Source: Maribacter antarcticus DSM 21422
GTDB taxonomy: Bacteria; Bacteroidota; Bacteroidia; Flavobacteriales; Flavobacteriaceae
Reading direction: 5' to 3'
Assembly: GCF_000621125.1 (NCBI RefSeq)
Contig: NZ_KK211214.1
Span: forward strand, 267,461 to 331,460
Length of the DNA: 64,000 nucleotides
A model generated the notes under the pieces. The model was not told the origin of the DNA. It saw only the letters and a program-made list of their open reading frames with translations, and did not search any database. Below, in pieces: positions 1 through 64,000 of this stretch (positions are counted from its first letter, which is position 1; the number at the start of each line of letters is the position of its first letter). Both the position numbers and the translations under genes were made by a program.

Positions 1-690
1 GACGATTCGGATGCGATTAGCATCGACAACCTTACCTTATCTGAAGGCGATGCGTCCACAACGGCATTTACTTTTACAGTCAGTGTGGATGGCGGTGGCA
101 ATGCCGCGTCGGACATCGACTTCGTTTATAATACGGCTAATGGTACTGCGACTCTAGCGGATAGTGATTATGTTGCGGTTTCTGGTGGCAGCGGTACAAT
201 CACCGCTGGCACCCCGAGCACGACGGTAACGGTGCAGGTTAACGGAGACACGAATGTGGAGGGCATCGAGAACTTTTTGGTCAACCTGAGCGCACCTGTT
301 AACGGGACGATTACCGATGGGCAAGGGGAAGGTACGATTACCAATGACGATTCCGATGCGATTAGCATCGGCAATGTGAGTTTAACGGAAGGGAATACAG
401 GTACTAAGAACTTTACATTTACAGTCAGTGTAGATGGCAGCGGCAATGCCGCGTCTAACATCGGCTTCACCTATAACACGGCTAATGGTACTGCGACTCT
501 AGCGGATAGTGATTATGTTGCGGTTTTAGGCGGTAGCGGTACGATCACCGCTGGCACCCCGAGTACGACGGTAACGGTGCAGGTGAACGGTGATACTAAA
601 ATCGAGGGCACCGAGAACTTTTTGGTCAACCTGAGCGCACCTGTCAATGCAACCATAACCGATGCCCAAGGGGAGGGCACGATTACGAAC
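1..690 (+). repeat. Two near-identical 345-bp tandem repeats in the adhesin gene
   Basis: The unit beginning GACGATTC at position 1 recurs at 346, and a third copy of the boundary (GACGAT) appears at 691, giving a period of 345 bp or 115 codons. Long stretches are identical or differ at scattered bases (for example the ACGGCTAATGGTACTGCGAC segment in both units). Each unit encodes one Calx-beta domain. Further copies may lie left of the window. Confidence 0.9.
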
Positions 691-3510
691 GACGATATTG
701 CTATAATCAGCATCAACGACCCGACACCAGTAAACGAGGGTGATACGGGGACAGCGACACTAAACTTTACAATAACTATAGATACTTCCGACCCTGCCAA
801 TGATATAACGGTTGAATATCTGATAAGCGGAGGTAATGAAGACGGCATTAGTGATTTTTTGACTTTTTTGGCAGGTACGAATACATTTTCCCAACAGGTG
901 CCTGTGACCACTAATGGAGATACTGGTGTTGAGGCGGACGAAGACATTAGTGTTTCCCTGAGTGTCCCAAGCGCGAACGCCACTATAAGTACGACCGATA
1001 ACATTGGTACGAGCAGCTTTACCGATGATGACGCAGCCGGCTTGGTCATTAATGATATTTTTGTAAATGAACAAGACGGTACGGCAACATTTACGATTAC
1101 CCTAAACGGGAACACTTTTTTTGAGACAACGGTGACCTATCAAACCAGTGATGACACCGCAGTTTCAGGAGAAGATTATACAGCCACGTCTTCATCGGTG
1201 ACTTTTGTAGCGGGAAATAATCAAACCAGGACCATAAGCATCCCTATTATTGACGATTCTTTGTTGGAATCTGACGAAACATTTTTTGTTAACCTTATTT
1301 CTTCCGGCAGTCCTTTCATTTCTATTATTGATCCCCAAGGAATCGCCACTATTGAAGATGACGATAATTGTTTGGCTGCTCCAATATTAGATACAGATGT
1401 TTCTACACTTTATTGCGTTACTTCTGCAACTAGTGTAATTGCTGCTAATCTTTATGATTATACAAATACAGAAGCTCCAGGAGTATCTGTATTGACATGG
1501 AGCCCAGATTCTAACCCATTAAATATCGGATCCCATTTATCGCTTGACGAAGCACAGAAAATTCCTACTCCGGCTTCTTATTATGGATTCTTCTATGATG
1601 TAGCGAATAACTGTGCAAGTGAAACTATTGAAGTGCAGATTGTGCGCAATATTATTCCAACCTTAACGGTGTTGAATTTTGAAAGATGTGGTCCAGGAAC
1701 CGTTTTGTTAAGTGCCAACTCTAGTGTTGGGGCTACCATAAATTGGTATGAAGCTAGTGATGCAGATACGCCAATAGCCTCTGGTCCAGAATATTCTACT
1801 CCAGAGTTAACACAAACAACTTCTTTTTTTGCCGAAGCAACAAGAGGTGGTTGTTTCTCGGTACGCGAGGAAATTATAGTGACCGTAGGGAATCAATCCA
1901 GCACGGGAACCGCCACAAATGGTGCCGTATGCAATATTACTACCAATGGTCCAACCATTACCGATTTGGATGACAGATTAACAGGCGCAAGTACAGGTGT
2001 TTGGAGCGTAAAAACCGACATGTCAAATTCCGTGACTATCAACGGTAATAATGAAGTAAACTTTGCCGGACTCATTTCTGGGGACTATGTCTTTACCTTT
2101 ACTACCACCGATTTTACAGCACCCTGTACTGCGGAAACAGTAGATATTATTATATCGGTAAGCGATTGTAATACGGATGATGATTTAGATGGTCTTGTAA
2201 CTGGACAAGAAGTGGCTTTGGGAACTGACCCTGATAATCCAGATACCGATGGTGATGGTATTGAAGATGGTGTTGAGGTGGGCTCAGATATAAATAACCC
2301 TTTGGATGAAGATAATGACGGCATTATAGATGCGTTGGATTCAAATATTTTGGATACGGATAGTGATGGGGTAAATGACCAACAAGATCCCGCCAACGAG
2401 AATCCCTGTATTCCTAATAATTCAAGTGCAGATTGCCCAGTTGATTTGGAAATAACAAAAACTGCTGACACCCTTGCGGCGCTTATTGGTGATGTGGTAA
2501 CTTTTACTATTACGGTTAACAATTTAACGGATAAGGTGGTAGACATAGCTAGCGTAGGAGATTTGTTGGAAAATGGTTTTGAGTATGTTTCCCAATCAGT
2601 ATCCACAGGGGTCTACGATGAAGTCTCTGGAGAATGGCTGATTGAAAACCTTCCAGCCCTAGGGAGTGCAACCTTAGCTATTGTTGTAACGGTGGTTGAA
2701 GGAGGCACGTACACAAATACGGCCCAATTATTAGAATCTACTCCTATAGACGAAAACGCAAGTAATGATGTTTCAGACATCGTGGTCATAGAAACAACCA
2801 TTATAGAAGGAGTAGATTTGGTCATTACCAAAAATGCTTTAACCGATGTAGCCTTAGTAAATGATGAGGTTGTATATAAAATCACGGTAACCAATGAGTC
2901 TGAAAACGATGAAGTCTCGCAAGGTGCAATATCACAAATAATCATTAACGACGCGTTTGACCCAATTTCTGTAAATTTTGATATTATAAGTTCAAGTTTG
3001 GACAAGGGAACTTTTGACGAAGCTACAGGAGATTGGAGTATTCCCCAACTAGCTTTAAACGAGACTGCTACTTTGTTCATCACAATAAAAGTTTTAGAAA
3101 TAGGGGAAATACTAAATACTGCAAGTTTGGCTAGGTCATCACCTCGTGATGGAGATGTTATAAATAATATAGCCACGGTAAGTGTTTCTGTTATTGAAAA
3201 AACAGCTGCATTTCCGGGGTTCTTATACAATCAGTTTTCACCGAACGGTAATGGCCAGAACGAAATTTTGCGAATAAATCTAACAAATCCACAAACGGGA
3301 ATCGATGTTTCTATCAATTATAACATCGTTATTTTTGATCGCTATGGAAGTCAGATTTTTGAAATAAGTAAAGTGAACGACGGGGATGTCTGGGACGGCA
3401 CCTATAAAGGTAAGGAAGCGCCTAAAGGCACCTATTTCTATGTAATGAAGTACATTCTAGATGGTGCCGCCGAAGTGACGGAAAAAGGTTGGATTCAGTT
3501 GATTAGATAA
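1..3510 (+). CDS. Large Calx-beta/DUF11 surface adhesin with type IX secretion C-terminal domain (5' end outside window)
   Basis: The reading frame is open from base 1, so the N-terminus and signal peptide lie outside the window; 1169 residues are visible. In order there are four Calx-beta-like units of about 115 residues (about 1-457), an Ig/PKD-like linker region (about 460-720), an Asp-rich thrombospondin-3-like calcium-binding stretch with DTDGDG and DNDG motifs (about 725-800), two DUF11-type repeats (about 815-1070) and a CHU_C/gliding-motility C-terminal domain with FSPNGNGQNE, FDRYG and WDGTYKG motifs (last 100 residues). The last domain is the type B sorting signal of the type IX secretion system, so the protein is probably exported and surface-attached or released. 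The first two Calx-beta units are near-identical at DNA level. The next genes are PorP/SprF and OmpA-like, the usual companions of such adhesins. Ligand unknown. Confidence 0.9.
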   Translation, partial: DDSDAISIDNLTLSEGDASTTAFTFTVSVDGGGNAASDIDFVYNTANGTATLADSDYVAVSGGSGTITAGTPSTTVTVQVNGDTNVEGIENFLVNLSAPVNGTITDGQGEGTITNDDSDAISIGNVSLTEGNTGTKNFTFTVSVDGSGNAASNIGFTYNTANGTATLADSDYVAVLGGSGTITAGTPSTTVTVQVNGDTKIEGTENFLVNLSAPVNATITDAQGEGTITNDDIAIISINDPTPVNEGDTGTATLNFTITIDTSDPANDITVEYLISGGNEDGISDFLTFLAGTNTFSQQVPVTTNGDTGVEADEDISVSLSVPSANATISTTDNIGTSSFTDDDAAGLVINDIFVNEQDGTATFTITLNGNTFFETTVTYQTSDDTAVSGEDYTATSSSVTFVAGNNQTRTISIPIIDDSLLESDETFFVNLISSGSPFISIIDPQGIATIEDDDNCLAAPILDTDVSTLYCVTSATSVIAANLYDYTNTEAPGVSVLTWSPDSNPLNIGSHLSLDEAQKIPTPASYYGFFYDVANNCASETIEVQIVRNIIPTLTVLNFERCGPGTVLLSANSSVGATINWYEASDADTPIASGPEYSTPELTQTTSFFAEATRGGCFSVREEIIVTVGNQSSTGTATNGAVCNITTNGPTITDLDDRLTGASTGVWSVKTDMSNSVTINGNNEVNFAGLISGDYVFTFTTTDFTAPCTAETVDIIISVSDCNTDDDLDGLVTGQEVALGTDPDNPDTDGDGIEDGVEVGSDINNPLDEDNDGIIDALDSNILDTDSDGVNDQQDPANENPCIPNNSSADCPVDLEITKTADTLAALIGDVVTFTITVNNLTDKVVDIASVGDLLENGFEYVSQSVSTGVYDEVSGEWLIENLPALGSATLAIVVTVVEGGTYTNTAQLLESTPIDENASNDVSDIVVIETTIIEGVDLVITKNALTDVALVNDEVVYKITVTNESENDEVSQGAISQIIINDAFDPISVNFDIISSSLDKGTFDEATGDWSIPQLALNETATLFITIKVLEIGEILNTASLARSSPRDGDVINNIATVSVSVIEKTAAFPGFLYNQFSPNGNGQNEILRINLTNPQTGIDVSINYNIVIFDRYGSQIFEISKVNDGDVWDGTYKGKEAPKGTYFYVMKYILDGAAEVTEKGWIQLIR

Positions 3511-3515
3511 AAGCA

Positions 3516-4511
3516 ATGATGCATACTTTACATTTTAAATTGAAATATACTTTTATACCCTGTTTGCTTTTTATGCTTTGCTCGGTAACGACCGTCGTGT
3601 TTGGGCAAAAGGAGCCACAGTACACGCAATATATGTACAATATAGGTAGTTTTAATCCTGCTTATGTGGGTACGGTTGAAACTCCAGAATTGACTGCGCT
3701 TTATAGGGCGCAATGGATAGACATTCCGGGTGCTCCTAGAACTATTCGATTTGGGGCGAACCTCCCTTTAAGTAATGAAAAAATGGGTTTGGGTATCAAT
3801 ATTGTTAATGATGGACTAGGTCCTGTTACGCAAACATATGCGGATATTTCATATTCCTATCAAGTAAAAGTGACAGATAAGACCAAGTTGTCTTTTGGAA
3901 TTGACGCTGGCGGTTCATTTTTGAATGTTGATTTTAGCAAAGGCACCTTCGAAAACCCAGGAGAGCCACTGAGTCTGGAACGTATTAATAATTTCTATCC
4001 TACGGTAGGCGCTGGTACCTTTATGTACGGAGATCGGTGGTATATTGGTGCTTCCGTTCCAAACTTTCTTACACAAGGTATTTATAACGACGAAGTAGCC
4101 ACTGTTGTAGAAGATAAATTACAGTTCAATTTTATTGGTGGATATGTGTTTAATCTATCCGATGGTTTAAAGTTTAAACCTGCCTTTCTAATAAATTCAT
4201 TGGGAGGTGCTCCCCTTAACATCAATCTATCAAGTAATTTTTTAATATCTGATGTGTTTACGGCTGGTATTTCTTATCGGGTGGAGAATGCGTTTAGCGG
4301 TCTTGCAGGATTTCAAATATCAGACAGTATGTTCGTAGGATACTCTTACGACTATAATACAAATCCGTTAGGAGAATTTAATCAAGGTTCCCATGAGGTA
4401 ATACTTAAATTCTACTTAGGTAGAGGTGGTAGCAGTTCAAATTCAAAGAAAGACAAAAACGGAAACTCAAAAGGGAAACCAAAACAAATAGATTCCCCAA
4501 GATTCTTTTAA
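3516..4511 (+). CDS. PorP/SprF family type IX secretion-associated outer membrane protein
   Basis: The 331-residue protein starts with a hydrophobic signal peptide ending near VFGQKEPQ, followed by the family hallmark QYTQYMYN...FNPAYVGT. The rest alternates short beta-strand-like segments and ends in a basic Ser/Lys/Gly tail, as expected for an outer-membrane beta-barrel of the PorP/SprF family. Family members work with the type IX secretion system; SprF is needed for surface delivery of the adhesin SprB. It starts five bases after the adhesin stop, so the two are almost certainly co-transcribed, and I infer it serves that adhesin. ATG is present at both 3516 and 3519; the first is used here. 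Confidence 0.9.
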   Translation: MMHTLHFKLKYTFIPCLLFMLCSVTTVVFGQKEPQYTQYMYNIGSFNPAYVGTVETPELTALYRAQWIDIPGAPRTIRFGANLPLSNEKMGLGINIVNDGLGPVTQTYADISYSYQVKVTDKTKLSFGIDAGGSFLNVDFSKGTFENPGEPLSLERINNFYPTVGAGTFMYGDRWYIGASVPNFLTQGIYNDEVATVVEDKLQFNFIGGYVFNLSDGLKFKPAFLINSLGGAPLNINLSSNFLISDVFTAGISYRVENAFSGLAGFQISDSMFVGYSYDYNTNPLGEFNQGSHEVILKFYLGRGGSSSNSKKDKNGNSKGKPKQIDSPRFF

Positions 4512-4521
4512 ATAGCAACAG

Positions 4522-6435
4522 ATGAAATGGAACATATTCCTTATTTTTTTTAGTACTGCGACCTTCCTGTGTCTTGGTCAGGAAAACAGGTCTAAAGGAG
4601 ATAACTACTTTTATGCCTATGAATACCAAAATGCGATTGAAGCCTATACCAAACAACGCTTAAAGCATCCGTTGAGCGATTCCCAAAATCTAAATCTTGC
4701 AGATGCCTATTTTAAGATGGAATCTTATAAGAATGCGTCAAAACTTTATTTGGAGGGCAACAAGAAAGACACCACTATGTCTGTTCATAGGTTTAATAAA
4801 ATGTTACAAAGCCTTACCAGAACCAGCGATAAAGAGCGGGTAATCACTTTTTTGAGAACCAAGTCTACAGTGCTTTCATCGGAATTAATAGAAAACTCAA
4901 GCTTTAATTACGAGCTTATGGAAGGCGGTAAGGGTAATCTTCATTTTAATCTTTTTAATGTTCCTATAAATAGTCCGCAAGCAGATACGTCACCTGCATT
5001 TTATAAGGATGAACTCTTATTTAGTAGTAGCCGCTTTGGGGATGCTAAAAACACATATATACCCACAGGGGAATCTTACCTAGACATTTATGCCGCTTCA
5101 ATTGATGAAAATGGAGCTGTCAACAATGCTTCGACTTTTTCGAAAATTCCATTTTCTGAATTCCATAAATCCACGCCATATTATTCGGTTGAATTACAAA
5201 ATATTTTCTATATCCTTTCCAATACCGAAGATGATGAAATGGCCTTTGATGATAATGGAAAAAATGCCTTGTCATTAGGTATGCTAGATAAGAGCGGTGG
5301 TTTTAGATTTCTTTTACGGGATTTGAGTACATCGTTTTACTATCCTTTTTTTGATGCTGAAAGTAATCGCCTTTACTTTTCAGCAAATTTTGATGATAGT
5401 TACGGCGGTACAGATATTTATTATGTGACTACCAACAACGGACAGATTATGTCCGCTCCAACAAATCTAGGTCCTAGAATAAACTCTCCGGGAAATGAAA
5501 TTTCACCTTACCTCTTTAAAGGTGATTTTTATTTTTCTTCTGATGTTTTTTATGGCTTAGGAGGCATGGATGTGTACAAGTCTAATATAACGTTGGATAG
5601 CGGTTATAGTATTCCGGTGAATCTGGGTAAAGGGATTAACACGCCTAAAGATGATTTTGGGTTCATTATCAAGGAAAGTGGTGAAGACACGTATTTAGGC
5701 TATTTGGCATCGAACAGAGAGGGTGGTAAAGGGGGAGACGATATTTACGGATTTAAAATTAATGGCATTCCTGGCCTAAAGACTTTTGCTTTAAGAGGGA
5801 AGACTCTAAATTCATCTTCCAATGATGGAATTAGTCAGGTTCAGATTACTGTTCTAAACACAACAGGAGAGATAATTAAAGAATTATCTTCCAAGGAGGC
5901 TGGTGCTTTTTCCTTAGAAATTCCTTGGCAGGAAGGAATTACAATTAAGGCTTCCAAAGAAAAGCATTCCATGTTTTCTATGAGCTTAACCCCGGAACAA
6001 ATGAGGGATTTAAAAGGTGTTCTGTTTAACATTGGTTTCGAGGTATTTGATGACCTTGTGGAGGAAAAAGAGGGTCAGAAAGTAATAAAACTTAGTGAGT
6101 TCTATTTTGACAAGGGTAAAAGTGTAGTCAATGCAGCTATTGCTTTAGAGTTAGATAAAGTGGTGGAGATGGCGCGAAAGTTTCCAGAAATACGACTGGC
6201 GATAGCTACCCATACTGACAGCAAAGGCAGCTCTTCAAGTAATTTAAAGCTTTCCCAGAGCAGGTCTAAGGCTATACAATCGTACTTGATTAAAAAAGGT
6301 GTTTCTCAGACTACTATAGTTGAAGCTTTGGGTTATGGAGAAGAAAAATTGACTAACAATTGCGTAAACGGAGCATATTGTTTGGATTTTCTACATAAAC
6401 AGAACGAACGTACCTTTATAAAGATAGTGCGTTGA
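4522..6435 (+). CDS. OmpA-family lipid-anchored/periplasmic protein with TPR and PD40 repeats
   Basis: The 637-residue protein has a signal peptide (to about residue 19, ending CLGQ), TPR-like helices (about 25-90), a beta-propeller made of PD40/WD40-like repeats (about 150-410, with motifs LLFSSSRFGD, LYFSANF, FYFSSD, YLASNREGG), a carboxypeptidase-regulatory-like beta domain (about 420-500) and a C-terminal OmpA/MotB peptidoglycan-binding domain (about 530-637, FYFDKGKS and THTDSKGSS). This architecture is common next to PorP/SprF genes in Flavobacteriia and links the surface machinery to peptidoglycan. It lies 10 bases after the porP-like gene, completing a three-gene cassette with the adhesin. 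Confidence 0.9.
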   Translation: MKWNIFLIFFSTATFLCLGQENRSKGDNYFYAYEYQNAIEAYTKQRLKHPLSDSQNLNLADAYFKMESYKNASKLYLEGNKKDTTMSVHRFNKMLQSLTRTSDKERVITFLRTKSTVLSSELIENSSFNYELMEGGKGNLHFNLFNVPINSPQADTSPAFYKDELLFSSSRFGDAKNTYIPTGESYLDIYAASIDENGAVNNASTFSKIPFSEFHKSTPYYSVELQNIFYILSNTEDDEMAFDDNGKNALSLGMLDKSGGFRFLLRDLSTSFYYPFFDAESNRLYFSANFDDSYGGTDIYYVTTNNGQIMSAPTNLGPRINSPGNEISPYLFKGDFYFSSDVFYGLGGMDVYKSNITLDSGYSIPVNLGKGINTPKDDFGFIIKESGEDTYLGYLASNREGGKGGDDIYGFKINGIPGLKTFALRGKTLNSSSNDGISQVQITVLNTTGEIIKELSSKEAGAFSLEIPWQEGITIKASKEKHSMFSMSLTPEQMRDLKGVLFNIGFEVFDDLVEEKEGQKVIKLSEFYFDKGKSVVNAAIALELDKVVEMARKFPEIRLAIATHTDSKGSSSSNLKLSQSRSKAIQSYLIKKGVSQTTIVEALGYGEEKLTNNCVNGAYCLDFLHKQNERTFIKIVR

Positions 6436-6462
6436 TAAATCATAATTTGTAATAGGTTTCAA

Positions 6463-7713
6463 CTAGAAAATGACCACATAGAAATAGTACAAAGAAAAAC
6501 AGGATAAAAACACAATTCCTAAGTAGGTCAAAACTCGTAATTTTTTGTTTGGTCTATGTTCCAGAGGAATGTCGTTACTCATGACATTCTTTAAGTTCAT
6601 GTAACCTATGATTGGGGCTACTACAAAAGAAACAAACGTTGCGAGAGCCACAAGATTTCCCATATTTGCTCCGAACGCAGCTATAACTATAAAATTGATA
6701 ACTGCCAATACGACCACTCCAATCGCAAAGTTCACCTTGGTGTTTATTGAGGGTTTATTGTGTCTCAGTAAACCTATGATATCCAAACTAACTCTAGTTA
6801 CGGCATCGTGGGCCGTCATGCAGGTACTGAACATGGTGGCAAAGGCCGAAACGGCAATAAATAGATAGGCCCATGCCCCAATGTGAGTTGTAAATAGCTG
6901 CACCACCTGATCCGCAAAATTAACGGCATTACCACTGAGAACAGTATTGGTCCCATAAAGTGTAAACCATCCTATAGTCATAAAGAATAGTGCTAGGATA
7001 CCCGTTAGAATATACCCTAGGTTAAACTCTTGAAGGGATTGCTTTAAAGAAGGTTTTTCTTGGTTTTTCCATTTTTCAATACTCCACAGACTTACCCAGC
7101 TAGAGGCTTCTACAGTGGTGGGCATCCACCCCATGAGGCCAATAAGAAATAAAATCCCTACTTCGTTGAAGATTGGTGTAGGCCTAAAGTCTGCAACGGT
7201 TTCTACCTGTCCTTGAAAAACCACTAAGGCGGTAGTAATGATCAATGCTATAAACAGAATGCTGACCACAAATTTTAAGCTTATTTCAAGAAATTTATAT
7301 TTACCTATGATTAACAAGCCACTTATAAGCACAAATAGACCTAAGGCAATGGAGCTTATCGCTATAGCATCAATTTTAAAAAGGTTAATAAACAGACCGG
7401 CAGTTACCGTGTATAAGGCGGCAAGGATGGTAAAGGTGGTTACCAAGGTAATTGCCGTGTAGAACAACAGGTATCCTTTGCCTCTGTTTAGGTACCCTTC
7501 AATAAGGGTTTTGTTGGTAATGCTAGTGTAGCGTACCCCAAACTCGAAAAATGGATATTTTAAGACATTTGCTAAAATTATAGGAATAACCATAAGCCAG
7601 CCATATTGTGCACCCGCTTTGGTAGAGAGTACCAAATGTGAGGTTCCAATGGCCATGCTTGCAAATAGAAGGCCTGGCCCTAGGTTTTTTAGAAGTGCTT
7701 TTGTCTTGGACAT
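6463..7713 (-). CDS. Nramp-superfamily transporter lacking the canonical metal-binding motifs
   Basis: The 416-residue integral membrane protein has about 11 hydrophobic segments and the Nramp start LGPGLLFASMAIG. Canonical Nramp metal transporters coordinate the ion with DPGN in TM1 and MPH in TM6. Here the aligned positions read GTSH (residues 23-26) and MPT (197-199). The fold call is firm, but classical Mn2+/Fe2+ transport should not be assumed; the substrate is unknown. It lies 36 bases downstream of the SanA-like gene on the same strand, so the two may share a transcript. It is convergent with the OmpA gene, with only 27 bases between stops. Confidence 0.8.
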   Translation of the reverse strand: MSKTKALLKNLGPGLLFASMAIGTSHLVLSTKAGAQYGWLMVIPIILANVLKYPFFEFGVRYTSITNKTLIEGYLNRGKGYLLFYTAITLVTTFTILAALYTVTAGLFINLFKIDAIAISSIALGLFVLISGLLIIGKYKFLEISLKFVVSILFIALIITTALVVFQGQVETVADFRPTPIFNEVGILFLIGLMGWMPTTVEASSWVSLWSIEKWKNQEKPSLKQSLQEFNLGYILTGILALFFMTIGWFTLYGTNTVLSGNAVNFADQVVQLFTTHIGAWAYLFIAVSAFATMFSTCMTAHDAVTRVSLDIIGLLRHNKPSINTKVNFAIGVVVLAVINFIVIAAFGANMGNLVALATFVSFVVAPIIGYMNLKNVMSNDIPLEHRPNKKLRVLTYLGIVFLSCFSLYYFYVVIF

Positions 7714-7749
7714 GGGTTTTAATTTAATGTTTATGATGCAGGAAATGAG

Positions 7750-8385
7750 TTATTCAATGGTGATTTTATCTCCGTAAAATCGTGGTTGTACTTTTAGTGC
7801 GAGATCTAAAAATACTTTTACTCTTGCAAAATATTCCCGAAGTTGAACGCGTATTCCGGATTCGAAGGCAATATCCGTTGCATTAAAACCAATGGCTTTT
7901 AATCCTTTTTTTTCAGCGATATAGATAGCTCTTTCGTTATGAAATTTTTGAGATATGACCGTAACTTGGGTAAGCCCGAATACTTCTTTGGCTCGTACCA
8001 TGGAGTCTAAGGTTCTGAAGCCCGCATAGTCTAAAAAAATATACTCTTCTGGAATTCCCTTAGCAACCAAATCTTTTTTCATGGTGGTGGGCTCGTTGTA
8101 GTAAATACTTCCATTATCACCGCTTACTAGGATGAAATTTATTTTGTTCGCATTATACAGGGCAACGGTAGCCGAGATTCTATTTTCATAATATGGGTTG
8201 GGTTGACCTCCTATTATTCTTTTAGAAGTTCCCAGTATCAGCCCAACCTGATTTTTTGGAATTTCTGAAGTGCTACTGTAGGTTTTTCCTTCTGCAAACG
8301 AGTTGATGAGGGAGTTACAGATTAATAAGGCTAAAAGGGGAACTGAAACTAAAACAATCCCAATTCTTAGTAGTTTTTTTCGCAT
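7750..8385 (-). CDS. SanA/ElyC/YdcF-like DUF218 membrane protein
   Basis: The 211-residue protein has one N-terminal membrane anchor (residues about 5-27) followed by a DUF218 domain: VGLILGTSKR, then YENRISATVALYNA and ILVSGDNG, then a TVISQKFHNERAIYIA motif. These match the SanA branch of DUF218, whose E. coli member affects envelope permeability and vancomycin sensitivity at high temperature; the biochemical reaction is not established. It is probably first in a two-gene unit with the Nramp-like transporter. I saw nothing odd in it. Confidence 0.85.
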   Translation of the reverse strand: MRKKLLRIGIVLVSVPLLALLICNSLINSFAEGKTYSSTSEIPKNQVGLILGTSKRIIGGQPNPYYENRISATVALYNANKINFILVSGDNGSIYYNEPTTMKKDLVAKGIPEEYIFLDYAGFRTLDSMVRAKEVFGLTQVTVISQKFHNERAIYIAEKKGLKAIGFNATDIAFESGIRVQLREYFARVKVFLDLALKVQPRFYGDKITIE

Positions 8386-8610
8386 ACAAAAGCCTTATTG
8401 TCCTAAAGGCAGGAAAATGAAGTCATACCTCTAAGAGCTACAATGATACCATTGTTTTACTTTTTTAGGAAACAATTGTCTTCCTAAAATTATAGGAACC
8501 CTAAGCTTTTTATTAAAATCATGCTTTTCTTTTGTTTAAAGTAGTGATTCTGCTTAAAATCTCTACTATTTTAAAAAATACCAGGGTATTATTCACATGT
8601 GTTGACTTTA

Positions 8611-8638
8611 TTGACTAACGAGAAAAGTCTTAAATTTG
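8611..8638 (+). promoter_or_regulatory. Bacteroidota-type promoter upstream of the icmF gene
   Basis: TTG at 8611-8613 and TAAATTTG at 8631-8638 match the Bacteroidota -33 TTG / -7 TAnnTTTG pattern with a 17-base spacer. The predicted transcript begins about 8645. This excludes a TTG start codon at 8636, which overlaps the -7 box, and supports the ATG at 8669. Confidence 0.55.
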
Positions 8639-8668
8639 AGAGAGTCCGGTAATTCTAAATCCTTAATA

Positions 8669-11600
8669 ATGAAAAATATAGCCGCTTACAAGCCTGTTCA
8701 TAAAATAAGAATTGTGACGGCTGCTTCGTTGTTTGATGGGCATGATGCGTCCATCAATATCATGCGAAGAATAATTCAGTCTACTGGCGTGGAGGTTATT
8801 CATTTGGGACATGATCGTAGCGTTGGGGAGGTTGTGAATACCGCCATCCAAGAGGATGTGAACGCTATTTGTATTACATCGTATCAAGGAGGTCATAACG
8901 AATATTTTAAATACATGTATGATCTGCTCAAAGAGCGAGGCAGTGAACATATCAAAATATTTGGAGGTGGTGGAGGTGTCATTCTTCCACAGGAGATTAA
9001 GGAATTAATGGACTACGGTATCTGCCGCTTGTACTCCCCAGATGACGGTAGGGAAATGGGATTACAGGGAATGATTAATGATTTGGTACAGCAATCGGAC
9101 TTTCCAGTTGGTGATAATATCCATAACGAGGCTGAAAGGCTTCCCGAAAAGAATCATAAGGCCATAGCCAAACTTATTTCTGCAGCAGAAAATTTTCCGG
9201 ATTTGGCTAAAAATGCATTAGCATCGGTTGCCCTTGCGGCGGCCGACTCTAAAACTCCTGTTTTGGGAATTACGGGTACGGGAGGATCGGGTAAGTCCTC
9301 TTTGGTAGATGAATTAGTGAGACGCTTCCTAATGGATTTCCCAGAGAAAACCTTGGGAATTATATCCGTTGATCCTTCTAAAAGAAAAACTGGTGGCGCA
9401 CTCTTGGGCGATAGGATTCGTATGAACGCTATTAATGATTCTAGAGTCTATATGCGGAGCTTGGCTACGAGGCAATCCAATCTAGCCCTATCTAAGCATG
9501 TGAACAAAACAGTGGAAGTATTAAAGGCGTCCCATTTCGATTTGATTATTCTGGAAACTTCTGGTATTGGTCAGTCCGATACCGAAATTATAGAACACAG
9601 CGATGTATCGCTCTATGTGATGACACCCGAATTCGGCGCCGCTACCCAGTTGGAGAAAATAGATATGTTGGATTTTGCTGATTTGGTGGCCATTAACAAG
9701 TTTGATAAAAGAGGTGCCTTGGATGCGCACCGCGATGTAAAGAAACAATACATGCGAAATCATAATCTTTGGGATACCAAACAAGACGACTTGCCCGTTT
9801 TTGGCACCATTGCGTCCCAGTTCAATGACCCAGGGATGAACCGTTTGTACAGCGCAGTATTGGGCGAGTTAGTAGGAAAATCAAAAGCACCATTGCTTTC
9901 TTCTATTGATTTTTTATCTGGTTCCTCGGAAAAAATCTATGTGATACCACCGGCCCGAACACGCTATCTTTCTGAAATAGCCGAAAGCAATAGGTCTTAT
10001 GACGCTAATGTGGTAACACAGGCACAAACGGCACAAAAGCTCTATGGTATGTATAAGACCTTGGAATCGGTAAGTGGACAGCTTCCTGAGTTAACGGTGC
10101 AAGGCTTGGAAATGGAAACCGACGCTAAGCGAACAAACGGTGCATCTGATCTTTGTACGCTTTTATTGGCAGAGTTCGATAGCGTAAAGCTGAATTTAGA
10201 TCCTTACAATTGGAAATTGATACTGGAATGGCAGGATAAAGTAGCCCGATATAAAAATCCTATTTATACATTTAAAGTACGTGATAAGGAATTAAAAATA
10301 GATACCCACACCACATCGCTTTCCCATTCGCAAATACCAAAAATCGCACTGCCAAAATACGAAGCTTGGGGAGATTTATTGAAATGGATATTACAGGAGA
10401 ATGTGCCAGGGGAATTCCCTTTCGCAGCCGGACTATATCCATTTAAAAGAACGGCAGAAGATCCTACAAGAATGTTTGCAGGGGAAGGAGGACCGGAACG
10501 TACCAACAGAAGGTTTCATTATGTAAGTGCGGGACTTCCTGCAAAAAGATTATCCACCGCTTTTGATAGCGTTACCCTTTACGGGAACGACCCAGACTAT
10601 AGACCGGATATCTACGGAAAAATTGGAAATGCAGGGGTAAGTGTTTGCTGCTTGGACGATGCCAAAAAACTCTATTCTGGTTTCAACTTGGCCGACCCTA
10701 TGACATCGGTAAGCATGACGATTAATGGTCCTGCACCTATGCTGCTGGCCTTTTTTATGAATGCCGCCATAGATCAGCAATGCGAGTTATATATTTTGGA
10801 TAAAGGACTGGAGCAAACGGTGACAAAGAAAATCAAGGCCATGTATGCCAATGCTGAAAGGCCCAAATACCATGGCGATTTACCTGAAGGAAATGATGGC
10901 TTGGGCTTACTCCTTTTAGGGGTTACGGGAGATCAGGTATTGCCAAAAGAAGTCTATCAACAAATAAAAATTAAAACGCTATCTGAAATCAGGGGTACGG
11001 TACAAGCTGATATTCTAAAGGAAGATCAAGCCCAGAATACTTGTATTTTTTCGACTGAATTTGCCCTCCGACTCATGGGCGATGTACAGGAATATTTTAT
11101 TACCAATGCAGTGCGTAATTTTTATTCGGTTTCCATTTCTGGCTACCATATCGCAGAGGCAGGTGCTAACCCAATTACGCAATTGGCATTGACCTTGTCT
11201 AATGGTTTTACCTTTGTAGAATATTACCTTTCTAGAGGGATGGATATCAATGCCTTCGGGCCCAATTTATCCTTTTTCTTCTCCAATGGTATAGATCCTG
11301 AATACGCGGTCATAGGTCGTGTTTCCAGAAAGATTTGGGCCAAGGCCATGAAATATAAATACGGAGCAAACGAAAGGGCGCAAATGTTGAAATACCACAT
11401 TCAGACCTCAGGTAGGAGTTTGCATGCCCAAGAAATAGATTTTAACGATATACGTACGACCTTGCAGGCATTATATGCTATTTACGATAATTGTAATTCA
11501 TTGCATACCAATGCCTACGATGAGGCTATTACCACGCCAACTGAGGATTCTGTAAGAAGGGCGATGGCTATACAATTGATTATCAACAAAGAGCTGGGTC

Positions 11601-12085
11601 TTACCCAAAACGAAAACCCGCTACAAGGTTCTTTTATTATTGAGGAGCTGACCGATTTGGTTGAGGAAGCTGTACTATTGGAGTTTGATAGGATTACGGA
11701 AAGGGGAGGCGTACTGGGCGCCATGGAAACCATGTACCAACGCAATAAAATTCAAGAAGAAAGCTTGCATTATGAAACACTAAAACACAATGGCGATTTT
11801 CCTATTATTGGGGTTAACACCTTCTTGAGTTCCAAGGGTTCTCCTACTATTTTGCCGGATGAGGTCATTAGGGCCACCACCGAAGAAAAGGAATATCAGA
11901 TTAAAACATTGGAGCATTTGCACAATAGGGAAAACCAAGTTGCTTTATTGGAAGCACTTCAAAAAAAGGCCATGGCCAACGAGAATGTTTTTGAGGAGCT
12001 TATGGAAGTAGCGAAATACTGCTCCCTAGGTCAGATAACCAATGCACTCTTTGCTGTTGGTGGCCAGTATCGTAGGAATATGTAA
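8669..12085 (+). CDS. icmF: Fused B12-dependent acyl-CoA mutase with G-protein chaperone, isobutyryl-CoA mutase type
   Basis: The 1138-residue protein has three parts. An N-terminal B12-binding domain (about 15-140) carries DGHDAS and GGGGGVI motifs. A MeaB-type GTPase (about 180-400) has the P-loop GTGGSGKSS and an NKFD motif. The C-terminal half is the acyl-CoA mutase TIM barrel. This order is that of IcmF, which rearranges isobutyryl-CoA and n-butyryl-CoA using adenosylcobalamin and carries its own chaperone. Two residues that separate mutases are visible: TRMFAG has Phe (codon 10475-10477) where methylmalonyl-CoA mutase has Tyr, and DQAQNTCIF has Gln (11033-11035) where it has Arg. Both match isobutyryl-CoA mutase. 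I use the ATG at 8669 because an in-frame TTG at 8636 sits inside the promoter. It is monocistronic, with no mutase partner nearby. Confidence 0.9.
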
Positions 12086-12187
12086 GTGTGCTTTGATGTG
12101 TATTGCCCTTAGTGTCTTTAATGCTCAATATTAGTGATTTAAATTAAACCAACCATGCTAACCGTACTGCCACGAGGCAAGCAACAT

Positions 12188-12232
12188 GAAGCAATCTGTT
12201 TATTGATTTGAATAAAAGGAACAGTTTGCTTC
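12188..12232. other. Imperfect inverted repeat between convergent genes
   Basis: GAAGCAATCTGTT and AACAGTTTGCTTC form a 13-bp stem with one mismatch, separated by about 19 bases. It lies between the convergent icmF and Gfo/Idh/MocA genes and could act as a weak bidirectional transcription stop, but no long U tract follows it. Confidence 0.3.
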
Positions 12233-12295
12233 GTGCCTCCCAAAGGTGCTAAAAATATTCTTTTTAGAATACCTCAAACAAAAATCAAAATATGT

Positions 12296-13627
12296 TTACA
12301 ACTTTGGCTCCCAGCCTTTAGCGTATTCTCTTTTCCAGCTTTTCATTACTTTTTCATTGTTAAGTACTTTTCCTGTCTTTTGGTCTATTTTTAAAGTTTC
12401 GCCTGCATCCTGGGCCATGTTGCCTAGGTGGCATAGCATGGTTGAAATGCTTGCGTCGTTAATCTCTGCATGCAAGGAGGTATCCCGCCGTATGGCATCA
12501 AAAAAGTTACCTACATGGTCTACGTCCAGGTTTCCTTTCCCCCTCGTATTCGTTGTAGCGCTTTGGGCTTTTTCAAATTCAAACTTGAGGGAATTTCCTT
12601 GTAAATCGAATTGTTTGTAGAAATTTCGATCTAATTGTATAATTCCTTTGCTTCCATAAATGGTTACACCACGGCCTGGTTGTTCTGGCATAATGACACC
12701 GCGACTATGGCCTGTCCAAGTAATAAATTTGTTATCTGGATATTTAAAGGTGACCTGTTGGTTGTCTACAAATTCCCAGTCATCGTCAAAGGTGTATTTT
12801 CCACCAAAGGAAGTTACACTTTCCGGTAAATCGACACCTAATGCCCAGCGACAAATATCAACCTCATGGGTTCCGTTGTTGTGCATTTCGCCAGTTCCCC
12901 AAGTTTTGAACCAATGCCAGTTATAAGGGTGTATATTGTCCCTGTAGGACTCTCGTGGTGCGGGGCCTTGCCATAGGTCCCAATCTAATGTTTTTGGAAC
13001 AGCAATTTCGTTTCCCTTTCCAATAGATCCACGGTTGTTGGAATAGTAGGCCTCTCCCTTGTAAACTTCGCCAATTTCTCCCGCTCTAATATCTTCAATA
13101 GCCTGTATGGACGTTAGGGCAGAACGCTGCTGGTTACCCATTTGTACCTTTTTGCTGTATTTGTTCTGCGCAGCGACCAAGAGGTCGTTCTCATGTGGAT
13201 TGTGACTACATGGTTTTTCTATATATACATGTTTGCCTGCTTGCATAGCCATTATGGCCATTGGGGCATGCCAGTGTTCTGGAGTGGCTATAAATACCGC
13301 ATCTACATCTTTGTCCTCTAGTATTTTTCTAAAATCCTTTTCCACTTTAGGAACATAACCGATATTCTTTTGGCACCAGATATTATGCGCTTCTATGATG
13401 ACATCGTCTACATCACAATTGTAGAGAATTTTTGCATTGGTATTGGCATGAATTGCCAATACATGTGCTTTTGCCCTACTACGAACGCCTATGACAGCAC
13501 AATTAATATGGTCGTTCGCCCCTAATATCCTAGCATTGGCCATCGCAGAAAATGGTAGTCCGCCCAGCGTTAATGCCAAAGAGCCAGCTGTTGTCTTTTT
13601 GATGAAATCTCTTCTATTGTTTGTCAT
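12296..13627 (-). CDS. Tat-exported Gfo/Idh/MocA-family oxidoreductase
   Basis: The 443-residue protein opens with a twin-arginine signal (RRDFIKKTTAGSLALTLGG, cut near AMAN), so it is exported folded with its nicotinamide cofactor to the periplasm. The Rossmann fold follows (CAVIGVRSRAKAH; family consensus GxGxxG-like), then EKPCSHNPHEN, the family's catalytic Lys region, and a C-terminal alpha/beta domain with HNNGTHEVDICRWAL. Members oxidise or reduce sugar hydroxyls using bound NAD(P). The DUF1080 lipoprotein gene starts upstream on the same strand and ends three bases before this ATG. Known 3-keto-glycoside pathways combine just these two families, so a role in periplasmic keto-sugar formation or reduction is likely; the substrate is unknown. 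Confidence 0.9.
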   Translation of the reverse strand: MTNNRRDFIKKTTAGSLALTLGGLPFSAMANARILGANDHINCAVIGVRSRAKAHVLAIHANTNAKILYNCDVDDVIIEAHNIWCQKNIGYVPKVEKDFRKILEDKDVDAVFIATPEHWHAPMAIMAMQAGKHVYIEKPCSHNPHENDLLVAAQNKYSKKVQMGNQQRSALTSIQAIEDIRAGEIGEVYKGEAYYSNNRGSIGKGNEIAVPKTLDWDLWQGPAPRESYRDNIHPYNWHWFKTWGTGEMHNNGTHEVDICRWALGVDLPESVTSFGGKYTFDDDWEFVDNQQVTFKYPDNKFITWTGHSRGVIMPEQPGRGVTIYGSKGIIQLDRNFYKQFDLQGNSLKFEFEKAQSATTNTRGKGNLDVDHVGNFFDAIRRDTSLHAEINDASISTMLCHLGNMAQDAGETLKIDQKTGKVLNNEKVMKSWKREYAKGWEPKL

Positions 13628-13630
13628 GGT

Positions 13631-15037
13631 CTAGTTGTTGGTTAGTGGCTTTATTTTAATATTCTTAAAACTTACATGGTCTCCGTGGTCCTGTAGCAGA
13701 ATTTGGCCACTTTCCAATTCCCCAAAATTGGGCCAAGTAAGGTATTTACTTTCGGATACCAGTTTTCTGTAGATATCACTTTTACGTTGGTATTCCAGCA
13801 CCTTAGCTCCGTTAAGGTAGTGTTCTACTTGATTGTTTTTTGAGATAATATGTGCTGTGTTCCATTCGCCAATAGGATTTGTGGGTTTGTTTACATCGGC
13901 TTGGACAAGATCATAGAGTGATGCCACCGTTCTACTACCCTCGTGACTTCCTTTTTTTGCATCAGGATGTTTTTCGTCATCTAAAATTTGATACTCTAGA
14001 CCAATGGAAGATCCTGAACCTTTGTTCAGTTCCGTATCCACATAATATTTAATACCACTATTTGCGCCTTCGGTCAGTTTAAAATCCAACATTAACTCAA
14101 AATCATTATATTTTTCTGTGGTCACAATATCGCCACCTGCAGCAGATTCTTCTCCTCCTGACGATAATACGGTAAGGACACCGCCTTCAATAGCCCATCC
14201 TTTTTCTGGGAAATTTTCCGATTTTGCACCTCTCCAGCCCTTGGTCGTTTGCCCGTCCCAAAGCATTTCCCAACCTTGGTCAGACTCGTTTTTGGTTAGT
14301 CGGTTTGTATTATTTATTAACGGTAAAGGGCTATTTTGAGCATACCTGTCAAGACTATCCGTGAGTATGCGAATATTTTTCCAAATGATTTCTGTTCCTT
14401 CTTTTTGCTCTTTGTTGATGGCGTGCACCTGCAGCCCAATGAATCCGCTGGCGGTTTGGTCATCTACCAAATAGGAAGCTGGAACACCATTAATCCATGT
14501 CTTAAGCGTATCCCCTAGCGCTTCTATACGATAGTGGTTCCAGCCGTTTTGTTTGAAGGCTTGTTTTGCTGCGGTGTTTTCATCCGAAAGAGGATGTAAC
14601 CATCCTCTTCTAGATTCATCATAAATACCAGCGCTCCAAGCCCTGTCTGAAGGGTCTATTTCAATTTGATAGCCATGCACCCTTCCGTTTCTGTAATGGG
14701 GATAGCTATTGCTACGTATCTGTATGCCAGAGTTCATACTAGAGTCTACCTTGTATTCCAGTTCCAAGATAAAATCGCCATACATTTTATCCGAAGTAAG
14801 AAAAGAGTTTGGCGTGTTGGAGACCGTAGATCCTACAATGGTACCTTCTCTTACTTCGTAGGTAGCTTCACCACCTTTTTGCGTCCATCCGTTCAATGTT
14901 TCCCCATCAAAAAGAGAAACCCATGGAGTGTCATCCTTTTCCTGTTCTGCACAGGAATAAAAAAATAAGCTAATCAACACAAGAAGTATAATTGGGCCAA
15001 ATGTGATAGATGGGATACGATTGGATGTTCTTTTCAT
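13631..15037 (-). CDS. DUF1080 lipoprotein with two 3-keto-disaccharide hydrolase-like domains
   Basis: The 468-residue protein has a lipoprotein signal peptide (basic start, hydrophobic core, lipobox ending SLFFYSC at about residue 29) and the Cys is followed by AEQEKDD, an acidic patch that can direct surface export in Bacteroidota. Two tandem DUF1080 (concanavalin-like) domains follow, about 37-225 (WVSLFDGETLNGW ... FIGLQVH) and about 255-465 (WEMLWDGQTTKGW ... GQILLQDHG). DUF1080 enzymes hydrolyse 3-keto-glycosides produced by a Gfo/Idh/MocA or flavin dehydrogenase. Its immediate neighbour is such an oxidoreductase, so the pair probably acts together. The stop is three bases before the oxidoreductase ATG. 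Confidence 0.88.
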   Translation of the reverse strand: MKRTSNRIPSITFGPIILLVLISLFFYSCAEQEKDDTPWVSLFDGETLNGWTQKGGEATYEVREGTIVGSTVSNTPNSFLTSDKMYGDFILELEYKVDSSMNSGIQIRSNSYPHYRNGRVHGYQIEIDPSDRAWSAGIYDESRRGWLHPLSDENTAAKQAFKQNGWNHYRIEALGDTLKTWINGVPASYLVDDQTASGFIGLQVHAINKEQKEGTEIIWKNIRILTDSLDRYAQNSPLPLINNTNRLTKNESDQGWEMLWDGQTTKGWRGAKSENFPEKGWAIEGGVLTVLSSGGEESAAGGDIVTTEKYNDFELMLDFKLTEGANSGIKYYVDTELNKGSGSSIGLEYQILDDEKHPDAKKGSHEGSRTVASLYDLVQADVNKPTNPIGEWNTAHIISKNNQVEHYLNGAKVLEYQRKSDIYRKLVSESKYLTWPNFGELESGQILLQDHGDHVSFKNIKIKPLTNN

Positions 15038-15765
15038 TTTAAAAATTCATTTTCGGTTGTCCTAAAGGTATAAATTTTACTGGGAAAAATTTTGATTTCA
15101 GACTGTATCAAATTTGATGGACTTCGGGATATCAAAAAAATAGAACGGTTTTAACACGGAGCAAGAATTATTTTAAGGAAATAGATCAGATTCTCTAGTT
15201 GAAACCAGTATCTAAATATTGGAGGAGGTCATAGGAGTAGACATGTCTTTTAGATACCGAAACAAAGATTCACCTGTTTTATCAGAACGAAACAAATAGT
15301 TAGAAGCTAACCAAAGCTTAGGTTTCTACGCAGCAAATTTTGAGAGTTTCATTTCAAATAAAAAAAGCTATAACAAAAAATCATGTTCATTAAAAATTGT
15401 GGGTTGTAGGTAAAGGCAGTGTAAGCTTGTATTATCGAGTAACCTTTTGTTCCTATGTTCAATTGATAATATGGAGTCAACAATAATAAATAGTAGTACA
15501 GCCAAGAGCAGTATAGAAGGAGGTAGTTGCCTTTACCATTAGTTCTGAAGTACAAAATATATAGTTCTTGGAGCAGGATAGCAACCCAAGTTGGATAAGG
15601 ATTTGACTAGGTATCTATGGCTTTATGAAATTCTCAATATTTTGCTTATAACAGTTATAAAAATATAATATATTATGTTAAAATAGACAAAAAAAAGCCA
15701 TCTTCTTTAACGGTATTACTAGGCTTACTTTTGTATTTTTAGTAAATCAATCAGAACACAACCAC
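15038..15765. other. Intergenic region without a supported gene
   Basis: About 730 AT-rich bases separate the divergently transcribed DUF1080 and TonB receptor genes. The only open stretches are short and interrupted by stops (one on the minus strand at 15349-15555 encodes a Tyr/Leu-rich peptide with no recognisable domain). Around 15230-15560 on the plus strand, broken open segments (for example one containing SFRYRNKDSPVL) could be an old gene remnant, but I cannot identify it. Confidence 0.4.
15726..15733 (+). promoter_or_regulatory. -7 box of the TonB receptor operon promoter
   Basis: TACTTTTG matches the Bacteroidota TAnnTTTG -7 consensus. No clear TTG is seen at the -33 position, so this is a tentative call. 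It would place the transcript start about 90 bases before the ATG at 15835. Confidence 0.4.
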
Positions 15766-15834
15766 ATGACAATTCTTTTTAAGTTTCAGAATATAATAGC
15801 TTCTCACATACGTTTGTCCTCATTTTCCATAAAT

Positions 15835-18615
15835 ATGCATAGGGTAAGAATATTACTTTTTGTCTTCTTTTTTGTAGGAGTATTACCGCTAGCTGGTCAA
15901 GAACCTGTTGTTGTGTCAGGCGTATACAACCAGGTATCGCTTGAAGAGGTGATTTTGGATTTGGAGAAAAAAAGTGGCTATAACTTCTTTTTTTTAAAGG
16001 ATTGGGTCGCTCAGGATTCGGTTACGCTCACGGTTAACAATGAAGCTATTTTTTCCGTTCTAGACAAGGTTTTGGAAGGTACTCCCTTAAACTATCACAT
16101 ACTTGAAAATGAGAAACGCATCATACTGTTGGAAAATACGATTGTATATGATGAATTACCACTGTATTTTTTTGGCAGGGACAGCACCAATGTAAATACT
16201 GAAACGACTAGGGGTATTAGAAACGTACCGCCTCCTACCTTTTTTAATGAGGATGTGCGCCAAACACAAAAAGAGTATGCTGTTTCCAGGGTAGGTAAGG
16301 CTGATGTTACAAAACTGAAATCAGCGTATATGCTAAATGGCAAAGCTTTTAATGCTAGAACGGGAACGGTTATAGAAGATCTTGCCATTAGGATCAAGGG
16401 TACGAATATGTTGAGCGTGACCAATACCCAAGGAGATTTTGAGTTGGAGTTGCCCGCAGGTTATAATGTGTTAAGCATTAGAGCCATGGGAATCGCTTCT
16501 ACCGAACGTGAAGTAATCATGTACAGTGATGGCAGCCTTAACTTGGTGCTGGAAGAAGGCCTGCAGCAATTAGATGAGGTAGTGGTCGAGGCCGATGCCG
16601 CTAAAAACGTGGAAGATGCGATAACAGGGAGTGAGCAAATCGATTCCGAGGAATCTAAAAACATTCCCTTGGTACTAGGAGAGCGAGATGTTTTACAAGT
16701 AGCGAAAGCACTTCCAGGCATATCGTCGGCAGGTGAAGGGGCTACAGGCCTAAATGTTCGGGGTGGGAAAACGGACCAGAATCTCGTGCTCTTAGACGAT
16801 GCTGTGATTTACAATCCACAACACTTTTTCGGTATTTTTCAGGCCTTGAATCCATTTACGACCAAAGGCGTTGATATATACAAAGGAGCCGTACCCTTAG
16901 AATTTGGAGGCCGTCTATCCTCTGTTTTTGACATCCGCACAAAAAACGGAAACGTTGAGGAGGTTTCGGGTGAAGCATCTATAGGTCCTGTTACCGCAAA
17001 TTTAGCCTTAGAAATACCGTTACAAAAAGATAAGTCCTCCTTGGTCGTTGGCGCTAGGGGAGCCTATGCCGATTGGATTTTGCGCTCCCTTGATGACGAA
17101 TCCCTGAACAATAGCCAGGCCTCTTTCTTTGACGGTATCCTGAAGTACCATAACCGTATGGATGACAACAATGAGGTTAAAGCCACCGCTTATTACAGTC
17201 GGGATGCTTTTAGTATCACCTCTGACTCCTTGTATAACTATGATAACCGATTGTTTTCGGCACGCTGGGACCACAGGTATAACGAGAAAACTAATTCCGC
17301 CCTTATCGTCGGTAATAGTCGCTATGGTTTCGGAATCGATTTTGATAGTGAGGCCAATACCGATTTTGATCTCGACTATACCATAGAGGAAACGGAACTC
17401 AAGTATAAGCTGCGCACCCTGCTTAATGAAAAACATAAATTGGACTACGGTATTTCTACAAAATTCTACGCGGTAAATCCGGGCAGCATACAGCCTACAG
17501 GAGGCGATTCCAATGTCACAGCTAATTTTATAGATCAGGAACAGGCCTTGGAAGGTGCACTGTTTGTAGGAGACGAAATTACGCTCAGCGAAAAGCTTCT
17601 GGTTAATGTTGGACTACGGTATGCCTTTTTCGCCGCCTTGGGGTCTGGTACCCAGCGTACCTATCAAGATGGGTTACCCAAAAATGAGTCCACCGTATTG
17701 GACACCATAAGTTATGGTAGTGGCGATGTGGTAAAAACCTATGGCGGGCCGGAAGCTCGAATTTCTGTACGTTATTTGTTAAAACCGGACTTGTCCATTA
17801 AAGCAAGTTTCAATAATTCATATCAGTTCTTGCATACGCTGTCCAATAATACCACAGTCTCGCCTATAGACACTTGGAAGTTGTCCGACCTCAATATAGC
17901 GCCCCAGCAAGGGTATCAAGCCTCTTTAGGAATCTATAAGAACTTTAAGAATAATGAGTATGAACTGAGTCTGGAGGGGTACTATAAACGAATGGATAAT
18001 GTACTTGACTTTAAGACAGGTGCCGACCTGTTCCTGAACGAAAATGTGGAGACGGAAGTGCTTCAAGGTGATGGTAAGGCCTACGGAGTTGAGCTGCTAC
18101 TGAAAAAGAACAGGGGCGACTTTAATGGTTGGTTGAGCTATACCTATTCCAGAAGTCTATATCGGTTCGATAGTGAGTTTAGCGAGGAACGTGTCAACAA
18201 CGGGGATTTCTTTGCTTCCAACTTTGATAAGCCACATGATGTAAGCTTAATCACCAACTATAAGTTTAGCAAGCGGTACAGCCTATCGGCCAATTTTGTA
18301 TACCAGACCGGGCGCCCGGTAACCTATCCCATAGGAACCTTTAGATTCAATAATGCCGATTTTGTTGCCTTTAGTAACCGTAATGAATTTCGAATTCCTG
18401 ATTTCTATCGGTTAGACCTAGGCTTCAATATTGAGGGCAACCATAAAAAGAACAAACTGGCCCATAGCTTTGTGACCATTTCGGTGTATAATGTACTGGG
18501 AAGAAACAACCCCTACTCCGTATTTTTTGTAACCGATAACGGGGAAGTCAAGGCTCTGCAAAGTTCCATATTTGCAGTTCCTATACCTTCTATAACGTAT
18601 AATTTTAAATTTTAA
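15835..18615 (+). CDS. TonB-dependent receptor with STN and carboxypeptidase-regulatory domains
   Basis: The protein is an outer-membrane receptor. I choose the ATG at 15835 because it gives a normal signal peptide (MHRVRILLFVFFFVGVLPLAGQ); an in-frame ATG at 15766 would add 23 residues before it. After the signal come an STN domain (about 27-95), a linker, a carboxypeptidase-regulatory-like beta domain (about 165-250, LNGKAFNARTGTVIE), a TonB plug (about 270-390, LNVRGGKTDQNLVLLDDAVIYN) and a 22-strand barrel domain to the end, with terminal Phe (TYNFKF). STN domains often signal to anti-sigma factors, but none is nearby. Downstream are two DUF4249 lipoproteins and an MG2/plug-like protein in the same operon. 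The imported or bound ligand cannot be told from sequence. Confidence 0.9.
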   Translation: MHRVRILLFVFFFVGVLPLAGQEPVVVSGVYNQVSLEEVILDLEKKSGYNFFFLKDWVAQDSVTLTVNNEAIFSVLDKVLEGTPLNYHILENEKRIILLENTIVYDELPLYFFGRDSTNVNTETTRGIRNVPPPTFFNEDVRQTQKEYAVSRVGKADVTKLKSAYMLNGKAFNARTGTVIEDLAIRIKGTNMLSVTNTQGDFELELPAGYNVLSIRAMGIASTEREVIMYSDGSLNLVLEEGLQQLDEVVVEADAAKNVEDAITGSEQIDSEESKNIPLVLGERDVLQVAKALPGISSAGEGATGLNVRGGKTDQNLVLLDDAVIYNPQHFFGIFQALNPFTTKGVDIYKGAVPLEFGGRLSSVFDIRTKNGNVEEVSGEASIGPVTANLALEIPLQKDKSSLVVGARGAYADWILRSLDDESLNNSQASFFDGILKYHNRMDDNNEVKATAYYSRDAFSITSDSLYNYDNRLFSARWDHRYNEKTNSALIVGNSRYGFGIDFDSEANTDFDLDYTIEETELKYKLRTLLNEKHKLDYGISTKFYAVNPGSIQPTGGDSNVTANFIDQEQALEGALFVGDEITLSEKLLVNVGLRYAFFAALGSGTQRTYQDGLPKNESTVLDTISYGSGDVVKTYGGPEARISVRYLLKPDLSIKASFNNSYQFLHTLSNNTTVSPIDTWKLSDLNIAPQQGYQASLGIYKNFKNNEYELSLEGYYKRMDNVLDFKTGADLFLNENVETEVLQGDGKAYGVELLLKKNRGDFNGWLSYTYSRSLYRFDSEFSEERVNNGDFFASNFDKPHDVSLITNYKFSKRYSLSANFVYQTGRPVTYPIGTFRFNNADFVAFSNRNEFRIPDFYRLDLGFNIEGNHKKNKLAHSFVTISVYNVLGRNNPYSVFFVTDNGEVKALQSSIFAVPIPSITYNFKF

Positions 18616-18618
18616 CTT

Positions 18619-19926
18619 TTGCAGATAAAAACAAGACCAAATATAGTAATATGGATTTTTGCAGGCAGTATATGCTTCGGCTTATCGGCTTGTATAGAAG
18701 AATTTGAGGCTGAAAATATAACTGATGCTTTAGCGGGTGCACTAGTCGTCGATGCCAGAATTTCTGACCAGAACAGGGAGCATACTATTTTTTTATCACG
18801 TACTTTTTCTTTGGAAGCGTTTGAGCCATTGCCTGAAAAAGGGGCACAGGTCGGTATTTCAGATGAATTGGGTAATCGTATTGATTTTTTGGAAATTACG
18901 CCAGGTGCCTATAGTACCAATGGTGCCATAACACTAGAGCAGGATAAGATGTATACCTTAGAAGTTCTAACTATAGATGGTGTTAGATATACCTCAAATG
19001 AAGCTAGTTTACCTGGCAAGGTCGAAGTAAAGGACCTTCGTGCGGAAAGAAGAGTTAATGGCTTTGAAAAGGAGGGTATTGCTATTTTAGTTGATAATGA
19101 GGATACGTCCAATAGGCCAAATTACTTTCGCTATGAATATGAGGAGACCTATAAAATTGTTGCTCCATATGTGAACCCTTTTGATTGGGATGAAATTGAC
19201 TACGATATTAATGACGGTGATGGTTGGGAAGTTACCATTGCTTCTCGCGATGAACTAGTAAATGTTTGCTACGGCAACAACAAGTCTAACGATATCATTC
19301 TTGCATCAACGGCTGTTCTCGATGCCAATAATTTAGATGATTTTGAGGTGCGATTTTTAGGAAGTGAGAATTATGCTATTTCTCATCGGTATAGCATTTT
19401 GGTCAAACAATACCATCATGATATTAATGCAGCCTCATTCTTTGGTTTACTAGAAGATTTCTCAAGTATAGAAGGAATTTTTAGTAATGTTCAAACAGGA
19501 CGGTTAGAAGGTAATATAGCTGTTCAAAATTCCGATATGGCCATTGTTTTTGGGTATTTTGAATTGAGCTCTTACAGTGAGAAGAGAATATTTTTTGAAT
19601 ATGAGGACTTTTTCCCAAACGAACCTTTGCCTCCTTACCTGACGAATTGCGCTACAGGAGCACCACCATTGTATCCAGAAGGGTTCCATATAACACCCGT
19701 GCCAGAGGGTGGCGAATTTATAATCGATGGGACTGCCGGTTCCCCTTTAATCGACGGAATTTTAACTGGGTTGTATGCCTATCATGCGGATAACGAGGAT
19801 TATGAAGAGTATATACTTAGAGAAGGTTTGGGTGGGGCTGCACCATTTTTTGTCAAACCTTTGGGATGTGTTGATTGCCGTGTATTTGGAAGTATTATAG
19901 TACCTAAATTTTGGACAGAAGAATGA
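18619..19926 (+). CDS. DUF4249 lipoprotein, TonB-receptor partner (TTG start)
   Basis: The 435-residue protein has a lipoprotein signal with lipobox FGLSAC (Cys about residue 25) and the DUF4249 pattern: a beta-rich N-terminal half, FRYEYEETYKIVAPYVNPF, then ISHRYSILVKQYHHD, a FFEYEDFFP motif and a C-terminal CVDCRVFGS...PKFW. The only initiation codon that keeps the signal peptide is TTG at 18619, three bases after the receptor stop, so translation is probably coupled. DUF4249 genes regularly follow TonB-dependent receptors in Bacteroidota and may act as outer-membrane partners, but the function is not established. It overlaps the next gene by four bases (ATGA). Confidence 0.85.
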   Translation: MQIKTRPNIVIWIFAGSICFGLSACIEEFEAENITDALAGALVVDARISDQNREHTIFLSRTFSLEAFEPLPEKGAQVGISDELGNRIDFLEITPGAYSTNGAITLEQDKMYTLEVLTIDGVRYTSNEASLPGKVEVKDLRAERRVNGFEKEGIAILVDNEDTSNRPNYFRYEYEETYKIVAPYVNPFDWDEIDYDINDGDGWEVTIASRDELVNVCYGNNKSNDIILASTAVLDANNLDDFEVRFLGSENYAISHRYSILVKQYHHDINAASFFGLLEDFSSIEGIFSNVQTGRLEGNIAVQNSDMAIVFGYFELSSYSEKRIFFEYEDFFPNEPLPPYLTNCATGAPPLYPEGFHITPVPEGGEFIIDGTAGSPLIDGILTGLYAYHADNEDYEEYILREGLGGAAPFFVKPLGCVDCRVFGSIIVPKFWTEE

Positions 19927-21137
19927 GAAAAATTAGTTACATAGGAATTTTGACAATGTTAGCAGTATCAAGCTGCGTAGAACCCTTTGATATTTCCAGT
20001 GAAATACAAAGTGGAGAGACTATTGAAATACTGTTGGTTGTAGAAGCTACCCTTACCAATGAATTAAAACAGCAGGAAGTGCTTTTGGGAAAAGGTAGGA
20101 GTTTTGCCAACGACTCCATACAACCCGTGGCTCAAAATGCGAATGTTTCTGTTATTGATAGTAATGGAATTACTTTTTTATTTTCTGAAATAGAGCCGGG
20201 GCGTTATGCGTCCGATGAATCTTTTCAAGCACTACCAAATGTAGCGTACCAGTTGAATATACAGACTGCCGAAGGTAATTCGTATGCATCTGAATTGGTT
20301 TCTCTTCCTGAAAACGCTACGTTGACGGCGGTTTACGCAGAACGGATAACCGATGATTTAGGCATTGAAGGAATAGCTATTTATGCAGATGCTGAAATCA
20401 TGCCTAGCGAGGCGCCTTTTTTGCGTTACCAGTATGAAGAAACCTTTAAGATTATTGCGCCCCTATGGTCTCCTTTTGATATGATAGTGACCAATCGAAA
20501 TCCGCCTTATGACTTTGCCTTGGTTCCTAGAGAGCAAGAAGAGCGCATATGTTATGGCACGCAACCGAGTAATCGCATCATACAAGCACTAGACCTAAAT
20601 AGGTCTGGAAACAAGGTAAGTAGAAATCTAGTACGGTTTATCCCAAGAGATGATTTTATCATCAGCCACCGGTACAGTATATTGGTAAGGCAACTGGTTC
20701 AGACTCCGGATGCCTATTCTTTTTACCGTATCTTGGAGGAGCAATCAGGTAACGAAAGTCTTTTTACCGAAATTCAACCGGGGTTTATTGAAGGCAATAT
20801 ATCGAACACGAGTAATCCTGTTGAAAAAGTACTTGGCTATTTTGAAGTAGCTAACGCAAGCCAAGGAAGGATTTTCTTTAACTACGAAGATTTTTTTCCT
20901 GATGAGAATTTACCCCCGTATGCGATAGGTTGTGTTTTTTTGGGTGCACCACCAACCATTAATCCCGCTGGAGACTCACCTTTAATGGATGCAATAGATA
21001 GTGGCTTTTTTATATACGTACGTGATAATGAAGGTGAAGTAGGCTTGCCTGCTGGCCCTTATTTAACCGCGCGTAGGGCCTGCGGAGATTGTACGGTTTT
21101 AGGAAGTAATGAAATACCTGATTTTTGGATAGAATAA
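19923..21137 (+). CDS. Second DUF4249 lipoprotein (tandem paralogue)
   Basis: The 404-residue protein begins at the ATG that overlaps the previous stop (ATGA at 19923-19926). It has a lipoprotein signal ending MLAVSSC, and the same landmarks as its neighbour: LRYQYEETFKIIAPLWSPF, ISHRYSILVRQ, FFNYEDFFPDE and a C-terminal ACGDCTVLGS...PDFW. It is a diverged tandem duplicate of the upstream gene, with clear collinearity but moderate identity. Two different lipoproteins with one receptor may form alternative or joint complexes; this is inference. Confidence 0.85.
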   Translation: MRKISYIGILTMLAVSSCVEPFDISSEIQSGETIEILLVVEATLTNELKQQEVLLGKGRSFANDSIQPVAQNANVSVIDSNGITFLFSEIEPGRYASDESFQALPNVAYQLNIQTAEGNSYASELVSLPENATLTAVYAERITDDLGIEGIAIYADAEIMPSEAPFLRYQYEETFKIIAPLWSPFDMIVTNRNPPYDFALVPREQEERICYGTQPSNRIIQALDLNRSGNKVSRNLVRFIPRDDFIISHRYSILVRQLVQTPDAYSFYRILEEQSGNESLFTEIQPGFIEGNISNTSNPVEKVLGYFEVANASQGRIFFNYEDFFPDENLPPYAIGCVFLGAPPTINPAGDSPLMDAIDSGFFIYVRDNEGEVGLPAGPYLTARRACGDCTVLGSNEIPDFWIE

Positions 21138-21147
21138 TTGGAGAGTT

Positions 21148-22932
21148 ATGAATAGAATAATTGTTTTGAGTTTGGTTTTTCTGATGTATTCCCTCGAAGG
21201 TTCGTCTCAGTATGTCGTAAAAACTCCGTCCGAGTTGGAAAGTTTAAAAAAACTTCCCCAAGAAAAGATGTATATAGACCATACCGGGCCCGTAGTTTTT
21301 GCCGGAGAATACTTTTATTATGCCCTATACTGTTTTAATGCGCAGAGCAATAAACTTACGAATATCAGCAGACTGGCATACGTTGCCTTGGTCAACGATG
21401 AAAAGGAATATGTTTTTGAGCATAAATTAAAGATGCAACAAGGTCTAGGACAAGGCGATTTCTTTATTTCGGCCAATGTGCCATCGGGCACATATAAGCT
21501 TTTGGGGTATACGCAATGGATGAAAAATAATGGGCTAACACAAGTATTTAAGGACGATATCGTCATCATAAACCCCTATCTGGCCGATCAATCTAAATTA
21601 TTGTCCGGCAATACTAAGGAAAGTAATAAAAGCAAAGAAGCATTAAGTCCAAAGAACAAAGCCATTGATTCTTCTACCGTTGCATTTTCTATCGATAAAA
21701 CAAGCTATAGCAAACGAGAGAAAGTAAAACTATCCTTAAAAAATTATAAAGGTTATTTAGGAAATGGAGCGTACACGGTAAAGGTTATGAACAAAGAGTA
21801 TCTGGGAAAGGATTCTTTCATGGATGCTACGAACTATGCCGATGCCTATTTTAATACCGAGGGACAGTTGAAACAGCAGGTAGGCGATAGTCTATTTTTA
21901 CCAGAACAGCGTGGCGAGCTTTTCTATGGGAAAGTAACAGATGCCAACGGCAGTCCTGCGGTGGATAAACCTGTGGTTATATCCATCCCTGGAAAGGAAT
22001 TTTTATTGAAATTCTCAAGGACCGATGACGACGGTAATTTTTATTCCTACTTGAGAAAGGATTATAAGGTTTCAACGGCAGTGGTTCAAGTGGAAGATGA
22101 ATCGGCCAAGTATGATATTAAAAAGGGAACTATTGGTGATTTGGATTTGTCGGAGTTGACCTTCTTAGATTATACTTTATCCGCAGAAGATAAAGAAACT
22201 ATTGCAGCCCGAAGTGTTCATAATCAAATTGAAAATCATTTTTTTCAGGTAAAACCGGATTCTATTTTACAAGGGGATTCCATCGATCCTTTTGATGGCG
22301 GAATACCGGAAACCCTTATTTTGGACGAGTATACCCGCTTTCCTACTTTTGAAGAAACCATGGTAGAAATTGTCACTAATGCTGGGTACAGGAATGGGGG
22401 TAAGGGAGACGACTATGTGAAGGTGGCACAGGACTTCGAAACCTATGACGAAGAGTTTAACAATTTCCCCTCGATTATTTTAATAGATGGCGTTTTTATA
22501 CCCAACCACGAAAAAATAAGAACCTTTGATGCACGTAACATAGAGAAAATTAGCTTGATACGGGATAAGTTTGTTCTTGGTGGTAGCGAGTATCAGGGAA
22601 TTGTTTCGGTAGAAACCTTTAACGGTGATTATCTAGAAACACATGCCTATGAAAACAGTTCTGTTATCAATTTTAAAAAATCAGAACCGATAAAAAATTA
22701 TTATAATCAAAGTTATGATGTGGAAGCCAACGAATTTTCTAGAATTCCAGATTATCGCAGCCTTCTTTTTTGGAAACCCCATGTGGTAATCGATAAAAAT
22801 AGCTATGAATTTGAGTTTTTTACGTCAGATGTGGAAGGTGAATATGAGATTATGCTGAACGGATTTACCTCTTATGGTAAACCAATAACACTTACAAAAA
22901 CCTTCAGCGTTTCTGAAAACACAATGAATTAA
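21148..22932 (+). CDS. Exported MG2-like/TonB plug-like domain protein
   Basis: The 594-residue protein has a signal peptide (MNRIIVLSLVFLMYSLEGSSQ) followed by a region like the MG2 and following domains of alpha-2-macroglobulin-type proteins (KMYIDHTGPVVFAGEYFYY ... VPSGTYKLLGYTQWM), a carboxypeptidase-regulatory-like stretch (FYGKVTDANGSPAVDKPVVI) and, near 455-510, a plug-like segment (IILIDGVFIPNHEKIRTF and EKISLIRDKFVLGG). There is no beta-barrel. Such proteins occur at the end of TonB receptor/DUF4249 operons; the role is unknown. It starts 10 bases after the second DUF4249 gene. Confidence 0.75.
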   Translation: MNRIIVLSLVFLMYSLEGSSQYVVKTPSELESLKKLPQEKMYIDHTGPVVFAGEYFYYALYCFNAQSNKLTNISRLAYVALVNDEKEYVFEHKLKMQQGLGQGDFFISANVPSGTYKLLGYTQWMKNNGLTQVFKDDIVIINPYLADQSKLLSGNTKESNKSKEALSPKNKAIDSSTVAFSIDKTSYSKREKVKLSLKNYKGYLGNGAYTVKVMNKEYLGKDSFMDATNYADAYFNTEGQLKQQVGDSLFLPEQRGELFYGKVTDANGSPAVDKPVVISIPGKEFLLKFSRTDDDGNFYSYLRKDYKVSTAVVQVEDESAKYDIKKGTIGDLDLSELTFLDYTLSAEDKETIAARSVHNQIENHFFQVKPDSILQGDSIDPFDGGIPETLILDEYTRFPTFEETMVEIVTNAGYRNGGKGDDYVKVAQDFETYDEEFNNFPSIILIDGVFIPNHEKIRTFDARNIEKISLIRDKFVLGGSEYQGIVSVETFNGDYLETHAYENSSVINFKKSEPIKNYYNQSYDVEANEFSRIPDYRSLLFWKPHVVIDKNSYEFEFFTSDVEGEYEIMLNGFTSYGKPITLTKTFSVSENTMN

Positions 22933-23016
22933 TCAGGATGTATTACCACCAAACCAAATTATATTCTTTAGTCACAGATGGGATTACTTCAAACTCATAA
23001 ATAGTATAAAACCATG

Positions 23017-24834
23017 CTATGAATAAAGTGCTGTAATGTCATTTTTAAACTTCTCGCGGATGACCCTTCTTTTTAATTTAAGGGTAGGAGTAAGTTCGGC
23101 TTCAGCACCATCTTCATGTATGGGCAGCCATGGTGAACTGATGAGTTTAAACTTTTTTACCTGTTCAATATGACTGAATTGAGGATTGTAGGCATCAATC
23201 ACTTTTTGATATTTGGAGATGACGTCTTTATGCTGTATCATGTCATCCAAAGTACTCCAACCTAATTTTTTGTGCTGACACCAATTTTTTAGTGACGCTT
23301 CAGAGGGAAGAATAAGGGCGGTCACAAATTTTTGCTTGTCGCCCACCACCATCATTTGTTCGATTAAGAAGTCTTCTTTCATTTTATTTTCAATTGGGGC
23401 AGGGGCAACATACTTACCTCCGGAGGTTTTCAATAGCTCCTTTTTACGATCTGTTATTTTTAGGAATTCGTTGCCTGTGGCATTTTTAATTAATTTACCT
23501 ATATCGCCCGTACAGAACCATTTTTCACCATCGATTTCTTTAAAGACTTGGGCGTTGATTTTTGGTTTTTTGTAGTAGCCTTCCATTACATTGGGTCCAT
23601 GTGCTAAAATCTCTCCTTCGTCGGTGGCGTAGTTACCATCTGACAGGTCTATTTTGAGGGAAACTCCAGGAATGGCATATCCTACTGTCCCAATAAAGGT
23701 GCCGCCGGGTTCCAAACTATTGATAGTTAGGGTGGGCGAGGTTTCTGTAAGTCCATAGGCCTCGCGTACAGGGATCCCGGCTGCACAGAAAACACGAAGT
23801 ATGTTTGATGGACAAGGAGCAGCCCCCGTAACAATCATGCGAATGTTACCTCCTAAAGCATCGCGCCATTTGCTGAAGATAAGTTTATCCGCAATCTTCC
23901 ATTGTAGTTTTTTGGTACTGGAACGTTTTTGGTCTAGCTCAAAATCATCGGTGAGGTTCAAAGCCCAAAAAAAGAGCTTTTTCTTTATTCCTTCAAGGGC
24001 AAGCCCTTTATTGTAAATGGCCTCATAGACTTTTTCCAATAATCTGGGAACGGTAGTGAAGACTACAGGCGCCACGCTTGCTAAATCTCCATCTGGTCCG
24101 CTTAGGTTGTCGGTGCCACAAAAATGAACTGCAGCACCCTTATAACAATAAGCAAAGGAAACCGCACGCTCATAGACATGACATAACGGCAAAAAGCTGA
24201 TGATTTTTTCACTTTGCTCCAACGGAAGAAATTTGGAAGTTTCCAGAATAACATGCAGGATGTTTTTATGTGTCAACATCACCCCTTTCGGGTTTCCGGT
24301 GGTACCGGAGGTATATATGATGGTGGCCAAGTCTTCCGATTTTATACCTGACTTTATTTCTTCTACCTCATTTTGTTTTGAGGTATCGAATACAGTTTCC
24401 CAAAAAGGCCCTTTTGAATCTTTGTCAAATGCGTAAATACGCGTCAGCTTAGGGCTATTTTTTTGTGCTTGTGTTAGTTTGTCGAACAAATCTAGTCCAC
24501 CACAAAAAGCAGCTTTTACTTCGGCTTCATTCAAAATATATTCGTATTAGCTTGGGCTGATAGTCGGATACATGGGAATACTAATCATTCCTACCATTTG
24601 TATCGCAAAATCCATAATGACCCATTCTGGGCGATTTTTATAGGACGTAATCGCAATTTTGTCTCCAGGTTCAAACCCTAAATTCAATAATCCTGAAGCT
24701 GCCAACTCTGCAGATTCTAGTACCTTTTGTGAACTATAAGATATCCATTGGCCGTCGGCATCCCGTGCGTTTAAAGCATTATCAATAGGGAAATTGGCAA
24801 CTTGGTGGTACAAAAGGTCAAAGAGTCTTTTCAT
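23017..24834 (-). pseudogene. Long-chain acyl-CoA ligase (AMP-forming), interrupted by one in-frame TAA
   Basis: Read on the minus strand from ATG at 24834, a single frame of 605 codons encodes a full acyl-CoA synthetase, broken only by TAA at 24547-24549. The N-terminal 95 residues end ...YPTISPS, and after the stop the frame resumes YEYILNEAEVKAAF, exactly the family's continuous sequence (a Glu or Asp is normally found at the stop). The rest is intact: TSGTTGNPKGVMLTHKN, YGLTETSP, GEWFCTGDIG-like motif (WFCTGDIGK) and TDRKKELLKTSGGKYV. Activation of a fatty or aryl-aliphatic acid would feed the acyl-CoA block upstream. One base change could explain the stop, so it is a recent mutation, a strain variant or a sequence error. 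A protein might still be made from a downstream start, but without the N-terminal segment. Confidence 0.85.
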
Positions 24835-24908
24835 GGTGCAGTATGGGATTGGTTAATTTAATTGTAAATCGATGAAAAACAGTTTAATATACAAATAATC
24901 CCGCTGTT

Positions 24909-25438
24909 TTATACCGTTGCCTTCCCAAGTTTTCTTTTTTGCTTAAAGCATGTTTTTTCTGCTATGTAGATAGTTTTGCGTACTTCACAGTATACGGTTT
25001 TTCTGCTTGTCGGTAAGTTTCGTTTTCTTTACAATATCGATTTCCTTTTGCTCCCTTACCATCTTCCTTATGTTGTCTAGCTCACGAGGGTCAAAACAGA
25101 AATCGGCATACAAGGCTTTACGTGCAGGGCGTTTGAAATAGATTTCTGGCCAACTTGTCCCAAACGATATAATCATCGCCTAAGAGCTGCATGAGCTGTA
25201 CGATAGGTATAGGGTCTACCGCCGCAAACATACTTCCCCAAAAAATGGAACCTACAAAATTTTTGTTTTTGTACGTGTAGCTGGCTTTGATACTGATACG
25301 TAACATGTCTTTCGAAATACCAATGATTTTTCCAGAACTCCTACGGTACATGGGAGACCAGTTGAAATCCTATTTGAAGAGTAGTTCTTTGGCAACGAAT
25401 CGGGTGCCTATTTTAGCTATTTTTTGATAGAAAGACAT
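24909..25438 (-). pseudogene. DUF4442 (thioesterase-like) gene with three disabling lesions
   Basis: Manual translation from ATG at 25438 gives MSFYQKIAKIGTRFVAKELLF, then TAG at 25370-25372, then DFNWSPMYRRSSGKIIG and FWGSMFAAVDP...GDDYIVWDKLA. At about 25148-25151 an extra C shifts the frame; the next frame reads EIYFKRPARKALYADF. In the T5 run at 24998-25002 (A5 on the coding strand) another extra base shifts it again, and the third frame reads KTVYCEVRKTIYIAEK to TAA at 24909-24911. The rebuilt protein is a normal hotdog-fold DUF4442 protein, a family found with acyl-CoA genes. Removing the two inserted bases restores one frame except for the TAG. It lies between the broken ligase and the MaoC gene. 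Confidence 0.8.
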
Positions 25439-25459
25439 GTAGTTGTAGGTTGGTATGGG

Positions 25460-25924
25460 TTACTCAAACATCAGACTTAAAAATTCCGCTACACAGGCGG
25501 GTTTTTCTGTACCTTGGATTTCTACTGTGCAGTTCCAAGTAATTTTTAATCCGTTATCGCCATACGCATCCATTGCAGAAATGACGGTGTGTAGTCGAAT
25601 TTGGCTGTCGACCAAAACAGGGCTTGGAAACCGTACTTTATTCAATCCGTAATTGACGCCCATTGTTGCTGAATCTACCGTTATGAGGTCTGTCAATAGT
25701 TTGGATAAAAGTGAAACTGACATAAAGCCGTGGGCAATTGCTTTTTTGAATGGCGAATGTTTTTTGATTTTCTCAAGATCCACGTGCACCCATTGAAAAT
25801 CTTGGGTAGCCTTCGCAAAATCGTTAATCATTTCTTGGCTTATTGTCAACCATGCTCCCGCAGGAATTTCTTTGCCTACCAAACTTTTGAACTCGGTAAA
25901 ATTTACAATATGTAGTTGTGCCAT
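25460..25924 (-). CDS. MaoC-family (R)-specific enoyl-CoA hydratase-like protein
   Basis: The 154-residue hotdog-fold protein has the hydratase motif DFQWVHVDLEKIKKHSPF, with the Asp and His of the MaoC active site, followed by AIAHGFMSVSLLSKLL. Members hydrate trans-2-enoyl-CoA to (R)-3-hydroxyacyl-CoA. Its position inside a row of acyl-CoA enzymes supports a beta-oxidation-type step. The upstream SDR gene is about 220 bases away, so it may have its own promoter. Confidence 0.88.
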   Translation of the reverse strand: MAQLHIVNFTEFKSLVGKEIPAGAWLTISQEMINDFAKATQDFQWVHVDLEKIKKHSPFKKAIAHGFMSVSLLSKLLTDLITVDSATMGVNYGLNKVRFPSPVLVDSQIRLHTVISAMDAYGDNGLKITWNCTVEIQGTEKPACVAEFLSLMFE

Positions 25925-26147
25925 AGTTTTTGTTGTTCTTAAATTAAGTCAAAACCAGTTCTGTGATGTTAGCTTATGAGATTAGTGAAGCTGTCTTTCA
26001 AAAGTAAGCGGTTCCCAGTTGCAGTTGGCAGTACTAAAATTAACAAGCTCAGTTACTGCTTATAGCAACTGCTTACTTTCATTTATAATGGCCAAATAAC
26101 ACCTTTCCTGTATGTTTAAATCATTAAGTAGTTTACGCACGGTTTAA

Positions 26148-26885
26148 TTATCTAGCCGTTCCGCCATCAATGGTAAGACAAATTCCTGATACGAATCGAG
26201 CCTCGTCTGAGGCAAGGTATAGATAGCCGTAGGCAATATCGATAGGTTGTGCAGCGGTTTTAAGTGGAATACTTGCTTTAATTGCGTCTAAATGGGCCTC
26301 CGGAATGTCAGCGACCATGTCGGTCAGTGTAAAACCTGGTGCCACGGCGTTGGCTGTAATGCCAAACTTACCTAGTTCCATGGTCCATGTCTTAGCCATG
26401 GCAATAACTCCCGCTTTGGTGGCGGCATAGTTGGTCTGCCCAAAATTTCCACGTAGCCCTACATTGGATGCTGCACTAACTATGCGTCCGTAGTTATTAG
26501 CCTTCATATAGGGAGCAACAGCTTGGGAGCAAATAAACACCCCTTTCAAGTTCACGTCAATAACGGCATCCCACTCGTCCATACTCATTTTTTCTAAAGT
26601 ACGGTCTCTGGTAATGCCTGCATTATTGATGAGGATGTCAATTTTACCATGGGTGGTGTTGATGTTTTCGAACAGGGTGTCAATTCCTATTTTATCTGTA
26701 ACCGAAACAGCATGATATTCTGCTACACTACCACTGGCAATAATATCTTCTGCAACGTGTTGCCCTTGGGGCAACAAATCAATAATAATAACTGTTGCTC
26801 CTTCCTTTGCAAACAATTCCGCAATGGCTTGTCCGATACCTCTTGCACCACCCGTAACAATGGCGACCTTATCTTTTAGTCTCAT
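26148..26885 (-). CDS. SDR-family oxidoreductase, FabG/3-hydroxyacyl-CoA dehydrogenase-like
   Basis: The 245-residue classical SDR has TGGARGIG (NAD(P) binding), NNAG, a catalytic Ser in VSAASNVG, YAATKAG (Tyr-x-x-x-Lys) and the C-terminal CLTIDGGTAR. It resembles beta-ketoacyl-ACP/CoA reductases. In this cluster, oxidation of an (R)-3-hydroxyacyl-CoA made by MaoC is a reasonable inference. The distance from the quinone oxidoreductase upstream is 55 bases. Confidence 0.88.
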   Translation of the reverse strand: MRLKDKVAIVTGGARGIGQAIAELFAKEGATVIIIDLLPQGQHVAEDIIASGSVAEYHAVSVTDKIGIDTLFENINTTHGKIDILINNAGITRDRTLEKMSMDEWDAVIDVNLKGVFICSQAVAPYMKANNYGRIVSAASNVGLRGNFGQTNYAATKAGVIAMAKTWTMELGKFGITANAVAPGFTLTDMVADIPEAHLDAIKASIPLKTAAQPIDIAYGYLYLASDEARFVSGICLTIDGGTAR

Positions 26886-26940
26886 ATTTATTTTTTGTTT
26901 CTAGTCTCTTGCTTCTTTTTTCTTAATTTTAAGCTCACTT

Positions 26941-27921
26941 TTAATCGGCCACACGAATTACTAATTTTCCCTTTACTTTTCGCTGCATCATGGCTTTCAA
27001 TGCTTTTGGGGCATCGGCAAGGGAATATATTTTATCGATATGAGGTTTTAATTTACCTTCAGCATACCATTGCATTAAGGTTATGGTGTTTTGCATATTT
27101 TCTTTGGGTTGTCCCATGGCGAAGCCGCCCCAAAAGACGCCTACTACGGAAGCCCCTTTTAACAAAGGTAGGTTTAGGGGTAGTTTGGGAATTTCTCCCG
27201 AGGCGAACCCTACGACCAAATACCTACCGTTCCAAGCCATGCCCCTAAAGGCTGCTTCTGAATAAGAGCCACCTACGGGGTCATAGATAACATCCACTCC
27301 TTTGTTTTTTGTCACAGCTTTTATGGTCGATTTTAAATCTTCTTTACTGTAGTTGATTGTTTCATCGGCACCGTAGTGTTTGCAGAGCTCCAATTTTTGA
27401 TCTGAAGAGGCTGCAGCAATAACATGCGCACCCATAAGTTTACCCAGTTCCACAGCAGCAAGGCCAACACCACCCGAAGCTCCTAAGACGAGCAAGGTTT
27501 CCTCTTTTTGTATTTTAGCGCGGTCTTTTAGCGCATAAAATGAAGTGCCGTAGGCCATCATAAAAGATGCGGCTACAGGGAAGTCCATTTGCTTTGGTTT
27601 GAGAAAACACGCATTGGCAGGTATTAAAACTTCCTCGGCCATGGCGCCATGGGCCACAAAACCAAACACTTCATCGCCTACTTTTAGATGCTTTACGTCT
27701 TCCCCTATTGCCTTTACAACGCCCGCTACATCACTGCCTGGAGTAAAAGGTAACTCCGGCTTGAATTGGTACAAGCCTTGAATGATGAGTGTATCCGGAA
27801 AATTAACACCGCAAGCTTTCACACGGACTAACACCTCTTTTTTGTCTGGTTTTAAATTTACTACTTCTTCCAAGGTTAAGGAGGAAGGAGGGCCGTAATT
27901 ATTGCATCGTATTGCTTTCAT
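26941..27921 (-). CDS. Zinc-free quinone oxidoreductase/NADPH-dependent MDR enzyme
   Basis: The 326-residue medium-chain dehydrogenase lacks the catalytic and structural zinc ligands. It has the N-terminal GroES-like fold (VKACGVNFPDTLIIQG), GSDVAGVV, the cofactor loop LGASGGVGLAAVELGK and a C-terminal MQRKVKGKLVIRV. The closest recognisable group is NADPH:quinone oxidoreductase/enoyl reductase. In a catabolic acyl-CoA cluster it may reduce or oxidise an enoyl or keto intermediate; the substrate is unknown. It is followed downstream by the SDR gene. Confidence 0.87.
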   Translation of the reverse strand: MKAIRCNNYGPPSSLTLEEVVNLKPDKKEVLVRVKACGVNFPDTLIIQGLYQFKPELPFTPGSDVAGVVKAIGEDVKHLKVGDEVFGFVAHGAMAEEVLIPANACFLKPKQMDFPVAASFMMAYGTSFYALKDRAKIQKEETLLVLGASGGVGLAAVELGKLMGAHVIAAASSDQKLELCKHYGADETINYSKEDLKSTIKAVTKNKGVDVIYDPVGGSYSEAAFRGMAWNGRYLVVGFASGEIPKLPLNLPLLKGASVVGVFWGGFAMGQPKENMQNTITLMQWYAEGKLKPHIDKIYSLADAPKALKAMMQRKVKGKLVIRVAD

Positions 27922-27968
27922 TTTTTTTACTTTTCGCTGTTTGCTTTGATAATTCGGGCGTTTAGCGA

Positions 27969-28967
27969 TTATTCTATCACCTTCAATACTAACTTTCCTT
28001 TCTTGTCTCCGGTAAACAAGCGATTATAAGTCTCAGGAAAGTTTTCAATACCTTCATAAATAGCTTCGCGGCTTTTTAACTTGCCTTCGGCCATCCATGT
28101 ACCAAGCTGCAGGGCACCTTCTTTATAACGATCTGCATAATCAAATACCACCATACCCTGCATGCTAGCGCGGTTTACGAGCAGTGATAAATAGTTGCTA
28201 GGTCCTTTTATCGCAGTTTTGTTATTGTATTGGGAAATGGCACCACAGATCACTATGCGCGCGTGGCGACGTAATCTAGTCAAAGCGATGTCCAAGATAT
28301 CGCCGCCTACATTATCAAAATACACATCGATTCCTTTTGGACAATATTCTTTCAACTTGGTTGCCACATTTTCGTTCTTGTAGTCGATACAGGTATCAAA
28401 ACCGAGTTCTTCTACCACGTATTTGCATTTATCGGCTCCACCGGCAATTCCCACTACGGTACAGCCTTTGATTTTTGCTACTTGCCCTACAATACTACCT
28501 ACGGCGCCTGCAGCGCCGGAAACCAACACCACATCCCCTTCTTTTATTTTTCCAACTTCTGTAATGCCAAAATAAGCAGTCATTCCAGTCATTCCTAAAG
28601 TTCCAATATACGTAGGTAAAGGAGCCATTTTAGGGTCTACAGGGTAATAGCCTTGTCCGTCGGTTACCGCATATTGCTGAACGCCACCGATGCCTGCAAC
28701 GTACTGACCCACTTGAAAATCTGGATTTTTTGATGCGATGACCTCACCGACCGAGCCAGCTCGCATCACCGAACCTATTTCCATTGGGGCAATGTAGGAT
28801 TTAGAATTATTCATCCATCCGCGCATGGCAGGGTCTAAGGATACATAATGTTGTTTTATCAAGAGTTGCCCTTCCTCAATTTCTGGAATTGGGTTACTTG
28901 CCAATTCCCAAGTGGTAGCATCTGCGTCTCCTATGGGTCTTTTTACAAATAATAGTTGTTTGTTCAT
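27969..28967 (-). CDS. NADP-dependent oxidoreductase, PTGR/CurA-like MDR
   Basis: The 332-residue zinc-free MDR enzyme starts NKQLLFVKRPIGDADATTWEL and has VSLDPAMRGWMN, the cofactor loop VSGAAGAVGSIVGQVAK and YFDNVGGDILD. These match the prostaglandin/leukotriene reductase and CurA group, which reduces alpha,beta-unsaturated ketones or aldehydes with NADPH. It is the second MDR in the block, from a different subgroup than its neighbour. Upstream, about 100 bases separate it from the enoyl-CoA isomerase gene. Confidence 0.87.
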   Translation of the reverse strand: MNKQLLFVKRPIGDADATTWELASNPIPEIEEGQLLIKQHYVSLDPAMRGWMNNSKSYIAPMEIGSVMRAGSVGEVIASKNPDFQVGQYVAGIGGVQQYAVTDGQGYYPVDPKMAPLPTYIGTLGMTGMTAYFGITEVGKIKEGDVVLVSGAAGAVGSIVGQVAKIKGCTVVGIAGGADKCKYVVEELGFDTCIDYKNENVATKLKEYCPKGIDVYFDNVGGDILDIALTRLRRHARIVICGAISQYNNKTAIKGPSNYLSLLVNRASMQGMVVFDYADRYKEGALQLGTWMAEGKLKSREAIYEGIENFPETYNRLFTGDKKGKLVLKVIE

Positions 28968-28981
28968 TAAATGATATTTTT

Positions 28982-29006
28982 ATGTCATTCCTGCGAAGGC
29001 GGGAGT
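28982..29006. repeat. Short REP-like inverted repeat
   Basis: The segment TCATTCCTGCGAAGGCGGGA is an imperfect palindrome (TTCCTGC / GCGGGA with loop GAAG) of the kind found as a dispersed intergenic element in many bacteria. GGCGGGAA fragments also occur near 30660 and 46590. It is too short to classify. Confidence 0.3.
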
Positions 29007-29075
29007 CCGTTTTTGTACTGTATTATTTTGTGCTCTTTATAATCGAATCAAGACGTGTGTCTATTACTATGCCTA

Positions 29076-29846
29076 TCACTTTTTTTTACTGGAAAAACTA
29101 TCCACATAGGCTTCCATTTTAGCTCTGATATCAGGTTTCCACCAAAGCTCCGAGGCTTCCTTTAGTGCATTTTCCGCTTTTAAATCTAGTTTGTCCAGTA
29201 GGTGTTTTCGAACCTTGTATTTGGTGTTCACTAGAATTTCTTGGTCGGCTTGCAAATATTTTTTCATTTGCTGTTCGGCACGATCTACTACACTTTCCAA
29301 GGGAACTAATTCATCTACCAAGCCGGCAGCCAAGGCTTCTTTTCCTGATAATAATTTACCTTCCATGATATAGCGACTGGCCCGTCCATTACCCATCCAA
29401 AAGGCATAAATCTCGGTTAGGTTTTGACTGATTTGTATGTTGACGGCTACTTCATTGAGCCCAATAACATATTTGTCGCCTTCAGCCATATAGCGATTAT
29501 CGCTCGTAACAGCTAATACGCAACCACCCGCTGGCGAATGGCCGGTAATGGCAGAGATAAAAGGTTTTTTGAACTGCACCAGCTCCAGATATAAGGCGCC
29601 AAAATCGGTAAAAAAAGAAGTGATTTCTCCTTTGTTGTATTGAAACAGTTCAATTAAATCCAGTCCAGCAGAAAAATAGTGTGGTTGCCCCGATAGTATC
29701 ACACCTTTTACCCCAGGGTCTTTTTCTAAGGAAGCAAACACTTGGCGGAGTTCACGTACCATATCACGGTTGATGGCGTTCACTTTTCCTCGGTTCATTT
29801 GAACTACGGTATAGCCTTCTTTTTGTGTAAGTATTACGTTTTGCAT
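29076..29846 (-). CDS. Enoyl-CoA hydratase/isomerase, like Delta3,Delta2-enoyl-CoA isomerase
   Basis: The 256-residue crotonase-fold protein has the oxyanion-hole segment FSAGLDLIEL and GHSPAGGCVLAVTSDNRYM, then IGLNEVAV with the conserved Glu. The GHSPAGGC and IGLNE blocks are the pattern of mitochondrial-type 3,2-trans-enoyl-CoA isomerase (ECI1), so double-bond migration during unsaturated acyl-CoA oxidation fits better than plain hydration. It starts 6 bases after the upstream SDR stop, so the two are co-transcribed. Confidence 0.87.
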   Translation of the reverse strand: MQNVILTQKEGYTVVQMNRGKVNAINRDMVRELRQVFASLEKDPGVKGVILSGQPHYFSAGLDLIELFQYNKGEITSFFTDFGALYLELVQFKKPFISAITGHSPAGGCVLAVTSDNRYMAEGDKYVIGLNEVAVNIQISQNLTEIYAFWMGNGRASRYIMEGKLLSGKEALAAGLVDELVPLESVVDRAEQQMKKYLQADQEILVNTKYKVRKHLLDKLDLKAENALKEASELWWKPDIRAKMEAYVDSFSSKKK

Positions 29847-29852
29847 AGTTAA

Positions 29853-30608
29853 TTATAAAGATGTACCTCCATCTAAGGTGATGGTTTGTCCAGTTACGAA
29901 TTTAGAGCTATCGGAGGCGAGCCAACAAATAGCTTCTGCAATTTCATCGGCTTCTCCAAAGCGGCCCATGGGAATCATGTGTTTGATTTTTTCTTCTATG
30001 GTGGGGCTAGATGCCAATAATTGATTCAATAAAGCGGAATTGGTAAAACCCGGACAAACCGCATTAATGCGGATTTTTTTTCGGCCGTATTCCAAGGCGG
30101 CGGATTTGGTCATCCCCACAACGGCATATTTACTGGCGCTATACGAAAGGTTGTTGCCAGATGCTTTCAATCCCGCTAAAGATGCCACATTTACTATGTT
30201 TCCATGTCCTTGCGCCGTCATCTGTTGCAGGGCTACTTTCATACAATAAAAAACACCAGTCTGGTTCACGGCAATCACATTATGCCAATCGTCATGGGTA
30301 TGTTCTGCGGTTTTTAGTTGTTGCTTTCCGCCGATTCCAGCATTATTTACCATCACATCTAATTGGCCATAGGTTGCCACTGTTTTAGAAATTAATGCTC
30401 CAACCGCATCAAATTGAGTAACATCGGTTTGTATAGCTTCTGCTTTGCCGCCAGCCGCTACTATTTGGCTAGCTGTGTTTAAGGCGTTCTCTAGGTGGAT
30501 ATCCGAAACAACGACTATGGCGCCATGTGTTCCAAATAGTTTTGCCGTGGCAGCTCCGATACCACTTCCGGCACCTGTGATAATGACTACTTTATTTTTT
30601 AGATTCAT
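29853..30608 (-). CDS. SDR-family oxidoreductase
   Basis: The classical SDR has VIITGAGSGIG, NNAG, a catalytic Ser in VASLAGLK, YSASKYAV and a C-terminal TGQTITLDGGTSL. The ATG at 30608 gives the usual compact start (MNLKNKVVIITG); an ATG at 30629 would add seven residues. It could oxidise a hydroxyacyl-CoA or reduce a keto group. In the levulinate route an SDR reduces the 4-keto group before the kinase acts, but I cannot tell which of the three SDRs here would do that. Confidence 0.87.
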   Translation of the reverse strand: MNLKNKVVIITGAGSGIGAATAKLFGTHGAIVVVSDIHLENALNTASQIVAAGGKAEAIQTDVTQFDAVGALISKTVATYGQLDVMVNNAGIGGKQQLKTAEHTHDDWHNVIAVNQTGVFYCMKVALQQMTAQGHGNIVNVASLAGLKASGNNLSYSASKYAVVGMTKSAALEYGRKKIRINAVCPGFTNSALLNQLLASSPTIEEKIKHMIPMGRFGEADEIAEAICWLASDSSKFVTGQTITLDGGTSL

Positions 30609-30766
30609 TAATACGTCTTTTATTTTCATTTCCGCGCTTGTGCTAAACTTGTTTCAGAAAAGGCGGGAATCACTTTGTTATATTTCTCCTTAATCCTTCA
30701 ATTTTTACAATCCAATCAAATAGTTAATCTTTCCATTTCAGCTATTTTTCAATGCATTAGACTATT

Positions 30767-31846
30767 TCAATACAAATCATCGATTTGATTTTTTTGAATG
30801 GCCTGCCAAGCGTTGGTACAACATAATTCCGACGCTTTATTGAGCTGCGCAAACTTTGGGTCGCTTGTATAGCCATGTTTGTAACGGTAATAGATTTGCT
30901 GTGCGATGACCGCAATTTTAAATAGTCCGTACACATAATAAAAAACCAAGTTGTCTATGCTTCTACCGCTCTTAAGGGCATATTGCTGTACAATGTCCGT
31001 TCGGGAAGGATTACCTTCCATCACGGTGGGCGAGGGGAGTCCTTGTTTCATAATATCGGGGTCATCGGCAGTAATCCAATAGCCCAAGGATGTACCCAAG
31101 TCCATCAAAGGATCTCCGAGCGTGCACATTTCCCAATCCAATAGCGCTGAAATTTCGGTCCAACTATCATCCTTAAATACTACATTATTATATTTAAAAT
31201 CGTTGTGTATAAGGCTATGATTGTAGTTTTTTGGTTGATTCTCCTGCATCCATTCCATTACTTTTTTTGCCACGGTAACATTATCAGTTGCCGCTACAAG
31301 GTATTGCTTGCCCCAATTGGTGACCTGTCGTTCTACATAGCCCTCCGGTCTTCCTAAATCGGCAAGGCCAGCAGCTTTATAATCTATTTGATGAAACGCA
31401 ACAAAAGTATCCAGCCAAGTATTCGCAATGGTTTTAAAGGCATGTGGTGTTATGGCTTTTTGCCTGGCGGTTTTCGTCGTTATTATTTCGCCATCAATTT
31501 TACTCATAATATAAAAAGGAGCCCCTAAAATAGTTTTGTTTTCGGTATACACATAGACTTTTGGTGTCTTGTCAAAAACTGGATTCAAATGTTGTAGCAC
31601 TTTATACTCCCTACCCATATCATGACCGCGTTTTGGCGCTGAAAACGGAGGTCTACGAAGTACCAACTCCTTGCCTTCAATTTGTAACAAATAGGTCAAA
31701 TTGGAATAACCGTTCGAAAACTGATACACTTTTAGGTCGCTCTCGGCGGAATTAATGAGTCCGTACTCCAATAAAAACTGTTTTATCTGTTTTTTAGGAA
31801 GTCCCTCGCCTTTGCGGACCGGTTTTGTGGTTGGGGTCACTTCCAT
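30767..31846 (-). CDS. Phosphotransferase (APH-like) of the ACAD10/11-LvaA type
   Basis: The 359-residue protein has the aminoglycoside-phosphotransferase/protein kinase-like fold. It shows the N-lobe strand LVLRRPPFSAPKRGHDMGRE, the catalytic loop HNDFKYNNVVF (His-x-Asp with Asn) and the metal-binding LLDWEMCTLGDPLMDLG. All catalytic residues are present. The same domain forms the kinase part of mammalian ACAD10/ACAD11 and of LvaA in Pseudomonas levulinate catabolism, where it phosphorylates the 4-hydroxyl of a 4-hydroxyacyl-CoA. Its ATG is two bases after the stop of the ACAD10/11-type dehydrogenase, so the pair is translationally coupled. I infer a 4-hydroxyacyl-CoA kinase; an unrelated acceptor remains possible. 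Confidence 0.85.
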   Translation of the reverse strand: MEVTPTTKPVRKGEGLPKKQIKQFLLEYGLINSAESDLKVYQFSNGYSNLTYLLQIEGKELVLRRPPFSAPKRGHDMGREYKVLQHLNPVFDKTPKVYVYTENKTILGAPFYIMSKIDGEIITTKTARQKAITPHAFKTIANTWLDTFVAFHQIDYKAAGLADLGRPEGYVERQVTNWGKQYLVAATDNVTVAKKVMEWMQENQPKNYNHSLIHNDFKYNNVVFKDDSWTEISALLDWEMCTLGDPLMDLGTSLGYWITADDPDIMKQGLPSPTVMEGNPSRTDIVQQYALKSGRSIDNLVFYYVYGLFKIAVIAQQIYYRYKHGYTSDPKFAQLNKASELCCTNAWQAIQKNQIDDLY

Positions 31847-31848
31847 AA

Positions 31849-33066
31849 TTAGAGCGAATTGTATTTTTTAATGGTGTTTTTTCCCAATTGACTCATATGG
31901 ACTTCATCCGGGCCATCGGCCAATCGCAGTATACGTGCCGAGGCATAGAAATGTGCCAAAGGAGTGTCATCGCTAACCCCCTTACCTCCCATGATTTGTA
32001 TGGCGCGGTCAATCACTTTTAGAGCCATGGTCGGGGCCACGATTTTGATCATGGCTATGAGGTTTTTTGCTTCCTTGTTGCCCGATTTATCCATTTTATC
32101 GGCAGCAGAAAGTGTCAATAAACGTGCTTGTTCTATGGCACAAGCCGATTTTGCAATATCCTGTCGGATACTACTATAGGTATCCAAGGTGCGACCAAAA
32201 GGCTTGCGTTGCACTGTCCGTTCCGACATGAGTTCCAAGGATCGTTGTGCCATGCCGATAAGCCGCATACAATGATGAATACGACCGGGTCCCAAACGCC
32301 CTTGGGCAATTTCAAATCCTTTTCCTTCACCAACCAATATATTCGATTTTGGGACTCGGACGTTCTCTAATAAAATTTCCGCATGGCCTTCAGGCGAATC
32401 GCTATAGCCAAAAACCGGTAAATGCCTGATGATTTTAAGCCCTGGTGTATCCATGGGAACCAAGACCATACTTTGTTGTGCATGCCTTGGGGCATCAAAA
32501 TCGGTCTTGCCCATAACGATGACAATTTTACAATGTGGGTCCATTGCTCCAGACGACCACCATTTTTTCCCATTGATGACATAATCGTCTCCATCGGAAA
32601 CTATAGCGGTTTCAATGTTGGTGGCATCTGAGGAAGCTACATCGGGCTCGGTCATTAAAAAGGCAGAGCGTATATGACCTTCCAATAGAGGGGCAAGCCA
32701 TTTTTCTTGCTGCGCAGGAGTTCCATATTTGGCTAAAACTTCCATATTTCCGGTGTCGGGCGGACTACAATTAAAAACCTCCGAGGCCCATAAGATACGG
32801 CCCATGATCTCTGCCAAGGGCGCATATTCCAAATTCGTGAGTCCGGCACTAAAATTCCCATAGCTATCAGGCAGAAAGAGATTCCACAAACCTTCTGCCT
32901 TGGCCTGGTCTTTTAAAGCCTCCAAGCCCGGCCATTTGGTCCAGGCATTTTTTGGGTCAAGATTAAAGGTATCCACCTCACGCTCCACCGGAAGAAGATG
33001 TTCGGAGATAAAGGCCTTCAATTTATCTTGAAGTATTATTGATGTTTCGCTATGGTCAAAATTCAT
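31849..33066 (-). CDS. Acyl-CoA dehydrogenase-like protein of the ACAD10/11-LvaC type
   Basis: The 405-residue FAD protein has the acyl-CoA dehydrogenase fold with [32 protein letters not shown] and the C-terminal [15 protein letters not shown]. Ordinary family members have a Glu base in a YEGT-like motif; here the equivalent segment reads LADGPDEVH, the signature of the ACAD10/ACAD11 group. In 4-hydroxyacid metabolism these proteins turn the phosphorylated acyl-CoA into an enoyl or 3-hydroxyacyl-CoA. It is directly followed by the kinase gene and preceded 9 bases away by an SDR. The phosphate-dependent role is inferred from the pairing and the family. Confidence 0.85.
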
Positions 33067-33075
33067 GAGTTCGTT

Positions 33076-33846
33076 TTATCCTGAAATTAAATATCCGCCA
33101 TCGGCAGCATATACACCACCGGTCATATAGGAACCAGCATCCGAGGCTAAGAGCATTACCAAGCCTGCCATTTCATCTGGTTCTGCCATACGTTTTAAAG
33201 GTACCATTTGTTCATAACCAGCAACTAACTTTTCGTTAGACCATAAGCTTTCGCTAAACTTGGTCTTAATGAGTCCCGGACATACTGCATTGGAACGGAT
33301 ATCATAACGACCCCATTCCTTTGCCTGATTTTTCGTCATCATAATCAACGCTGCTTTGGTTATGCTGTATAGTCCCAACCTAAACCCTGGATGAATACCT
33401 TCAACCGACGAAATATTGATAATACTGCCTCCTTGCGCCTTCATGTATGGTTGTACTAAATTAGAAAGCAACCAGGGTGCTTTTACATTGATATTCATAA
33501 TCTTATCAAAAACGGCGTCATCGGAATTTTCCAAAGGGCCGTAATACGGATTGATAGCGGCATTGTTGACCAAAATATCGATACGACCATAGGTAGCAAT
33601 GGTCTGTGAAATTAAGTTTTCACATTGGGCTTTGTCGCCAATATGGCAAGCGATGCCTATGGCTTCCAATCCCATTTCTTTAAATTCATTGGCAACCGAA
33701 TCCACGGCATTCTGTTTCCTGCTGCTGATGACCACTTTTGCCCCGTTCTCTGCCAAACCTTGGGCAATGGATTTTCCAATACCCTTGCTAGAGCCAGTAA
33801 TGATAGCCACTTTACCACTAAGGTCAAATTTCTGTTTTATGCTCAT
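33076..33846 (-). CDS. SDR-family oxidoreductase
   Basis: The 256-residue classical SDR has VAIITGSSKGIG, NNAAINPYYG, a catalytic Ser in INISSVEGIH, YSITKAAL and the C-terminal GGVYAADGGYLISG. It is 9 bases upstream of the ACAD10/11-type gene and so belongs to the kinase/dehydrogenase unit. A role in reducing a keto-acyl-CoA or oxidising a hydroxyacyl-CoA is plausible. Confidence 0.87.
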   Translation of the reverse strand: MSIKQKFDLSGKVAIITGSSKGIGKSIAQGLAENGAKVVISSRKQNAVDSVANEFKEMGLEAIGIACHIGDKAQCENLISQTIATYGRIDILVNNAAINPYYGPLENSDDAVFDKIMNINVKAPWLLSNLVQPYMKAQGGSIINISSVEGIHPGFRLGLYSITKAALIMMTKNQAKEWGRYDIRSNAVCPGLIKTKFSESLWSNEKLVAGYEQMVPLKRMAEPDEMAGLVMLLASDAGSYMTGGVYAADGGYLISG

Positions 33847-33957
33847 TGTTTTGTTATTTCACGTTGCGCTGCACGCCATACATGGTTATCCTTTGTTTGA
33901 TCAATCTTACTAGTTACTTCACATTTGGTTATTGCTCAGACTAACTTCTAGGATGTC

Positions 33958-35769
33958 TTAGGCAAAAACCTTTTTATCAGAACCTATAGTTAATGCTTTT
34001 CCGTTCATTAAGATTTCTGCTAGTCCGGTTGTTTTCGGTAATTCGTATGTAAAGTAGAATTCCATGGTATGAATTTTACTTTCATAAAAGTCACTACTGT
34101 TTTCGGTAGCTCCCATAACCAAAGCCTGTTGAGCTTCTCGGGCCATATCTAACCAAAGCCATCCGATAAGAATATTAGAGAAAAATTCCATAAAAGGAGT
34201 AGCATCGGCCAAGAAGCGTTCGTAATCACCTTTTATGGCATAGCCCATAAGCGATTGTAGTACTTTCTGGGTCAATTCTAGTTTTTCGGCTAATTTGTGA
34301 GCATAGGGTGCAAGCAATTCGTGCGTCATACTCGCCTTGATGGATTTGGTGATTTCTTCTGATAGTAGTTGTAGTGCCTTACCATTTTCCATCGTTACTT
34401 TTCGACCCAATAAATCTTGGGACTGAATGCCGGTAGTGCCTTCATAAATAGAAAAAATACGGATATCACGCAGGTATTGTTGTAAAATGTAATCGGAGCA
34501 GAAGCCATAACCTCCTAAGACTTGAACGCCATTGTCCACCGCAACGCGACCCATTTCTGACGGATAGGTTTTTACAACAGGTGTCAGTATCTCTAATAGT
34601 AATTTATACCTTTTTCGTTCTTCTATATCTGTATGTGAATTAGAATAATCGTGATATTTGGCTGTAAGGAAGACCAAACTCAAAGACCCTTCCGAAACGG
34701 CCTTTTGTAATAAAAGCATCCTGCGCACATCCGGATGGTTAATGATTAGCGTCTGTGCCTGTTGTATATTTTTTTTCCCCGTATTGGATAATTTACGGCC
34801 TTGCGATCTTTCGTGAGCATAGTTTAACGAGGCATGGTAGGCTGCTGTTGCAATAGCGGCCGCACCCCTACCAACGGCAATACGTGCCCCGTTCATCATT
34901 AAGAACATATATTTTAGACCTTGGTTCACTTCGCCTACCAGCCATCCTTGGCAATCTTGCTTGTCGCCGAAGAATAAATGTGTAGTACAGTAGCCTTTTT
35001 GGCCCATTTTCTCAAAATCGGCTACCGTTTGTACATCGTTGTGCGCTAGACTATTATCTGTAGTCGGTCTGTGTTTAGGTACTACAAAAAGTGAAATACC
35101 TTTGGTGCCAGCTGGTGCTCCCTTGATTCTGGCTAAAATAAGGTGTACTATATTTTCTACCCCTTGGTAATCGCCGCCAGAAATAAATATTTTTTGGCCA
35201 TGTATTTTATAGGTATCTCCATCAGCTTCCGCTGACGTTGTAATATCAGATAATGAACTCCCAGCTTGTGGTTCTGTTAAACACATAGTACCTCCCCAAC
35301 TGCCATCTAGCATTTTAGGAACATAGGTAGTATTCAATGCTTCATTGCCAAAATGGGTAATCAGTTCCGCCGCTCCAATGGTAAGTCCAATATAGCCCGG
35401 TAGATGATTATTCGCCGCCTCTTGAATATAGCCTGAAGCGTTAATGACCATCGCGGGTAATTGCATACCGCCATCTTTATACGGAAAAGCTCCAGCGATA
35501 AACCCCATTTCCCCACCAGCTTTCATGTATTTAGGCACTTGCGGGTGCACTATAATTTCCCCATCCTTAAAATGGGCTGGATTTTCGTCCATCTCTTTAA
35601 AATAGGGATACATTTCTTTGTCTGAAAATTCTTTAACCGAATTCAATAGTAGATCAATGGAACCGATATCGTAATCGGAGTAGTTGGGCAAGTTTAGGAC
35701 ATCTTGCAGCCCATGAACCTGGTATAATAGAAATTTAAGGGATTCTAAATCGATATACTCGTTTGCCAT
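33958..35769 (-). CDS. Acyl-CoA dehydrogenase, large form with C-terminal extension
   Basis: The 603-residue enzyme belongs to the large (about 600 aa) acyl-CoA dehydrogenases found in many bacteria. It has CLTEPQAGSSLSDITT, GQKIFISGGD, the Arg/Gly FAD region (ARIAVGRGAAA) and the catalytic Glu in IFSIYEGTTGIQSQDLLGRK, followed by an extra helical C-terminal domain. I choose the ATG at 35769 (MANEYIDLESLKFLLYQVHG), the normal start of these proteins; 35826 would add 19 residues. As the first gene on the minus strand it probably opens the cluster. It oxidises acyl-CoA to enoyl-CoA; chain-length preference is unknown. Confidence 0.88.
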   Translation of the reverse strand: MANEYIDLESLKFLLYQVHGLQDVLNLPNYSDYDIGSIDLLLNSVKEFSDKEMYPYFKEMDENPAHFKDGEIIVHPQVPKYMKAGGEMGFIAGAFPYKDGGMQLPAMVINASGYIQEAANNHLPGYIGLTIGAAELITHFGNEALNTTYVPKMLDGSWGGTMCLTEPQAGSSLSDITTSAEADGDTYKIHGQKIFISGGDYQGVENIVHLILARIKGAPAGTKGISLFVVPKHRPTTDNSLAHNDVQTVADFEKMGQKGYCTTHLFFGDKQDCQGWLVGEVNQGLKYMFLMMNGARIAVGRGAAAIATAAYHASLNYAHERSQGRKLSNTGKKNIQQAQTLIINHPDVRRMLLLQKAVSEGSLSLVFLTAKYHDYSNSHTDIEERKRYKLLLEILTPVVKTYPSEMGRVAVDNGVQVLGGYGFCSDYILQQYLRDIRIFSIYEGTTGIQSQDLLGRKVTMENGKALQLLSEEITKSIKASMTHELLAPYAHKLAEKLELTQKVLQSLMGYAIKGDYERFLADATPFMEFFSNILIGWLWLDMAREAQQALVMGATENSSDFYESKIHTMEFYFTYELPKTTGLAEILMNGKALTIGSDKKVFA

Positions 35770-35983
35770 GATGGTGTCCATTTTATGATTGGACTTCAAG
35801 GTAATCCAATTTATAGCTAATTCCATTAAACTAGTTTAATAAACAAAAAAGTGGATATGTCATTTTGTTTTATATCGCACTAGGCGTTAAGTTCCTGATG
35901 CATTAGCGCTTTAGAATACACTATCAGAGAAGATTTATTCACTTATATTTAAAATCTAAATAACTAAAAGAAGGCTTTAGCTT

Positions 35984-36616
35984 ATGGATTCAGTCTCCAA
36001 TGCCATTTGGGCCCTTTCGTTGATTATAAGCATGTTCGGAATGGGGCTATCGTTAAGTATTGGGGATTTTGCAGCTGTTTTTCAGCGTCCTAAAGCTATC
36101 ATTATAGGGCTTATCTGTCAATTGATATTGCTTCCTATTGTGGGTTTTTCCTTAATTGACATCTTTTCATTACAGCTTGACATAGCTATAGGAATCATCA
36201 TTTTGTTTGCGTGCCCAGGTGGACTTACATCCAACCTGATTACCCATTTGGCCAATGGCGATACGGCACTTTCAGTCTCCATGACGGCTGTCTGTAGTTT
36301 TATTACATTGCTTACAATACCCTTCATTATTACTTTAGGATTACAAAAGGTTCTGGGAGCAGGCACTTTAATTCGACTTAATGTTTCACAGACTATTTTG
36401 CAAGTGTTCCTAGTAGTCATAGTTTCTGTGGCCCTTGGCATACTCTTAAAATCAAGACGCCAAAAGTTTTCCCTTCAGAGGAAGAACCCCGTAAAGCGTG
36501 CTTCGAGTATCTTTTTTGTAGTGGTGTTTATAGCGGTTATTATTAAGGAAAGGGCATTATTGTTTTCAAGTCTGGATGAAGCTGGCTTATTTATTTTTTG
36601 GAGTAACCAACGATAG
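35984..36616 (+). pseudogene. Bile acid:Na+ symporter-family gene truncated at the 3' end
   Basis: The 210-residue protein matches the first two-thirds of the BASS transporter family: FGMGLSLSIGDF, FACPGGLTSNLITHLANGD and ALSVSMTAVCSFITLLTIPF. Intact members have about 300 residues and 9-10 membrane helices. After SSLDEAGL, the family sequence is lost and a short unrelated tail (FIFWSNQR) leads to a stop. I find no continuation in other frames before the Crp/Fnr gene, so the 3' part seems to be deleted. It is divergent from the acyl-CoA block and may have been its uptake transporter, for an organic anion. The protein is unlikely to be functional. Confidence 0.7.
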
Positions 36617-36823
36617 AAAAAGGAAGTAGGGGTCTAGAATTTATGATTACGAGTTTCGAATGACGAAATGGAACGTGCGAAATTAGAAAGGTGAAAAGGG
36701 TGTAGTTGAGGTTTTAAGTTTCTGTTGTTTCAGGTTTTGAAAGTCTGTATTTTAGAGCGTAGTTGGTGTTATTGGCTATAGCGTAAAGCCACTTTTGAAT
36801 TTGTTTTGAACTGTACACTTTAT

Positions 36824-37423
36824 TCAACCTATCCCCAAACGTTTTCTAAGCTTGGAAAGACCTACGGGCGTAATCCCCAAATAAGAAGCGATGAGGTATT
36901 GTGGCACACGTTGGAAGAGGTCCGGTCGTTTCTGCAGAATTCTTTCATAGCGTTCTTCGTTGCTGCGATGGTTGAGGCGATCCACCCGATTTAACATTTT
37001 GATAAAGGCCTCTTGCATCGATAACCTGCCAAAGCGTTCCAATTGGTGAGAACGATCAAAGGAGGCTTCGGCCAAGTCCTTTCGCACTGCCAGAATGGTA
37101 CTGTCCTCAACCGCTTCTAAAAAATAGTTGGATGGTGTGCCTTTTACATAGGCCATCAAATCGGTAAAAAAGACATCTTGAGTGTAGAACTCTAATACTT
37201 TTAATTCTCCCTCTTCGATTTTATAGTAGGAGATGCAGCCACTATCCAGATAATAAAAATGGTTGACGTGACTACCTTCAGAAATTAGTTTTTCACCTTT
37301 TTTTAGGTGGATAAGGTCATAAAAACTTAGGGCATAATCTAGCAGGTCACTGTCCACAAGGGTATAGGATAATACCTTTTGTTTAATGTTTTTAAATGCA
37401 TCTGGGTTGGTATGCTGCTTCAA
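36824..37423 (-). CDS. Crp/Fnr-family transcriptional regulator
   Basis: The 199-residue protein has an N-terminal cyclic-nucleotide-binding-like domain (about 20-115, KKGEKLISEGSHVNHFYYLDSGCIS) and a C-terminal helix-turn-helix (about 165-195, VPQYLIASYLGITPVGLSKLRKRLG). No Cys cluster for an Fe-S centre is present, so it is unlike Fnr itself. The effector is unknown. Its location between the acyl-CoA block and the sugar genes would allow it to regulate either; no binding site was identified. Confidence 0.85.
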   Translation of the reverse strand: MKQHTNPDAFKNIKQKVLSYTLVDSDLLDYALSFYDLIHLKKGEKLISEGSHVNHFYYLDSGCISYYKIEEGELKVLEFYTQDVFFTDLMAYVKGTPSNYFLEAVEDSTILAVRKDLAEASFDRSHQLERFGRLSMQEAFIKMLNRVDRLNHRSNEERYERILQKRPDLFQRVPQYLIASYLGITPVGLSKLRKRLGIG

Positions 37424-37563
37424 GGTTATGGTTTAATGTAATGTCAGCTAAGATAAGCATTTGGGATATCCTATGATGTGATGGGTATCCGAGTTGGTCT
37501 TGAGAAACCTAAGGGAATTTGATTGCTATAGAAGATCTACACTTCTTAAAAAGGAATTCAGCA

Positions 37564-38735
37564 TTAATCTGAAATCGTTAGTCCTAATTTATAGATTGTC
37601 TCATCAAACGCACAGATATATAGTTCGTTATCGTTGTCCGTTCCAAAGGAAGTGATGCTCAATCTAGATTCCAATACTAGTTCATTCGTATTGTCCGTGG
37701 TGTTCAAAGCCCAAATACGGCCACTCACAAAATCGCCATAAATATATTTACCACTTAGGGAAGATATGGCAGTGCCCCGATAAACAAAACCACCGGTTAT
37801 GGAACGGTCACCATTGTCATGGCCATATTCAAATACAGGTGCAGTAAGTCCGGTTGTTTCCCAATCCCCAGAAAAGCAAGACGTGCCCTTAAGAATTTTC
37901 CAGCCATAATTACCTCCCGAAATAATTACATTTATCTCCTCACGTTCCCCTTGCCCAACATCACTGGTCCAGAGCGACCCATTTTGAGAATCAAAACTCA
38001 GGCGCCAAGGATTGCGAAGGACGTAAGCATAGATTTCGGGTCTTACCTGTGGCTCGTTTACAAATGGGTTGCTGGAAGGAATGGCATAATTTAATCCGTT
38101 TTCACGATTGTCCACATCAATTCTGAGTATATTTCCCAATAGGTTATTTCTATTCTGCGCATTATTTTCTGGGTCTCCTCCTGTTCCTCCATCACCCACG
38201 GCAAGGTATAAAAGGCCGTCTGGGCCAAAGGAAATCTAATTACCATTATGGTTGGTGAGTGGCTGTGGAATTTCTAAAAGTACCTCCTCGCTACCAGCAT
38301 CGGCTATATTGGCATCTGAAGATACTGTAAATCTTGAAATAATAGATAACGTTGCGGTGGGTGTGTAATAAACATAAAAGTATCCGTTACTACTATATTT
38401 AGGATGGAAGGCTAATCCCAACAGGCCCTGTTCACTGGTGGTAGAAATGTTTGATAGATTCAAAAAATTGGTGGTGTTCATTGCGGTGGTATCATTTTCG
38501 AAGACCACAATACGTCCTCTTTTTTCAACTACAAAAAGAGGTTCGGTATCATCGACAGGTGTCTGAAGGTCCAAAAGCTAACTAAAAGATAAGCTTGGAA
38601 ATAGCTCGATAAGAGCAATGGTTTTTTCTTCCTCATCAATTAATTCTATTTTGGAGTCGTCGGAATGACAAGAAAAGAGGATTGTTAAAAGTAGGCTTTA
38701 AATAATTTTAAAACCTTAATAACATGTAGGGTTTA
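37564..38735 (-). pseudogene. PQQ-dependent sugar dehydrogenase-like lipoprotein gene with several lesions
   Basis: The minus-strand frame encodes a glucose/sorbosone dehydrogenase beta-propeller: LDLQTPVDDTEPLFVVEKRG, GLLGLAFHPKYSSNGYFYVYY, PLTNHNGN, then TAG at 38236-38238, then ISFGPDGLLYLAVGDGGTGG through GNYGWKILKGTSCF and FGTDNDNELYICAF. Homologues read through the stop with a Gln-like residue, so CAG to TAG is likely. Upstream, the same frame reads IELFPSLSFS then TAG at 38578-38580, and further up a lipoprotein signal LLLTILFSCHSDDS, which needs one more base in the A4 run at 38687-38690 to join KVLKLFKAYF. The 5' limit is approximate. The enzyme would oxidise aldoses in the periplasm with PQQ. 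Confidence 0.8.
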
Positions 38736-38739
38736 CTAT

Positions 38740-39257
38740 CATATACGGAGATAAATACCCAAATGGATTATGTGGATAATCTTAAATTATGCTAAAGTTT
38801 TCCATATAGTATTTTGAAAAGTGCAAAAGAGTTGTAAACCAAAAACAAGAGTTACGGAATTGATTACAGGCAAAGTATAAAAAGTATAGTTAGAAGTTCT
38901 TGCTTGGCAGGTATTATAGGTAGGTGTTACTATGGTAATAGCATTAGAATATCCTATTCATAAGGCTTTTGGTACGCTTTAGGTATAACAGCTTAAAATA
39001 TGAATTATCTGTAAGAATTTAATGTTCAACACTAGCTTAGTTTCGGTCAGTTTTGTTAAAGGATTACTGGAAATTTTATTTTTAATTCTTTTTTTGAGCT
39101 ACGCCGAGCGAATAAGTTTTTTTAGTTATCTAAACCGCATTTATATTTTAACTTGTACGTACAAGTTAAAATAACTATATTACCTTTTAATTTAGTTTGT
39201 TTTTAGAGGATATCATAAAAACCTTTAAATGGATATAAATTTTATAAAGAAAACATT
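38740..39257. other. AT-rich intergenic region upstream of the sugar operon
   Basis: About 500 bases hold no supportable gene. The notable element is the perfect palindrome at 39146-39171, described separately. The remainder is AT-rich with scattered stops in all frames, and I could not assign a promoter by consensus. Confidence 0.5.
39146..39171. promoter_or_regulatory. Perfect 26-bp palindrome, likely GntR operator
   Basis: The half-site TTTTAACTTGTAC is followed immediately by its exact reverse complement, giving a perfect 26-bp inverted repeat centred between 39158 and 39159. It lies 86 bases before the first gene of the operon. The core TTGTACGTACAA has the G-T...A-C symmetry of GntR/HutC-type operators, and a HutC-type GntR regulator is encoded at the far end of this gene set. 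Confidence 0.7.
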
Positions 39258-40454
39258 ATGAGAATCGCCATGCTAGGCTCGGGTTTCATCGCCCGTTTTT
39301 ATGCTGAATCATTACATGCCCAACGCAGAAAGGACCATGTTGTCATAGTCTATTCAAGAAACAAGGATAATGCAAAACGTTTTTCCGATGATTATGGACT
39401 TCCATATTTCAGTACCAATATGGACGAAGCTATCGCGCACCGCGAAGTCGATATAGTACTCATAGCGCTTCCCAACCACCTCCATGAAGCTGCAGTTATG
39501 GCCTGTGTAAAAGCAAAAAAGCATGTCATTTGTACCAAACCACTCGGTCGAAATGCGGAGGAAGCCAAACGTATGCTCGATGCCGTTGAGGAAGCTGGAA
39601 TTTTTGGGGGTTACCTAGAAGATCTTTGTTATACGCCAAAATTTTTAAAATCTATGGAGAGTGTAAAACGTGGGGATATTGGGAGGGTGCTATGGGCCAA
39701 GTCTCGTGAGGCACACCCTGGACCTCATAGCGACTGGTTTTGGGACAAGGAAAAATCTGGCGGGGGTGCCATTATAGATCTCGGTTGCCATTGTGTGGAA
39801 ATCAGTCGGAATTTTATCGGCAAAAATATAAAGCCTTTAGAGGTTATGTGCTGGGCAGATACCCAAGTGCATCCCATTGATGCGGAAGACCATGCTATTG
39901 GCCTTGTGAAATACGCTAACGGAGCAATAGGTCAATTTGAGGTTAGCTGGACCTTTAGGGGTGGTATGGACCTCCGCGATGAGGTTATGGGCACCGAAGG
40001 AACCATTTGGGTAAATAGTTTTTTACGTACTGGTTTTGAGATGTTCACCACAGGAAAAGGAGGAGACGGCTATGTGGCTGAAAAGGCCGAATCTAATACA
40101 GGTTGGTTATTTCCGGTAGGTGATGAGGCGCACGAATTGGGCTATCCGCACATGTTCACGGATATGTTTACGGCCATAGAGGAAAAGCGCGAGTCATTAG
40201 AAACCTTTTATGATGGGTACGTAGTCAATGCTATTTTGGATGCAGCTTTCAAATCTGCAGAAACTAAACTTTGGGAACCTGTACTATTGGAAGATTGGCG
40301 TGGTGACGAACCAATTGAATCCGAAAAGCAATGGCACTCCTACGATGACGAACATTATTTGATTAAAGAAGAAGTCTTGCCAAACGGTGATGTGACCTTA
40401 ATATTAAAGCATAAAAAATCTGGTAAAATATCCCATAAGGTAACTAAGGTGTAG
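39258..40454 (+). CDS. Gfo/Idh/MocA-family sugar oxidoreductase
   Basis: The 398-residue cytoplasmic protein has no signal peptide. It shows RIAMLGSGFIARFYAE (Rossmann GxGxxA-like), LPNHLHEAAVMAC, TKPLGRNAEEAKRMLD (the catalytic Lys region, with Thr in place of the more common Glu), then GGGAIIDLGCHCVEI in the substrate domain. Family members oxidise or reduce sugars, cyclitols or their phosphates with NAD(P). It is the first gene after the palindrome and on the same strand as the SDR, ROK, SIS, FAD and lactonase-like genes, though a 485-base gap with a gene remnant follows it. The substrate is unknown. Confidence 0.9.
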   Translation: MRIAMLGSGFIARFYAESLHAQRRKDHVVIVYSRNKDNAKRFSDDYGLPYFSTNMDEAIAHREVDIVLIALPNHLHEAAVMACVKAKKHVICTKPLGRNAEEAKRMLDAVEEAGIFGGYLEDLCYTPKFLKSMESVKRGDIGRVLWAKSREAHPGPHSDWFWDKEKSGGGAIIDLGCHCVEISRNFIGKNIKPLEVMCWADTQVHPIDAEDHAIGLVKYANGAIGQFEVSWTFRGGMDLRDEVMGTEGTIWVNSFLRTGFEMFTTGKGGDGYVAEKAESNTGWLFPVGDEAHELGYPHMFTDMFTAIEEKRESLETFYDGYVVNAILDAAFKSAETKLWEPVLLEDWRGDEPIESEKQWHSYDDEHYLIKEEVLPNGDVTLILKHKKSGKISHKVTKV

Positions 40455-40650
40455 CAATTTTTACTACTTATAGTTGCTTGCAAGAGACCTATCTAAAAGC
40501 AGACCACGTCTTAAATTTAAAGTTTAAAATAGGAACATTAACGGAAAGGGAATCACGAAAAAAACCTCTTTGACCTGTATGATATTGACAGTAAGGGCAG
40601 CGGATTCTACCGTTAAGGAATTAAATAAAATGAACTTTTAAGGAATTTCG

Positions 40651-40929
40651 ATGAAAAGAAAAGTATGTTTAAATAGATTAGTTCTAGGTACGCACACGGC
40701 TATTTTACGTTCTTCGGTTAGCTTATTAGAAAGCGGTTCCTGCACGTCAAAATTGAGCAGTATAATTTCCCAAGTAGATGTGCCCTTTTTGGATACACAG
40801 GCACATTACTTTAATATATTAAAAACTATGACTTTTTTAGGTTATTTTACTTCGAAAATTGGCAGTATTCAAGCACGCCAATACGTATCCCTTCTTAAAA
40901 ATTTGAAGCATATATTTCCAACAACCTAG
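40651..40929 (+). pseudogene. Remnant of a gluconate 2-dehydrogenase subunit 3-like gene
   Basis: The 92-residue open frame starts like a Tat/lipoprotein leader (MKRKVCLNRLVLGTHTAIL...LLESGSC) and then jumps to VDVPFLDTQAHYF and MTFLGYFTSKIGSIQARQYV, resembling the C-terminal region of Gluconate_2-dh3 proteins (family form FTSEIGATQALRY). The middle part (over 60 residues) is missing and several conserved residues are changed, so it looks like an internally deleted, decayed copy. The Gluconate_2-dh3 partner, a GMC oxidoreductase, is not in the window. The identification rests on motif resemblance only. Confidence 0.45.
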
Positions 40930-40939
40930 GTACTAAAGT

Positions 40940-41740
40940 ATGGGCGACATAACAACTATGGATTTTAAGAACACTACATACATCATCATGGGCGGCACCA
41001 CAGGAATGGGTCTCGCTGCAGCAATGGAATTAAAGGCAAACGGAGCAAATATACTCGTTGTAGGTAGAAACGAGGATAGTTGTAGGATTGCCACACAGGA
41101 ATTAGGTAAAGATACATTGGTCTTATCTGGTGATGCAATAAATGCCAAAACCATGGAGAAAGCCATTAAAATGGCACATAATACTTTTGGAAACATAACT
41201 GGACTCTTTCATGTTGCTGGCGGAAGCGGTCGCCAATGGGGCGATGGACCGTTGCACACCATTAGCTTGGAGGGTTGGAATAAGACCATGGAGCTTAATC
41301 TTACTTCAATGATGCTTTCCAATCAGGCTATGGTTAATTATTTTTTGGAACATAAAGCTACAGGGGTCATTCTAAATATGGGGTCTGTTTTAGGCTACTC
41401 GCCTTCGCCTAAATATTTTGTAACACATGCGTATGCTGCAGCGAAATCTGCCATCATAGGATTTTCAAAATCTATAGCGGCGTATTATGCGGAAAATAAT
41501 ATTCGTGTAAATGTAATTGCGCCTAGTCTTTTTAGTACTCCAATGGCACGACGAGCGGCCGAGGATGAAAAAATCCTGAGGTTCATAAAAACAAAACAAC
41601 CTTTGGACGGTGGGCGTACCGGCGTGTCCGAAGATATTAACAATGCCGTTTTGATGTTTCTTCATCCTCATTCCAAATTTATCACGGGTCAAGTTTTAGC
41701 CGTAGATGGCGGATGGGCATTGAGCGAAGGGCAATATTGA
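40940..41740 (+). CDS. SDR-family oxidoreductase of the sugar operon
   Basis: The 266-residue SDR has YIIMGGTTGMGLAAA (NAD(P) site), a catalytic Ser in NMGSVLGYS, HAYAAAKSAI (Tyr-x-x-x-Lys) and the C-terminal QVLAVDGGWAL. A second ATG at 40958 is an alternative start. It is followed by the ROK gene after 13 bases, so it is part of a tight operon with ROK, SIS, FAD oxidoreductase and lactonase-like genes. A role in oxidising or reducing a sugar or sugar-acid intermediate is likely but not defined. Confidence 0.88.
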   Translation: MGDITTMDFKNTTYIIMGGTTGMGLAAAMELKANGANILVVGRNEDSCRIATQELGKDTLVLSGDAINAKTMEKAIKMAHNTFGNITGLFHVAGGSGRQWGDGPLHTISLEGWNKTMELNLTSMMLSNQAMVNYFLEHKATGVILNMGSVLGYSPSPKYFVTHAYAAAKSAIIGFSKSIAAYYAENNIRVNVIAPSLFSTPMARRAAEDEKILRFIKTKQPLDGGRTGVSEDINNAVLMFLHPHSKFITGQVLAVDGGWALSEGQY

Positions 41741-41753
41741 TGGGAGCTTTATA

Positions 41754-42662
41754 ATGGAAAAATACTATTTAGGAATCGATATTGGAGGAACAAAAATAAA
41801 GCTTGTTGTTCTTGATGAACACGGCACTATCCTTGAGAAAAACGAGACGTTGACCGAGGACGGTGCATCCGAACAGGAACTTTGGAGGAGAAAAATAATT
41901 ACAATTATTCAACAAAAAACTAAGCAGTATGACGAGACTGATCAAAATGATTTTCGTATTGGTATTTCCGCACCCGGTCTGGTTGATTCAAAAAATAAAA
42001 TGATACTTCACATGCCAGAACGTTTAAAGGGTATTGAAGGTTTCAATTGGTCGTTGGAACTCGGTCAAGATATTAGTGTGATAAATGACGGACACTCTGC
42101 TTGCCTGGCAGAATACGAGTCTTTTTACCAAACCAAAGGCGTTCTACATTTTTTAATGCTGACTTTGGGTACGGGAGTTGGCGGCGGCATTATCATCAAC
42201 GGGCAATTATACCAGGGAAACCTGCAGCGCGCTGGGCATGTTGGGCACATGAGCGTGGACTACAACGGTGCGCCAACGATGACTAATATGCCCGGTAGCT
42301 TGGAACACGCCGTAGGTAATTTTTCGATTTATGAACGCACAAATGGACAGTATAATAGTGTTAAAGAGCTTGTAAACGCCTACGAGAAAGGAGATTCCAA
42401 AGCTGAAGTTTGGTGGTTGGAATCCGTTCAAAAATTAGCCATCGGTTTGGCGTCGTTGACGAATATACTTTCTCCAGAATACATTGTTTTGGGCGGAGGA
42501 ATTTCTTCAGGGGCAGGGAAGGGCATTTTTGAACCGCTTGAAAAGTTTATGTCCGACTACGAATGGCGACCGGGTAATTACCAAACCAAAATTAAAGGTG
42601 CAAGATTGGGAGCATATGCAGGTGCTATAGGAGCGGCCTATTTTGTAAAGAACAATAGTTAA
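41754..42662 (+). CDS. ROK-family sugar kinase-like protein lacking the zinc-binding cysteines
   Basis: The 302-residue protein has the ATP phosphate-binding motif YLGIDIGGTKIKLVVLD, a catalytic Asp in VINDGHSACLAE, LTLGTGVGGGIIING and a C-terminal IVLGGGISSGAGKG. Most ROK kinases carry a CxCGxxGCxE zinc motif after the GHxxVD segment. Here that segment reads GHMSVDYNGAPTMTNMPGSLE, with no Cys, so zinc is not used. It has no helix-turn-helix, so it is an enzyme rather than a ROK repressor. It would phosphorylate a sugar or amino sugar; it sits next to an SIS isomerase. Confidence 0.87.
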   Translation: MEKYYLGIDIGGTKIKLVVLDEHGTILEKNETLTEDGASEQELWRRKIITIIQQKTKQYDETDQNDFRIGISAPGLVDSKNKMILHMPERLKGIEGFNWSLELGQDISVINDGHSACLAEYESFYQTKGVLHFLMLTLGTGVGGGIIINGQLYQGNLQRAGHVGHMSVDYNGAPTMTNMPGSLEHAVGNFSIYERTNGQYNSVKELVNAYEKGDSKAEVWWLESVQKLAIGLASLTNILSPEYIVLGGGISSGAGKGIFEPLEKFMSDYEWRPGNYQTKIKGARLGAYAGAIGAAYFVKNNS

Positions 42663-42675
42663 TCAAAACAAAGCA

Positions 42676-43467
42676 ATGAGCGTAACAAAGCAATATTTAG
42701 AAAAAGGGAAACATATTAGTTCCGTTGTGGAGCAACAGGAATCTATGATACAAGAAGTGGCAAAATTGTTTGCACAATCTATTTTAAATGGCAGAATGGT
42801 TCATCTCTTTGGATCCGGCCATAGCCGAATGATGGTAGAGGAAATGTGGCCAAGATATGGCTCCTTTCCGGGGTTCAATCCCATTGTAGAGCTCTCACTT
42901 TCATTCCATAATATGGTCGTAGGTGCGAACGGACAACGACAAGCGATGTTTCTGGAAAATGTTACGGGATTTGCTGCTAGGATTTTACGAAATTTTGATA
43001 CGAGTACCCATGATACCGCCCTGATTGTTTCTTCTAGCGGTTGTAATGTGGTACCTATTGAAATGGCAGAGGAGTTTCAAAAACGAAAGATTAAGGTTGT
43101 TGCGCTGGTAAGTAAATTGCATTTGGAAGGAAGTACATCCAAAAAGGCCGATGGAAAAAAATTAATAGATTTTGCCGACTATGTCTTGGATACTGGAGCT
43201 CCCTTGGGTGATGCAATGATTTATTTAGATGGACTGGATTCCCCTGTGGCTCCCGGGTCCACCTTGGGCGGGGTACTGCTGATCAATTGCCTGAAAGCTG
43301 AGATTGCAAAAATACTTCATGAAAGCGGAAAGTCCCCCAAAGTGTTGAGTAGTGGTAAAATCGTAGGCGAACAACGCGCCATAGATCTCTTTGAATCTGC
43401 GTATGACGAGCATGCACATTTAATGGCCAAATTATACGAGAATGTAGGAAATCCAAAGAAAGCATAA
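42676..43467 (+). CDS. SIS-domain sugar isomerase-like protein (UPF0309 type)
   Basis: The 263-residue protein has an SIS (sugar isomerase) fold with VHLFGSGHSRMMVEE, LIVSSSGCNVVPIEMA and APGSTLGGVLLINCL. The pattern GSGHS...NPI...SSSG.N.VPIEMA matches the UPF0309 group, whose reaction is not well defined. SIS enzymes bind phosphosugars and carry out isomerisation, deglycation or ether cleavage. The adjacent ROK kinase could make the phosphosugar. It is 13 bases from ROK, and its stop codon directly precedes the ATG of the FAD gene. Confidence 0.87.
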   Translation: MSVTKQYLEKGKHISSVVEQQESMIQEVAKLFAQSILNGRMVHLFGSGHSRMMVEEMWPRYGSFPGFNPIVELSLSFHNMVVGANGQRQAMFLENVTGFAARILRNFDTSTHDTALIVSSSGCNVVPIEMAEEFQKRKIKVVALVSKLHLEGSTSKKADGKKLIDFADYVLDTGAPLGDAMIYLDGLDSPVAPGSTLGGVLLINCLKAEIAKILHESGKSPKVLSSGKIVGEQRAIDLFESAYDEHAHLMAKLYENVGNPKKA

Positions 43468-44826
43468 ATGAATTTTTCAACAGTCGTATCCAAGGCCTTC
43501 CAGACCGATATCCTTATTATCGGCAGCGGTAGTGCCGGTGCAACGGCCGCTATCGCTGCAGCACAAGGAAAGTATAAGGTCATCCTAGTAGAACGCTATG
43601 GTTTTCCAGGTGGCACCTCCACACAAATGCTGGATACCTTCTACGGGTTTTTTACTCCTGGGGAAACCCCGCGCAAAATTGTGGGCGGTATCCCCGATCG
43701 CATTGTAAACGCATTGAATGCAACGGGCGATATGTTTTTACGTCCAAATACCTATGGTGCCGGAACGGGTGTTAATTATAATCCAGAGAAATTGAAATTG
43801 GTGTGGGATCAGCAATTGATAAAGAGCGGTGTTGCTCTTTATTACCATTCCACTTTAGTCGGGGTCGAACAAATTGGAGAGACGTCAACATGTGTATTTT
43901 TCCATAAGGGCATTGGGTTTTTTACCATAACTGCAAAGCGAGTTATTGATGCTTCTGGAGATGCCGATTATTGTCATTGGGCAGGTATTCCCTATGAAAA
44001 GGCAGGGGAAAAGGAACCGGCTCAAAGTATGACCACTACGTTTCGCATGTCAAACGTGGAGCATAAGGAATATGAAGCGGCGGGTGGTAAAAAAATGCTC
44101 AGGGAAAAAATGGCGGAAGCGTATGAAAAAGGAACACATCCCTTGCCACGAAAAGAAGGTTCGGCGCATGAGATGTGTCAACCGAAATGTATTTCTACCG
44201 TTGCTGTCAAAGTAACCGATTTAGACCCATTGGACGTGGAGGGAATAACAAAAGCGGAAATTGAAGGTCGAAAGCAATCGTTTATTTTTGAGGACTTTTT
44301 TAGGGCGGAAATACCCGGATATCAGAATGCTAAGATTATAGGACTATCACATCAAATCGGCGTTCGTGAAACGCGGCGTGTGTATGGGAATTATCGCCTT
44401 ACCAAAAAAGACTGTATGACTGCAAAAACTTTTGACGATCAAATTTTTCTTTGTGGTGCACCCATAGAAGACCACAGAAAAGGGAGCAATGGCTATTCTG
44501 AGACCTATTGGCAATACGTGCCTAAAGGGGGAACTTACGGGGTTCCTTATGGCACCATCGTGCCAAAGGAAAGTAGTAATACGTGGGTCGTTGGACGTTG
44601 TTTTTCGGCTACCCATGATGCGCATGCTTCCTGCCGTTCCATGGCGCAGACCATGAGTATGGGTCAGGCGGCGGGTACTGCTGCGGTATTATCCCTAGAT
44701 AGCGATTTAGACGCACAAAACATAGCTGTAAAAAGGCTACAGGATTCACTTATACAACTAGGGGCTATCGTACAGATGCCAGATAAAATCGCGAATATTT
44801 CCCGCAACGGTTGGACCAATAATTAA
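43468..44826 (+). CDS. FAD-dependent oxidoreductase
   Basis: The 452-residue protein starts with an FAD-binding Rossmann motif (ILIIGSGSAGATAAIAAAQG, then VILVERYGFPGGTS) and has VIDASGDADYCHWAG, characteristic of the FAD_oxidored group (PF12831), and a C-terminal VGRCFSATHDAHASCRSM and AGTAAVL. There is no signal peptide, so it is cytoplasmic. Members of this group act on hydroxy acids, sugars and other small molecules, but few have known substrates. The ATG follows the SIS stop with no gap (translation coupling). The lactonase-like gene starts four bases after its stop. Confidence 0.87.
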   Translation: MNFSTVVSKAFQTDILIIGSGSAGATAAIAAAQGKYKVILVERYGFPGGTSTQMLDTFYGFFTPGETPRKIVGGIPDRIVNALNATGDMFLRPNTYGAGTGVNYNPEKLKLVWDQQLIKSGVALYYHSTLVGVEQIGETSTCVFFHKGIGFFTITAKRVIDASGDADYCHWAGIPYEKAGEKEPAQSMTTTFRMSNVEHKEYEAAGGKKMLREKMAEAYEKGTHPLPRKEGSAHEMCQPKCISTVAVKVTDLDPLDVEGITKAEIEGRKQSFIFEDFFRAEIPGYQNAKIIGLSHQIGVRETRRVYGNYRLTKKDCMTAKTFDDQIFLCGAPIEDHRKGSNGYSETYWQYVPKGGTYGVPYGTIVPKESSNTWVVGRCFSATHDAHASCRSMAQTMSMGQAAGTAAVLSLDSDLDAQNIAVKRLQDSLIQLGAIVQMPDKIANISRNGWTNN

Positions 44827-44830
44827 GAAT

Positions 44831-45784
44831 ATGTCAAAGAAGTTTTTTAGAACAATTTTAGGCGATACATCCAGTACAGAAATGGGGCTGACCTATTCCC
44901 ACGAACATATCATAATCGATGACGGGTATGTAACGGGCAAACATCCAGAGTTTTTATTGAATGATGTAGCTAAAATTTCTGAAGAACTTGGTCATTTTTA
45001 CCAAGCTGGAGGAAGGACTGTGGTAGACGCTATGCCTGCCAATACAGGGCGAAATATTTTGAAATCGGTTGACGTAAGTAAAAGAAGTGGTGTTCAAATC
45101 ATTCAAACTACGGGGATTCATTTAGAACAATATTATCCAGAAAATCATTGGCTATACGCGTATACGGAAGACGAGCTTACCCGACTTTTTATTGCCGATG
45201 TAGAAGAAGGAATAGATGAATTTGATTACTCCGGCCCGTTTGTAAAAAGGACTGCACATAAGGCCGGATTGATAAAGCTTGCAACGGATGACAATCCCTT
45301 TACAAAACATCAAGAGAAAATATTCCGTGCTGTCGTCAACACCCACTTAGAAACGGGTGTACCCATTCTTACCCATACCAATTTTGGTAGACAGGCACTA
45401 GAACAGGCCAAACTTTTTGAAAAACTGGGCGCAAAATTGGACCATGTGGTGCTTTCTCATGTAGATAGGGCTAAAAGTGTAGACTATAACCGTGCCGTTC
45501 TGGATGTTGGGGTTCGTGTGGAATATGACAGTGCTTTCAGATGGAAAAAGGATGAACCCAACCATACGCTGAACCTTTTGGAAGTTATACTACCGGCCTA
45601 TCCGGACCAGATTACCTTAGGTATGGATATGGCCAAGAATGCCTATTGGAAAAGTTATGGTGGCAGCCCCGGACTAAATTATTTAATCGAGATTATTCCA
45701 AATTTTTTGAAGTCAAAGGGAATCGAGGTTTATTATAAGAACCTGTTTTTCGAGAACCCGAAACATCTGTACTCATTTTCTTAA
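44831..45784 (+). CDS. Phosphotriesterase-family hydrolase/lactonase-like protein
   Basis: The 317-residue amidohydrolase-superfamily protein has the metal ligands in order: YSHEHIIIDD (HxH), a carboxylated Lys in LIKLATD, His in LTHTNFG, His in VLSHVDR and Asp in TLGMDMAK. All ligands are present, so an active binuclear centre is expected. Several bacterial cog1735 phosphotriesterase homologues hydrolyse sugar lactones or phosphorylated sugar lactones, which fits an operon with kinase and dehydrogenases. True phosphotriesterase activity is not implied. It is the last gene on this strand; the GntR gene converges on it 11 bases away. Confidence 0.88.
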   Translation: MSKKFFRTILGDTSSTEMGLTYSHEHIIIDDGYVTGKHPEFLLNDVAKISEELGHFYQAGGRTVVDAMPANTGRNILKSVDVSKRSGVQIIQTTGIHLEQYYPENHWLYAYTEDELTRLFIADVEEGIDEFDYSGPFVKRTAHKAGLIKLATDDNPFTKHQEKIFRAVVNTHLETGVPILTHTNFGRQALEQAKLFEKLGAKLDHVVLSHVDRAKSVDYNRAVLDVGVRVEYDSAFRWKKDEPNHTLNLLEVILPAYPDQITLGMDMAKNAYWKSYGGSPGLNYLIEIIPNFLKSKGIEVYYKNLFFENPKHLYSFS

Positions 45785-45795
45785 CCATACCCGTA

Positions 45796-46506
45796 TCACA
45801 AAAAGTAGCTATTACGAATGGGATATTCTATAGTGTTACAATACAAATCTCCGTAAAGGTTAAAACCAGGTTTACTCGTTCGGAAGCGTACTGAAATATG
45901 TAAAATAGAATCCCCTTCCGTAACACCAAGATTTTCTGCTACTTCTTTCGATGCGGAAATTGACTTGAGTTCCTGTTCGGCACCCATGACTTCAATAAAA
46001 TATTTTTGGCTCAGTGTTTTGAAAAACGAACCCTGTACAAAATCATGCGGTTTGATTATGTCCATAGCGTCAAGTGCATACCAATTATTTTCCAAAACAA
46101 CGGGTTTGTTGTTAATACGTCTTACCCTTTGAAAATAAACACATTTTGACTCTCGTTCCTCCTTAGTTAAAGGGAAAGCTATAATAGGATCCCAATGCGT
46201 AATCTTTGGCTTTTTAGTTAGTATTGTTTGGACTTCATAATCCGTAGCTCCAGAAAAACCTTTGACTGTTAAAAGCCCTAAGGATTTCCTTCGTTCAATT
46301 ACTTTACTGCCTTTGCCTTGTTCCTTTTCAATAAAACCTTCTTTCAATAATTCGTCCAAGGCTTTTCTGGCTGTAGTTCTCGTAGTTTCAAATTTTTCGC
46401 AAATATCGTTTTCTGAGGGTAAATAAGTACCTACGGGATATGTTCCCGTTTGTATGCGCTTCTTTATAAATTCGTGAATTTGATAATATTTTTTAGTTGC
46501 TTTCAA
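45796..46506 (-). CDS. GntR-family regulator (HutC/UTRA type)
   Basis: The 236-residue protein has an N-terminal winged helix-turn-helix (about 8-75, YQIHEFIKKRIQTGTYPVG, LPSENDICEKFETTRTTARKALDELLKEGFIEK) and a C-terminal UTRA ligand domain (about 95-235). Members bind sugar phosphates or related metabolites and repress catabolic genes. It converges on the lactonase-like gene. The perfect palindrome upstream of the operon is the best candidate for its operator; no second copy was seen before its own gene. The ligand may be the operon's phosphorylated intermediate. Confidence 0.88.
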   Translation of the reverse strand: MKATKKYYQIHEFIKKRIQTGTYPVGTYLPSENDICEKFETTRTTARKALDELLKEGFIEKEQGKGSKVIERRKSLGLLTVKGFSGATDYEVQTILTKKPKITHWDPIIAFPLTKEERESKCVYFQRVRRINNKPVVLENNWYALDAMDIIKPHDFVQGSFFKTLSQKYFIEVMGAEQELKSISASKEVAENLGVTEGDSILHISVRFRTSKPGFNLYGDLYCNTIEYPIRNSYFL

Positions 46507-46726
46507 TCGTTAATTTAAAATTGGGTTGTTCTTTCTTAAATATAACTATTAAATTACCCGATACATTCCTAATTATATGGAAAAGAAAAGGCGGGAACTG
46601 CCCTCTGTGATATTTGCGTATTTTTAAACGAGTGTAGATGGTAAATAATCATATGTAGACGATATGTTTGTTTTAGACTTAAAGCATGCCGTTAGCGTAA
46701 AAGGCTTGCTTTAGAGAGTTGCTAAA

Positions 46727-47908
46727 TTATTGGATGTTACCAGCTACTGGTAGCCCGCTAGGAACAGATTTAGGAATCTCTTTATCCAAAATATCGTCGT
46801 TTAATGTGTTCAAAAAGGATAAAATAAAAGACATTTATTTCACACTAAGTTCAAGCGCTCTAACAAATGAATCATATCCTTTAGGGGATATATTTTTGTT
46901 ACGAATCTTTCCAATGGAAATATCTTCGTAAAACTCCAAGACATGCCTCAAATTTTGGAAACTGCCTTTGTGCATGTAAGGTGCGGTACATCTGAGATTA
47001 CGTAAAGAGGGGGTTCGGAACGCAAAGGTGTCTGCTACACCAGCATTTGGAATCTCTAATTTATTATTTTCAGGAGCTCCCATAACATGTAATTTTTAGT
47101 CTGAAAACATAGGGCCATTGTGGCAATTTATACATCCTACAGATTTAAAAAGTTCCATACCTTCTTTTTCTGAAATAGGTATAGCGTTTCGCTTGCCACT
47201 CTTGTATTGGTCGAAACGCGAAGTATTACTAATAATAGTTCGTTCAAAGGTGGCGATTGCCTTGCCTAAGTTTTCTACGGTAACCGCATCTTTTTCACCA
47301 AATGCCTGCTCAAAGAGTTTTTGATATTCAGGTATAGCGTTTAATCGGTCAATTACGTTTTGCAGTATCGCTATTTCGGTAATCCCATGACCTCGCATCT
47401 CTTCAAAGGCCTTAATGGGTTCCAATGCTTTGGTCTCTTGACTTTTAATTCTCTTGTCCCAAAACATTGTGGCAAGTTTTGGGTCATATCTGTTGTGCTC
47501 ATTTATTTCGTTAAAGGCGGCGTTGATTATAGTTTGGGCATTTCGTTTTACAAAAGGAATATCGTTAGGAACATTACATTTACGTTTACTACCCAAACCT
47601 TTAGCATTGGGACCTATGCTAATCTCTAAAAATTCTGTGTACCCATTTTTAGGATGATGGCAGATAGCACATGCTACATCTTTGTTTCCTGAAAGAATAG
47701 AATCAAAGAACAGCAATTTCCCTAAAGTCTCTTTTTATACGGATGCGGGATTGTTTAAGGGTGCTTTTACGTTTTGTGGCAAGGCTGATAAGCGTTTGGA
47801 AACACTTGGCCTGGCTATATTCTTTTCTTGTTCTTTTAAAGCATCGGCACAATTTATCAAGCCTAGAACTAAAAGAACATATAAAAAGATATTTTTTGCT
47901 TTTAGCAT
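46727..47908 (-). pseudogene. Di-heme cytochrome c peroxidase-like gene with three in-frame TAA codons
   Basis: From ATG at 47908 to TAA at 46727-46729 one frame of 394 codons encodes a di-heme cytochrome c peroxidase (MauG-like) with no frameshift. It begins with a lipoprotein signal (MLKAKNIFLYVLLVLGLINC), and has heme motifs CAICH and CINCH, FVKRNAQTIINAAFN, TFERTI and FRTPSLRNLRCTAPYMH. It is broken at TAA 47735-47737 (before KETLGKLLFFD), 47096-47098 (MFSD stop KLHVMGAP; homologues have Tyr here) and 46835-46837 (ELSVK stop MSFILSFLNTLNDD). The third part ends with IPKSVPSGLPVAGNIQ. The enzyme would reduce H2O2 in the periplasm. It is almost certainly inactive in this strain. Confidence 0.85.
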
Positions 47909-48095
47909 TTTGGTTTTAATCTAAAAACAAAAAATACGAATTTTAAACATCAGTTTTATAAGCGTGTTTTTGGATTTATTCAAAATGAGTTATTTGATAG
48001 CGGTTTTGATTCCTATGGATATATTTTTTGATATGCTTGAAAAACAAATAGGAAAGAAGCTTTTGTAATCAGGTTGGTTTATGAACTCATATATT

Positions 48096-48131
48096 CAAAA
48101 AACCCTTGATAATCAGATGATTAACAAGGGT
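48096..48131 (-). terminator. Rho-independent terminator after tRNA-Leu
   Basis: On the minus strand ACCCTTGTTAATC and GATTATCAAGGGT form a stem around the loop ATCT (one internal mismatch), followed by a T6 run. It lies just downstream of tRNA-Leu. Confidence 0.7.
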
Positions 48132-48136
48132 CTTCG

Positions 48137-48220
48137 TACTCGAGATGGGACTTGAACCCATACGGACTAATGTCCATTGGATTTTAAGTCCAACGTGTCT
48201 ACCAATTCCACCACTCGAGC
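48137..48220 (-). tRNA. tRNA-Leu (anticodon TAA)
   Basis: The 84-base class II tRNA has acceptor stem GCTCGAG / CTCGAGT (one G-U pair), an anticodon loop CTTAAAA giving TAA, a variable arm, and the T-loop GTTCAAGTC. CCA is not encoded. Confidence 0.95.
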
Positions 48221-48251
48221 TCCTCTTACCTTATTGAAAAGGTATGGACAA

Positions 48252-48278
48252 AAAAAACGCTGACTAGCAGCGTTTTTT
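48252..48278. terminator. Bidirectional terminator between the two tRNAs
   Basis: AAAAAACGCTG and CAGCGTTTTTT form a perfect 11-bp stem with loop ACTAG. It lies downstream of tRNA-Gly on the minus strand and has A and T runs on both sides. Confidence 0.75.
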
Positions 48279-48280
48279 GG

Positions 48281-48352
48281 AGCGAAAAAAGGGATTCGAA
48301 CCCTCGACCTCCACCTTGGCAAGGTGATGCTCTACCCCTGAGCTACTTTCGC
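48281..48352 (-). tRNA. tRNA-Gly (anticodon GCC)
   Basis: The 72-base tRNA has acceptor stem GCGAAAG / TTTTCGC, anticodon loop TTGCCAA giving GCC, and the T-loop GGTTCGAATCCC. CCA is not encoded. Confidence 0.95.
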
Positions 48353-48489
48353 GTATTTATTATTTTAAAGAACATTATTCGTCTTGAATGCGGATGCAAA
48401 TCTAATACATTTCTATAAATTCTAAAGTATTTTCTTTTAAAAATTGACGATTAATGGCTTTTTAAAAATGAATACATCAATATAAAAAC

Positions 48490-51111
48490 CTAACTGGTTG
48501 CCTGCTTGTTCTTTGTGAGTAATCGTTTTATTTCGTTTAACTTCATAAGGGCCTCCACAGGAGTAAGGGTATTAATATCTAAATCAAGGATTTCTTCCTT
48601 TATTTCCTCTAAAAGTGGATCATCAAGGTTAAAAAAGCTCAACTGCATTTCGTCTTGCGTGGACTTTAGTTTGTCCGTCAATTCTTCGCTGGAATGCGAT
48701 TTTTCTAGTTTCTTCAGGATTTTGTTCGCCTTTTGAATGACCTGTTGCGGCATTCCGGCCATTTTAGCAACATGTATTCCAAAGCTGTGTTCGCTGCCTC
48801 CTGGTGTCAATTTTCTTAAAAATAGCACGTTGTCTTTGAGCTCTTTTACCGATACATTGTAGTTTTTAATACGATCAAAGGTGGTGGACATTTCGTTGAG
48901 TTCATGGTAGTGGGTAGCGAACAAGGTTTTTGCCCTTGCAGGATGTTCATGCAAGAACTCTGAAATGGCCCAGGCGATTGAAATACCATCGTAAGTACTT
49001 GTTCCGCGTCCTATCTCGTCAAGCAGGACCAAGCTGCGCTCAGAGAGGTTGTTTAGAATCGAAGCAGTTTCATTCATTTCTACCATAAAGGTAGATTCTC
49101 CCATGGATATGTTATCACTTGCACCTACACGGGTAAAGATTTTGTCCACATAGCCAATAGTAGCTGCTTCTGCCGGCACAAAGCTCCCCATTTGCGCCAA
49201 AAGAACAATCAAGGCAGTTTGCCTCAATATAGCCGACTTACCACTCATGTTTGGACCGGTAATCATGATAATTTGCTGATTATTTCTATCTAGTACTACA
49301 TCGTTGGCAATATAGACTTCCCCCAGGGGTAATTGTTTTTCGATTACAGGATGCCTTCCATTGGTGATAGTGATATCAGTGGATTCATTTAGCTCTGGAG
49401 CTACGTAATTATTTTCCTTAGCCAATTGTGTAAAACCGCAAAGACAGTCGATTTGCGCGATAAGCTGCGCATTGTTCTGTACGGGGGTAATATACTCCTG
49501 CATCCAAAGTATCAATTGGGAAAATAACTGCTGTTCCAAACTTGTAATACGTTCTTCGGCGCCTAGTATTTTAGCTTCATATTCTTTAAGTTCCTCGGTA
49601 ATATAACGTTCTGCATTTACCAAGGTCTGTTTCCGTATCCATGTTTCCGGAACTTTGTCTCTATGCGTATTTCGTACTTCTATGTAATAGCCAAAAACAT
49701 TGTTCGATGCTATTTTTAAGGAAGTAATTCCAGTTATTTCTGTCTCCCTAGCTAACATGTTGCTTAAATAGTCCTTCCCTGTGTTGGCAAGACCACGTAA
49801 CTCGTCTAATTCCTTGGAATAACCTGCAGCGATAGCGTTTCCTTTTAGAATATTTACCGGAGCTTCCTCGTTTAGCATTTCTTTAATCTTTTCGCTTAGC
49901 AAATCACAGGATTGTAGTTGGTCTCCAATGAGCGCCAAAGCATCATTATCCGAATCAGTAGCTAATTGCTTAATAGGGATAATCGCTTCCATGGAATTTT
50001 TAAGTTGTACCACCTCTTTTGGATTGACTTTGCCAGTAGAAATTTTTGAGATTAGCCGTTCCAAATCCCCCATTTGGGAAATATTTGATTGAAATTTTTT
50101 CAGCAGTTTTTCATTCTCGACCAGATGGCTTACCACTTGGTGTCTGCCTTTTATCTTTTGAATATTCTTTAGCGGAAGTGCCAACCATCGTTTTATCATT
50201 CTCCCGCCCATGGGAGAAATCGTCTTGTCTATAATATCTAATAAGGTTACTGCATTAAGGTTCGTAGAGTGGTAAAGCTCTAGGTTTCTGATGGTGAAGC
50301 GGTCCATCCAAATATACTCGTCTTCTGCAATACGTTGTAGGGTGTTAATATGCTGTAACTGTCTGTGCTGCGTTTCGGATAAATAATGCAACACCACTCC
50401 TGCAGCCACAACGCCATTTGTTAAGTGGTCTACACCAAAACCTTTCAGTGTTTTGGTCTTAAAATGATTGGTAAGGTTCTCAAGAGCATAATCTTCTTGG
50501 AATACCCAATCCTCCACGTAAAAGGTGTGAAATTGGGATCCAAAAACTTCGTTAAATTCATTTTTGTGCGCCTTTGAAATAAGGACTTCGTTCGGCGCAA
50601 AATTTTGTAATAATTTATCTATCTGCTCCTCGCTACCTTCAGATGTTAAAAATTCTCCTGTGGAAATATCAACAAACGAAACGCCTAATTTTTTTCTTCC
50701 AAAGTGTACGGCACATAAAAAGTTATTACTTTTTGCGCTAAGGATATCATCGTTTAGGGATACGCCCGGTGTCACCAATTCTGTAACGCCCCTTTTTACA
50801 ATAGTTTTTGTTAGTTTTGGGTCTTCTAATTGGTCGCAAATAGCTACCCGCTGTCCCGCTTTTACTAGTTTTGGTAGATAGGTGTTAAGGGAGTGGTGGG
50901 GGAATCCTGCCAGTTCGGTGCGTTCGCCACCATTGTTTCTGTTGGTTAAGATGATTCCTAAAATTTTAGAGGCTTTTACCGCATCGGCACCAAATGTTTC
51001 GTAAAAATCCCCAACACGGAAGAGCAATAACGCATCAGGATATTTGGTCTTGATGGTATTGTACTGCTTCATCAAAGGGGTTACCTTTTTTATTTTTTCT
51101 TTGCCTGCCAC
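48490..51111 (-). CDS. mutS: DNA mismatch repair protein MutS
   Basis: The 873-residue protein is full length. Domain I holds the mismatch-reading [17 protein letters not shown] (Phe-x-Glu in FYETF). Connector and lever domains follow, then the ABC ATPase with Walker [16 protein letters not shown], signature STFMVEM, and Walker [17 protein letters not shown]. It binds base mismatches and, with MutL, starts repair. The C-terminal region has the short helical dimer/tetramer segment. It is monocistronic and divergent from the TrmH-type gene. Confidence 0.97.
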
Positions 51112-51218
51112 TTCTTTATTATCTACCTATTTTTGCTTAATGTAACGAATATAAAGTATTCCAAACGGGATTCTAATTTTTGTTGATATCTAAAGGGCGA
51201 TAGTTGAAAAGTAGTGCT

Positions 51219-51749
51219 ATGAGAAAGCTAAAAAACGAGGAACTGGACAGGTTGGATGTAACCGAGTTCAAGGATGCAACCAAAACCAAGGTGAGTATTG
51301 TGTTGGACAATATACGTAGCCTTAACAACATAGGGTCGGTATTTAGAACGGCAGATGCCTTTCTTGTTGAAAAAATATACCTCTGCGGTATTACGGCAAA
51401 ACCACCACATAAGGATATTCATAAGACGGCCTTGGGTGCTACGGATAGTGTGGAATGGGCCTACGCCTCGGATACATTAACCTTAATAGAGGAGCTAAAA
51501 AAAGAAGGTAAGGTAACGATTGCCATAGAGCAAGCGGAAGGCGCGCTGCTATTGCAGGATTATGCTATCGTTGCCGATAATTCTTATGTATTGGTTTTTG
51601 GTAACGAAGTAAAAGGTGTAGATCAACAGGTGGTAGCTACATGCGATACAGTATTGGAAATTCCCCAGTTTGGAACTAAACACTCCTTGAATATTTCAGT
51701 AAGCGTTGGAGTGGTCGTCTGGGACTTTTGGTCCAAGTTAAACACATAA
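51219..51749 (+). CDS. TrmH/SpoU-family RNA 2'-O-methyltransferase
   Basis: The protein has the SPOUT fold motifs NIRSLNNIGSVFRTADAF (motif 1), LVFGNEVKGVDQQVV (motif 2) and IPQFGTKHSLNISVSVGV (motif 3), which form the knotted SAM site. It would methylate the ribose of a tRNA or rRNA nucleotide; the target cannot be told. I choose ATG at 51219 (MRKLKNEELDRL) over the TTG at 51204, because it begins at the conserved N-terminus. Terminator at 51751-51776 follows. Confidence 0.92.
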   Translation: MRKLKNEELDRLDVTEFKDATKTKVSIVLDNIRSLNNIGSVFRTADAFLVEKIYLCGITAKPPHKDIHKTALGATDSVEWAYASDTLTLIEELKKEGKVTIAIEQAEGALLLQDYAIVADNSYVLVFGNEVKGVDQQVVATCDTVLEIPQFGTKHSLNISVSVGVVVWDFWSKLNT

Positions 51750-51778
51750 AAAAAGCCTAACCGAAGTTGGGCTTTTAA
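51748..51778 (+). terminator. Rho-independent terminator after the TrmH-type gene
   Basis: AAAAGCCTAAC and GTTGGGCTTTT pair around the loop CGAA (one T-G wobble), with flanking A and T runs. It lies directly after the stop at 51749 and between convergent genes, so it may serve both directions. Confidence 0.75.
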
Positions 51779-51866
51779 TATAGTTTGAGTTAGTTAGTTT
51801 GTCTCTCAAGACATATGCAATTACGTAAATACATTGCTATTGTGCAAGATTTTTCACAAGATTGTG

Positions 51867-53012
51867 TTAATCTAATTGTGAGATGGCAAAGTTTTCGATG
51901 GTTTCTAACAGGTAGTTGTAGTCTTTTTTTTGATTAACAAAGTCCAATTCCGATACATCGATAATAAGTTGATTTTCTTTGGGATAGGTCTTTAAGAAGT
52001 CCATATAGCCCCTGTTGATATTTTCTAAATAATCGCCCTCAATTCCCTGTTCATATTCTCTGCCTCTTTTTTTAATTTGTTCCAATAATCGTTCTGTGGT
52101 TTGGTACAGGTACACGTATATTTTAGGCTTTCTGACCTCCTTGTACATGAAGTTGAAGATTTTACGATATAGATTATACTCCTGTTTTTGAAGCGTAACT
52201 TTGGCGAAAATAAGCGATTTAAAAATATCGTAATCACTAATCATAAAACTCTTGAAAAGATCAAATTGGTTGGTATCGTCTGAGAATTGCTGGTAGCGAT
52301 CTGCTAGAAAAGACATTTCTAACGGGAAAGCGTATCGTGCCTGGTCTTGATAAAAACTAGGTAGGAATGGGTTCTCGGCAAAACGTTCCAAAATTAACTT
52401 TGCATTAAAATCTTCGGAAATCTTTGTAGCTAAGCTGGTTTTGCCCGCACCAATGTTTCCCTCTATGGTTATAAACTCTAGGCTAGCAAAAAGAGCCGTT
52501 CTGCTCATGTAGAGTTCCCCTTCAGTTTTATCTAGCCTACCGTTGTCCCTGCATTGTTGCAGTAAGTTTCTGCTATCTTTTCTTAAGGTAGGATGATAAA
52601 ACTGTGGAGCAATATCCGCTAATGGTTTTAATACAAATTTGCGGTCTACCATTCTTGGGTGCGGTATGATTAAATTTTCTTGATGTATGACATAACTTCC
52701 GTAGTAAATAATATCCAAATCAATAAGCCTACTCTTGTATCCTTTTCCGATTGTTCGCTCCCTGCCCATGCTTTTCTCTAGCTGCATCAATAGTTCAATA
52801 CAAGTCTCTGGTGTTTTGTCGGTTTCAAGACATAGGCATGCATTCAGGAAATCTTCCGAATCAAAGCCCCATGAGGGTGAATTATAAATGGGGGAAATAT
52901 GGGTAACTTTACCCAGCTGTTCGTTCATACGAAAAACAGCTTTTTGTAGATTAAATTTGCGGTTTCCTAAATTACTTCCTATGGAGATGTATACTGTTTC
53001 TTTTACAATCAT
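51867..53012 (-). CDS. folK: HPPK (FolK) fused to a deoxynucleoside kinase
   Basis: The 381-residue protein has two enzymes. The N-terminal part (about 1-150) is 6-hydroxymethyl-dihydropterin pyrophosphokinase: YISIGSNLGNRKFNLQKA, GRERTIGKGYKSRLIDLDIIYYG and HPRMVDRKFVLKPL. This is a folate-synthesis step. The C-terminal part (about 175-380) is a deoxynucleoside kinase: ITIEGNIGAGKTSLATKI (P-loop), ERFAENPFLPSFY, DRYQQF and IKKRGREYEQGIEGDYL. It would phosphorylate salvaged deoxynucleosides. I choose ATG at 53012 (MIVKETVYISIGSN); an upstream ATG would add a Cys-rich 17-residue segment with no match. It is divergent from sppA with a short shared promoter region. Confidence 0.9.
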   Translation of the reverse strand: MIVKETVYISIGSNLGNRKFNLQKAVFRMNEQLGKVTHISPIYNSPSWGFDSEDFLNACLCLETDKTPETCIELLMQLEKSMGRERTIGKGYKSRLIDLDIIYYGSYVIHQENLIIPHPRMVDRKFVLKPLADIAPQFYHPTLRKDSRNLLQQCRDNGRLDKTEGELYMSRTALFASLEFITIEGNIGAGKTSLATKISEDFNAKLILERFAENPFLPSFYQDQARYAFPLEMSFLADRYQQFSDDTNQFDLFKSFMISDYDIFKSLIFAKVTLQKQEYNLYRKIFNFMYKEVRKPKIYVYLYQTTERLLEQIKKRGREYEQGIEGDYLENINRGYMDFLKTYPKENQLIIDVSELDFVNQKKDYNYLLETIENFAISQLD

Positions 53013-53051
53013 AATATAATGGCAAAATAAACAAAACAAATTCACTTTGGT

Positions 53052-53059
53052 TATCTTTG
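53052..53059 (+). promoter_or_regulatory. -7 box of the sppA promoter
   Basis: TATCTTTG matches TAnnTTTG exactly and lies 24 bases upstream of the sppA ATG at 53084. This supports that start over the in-frame ATG-like codon at 53057. No good -33 TTG was found at standard spacing. Confidence 0.45.
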
Positions 53060-53083
53060 TCACCTAATAAAAATTGCTATTTC

Positions 53084-54844
53084 ATGAATTTTTTGAGAAA
53101 TCTTCTCGCAGCCATTATTGGTTGCTTAGTGGCTTTTGGTATCGTTTTTATCATGTTTTTTGTCCTGATTAGTTTGCTGGGTAGCGGCGAGGACGCAGTA
53201 ACTGTAAAGGATGAATCAGTGTTGGAATTACAGTTGCAACGGCCTATCGCCGATTATACGGGTAGTGATGAACTGAACCCATTCGCAGGTATTTTTGAGA
53301 GTCCACAGGATTTAGATGAAATACTACATGCTATTACAGTGGCCAAGGATGACGAACGCATCAAGGGAATCAGTCTAAATAATAATTTTATGCTGGCTGG
53401 ACTGGCGCAGACGCAAGCCATTAGAAAGGCCTTGGTGGAATTCAAGTCTACTGGAAAGTTCATTTATACCTACGGAGACTTTTATACTCAAAAAGACTAT
53501 TATTTAGCCTCAGTGGCGGACTCTATCTTTATAAACCCGGTCGGGGTATTGGATTTTAAAGGTTTATCGTCAGAGGTTTTATTTTATAAGGATTTGCAGG
53601 AGAAAACGGGTGTAAAGATGGAGGTTATCCGGCATGGAAAATATAAGAGTGCGGTTGAGCCCTATCTAGAAAACGAAATGAGCGAGGCTAACAGAGAACA
53701 GATTAAAGAATTGATACAATCGCTGTGGAATTCTATGTTAACTGATATTGCTATTGGAAGAGGTATTTCTGAGGCCGATTTGAATATCATTGCTGATACT
53801 TTGGGTGGTAGGTCACCAAAATATGCTAAGCAATCCGGTTTAATAGATGATATTGTTTTCTTTGATCAATACGAACAAAAAATATCAAACGCACTTTCAC
53901 TTTCGGAAGGTACCGATATCAACTATATTGCTTTGGACGATTACGCTACCTATTCCAATAAGAAAAACTTAAAATCTGGCACGGATAAGATTGCCGTTGT
54001 CTTTGCACAAGGCGAAATTTTATATGGCGAAGGGGGTCCTGATATTATTGGACAGGGAATTATCAATAAAGCATTGATAAAGGCTAGGGAGGACAAGAAC
54101 GTAAAAGCCATAGTACTGCGTATAAACTCTCCCGGGGGTAGTGCTTTGACTTCCGATATTATTTGGCGTGAGGTAGAACTGGCTAAAAAGGCAAAACCCG
54201 TAGTGGTTTCCATGGGTAACGTAGCGGCATCTGGTGGATATTACATCGCAGCAGGTGCGAATAAAATTTTTGCTGAACCCACAACAATTACTGGGTCTAT
54301 TGGTGTTTTTGGAACGGTTCCAAACATAAGTGAGCTTGCCAAGGAAATAGGGGTTAATGCAGAGCAGGTGGGTACCAATGTCAATTCTGTAGACTACTCG
54401 TTGTTTGAACCCATGAGCGAAGCATTTCGCAATCAGGTTCAGGAAAGTATAGAGGATACGTACACTACGTTTTTAGAGCGCGTTGCCCAAGGCCGTGGTA
54501 TTTCTGTAGCCCAAGCGGATAGTTTGGCACAAGGCAGGGTATGGAGCGGAGTGGATGCAAAGCGTATTGGTCTAGTCGATGAATTGGGTACCTTGCAAGA
54601 TGCCATTATAGCTGCGGCAGAGCTAGCTAAAATCGAAGCCTACGGAATCAGGAAATATCCAAAATATAAGTCGGGCTTTGAACGTTTTATGGAGGACTTG
54701 GAAGGTGCTAGCGTTCAACTAAAGAATAAGATAATAACCGATGAAATAGGCGAGGAGTCCTACCGACTTTTAAAAGATTTGAAATCGAGTATGGAACAAA
54801 AAGGCGTACAAGCCAGAATGCCTTTTATTTTGAACATAAAATAG
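53084..54844 (+). CDS. sppA: Signal peptide peptidase SppA (67K type)
   Basis: The 586-residue membrane-anchored serine protease has one N-terminal transmembrane segment (about 5-30) followed by two SppA domains. The catalytic Lys lies in IRHGKYKSAVEPY of the first domain and the Ser in NVAASGGYYIAAG of the second, with INSPGGSALTS and TITGSIGVFG around it. It degrades signal peptides left in the inner membrane. I choose ATG at 53084 (MNFLRNLLAAIIG), which opens with the anchor. The queuosine transporter gene starts three bases after it, so they are co-transcribed. Confidence 0.93.
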   Translation: MNFLRNLLAAIIGCLVAFGIVFIMFFVLISLLGSGEDAVTVKDESVLELQLQRPIADYTGSDELNPFAGIFESPQDLDEILHAITVAKDDERIKGISLNNNFMLAGLAQTQAIRKALVEFKSTGKFIYTYGDFYTQKDYYLASVADSIFINPVGVLDFKGLSSEVLFYKDLQEKTGVKMEVIRHGKYKSAVEPYLENEMSEANREQIKELIQSLWNSMLTDIAIGRGISEADLNIIADTLGGRSPKYAKQSGLIDDIVFFDQYEQKISNALSLSEGTDINYIALDDYATYSNKKNLKSGTDKIAVVFAQGEILYGEGGPDIIGQGIINKALIKAREDKNVKAIVLRINSPGGSALTSDIIWREVELAKKAKPVVVSMGNVAASGGYYIAAGANKIFAEPTTITGSIGVFGTVPNISELAKEIGVNAEQVGTNVNSVDYSLFEPMSEAFRNQVQESIEDTYTTFLERVAQGRGISVAQADSLAQGRVWSGVDAKRIGLVDELGTLQDAIIAAAELAKIEAYGIRKYPKYKSGFERFMEDLEGASVQLKNKIITDEIGEESYRLLKDLKSSMEQKGVQARMPFILNIK

Positions 54845-54847
54845 GGG

Positions 54848-55573
54848 ATGACGCAAAAGGATACCTTAGTAGCGCGTAAGATATATTTGTATCTCGGGGC
54901 CCTGTTTATTACTTCTTTGGTCGTTTCCAACCTCATTTTTCAAAAGTTTTTTTATTGGAATCCTTTTGGGGAGGTGACAATTTTTGGAGCGCCTCTTTTT
55001 GAGATATCCGTTGGGATATTACCTTATCCTGTAACTTTTTTGATTACTGATTTGATTTCGGAGATGTTTGGTAAAAAGAAAGCCAACCAGATAGTAGTAG
55101 CCGGTATTTTTGCATCTTTCTTTTCTTTGCTTATTGTGTATACGGCTAATGCGGTTCCGGCCACATCTTGGTCGCCAGTTCAGGATAGTTTGTTTACCTC
55201 GGTATTTGGAAATACCATCGTAGCAGTTTTTGCTTCCATGATGGCCTATTTGATAGCACAATTTGTGGACATACAGCTCTATCATTTTTGGAAACGTCGG
55301 ACAAAGGGGAAATATCTGTGGTTGCGAAACAATTTTTCAACCTTTTCCTCACAATTGATAGATACTTTTACCGTTGTAGCGCTATTGTGTTGGTTTGGTG
55401 AAATCCCATGGGACAAGTTTACGGGCTTGGTCATTAGTGGATTCATTTTTAAGATTATTATAGCATTTTTGGACACCCCTTTGCTCTATTTATCCGTATA
55501 CCTAATGCGGAAGCGTTTTAACTTAAAAGTAGGCGAGGAAATAGATTTGGATGCTCAGGTTTCAACCACATAA
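54848..55573 (+). CDS. Queuosine precursor transporter (YhhQ/VUT family)
   Basis: The 241-residue protein has six membrane segments and the family motifs SVGILPYPVTFLITDLISEMFGKKKANQIV and SQLIDTFTVVALL in two stretches. E. coli YhhQ imports the queuosine precursors preQ0/preQ1, used to modify tRNA anticodons. There is no queuosine gene in the window to support the substrate. Start is three bases after the sppA stop (GGGG spacer). Confidence 0.9.
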   Translation: MTQKDTLVARKIYLYLGALFITSLVVSNLIFQKFFYWNPFGEVTIFGAPLFEISVGILPYPVTFLITDLISEMFGKKKANQIVVAGIFASFFSLLIVYTANAVPATSWSPVQDSLFTSVFGNTIVAVFASMMAYLIAQFVDIQLYHFWKRRTKGKYLWLRNNFSTFSSQLIDTFTVVALLCWFGEIPWDKFTGLVISGFIFKIIIAFLDTPLLYLSVYLMRKRFNLKVGEEIDLDAQVSTT

Positions 55574-55602
55574 TAAGTAGGTTTTTTCTAAACATATAGA
55601 GT

Positions 55603-58341
55603 ATGAAAAAGAAAATTATAAGAATAGTTGCACTATTATTTTTGTTGATTATTGGAGTTTTGGTAGCAGCACCTTTCTTTTTGGAGGCAAAAATTGGAGA
55701 TATTATCAAGAACAACGTTAACAAGAACGTAAACGCTACGTTAGATTTCTCGGATGCAGATTTAAGTCTATTCAGTAGTTTTCCCAACGCAGCGGTGCGC
55801 TTGAATAATGTAAGCTTGTTGAATAAGACTCCTTTTGCAGGTGACACCTTGTTTTCTGCACAGGCCGTTTCGTTGACCATGGGTGTTATGCAGCTTTTCA
55901 ATGGGCCAAACGAACCTATTTCCATTACAAGCCTCAATCTAGACAATGCTTTGGTTAATGTAAAAGTAGACGCTAATGAGAACGCTAATTATGATATAGC
56001 TATGGAAGCGGATTCGCAAGAAACAGCCCCTACAGATGCCGTTTCGGACGGGTTTAAACTGAATATGGAATCCTACGAAATTACCAATTCACGTATTTTT
56101 TATTCTGATGTTGCGATGGGCATCAGTTTGGTATTGACCGATTTTAACCACAAGGGAACGGGAGACCTTTCGTTGGCAACGTTGGAACTGGATACACATA
56201 CTGATGCCTTGGTCTCCTTAGAGATGGATAGCACCAATTACCTGAATAAAAATAAAGTAAGTTTGGACGCCCTTATCGGTATCGATTTAAAGGAAAGCAA
56301 GTATTCGTTTTTAAAGAATGAGGCGCTCATAAATCAATTGCCTTTGGTTTTTGATGGTTTTGTAAAGTTGAATGATGAGGATATGGAGTTGGACGTCAAT
56401 TTTAAAACACCTTCCTCAGATTTTAAAAACTTTTTGGCTGTTATTCCTGAGGAATATTCTAAAAATATTGAAAACGTAACCACAACAGGAAACTTTATGC
56501 TGGCCGGAAATTTTACAGGTATCATAGATGACCTGCATATTCCCAAATTCAATATAAACATCAATTCGGATAATGCCTCCTTTAAATATCCTGACTTACC
56601 AAAAGCGGTTAACAATATCAATATGGATATCGCTATAAATAATGCTACAGGAATTACCGAAGATACTACGGTAGATATTAAAAAGACCTCCTTTACTATA
56701 GATAAGGACCGCTTTAACCTCACATCAAAGCTTTCCGAGCTTATGGGAAATACCAAGGTAAATGCACACATGGACGGTAAAATGAATCTAGCTAATTTGG
56801 AAAAAGCCTATCCCGTTCCTGTGGGCCTAAGTTTAAAAGGGATGCTGGATGCGGACATCACTATGGCTTTTGATATGGAGATGCTTGAAAAAAAGCAGTA
56901 CGAAAGAACCAGAACTGAGGGAAAAATGGTCTTGACCGATTTTGAGTACAAATCGGATGAAATTCCTAATCCGGTCGGGCTCAAATCCACCACGGTAACC
57001 TTTAACCCAAAGACTGTAAGCCTAAACGAGCTAAACGGTTCTACAGGAAAGACCGACTTTAACGTAACTGGTACCATCAACAACTTTTTAGGTTATATGT
57101 TTAATGATGAGAACGTAGAAGGCAATTTTAACCTAAATTCCAACACCTTTGATTTGGGCGACTTTATGGTGGCGGAAACCGAAACAGCGTCCGGGAGCAC
57201 AGCAAAGGATGCACCTCCCGTTGCTACAGAAAAGGTTAAAATACCTTCGTTTTTAGATGCCACGTTCAATGCTACCGCTAATAATGTCATCTACGATAAT
57301 ATTGTTCTAAAAGATGTGAAGGGAAACCTTAGGATAAAGGACGAAACAGCTGTATTGAGCAATATGACTTCTTCCTTATTTGATGGTAAACTTTCTTTTA
57401 ACGGAGAGGTCTCTACCAAAAATACGGTACCTACATTCGTTATGAAGTTGGGAATGAATCAGCTGCAGATTAGTGAAACTTTCAAAGCTGTAGCGCTTTT
57501 TAAGGTGTTGGCTCCTGTTGCTCAGGTGCTTCAAGGTAAGTTTAATTCGGATATTGAATTGTCTGGTAACTTGACTGATGATTTTACGCCAGATTTATTA
57601 TCACTGAGTGGTACTATCCTTGCAAATTTAATGGCTAATGAAATCAATACTGAAAGCGCTCCTGTACTCTCCGCATTGGACAGTAAATTGAGTTTCATAA
57701 ATCTAGACGATTTGGATTTGAAAGAGTTAAAAACCAACCTATCGTTCAAGGATGGTTTGGTTGCTGTTAAGCCTTTTACGATAAACTACAAGGACATGGC
57801 CATTACTGTAGATGGCAACCATACTTTTGATCAAAAGATGAGCTATAAAGCTTCAATTCAGGTGCCTGCAAAATATCTTGGTAAGGAAATAAACGCCTTG
57901 TTAGCAAAAATCGGTGATTCTTCCCTAGAAGGATTAACCATTCCAGTGACGGCAAACATATCAGGGATGTACAACAGTCCACAGGTAAGTACCGATTTAT
58001 CCTCAGGAGTTAAGAATCTAACCTATCAATTGATTGAAATCGAAAAACAAAAATTGATTGGTAAAGGAAAGGATAAAGCGAAGGATTTGTTAGTTGGTAT
58101 TTTGTCTGGCAACAAAACTGGAGCTGATTCTGTAGTAGCCGAGGACCCGCTTAAAAAAGGTACAAAAGAGGTGTTAGTTGGTTTTCTTGGTGGCAATAAA
58201 AAAACGGATACCACAACAGTAAAGAAAGATACTGAGCCGGCTAAAAAAGAGGATGCCGTAAAAGATGCTGCCAAGGATATCTTGGGCGGTTTGTTTGGTA
58301 AAAAGAAAAAGACATCGGTTAAAAAGGATTCTGTCAACTAA
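55603..58341 (+). CDS. AsmA-family inner-membrane protein
   Basis: The 912-residue protein has an N-terminal membrane anchor (about 5-27, RIVALLFLLIIGVLVAAPFF) and a long beta-rich periplasmic region with the AsmA pattern: VRLNNVSLLNKTPFAGDTLF near the start and an AsmA_2-like C-terminal third (LDDLDLKELKTNLSFKDG and FTINYKDMAITVDGNHTFD). The last 100 residues are Lys/Asp rich and of low complexity (KKDTEPAKKEDAVKDAAKD). AsmA-like proteins bridge or assist transport of lipids between membranes or outer-membrane assembly. It follows the transporter after 29 bases and may belong to the same operon. Confidence 0.87.
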   Translation: MKKKIIRIVALLFLLIIGVLVAAPFFLEAKIGDIIKNNVNKNVNATLDFSDADLSLFSSFPNAAVRLNNVSLLNKTPFAGDTLFSAQAVSLTMGVMQLFNGPNEPISITSLNLDNALVNVKVDANENANYDIAMEADSQETAPTDAVSDGFKLNMESYEITNSRIFYSDVAMGISLVLTDFNHKGTGDLSLATLELDTHTDALVSLEMDSTNYLNKNKVSLDALIGIDLKESKYSFLKNEALINQLPLVFDGFVKLNDEDMELDVNFKTPSSDFKNFLAVIPEEYSKNIENVTTTGNFMLAGNFTGIIDDLHIPKFNININSDNASFKYPDLPKAVNNINMDIAINNATGITEDTTVDIKKTSFTIDKDRFNLTSKLSELMGNTKVNAHMDGKMNLANLEKAYPVPVGLSLKGMLDADITMAFDMEMLEKKQYERTRTEGKMVLTDFEYKSDEIPNPVGLKSTTVTFNPKTVSLNELNGSTGKTDFNVTGTINNFLGYMFNDENVEGNFNLNSNTFDLGDFMVAETETASGSTAKDAPPVATEKVKIPSFLDATFNATANNVIYDNIVLKDVKGNLRIKDETAVLSNMTSSLFDGKLSFNGEVSTKNTVPTFVMKLGMNQLQISETFKAVALFKVLAPVAQVLQGKFNSDIELSGNLTDDFTPDLLSLSGTILANLMANEINTESAPVLSALDSKLSFINLDDLDLKELKTNLSFKDGLVAVKPFTINYKDMAITVDGNHTFDQKMSYKASIQVPAKYLGKEINALLAKIGDSSLEGLTIPVTANISGMYNSPQVSTDLSSGVKNLTYQLIEIEKQKLIGKGKDKAKDLLVGILSGNKTGADSVVAEDPLKKGTKEVLVGFLGGNKKTDTTTVKKDTEPAKKEDAVKDAAKDILGGLFGKKKKTSVKKDSVN

Positions 58342-58356
58342 TTAAAAAACAGTATA

Positions 58357-58868
58357 ATGAAAGGAATTGTTGTAATGTTTTTTCTATCATTTAACTTTAC
58401 AAGTTCTTATGAGATATGCAGGGTAGGTAGGATAAAACCGAATAAAATAATTAAAAAAAAGATAATCTTATTTTTTTGAAAGGTTACTTTATGACTAATG
58501 ATGGAAGTCGTCTAGCAAAATTCAAAGTACAAACAGGAAATAGTGGTGTATATGAGCAAAACGAATCTTATCCAGTATATTCATATGGTCCTTTTGGTAG
58601 CGCGTGCCAAAAGTATGAAATGGGTTCTTCGCCTATAAGTGATGAGCGTTCCGGTGCTAGGAATATTAGATATTTAATTGCATACAAAGTTAGGAGTGAT
58701 GGGACTAAAATAGTTACCCCGATTTTTCATAACTATGGTTTGATGGTGGATTTAGCTAAAAATCGCGTTCTAGATATTTCTGAGGAGTACGCATCCTTAA
58801 ATTCCTTTGAAAATTATGTTGGTAGTCCCGGTACGATGACTTTGAAATGGAAAGTGGTTGCTAACTAA
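58357..58868 (+). other. Small-protein locus, possibly one gene split by a T-run frameshift
   Basis: A first frame from ATG at 58357 reads MKGIVVMFFLSFNFTSSYE, hydrophobic like a signal peptide, and reaches TGA inside the T7 run at 58471-58477. A second frame reads through the same run and carries the gene at 58491-58868. One extra T in the run would join them into one 170-residue protein with an export signal. The alternative is a leaderless cytosolic protein with its own start. I cannot decide. Confidence 0.35.
58491..58868 (+). CDS. Unrecognised small protein
   Basis: The frame encodes 125 residues from ATG at 58491 (MTNDGSRLAKFKVQTGNSGVYEQ...). I do not recognise the family. It has no membrane segment, one Cys, and a pattern of short strands (YLIAYKVRSDGTKIVTPIF, TMTLKWKVV). 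An in-frame TTG lies 15 bases upstream; the start is uncertain. It ends close to the DUF2797 gene on the other strand (their ends overlap by eight bases). See the locus entry for a possible frameshift. Confidence 0.5.
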   Translation: MTNDGSRLAKFKVQTGNSGVYEQNESYPVYSYGPFGSACQKYEMGSSPISDERSGARNIRYLIAYKVRSDGTKIVTPIFHNYGLMVDLAKNRVLDISEEYASLNSFENYVGSPGTMTLKWKVVAN

Positions 58869-59655
58869 TTGTCAGTCCCACATAACACCCTTCATTACTC
58901 CGAACATTAAAAACGGTGTTGTCTTCAAAGATGAGATATTGTCCTTTTATGCCTTTTAGGACACCTTGGTAGTTTGGTGTTTTGCTTAAATTAAGGCTTT
59001 TTACTTTTTCAGGATATTGCAGTACAGGAAAGTCTAAATGTGTCTCCGTATTGTTTTCTACAAAATATTGGCTAGCCTCTTCTGGTATGTACTGCTTTAA
59101 TTTGTTACGCCATTCTACAAGACTTTCATCAGCTACAGTATTGGTAAGCATCTTGCGCCAATTGGTTTTGTCGCCCACATAGTTTTTTAGGGCTACCTCT
59201 GTAATGCCTGCAAGGTATCTATTGGGTGCTTCAACGATTTCAAGAGCTTCGTGTGCACCTTGGTCTATCCATCGCGTGGGGACTTGGGTCTTTCGTGTAA
59301 CACCTACTTTTACATTGCTGGAGTTCGCCAAGTATACAATATGTGGTTGTAGTTGTACTCGCTTTTCATAATCAAGATCTCTGTCGGCTTGGTTCAAATG
59401 TGCCGTACTTAGTTCTGGTCGCATAATCCAATCACCTGCTGACGGAATTTCAAAAAAACAGGATTTACAAAAGCCTTGTCTAAAAATAGGACGGTCGTTG
59501 CCGCAATTTAAACACTGGTGTTTGATGAAGTTTACCGTAAGTTCTTTGTTAAGTATTTGGTTGAGGTTCAGGAAATCAGACTCAAAAACCAAGTAATACT
59601 GAATAGGCTTTCCTATTTCGGTCTGCATTTTTTTTAAAACACCTTCGTACTGCAT
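58861..59655 (-). CDS. DUF2797 protein with zinc-ribbon-like Cys4 motif
   Basis: The 264-residue protein starts MQYEGVLKKMQTEIG, the usual DUF2797 beginning; an upstream ATG at 59739 adds 28 residues that resemble nothing in the family. It has a zinc-binding-like CLNCG-x13-CKSC (about residues 47-66), VYLANSSNVKVGVTRK and WIDQGAHEALEI, which resemble the GIY-YIG nuclease core pattern (YLANS...KVGVT). Its function is not established. Its start region overlaps nothing and is divergent from the GH3 gene with 76 bases between starts. Confidence 0.85.
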   Translation of the reverse strand: MQYEGVLKKMQTEIGKPIQYYLVFESDFLNLNQILNKELTVNFIKHQCLNCGNDRPIFRQGFCKSCFFEIPSAGDWIMRPELSTAHLNQADRDLDYEKRVQLQPHIVYLANSSNVKVGVTRKTQVPTRWIDQGAHEALEIVEAPNRYLAGITEVALKNYVGDKTNWRKMLTNTVADESLVEWRNKLKQYIPEEASQYFVENNTETHLDFPVLQYPEKVKSLNLSKTPNYQGVLKGIKGQYLIFEDNTVFNVRSNEGCYVGLTIS

Positions 59656-59731
59656 ATATGAAATGTTATTGATACTTGAATTTGAAATGATGGGGATATA
59701 CCCTATTTTAGGCGGATAAAGATACCTAAAA

Positions 59732-61246
59732 ATGCCCATTCCGCTGTTTAATTCTATTGCATCTTGGTTGCTTAAAAAGCGTTATCATCAAATAGAGCTA
59801 TTTTTAAAATACCCGGAAGAGGTTCAAGAAGAAGTGTTGTTACAACTTTTGGAACTAGCGGATGATACCGAAATCGGACGAAAATATGATTTTGAGAGTA
59901 TACATAATTACGAAACTTTTAGGAATCGTGTACCTATAGTTTCCTATGAGGAGATGGAACCCATCATAGAAAGAACCCGTAAAGGTGAGCAAAATCTTTT
60001 CTGGCCCACATCGGTAAAGTTATTTGCTAAAAGTAGCGGTACTACTAATGCCAAAAGTAAGTTTATACCGGTGAGCACGGAGGCCTTAGAGGATTGCCAT
60101 TTTAAATCTGGAAAGGATTTGTTGTGTTTGTACTTGAACAATAACGAAAACTCGCAATTATTTACAGGGAAAAGTTTAAGGCTGGGAGGAAGCAAGGAAT
60201 TGTATGAGAATAATGGTTCCTTTTTTGGCGATCTTTCTGCAATCCTAATAGATAATATGCCACTTTGGGCGGAGTATAGCAGCACGCCAAGTAATAAGGT
60301 GTCCTTAATGAGCGAATGGGAAACGAAGCTACAGGCTATAATCAAGGAGAGTGTACAAGAAAATGTAACGAGTTTAGCGGGAGTGCCTTCTTGGATGTTG
60401 GTACTGTTGAATAATATGTTAGAGGAGACAGGTAAGGAGCACTTATTTCAGGTCTGGGAGAATTTGGAAGTGTACTTCCATGGTGGGGTAAGTTTTAGTC
60501 CGTACAAGGAACAATACAAAAGGCTATTCCCTAGAAAGAATTTTAGATACTACGAAATCTATAATGCTTCGGAAGGGTTTTTTGCCATTCAGGATAGGAA
60601 CAACGCCGATGATCTTCTGTTGATGCTAGATTATGGTATTTTTTATGAATTTGTTCCGATGGATGAGTATGATACCCCAGACCCAAAAGCGCTTCCGTTA
60701 TGGGAAGTAGAAATAGGGAAGAACTATGCTATCATTATAACCACCAACTCTGGACTATGGCGTTACAAGATTGGGGATACGGTGCGGTTTACCTCTAAAA
60801 GTCCCTATCGTATACGAGTAACTGGGCGTACCAAACATCATATTAATGTATTTGGAGAGGAATTGATTATAGAAAATGCTGAAGAAGCGCTAAAGATTGT
60901 TTGTATAAAGGCGGAGGCTGAAATTAAGGATTACACGGCTGGACCTATTTTTATGGCTGGAAAAGAAAAAGGAGCACACGAGTGGGTTATTGAATTTAGA
61001 AAACCTCCTAAGGACCTAGCTTATTTTACCGCGTTGTTGGATAAAGCTTTAAAGTCTTTAAATTCAGATTATGAAGCAAAACGATATAATAACACGACTT
61101 TAAAAATGCCAACCGTACACGTTGCCCGAGAAAATCTTTTTTATGATTGGCTAAAGGTAAACGATAAGCTGGGTGGACAGCATAAGATACCTAGGCTTTC
61201 CAATAGGCGAGATTATATAGAAGAGTTACTCAAGATGAACGGCTAA
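59732..61246 (+). CDS. GH3-family acyl-adenylating/amido-synthetase-like protein
   Basis: The 504-residue protein has the ANL-type ATP loop FAKSSGTTNAKSKFIPVS, YYEIYNASEGFFAIQD and the C-terminal SGLWRYKIGDTVRFTS...VTGRTKHHINVFGEELI. These match the GH3 family, known in plants for joining amino acids to jasmonate or auxin. Bacterial members occur widely in Bacteroidota, but their substrates are mostly unknown. No membrane segment or signal peptide is seen. It is monocistronic. Confidence 0.88.
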   Translation: MPIPLFNSIASWLLKKRYHQIELFLKYPEEVQEEVLLQLLELADDTEIGRKYDFESIHNYETFRNRVPIVSYEEMEPIIERTRKGEQNLFWPTSVKLFAKSSGTTNAKSKFIPVSTEALEDCHFKSGKDLLCLYLNNNENSQLFTGKSLRLGGSKELYENNGSFFGDLSAILIDNMPLWAEYSSTPSNKVSLMSEWETKLQAIIKESVQENVTSLAGVPSWMLVLLNNMLEETGKEHLFQVWENLEVYFHGGVSFSPYKEQYKRLFPRKNFRYYEIYNASEGFFAIQDRNNADDLLLMLDYGIFYEFVPMDEYDTPDPKALPLWEVEIGKNYAIIITTNSGLWRYKIGDTVRFTSKSPYRIRVTGRTKHHINVFGEELIIENAEEALKIVCIKAEAEIKDYTAGPIFMAGKEKGAHEWVIEFRKPPKDLAYFTALLDKALKSLNSDYEAKRYNNTTLKMPTVHVARENLFYDWLKVNDKLGGQHKIPRLSNRRDYIEELLKMNG

Positions 61247-61567
61247 GCACTACATGGTTCGCGATTTACTGTAATGGGAATAGAGCCCCATATTTATCGT
61301 TTTATAGGTTGGCTATTTGCGGTCGCAGCCAAGCTTAGTTTCAAATATCAAATATTTTTCTGTTATTGGTAGTTAGAAAAACGCTATATATCGTTTTATA
61401 ATGGTCATTCGTTTAGATATAGAGCGGATTTTAAAGCTATATTTCTACTCATTAAGTTTTATACCGATGTTTTTGTCCTACTAAACAAATAAATACTAGT
61501 TTTTGCCGTTTATGAAAGACTTTAGACAAATGATACGTAACCGTAAAACTAATATACAACAATCATT
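61247..61567. other. Intergenic region without a gene
   Basis: About 320 AT-rich bases precede the hydrolase-like gene. All frames have many stops. I saw no clear promoter match, hairpin or RNA motif. Confidence 0.5.
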
Positions 61568-62125
61568 ATGGCAGAAAAATTAGTAATTGTTTCAGACATG
61601 TGGGGTGCGAGAAAGGGACTTTGGATAACTTCTTATCTAGGATACCTACAACAGTATTTTGATATCACATTTTATGATAGTCAGCAATTGGCGAATTTGG
61701 ATTTGACCGTTAATTCCGAGGAAAATATTCATAATTCATTTGTTCATGGTGGCATCGATACGGCTGTAGCGCATTTGTTAAAGAAAGAGAAAGCACCTTG
61801 TCATTACCTTGCATTTAGTACTGGCGGTACTATTGTATGGAATGCAGCAAAAAAAGGTCTTCCAGTAAAATCTTTGTACAATGTCTCTTCTACAAGAATA
61901 CGAATGGAAAATGATAAGCCAGCTGTGCCTGTAACTTTGTTATATGGTGCAAACGATACCTTTAAGCCTGAAGAGACTTGGGCAGATATGTTGGGATTGG
62001 AAATGCAAGTAATGCCAAATTATGGTCATACGTTATATTCAGATGAAAAAGTAATTAAAAAGGTTTGCTTGGATTTATTGCAACAGGTAACCAAGGTAGC
62101 ACCTACAACCAAAAAGGCTGTCTAA
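61568..62125 (+). CDS. Small alpha/beta hydrolase-like protein
   Basis: The 185-residue protein has alpha/beta hydrolase landmarks: LAFSTGGTIVWNAA (nucleophile elbow with Ser; the usual GxSxG is FSTGG here, with the first Gly replaced), LLYGANDTF (Asp) and NYGHTLY (His). So a Ser-Asp-His triad is plausible. There is no signal peptide. It resembles short thioesterase/esterase-type proteins, but substrate and exact family are not recognised. It is followed by a strong hairpin shared with clpX. Confidence 0.7.
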   Translation: MAEKLVIVSDMWGARKGLWITSYLGYLQQYFDITFYDSQQLANLDLTVNSEENIHNSFVHGGIDTAVAHLLKKEKAPCHYLAFSTGGTIVWNAAKKGLPVKSLYNVSSTRIRMENDKPAVPVTLLYGANDTFKPEETWADMLGLEMQVMPNYGHTLYSDEKVIKKVCLDLLQQVTKVAPTTKKAV

Positions 62126-62180
62126 AAGACGGTCATTTTTCTAAACCCTTGTAAATACTTGTTTTACTAAATATAATTTC

Positions 62181-62236
62181 AAAAAAAAAAGAGTTAAAAA
62201 CATAATTCATTTATGAATTATGTTTTTAACTCTTTT
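62181..62236 (-). terminator. Strong terminator between the hydrolase and clpX
   Basis: A perfect 24-bp inverted repeat (62187-62210 with 62213-62236, loop TT) has the arm AAAAGAGTTAAAAACATAAT continuing to CAT. On the minus strand it is followed by a T10 run, so it should stop clpX transcription; on the plus strand it ends in TTTTAGG and may also stop the hydrolase transcript. Confidence 0.85.
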
Positions 62237-62282
62237 AGGTTATTTTAAGTATTGTTGCTAAAACGAACTTATTGTATTGTAT

Positions 62283-63518
62283 TTAAGAAACTGCTTTTAG
62301 TTTTTTCACTGTTTCATAAGACAGTTTTTGCTCTGCATATGGTTTTGTTACTTTAAACTCCGTTTCATCATTACTTGGCATTTCAAACATTGCATCGGTG
62401 AAAATAGCCTCGCACAAAGACCTTAATCCTCTTGCTCCTAGTTTGTATTCTATTGCTCTATCTACAATGTAGTCCAAGGCTTGTTCCGTAATATTAAACG
62501 AAATATCGTCCATCGCAAAAAGTTTTTCATACTGCTTTATGATGGCATTTTTCGGTTCCGTTAATATGGCTCGCAACGTTTTCTTGTCCAATGGATTCAT
62601 GTGAGTCAACACAGGTAGGCGACCAATAATCTCAGGTATCAGTCCAAACTCTTTTAAATCTTTGGGAATAATATATTGCAACATATTATCATCGTCTAAT
62701 TTGTCGTCTACCTTGGAGGCGTTGTAGCCTACCGCTTGCATATTAAGCCTTTTGGCAATGGCACGTTCTATACCGTCAAATGCACCGCCAGCAATAAATA
62801 AGATATTCTCGGTATTAACTTCTATAAATTTTTGATCTGGGTGCTTGCGACCTCCTTTTGGTGGCACGTTTACTACGGTACCTTCTAGTAACTTAAGTAG
62901 TCCTTGTTGTACGCCTTCTCCAGAAACGTCCCTAGTTATAGATGGGTTGTCGCTTTTGCGAGCTATTTTATCTATTTCATCAATAAAAACAATTCCGCGC
63001 TCTGCTTTTTCTAAATTGTAGTCGGCAGCTTGTAGTAAGCGGGTTAAGATACTCTCAACATCTTCGCCAACGTAACCTGCTTCTGTTAAAACGGTTGCAT
63101 CAACAATAGCTAATGGCACGTTCAACATTTTTGCAATGGTTTTGGCCATTAGGGTTTTTCCTGTCCCTGTTTGCCCTACCATGATAATATTACTCTTCTG
63201 GATTTCTATGTCATCTTCCTTAGAAGAAGGTTGCAATAACCTTTTGTAATGATTATAAACTGCTACTGACAATACTTTTTTGGTACGTTCTTGTCCAATA
63301 ATAAAGGTATCCAAGAAATCCTTTATTTCCAGTGGCTTTTTTAGTACCAGTTCTGAAGATAAATCGTTGGTCTTTGTCTGTTTTGATTCTTCTGCAACAA
63401 TACCGTGGGCTTGCTCTATACATCTATCGCAGATGTGAGCATCTAAACCTGCAATCAATAAATTGGTTTCCGGTTTTTTTCTTCCGCAGAATGAACACTC
63501 TAAATTTTCTTTTGCCAT
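62283..63518 (-). CDS. clpX: ATP-dependent Clp protease ATP-binding subunit ClpX
   Basis: The 411-residue AAA+ unfoldase has an N-terminal zinc domain (CSFCGRKK and CDRC, about 7-36), Walker [17 protein letters not shown], Walker [16 protein letters not shown], sensor region and the C-terminal lid with [21 protein letters not shown] choose ATG at 63518 ([12 protein letters not shown]); upstream codons add nine unlike residues. It recognises tagged substrates and feeds them to ClpP. Its gene is 88 bases downstream of clpP on the same strand, the normal arrangement. Confidence 0.97.
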
Positions 63519-63606
63519 ATAATTATTACTCAGACCCCAAAGCATAACGGAAGTTATCCGGTTTTGGTTTATTACAACTACATCTATTTATAAAACTTGG
63601 TCAAAA

Positions 63607-64000
63607 TTATTTCTTTTCCCTTACTAAAATTTCGTCAATCATACCATACGTAAGAGCTGCATCAGCTTTCATCCAATAATCCCTGTCGCTGTCATCATGA
63701 ACTTTTTTAACAGTTTGTCCTGAATGATTTGCAATTATCTCGTATAATTCATCCTTTAAGGTCAGGATTTCTCTTGCCGTAATTTCAATATCACTAGCTT
63801 GGCCTTGCGCACCGCCCATTGGTTGGTGTATCATCACTCTGGAATGTTGCAGTCCGCTACGTTTTCCTTTTTCTCCCGCGCAAAGAAGTACTGCCCCCAT
63901 AGAGGCTGCCATACCTGTACAGATGGTAGCTACATCTGGATTAATAAACTGCATGGTGTCATAAATACCAAGACCTGCATATACGCTTCCTCCTGGAGAG
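63607..64000 (-). CDS. clpP: ATP-dependent Clp protease proteolytic subunit ClpP (5' end outside window)
   Basis: The frame is open to the right edge; about 131 C-terminal residues are visible, starting near [17 protein letters not shown]. The catalytic Ser lies in [11 protein letters not shown] and the His in VMIHQPMGG; the following Asp region is present ([19 protein letters not shown]). The N-terminal loop and start lie beyond the window. It forms the peptidase chamber fed by ClpX and is followed by clpX on the same strand. Confidence 0.95.

Follow-up and report, generated by a model that had tools for sequence, protein, structure and literature searches.

The stretch of Maribacter antarcticus DNA analysed here (64,000 nucleotides; hereafter the window) carries on its minus strand an ORF for a kinase (30767-31846) and an ORF for an acyl-CoA dehydrogenase (31849-33066), coupled with two bases between them, and the question raised by this pair is whether the route for 4-hydroxy acids known from mammals, Pseudomonas, and Burkholderia extends to another phylum, the Bacteroidota. 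The original prediction, which had described this coupling correctly, held that the two proteins act on 4-hydroxyacyl-CoA in the manner of ACAD10/11, and at the level of sequence this view finds support in the residues of the dehydrogenase, the catalytic residues of the kinase, and the identical presence and absence of both genes in two bacterial groups. We propose that the pair is probably a two-protein counterpart of ACAD10/11 (with a probability of roughly 0.78), through which a 4-hydroxyacyl-CoA would be phosphorylated and then converted to 2-enoyl-CoA, and that its substrates may be of medium to long chain. What the analysis shows directly is sequence membership, active-site residues, conservation of the operon, and joint inheritance; the reactions, the parts played by the accessory enzymes, and the chain length are inferred.

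The dehydrogenase (405 aa; Pfam Acyl-CoA_dh_N/M/1) is, judged by its sequence, of the ACAD10/11 type. Its closest relatives in a search among solved structures were ACAD11 enzymes (2wbi, 8.5e-136; 8v3u, 1.1e-131), with the next conventional acyl-CoA dehydrogenase at 9.6e-40. In the alignment, R257, R262, H265, C266, M267, R268, and D384 correspond to R626, R631, H634, C635, M636, R637, and D753 of mouse ACAD11, and the catalytic D384, contained in the LADGPDEVH motif that had been singled out in the original prediction and was recovered here, occupies the position where a conventional Glu would stand. Substitution of R626, H634, R637, or the catalytic D753 blocks turnover of the phospho-intermediate in ACAD10/11 (PMC12440821). 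The phosphate-site residues, including the HCMR set, and the catalytic Asp are invariant across the window and 100/100 aligned homologue loci, and the phosphate site fits a predicted 4-phosphoacyl-CoA. A cavity-widening proline described as typical of ACAD10/11 (human ACAD11 Pro463) may, going by the numbering, be Ser95 in the window, a position with P in 44 and S in 44 of the 102 rows, the mouse enzyme included. Should the proline in question instead be that of PDTGNM, all 102 rows have it.

The kinase (359 aa; Pfam APH PF01636, E 6.4e-39) has an APH/PKL fold with intact catalytic residues, comprising the catalytic Asp, the Asn, and the metal Asp (H214, D216, N221, and D237, together with R79-E80 and R173). 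D216 and N221 correspond to D220 and N225 in 70/70 rows, and R173 to the CoA-contact residue R176 of mouse ACAD11 in 69/70 rows. The second CoA-contact arginine of that enzyme, R86, may correspond to R79, which likewise adjoins the alphaC Glu (67/70 rows), yet the chain number aligned with it is 83 and does not match. Structural comparison of the predicted kinase model with 8v3v gave Z 20.9 and rmsd 2.4 over 229. The identity of the kinase to K2 kinases, ACAD11 among them, is 25-32%, and the kinase tree did not group it with the ACAD11 and Burkholderia-type enzymes. Instead, its own subfamily (K1) and that of ACAD11 and the Burkholderia kinases (K2) formed separate clades with a split of 100/100, in a tree whose K1/K2 labels were assigned from identities and from which three over-long ORF calls (L070, L104, and L135) were left out. 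Given this level of identity and the separate clade, the substrate of the kinase could differ from that of ACAD11. The finding points to K1 as a second kinase subfamily for the same job, so that a more fitting name could be given to some proteins now labelled 'aminoglycoside phosphotransferase family'.

Both genes were present in the identical 27 of 395 genomes sampled from the window's phylum, in the identical 8 of 31 close relatives, and in the identical 97 of 99 genomes of the Pseudomonas group. Physical linkage was looser: the two genes were unlinked in 5 of the 27 genomes of the phylum sample, never lay within 10 kb of each other in the 97 Pseudomonas-group genomes (nearest 21 kb, taking the best dehydrogenase match per genome), and 34/100 dehydrogenase loci had no kinase in the stretch examined, which spanned at most ~10 kb on each side and was in some cases ended by contig ends. 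The genome searches scored the best few first-look candidates per genome (4-6 in the 395-genome searches for the kinase, the dehydrogenase, and SDR1), so some misses are possible. Kinase-ACAD loci of the Pseudomonas group (L201-L208) were set aside as a different ACAD type, scoring 277-392 bits against the ACAD HMM compared to 490-729 for the 100 loci.

Mammalian ACAD11 and ACAD10 (PMC12440821, PMC11342911) resemble the window's pair in the dehydrogenase active site and in the kinase catalytic residues, and the same two-step logic would be expected, whereas the window encodes two separate proteins, with a K1 kinase in place of the ACAD11-type K2 and a dedicated operon. The proteins of a Burkholderia pseudomallei kinase-dehydrogenase pair have been assayed (PMC11342911), and here a Burkholderia guangdongensis locus (L096) and Paraburkholderia loci served as stand-ins for it. 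Separate, adjoining genes are found in both systems, and the Burkholderia dehydrogenase is 60-62% identical to the window's, among the best 80 of 592 matches in a named-genome scan that is no measure of total spread; in contrast, the Burkholderia kinase belongs to K2 (26% identity to the window's for L096) and its gene comes first. A histidine-phosphatase ORF, recognized by motif, adjoins the Burkholderia-type kinase gene in L103 and L113. As a fixed partner the phosphatase was rejected, a crude motif scan having placed one within 6 kb of the kinase in 8/66 loci, and a second crude scan in 10/66 loci within 2.5 kb, several of them clearly false; L041-L069 yielded none.

A conserved operon encloses the pair and is partly decayed in this strain. 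All on the minus strand, it comprises a FadE-type acyl-CoA dehydrogenase of long-chain type (ACADc, 33958-35826, 622 aa, PF12806), a DHRS4-type short-chain dehydrogenase (SDR1, 33076-33846, 256 aa), the dehydrogenase and kinase themselves, a further short-chain dehydrogenase outside the DHRS4 clade (SDR2, 29853-30629), an ECH-family protein that is closest, among solved structures, to a mitochondrial 3,2-trans-enoyl-CoA isomerase (29076-29846), a CurA/prostaglandin-reductase-type NADP-dependent double-bond reductase (27969-28967), a PIG3/QOR-type quinone oxidoreductase (26941-27921), a FabG-type SDR (26148-26885), a MaoC-type hydratase (25460-25924), a broken DUF4442 gene (24933-25438, interrupted once by an in-frame stop and twice by a change of frame when compared with an intact relative), and a broken acyl-CoA ligase (23017-24834, with an in-frame TAA at 24547-24549). 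The SDRs, isomerase, MaoC hydratase, and broken ligase that had been named as neighbours are therefore all present; the two MDR reductases (27969-28967 and 26941-27921) and the second ACAD (ACADc) are additional to that list. The gene order ACADc-SDR1-ACAD11-KIN-SDR2-ECH-CurA is kept in 9/9 relatives, with a low dN of 0.10-0.24 and dS either above 2 or not computable, which speaks against a chance arrangement; dN/dS ratios were omitted because dS was saturated. Intact ligase copies of 605-618 aa occur in 5/9 relatives, and among the best matches of the window's ligase, none of which reaches its NCBIfam cut-off, are long-chain ligases. With its ligase and DUF4442 genes disrupted, this strain may have lost part of the route. 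A scan for strict Bacteroidetes-type promoters found none in 35701-36000 and 10 across the window when both strands were counted.

Under the proposed route, the kinase would use ATP to phosphorylate the 4-hydroxyl of 4-hydroxyacyl-CoA, and the dehydrogenase would then expel the phosphate using FAD with no net redox change, yielding a 2-enoyl-CoA that could enter beta-oxidation via the operon's MaoC and FabG-type enzymes together with thiolases encoded elsewhere in the genome, where two strong thiolase matches were found. SDR1 would most likely convert the 4-oxo form to 4-hydroxyacyl-CoA, the role of LvaD, while the isomerase and the double-bond reductase would deal with unsaturated substrates.

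Other readings of the locus account for parts of this evidence. The kinase might act on a different alcohol, such as a tertiary alcohol or the hydroxylated side chain of a sterol or terpenoid, with this enzyme or a different one expelling the phosphate, after the pattern of the 25-hydroxy steroid kinase route. The 25-hydroxy steroid kinase of Sterolibacterium denitrificans (PMC8449060) is likewise an APH-fold kinase, turns an alcohol into a leaving group, and works with an unidentified C-O lyase; it is also the second-best fold match to our kinase model (9ft5, Z 27.1, rmsd 3.5 over 331) and a sequence match to the window's kinase at 6.3e-10. Its substrate, however, is a steroid, its identity to the window's kinase in the structural alignment is 20%, and 9o56, 3dxp, and ACAD11 are all nearer to that kinase by sequence. 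Since the kinase is, moreover, co-inherited with the ACAD10/11-type dehydrogenase, and the phosphate site of the latter fits 4-phosphoacyl-CoA, we consider a different alcohol unlikely. More doubtful still is an ordinary ETF-linked acyl-CoA dehydrogenase of fatty acid breakdown accompanied by a bystander kinase, which would agree with the general beta-oxidation enzymes sharing its operon but is rendered highly improbable by the unvarying active-site Asp and HCMR set and by co-inheritance with the kinase even where the two genes are unlinked.

An operon for levulinate (4-oxopentanoate), on the model of lva in Pseudomonas putida, would contain the same pair of enzyme types, and the lvaABCDE operon (described in PMC6692424) resembles the window's in having a separate kinase and ACAD (LvaA/LvaC) accompanied by SDR and ligase genes. 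In 7/9 relatives the kinase is also directly followed by an ORF of 127-143 aa, weakly DUF1330-like in three of five proteins scanned and below the Pfam cut-off. In the window itself, by contrast, there is no ORF between the kinase and SDR2 and hence no LvaB-like gene where one might be expected, in agreement with the original prediction, which had reported seeing none; no trusted remnant of the small ORF was found there, the best tblastn match (E 0.009) giving no coherent frame. Proteins of the LvaR, LvaF, or LvaG type were likewise absent among the operon proteins scanned, ACADc resembles long-chain enzymes, and no lva operon was recognized in the Pseudomonas-group stretches read. Nothing points to levulinate as the substrate, and we regard a levulinate operon as very unlikely.

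SDR1 may be a 4-oxoacyl-CoA/4-hydroxyacyl-CoA reductase. By sequence it groups with animal DHRS4, apart from generic SDRs: its best three solved matches are DHRS4, and in an SDR tree holding few generic SDRs, a branch supported at 100/97 united the 34 SDR1-like rows with both DHRS4 rows (from pig and worm) and a single further row. Within the phylum sample, SDR1 was found in 23/27 genomes with the pair, no match being found in the other four, and in 1/368 genomes without it (G184; Fisher p 3.9e-32, kinship ignored). SDR1 adjoins the K1 kinase in 97/97 genomes of the Pseudomonas group, and matches also occur in both genomes of that group without the kinase-dehydrogenase pair. As SDR1 (at least 44% identity) lies near the dehydrogenase in only 14/25 loci counted as Bacteroidota and 8/51 others, 8 kb or more being available on both sides, the claim for this SDR rests on genome profiles. 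Joint inheritance and kinase adjacency tie a DHRS4-type reductase to the route and suggest a possible role for DHRS4 beside ACAD11. We tentatively raise the idea, about which we remain rather doubtful, that the kinase, the ACAD10/11-type dehydrogenase, and the DHRS4-type SDR form one ancient three-enzyme module, with the SDR interconverting 4-oxoacyl-CoA and 4-hydroxyacyl-CoA. If so, animals would have kept all of its parts, with ACAD11 as the fused kinase and dehydrogenase and DHRS4 as the reductase, 4-oxoacyl-CoAs would be physiological substrates of mammalian DHRS4, and the operon, which also encodes a double-bond reductase and an isomerase, would consume oxidised fatty acids, e.g., 4-hydroxy- and 4-oxo-alkenoic acids. 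ACAD11 and DHRS4 are both listed among mouse liver peroxisomal proteins.

The operon around the kinase and the ACAD10/11-type acyl-CoA dehydrogenase most likely leads 4-hydroxy or 4-oxo acids into beta-oxidation. The two ORFs (dehydrogenase, 31849-33066; kinase, 30767-31846) were found on the minus strand with 2 bp between them, as first noted, and are genes 3 and 4 of a minus-strand run from 35826 to 23017. ACADc (33958-35826) and SDR1 (33076-33846) precede the pair, which is followed by SDR2 (29853-30629), an isomerase-type ECH protein (29076-29846), a CurA/PTGR-type double-bond reductase (CurA, 27969-28967), a PIG3-type reductase (QOR, 26941-27921), a FabG-type SDR, MaoC, a broken DUF4442 gene (24933-25438, minus strand) and a broken acyl-CoA ligase, whose in-frame TAA (24547-24549, minus strand) separates ORFs of 95 aa and 505 aa. 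The SDRs, isomerase, MaoC and broken ligase first noted around the pair all lie in the same run.

Assignment of the dehydrogenase to the ACAD10/11 type, suggested by the motif LADGPDEVH, was borne out by a PDB search, in which human and mouse ACAD11 (8.5e-136, 1.1e-131, 5.2e-131) and 4hr3 (2.9e-125) ranked first, and the next matches, short-chain ACADs, reached only 9.6e-40; the sequence also contains a 13-residue stretch, not shown here. According to the available text of PMC12440821, mouse ACAD11 holds the 4-phosphate through R626, H634 and R637 and uses D753 as catalytic base, and Ala or Leu substitutions at those three phosphate ligands did the most damage, with build-up of the phospho-intermediate. 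The sites of R626, R631, H634, C635, M636, R637 and D753 (chain numbering in our alignment is one lower than published) show no variation across the window and all 100 aligned loci, picked by HMM score with one protein per locus, and are kept even in homologues only 37-43% identical to the window dehydrogenase. A human ACAD11 proline named in the accessible part of PMC11342911 falls on Ser95 in the window under one reading of its position and is conserved under the other.

The kinase possesses the catalytic Asp216 and Asn221 and the metal Asp237, at sites invariant in all 70 aligned rows (the window, three solved structures and 66 loci). Its AlphaFold model (pLDDT 92.4) best matched 3dxp (Z 32.7, rmsd 2.9 over 319), followed by a 25-hydroxy steroid kinase (Z 27.1) and Rv3168 (Z 26.8), with ACAD11 at Z 20.9 (rmsd 2.4 over 229). 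The nearest solved chain by sequence was 9o56 (1e-89), labelled an aminoglycoside phosphotransferase; a literature search from 2024 onward gave no paper naming 9O56. A tree of 67 kinases separated two subfamilies with support of 100/100, a value that shows the split and is no independent test of it, as the labels had been assigned from identities beforehand (five rows carry neither label). K1 comprises the window, 9o56, Bacteroidota, Bacillaceae, a planctomycete and an acidobacterium, whereas mouse ACAD11 and 3dxp group in K2 with Burkholderia and other Proteobacteria. Three Pseudomonas-group kinases (L159, L160, L162), placed separately in a tree, also fell inside K1 (100/100). With mouse ACAD11 the window kinase shares 27% identity, and with K2 rows 25-32%. 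LvaA, the kinase of the Pseudomonas putida levulinate operon, is given as 29% identical to ACAD10/11 in the available text of PMC11342911 and may well belong to K1, given identities to mouse ACAD11 of 26-35% for K1 rows and 38-45% for K2 tree rows. In sphingomonads and Hydrocarboniphaga, the kinases close to the dehydrogenase (L075, L079, L081, L085) belong to neither subfamily, and L075 and L079 sit on long branches.

Joint inheritance of the pair was assessed in genome surveys that scored the best few first-look candidates per genome. Of 395 genomes from the phylum of the window, 27 carried the dehydrogenase at E up to 1e-60 and 27 the kinase at E up to 1e-40; the two sets were identical and spread over 18 of 171 genera. 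Were genomes independent, the chance of this would be 1 in C(395,27) (log10 -41.7), a figure that serves only as a sign of strength since they are not. Five of the 27 (G219, G304, G312, G338, G417) have the genes on separate contigs or roughly 100 kb from each other, and 7.7 kb separates them in G207. Of 31 close relatives, the same eight carry both, all of the window's genus (8/19). In the Pseudomonas group (99 genomes from the genus to which G427, the source of locus L139, titled Pseudomonas fluorescens, belongs), both genes are present in 97 and both missing in the same two (G475, G511). The kinase and the best dehydrogenase match lie within 10 kb in none of the 97: 51 genomes have them on separate contigs, the other 46 at a distance of 21 kb or more. 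G500 has an additional second pair with adjacent genes. Counting against joint inheritance are the 34 of 100 dehydrogenase loci with no kinase within the stretch examined, partly because of contig ends, and a Saprospiraceae MAG (L062) that keeps ACADc, the ACAD10/11-type gene, a small ORF, SDR2 and ECH, in which no kinase was found in 15 kb. One Pseudomonas-group dehydrogenase (G466:C1:4707724-4708916) is split into two parts, of which one contains a TGA, through either decay or assembly error; the kinase of that genome is intact.

SDR1 appears to be a DHRS4-type partner of the pair. Its top three solved matches were DHRS4 structures (2.4e-58, 9e-57, 7.4e-47; next 1.2e-43), and in a tree of 93 SDRs pig and worm DHRS4 fell within a branch (100/97) containing all 34 SDR1-like rows, so labelled by score cut-off, and L104, labelled other beforehand. 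This branch is separate from SDR2, FabG and the two solved generic SDRs included, 2hq1 and 3woh. SDR1 (E up to 1e-50) occurred in 24 of the 395 phylum genomes. These are G184, which lacks the pair, and 23 of the 27 pair genomes, the exceptions being G117, G341, G078 and G215 (Fisher p 3.9e-32, uncorrected for kinship); SDR1 is not close to the dehydrogenase in eight of the 23 (G312, G207, G304, G278, G219, G400, G175, G338). All 97 Pseudomonas-group genomes that carry the pair have their best SDR1 match within 300 bp of the kinase match, at a median gap of 43 bp; a match in both pair-less genomes speaks against an exclusive role. Mouse liver peroxisomal proteins include both ACAD11 and DHRS4 (PMC11673421, as far as available), and some open-access papers, in the parts accessible, mention both. 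DHRS4 is absent from the available main text of PMC12440821 and PMC11342911, and was not among the matches listed in a search for it with 4-hydroxy or 4-oxo acids.

The order ACADc-SDR1-ACAD11-KIN-SDR2-ECH-CurA is kept in all nine relatives with the operon (L041-L049), and downstream of CurA these carry QOR in eight, FabG and MaoC in six and an intact ligase in five, L044 and L047 being cut or different beyond this part. Parts of the operon recur elsewhere: in the 51 further loci that extend 8 kb or more to either side of the dehydrogenase, neighbours counted at identity cut-offs were the kinase (34), MaoC (11), SDR1 (8), QOR (7), ACADc (4), CurA (3) and SDR2 (1). The intact window genes look constrained, with dN of 0.10-0.24 against up to six relatives and dS above 2 or not computable.

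Along the proposed route, a 4-hydroxy or 4-oxo acid would be converted to its CoA ester, which in Maribacter antarcticus DSM 21422 would need another ligase, as the ligase and DUF4442 genes are broken. SDR1 would then reduce the 4-oxo group, the kinase would phosphorylate the 4-hydroxyl, and the dehydrogenase, by analogy with ACAD10/11, for which this has been shown, would expel phosphate to give 2-enoyl-CoA. MaoC, FabG-type SDRs and thiolases would complete the cycle; two strong PF00108 thiolase matches lie elsewhere in the genome. The nearest relative of ECH is 3,2-trans-enoyl-CoA isomerase, and CurA most resembles 4b7c and prostaglandin and 2-alkenal reductases. Medium or long chains seem more likely substrates than levulinate, mainly because of the type of ACADc, which is closest to the long-chain enzymes 8pns, 8r1e and FadE5. 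Both the reactions and the pairing of the two enzymes have already been described in mammals, Pseudomonas and Burkholderia (PMC12440821, PMC11342911 and PMC6692424, in their available text). Among the papers listed in open-access searches for a Bacteroidota or flavobacterial version, none dealt with it by title and opening of the abstract. No published account was seen of the division into K1 and K2, of the exact co-occurrence of the pair or of the DHRS4-type partner.

Several smaller features were noted. An ORF of 127-143 aa, weakly DUF1330-like, lies directly behind the kinase in seven of the nine relatives (L041-L047) and is missing from the window as well as from L048 and L049, and in L042 an intact DUF4442 copy sits between CurA and QOR. 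Upstream of the K1 kinase in Pseudomonas-group L159 and L162 are small ORFs that by eye we take to be SCP2 sterol-carrier-like, with one in L162 presumably histidine-phosphatase-like. Beside the operon, a transporter-like ORF (35984-36616, by eye a sodium symporter) is probably truncated, at 210 aa against matches of 279 aa (L048) and 288 aa (L045), and is short in L047 too; a sugar-dehydrogenase-like gene recognised by eye (37564-38574), with an in-frame stop at 38236-38238, is another decayed gene close by. The closest named dehydrogenase homologues, among the best 80 of 592 matches, were from uncultured Flavobacteriaceae (77% identity), a Saprospiraceae MAG (76%) and Polaribacter (72%); the same 80 include a 61% match (L083) on a contig assigned to a Klebsiella pneumoniae MAG, a label that may be wrong. 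On Sulfitobacter pontiacus plasmids (matches H3, H4 and H29), a PLSDB 'vanG Van ligase' resistance annotation overlies the dehydrogenase match and looks like a false annotation.
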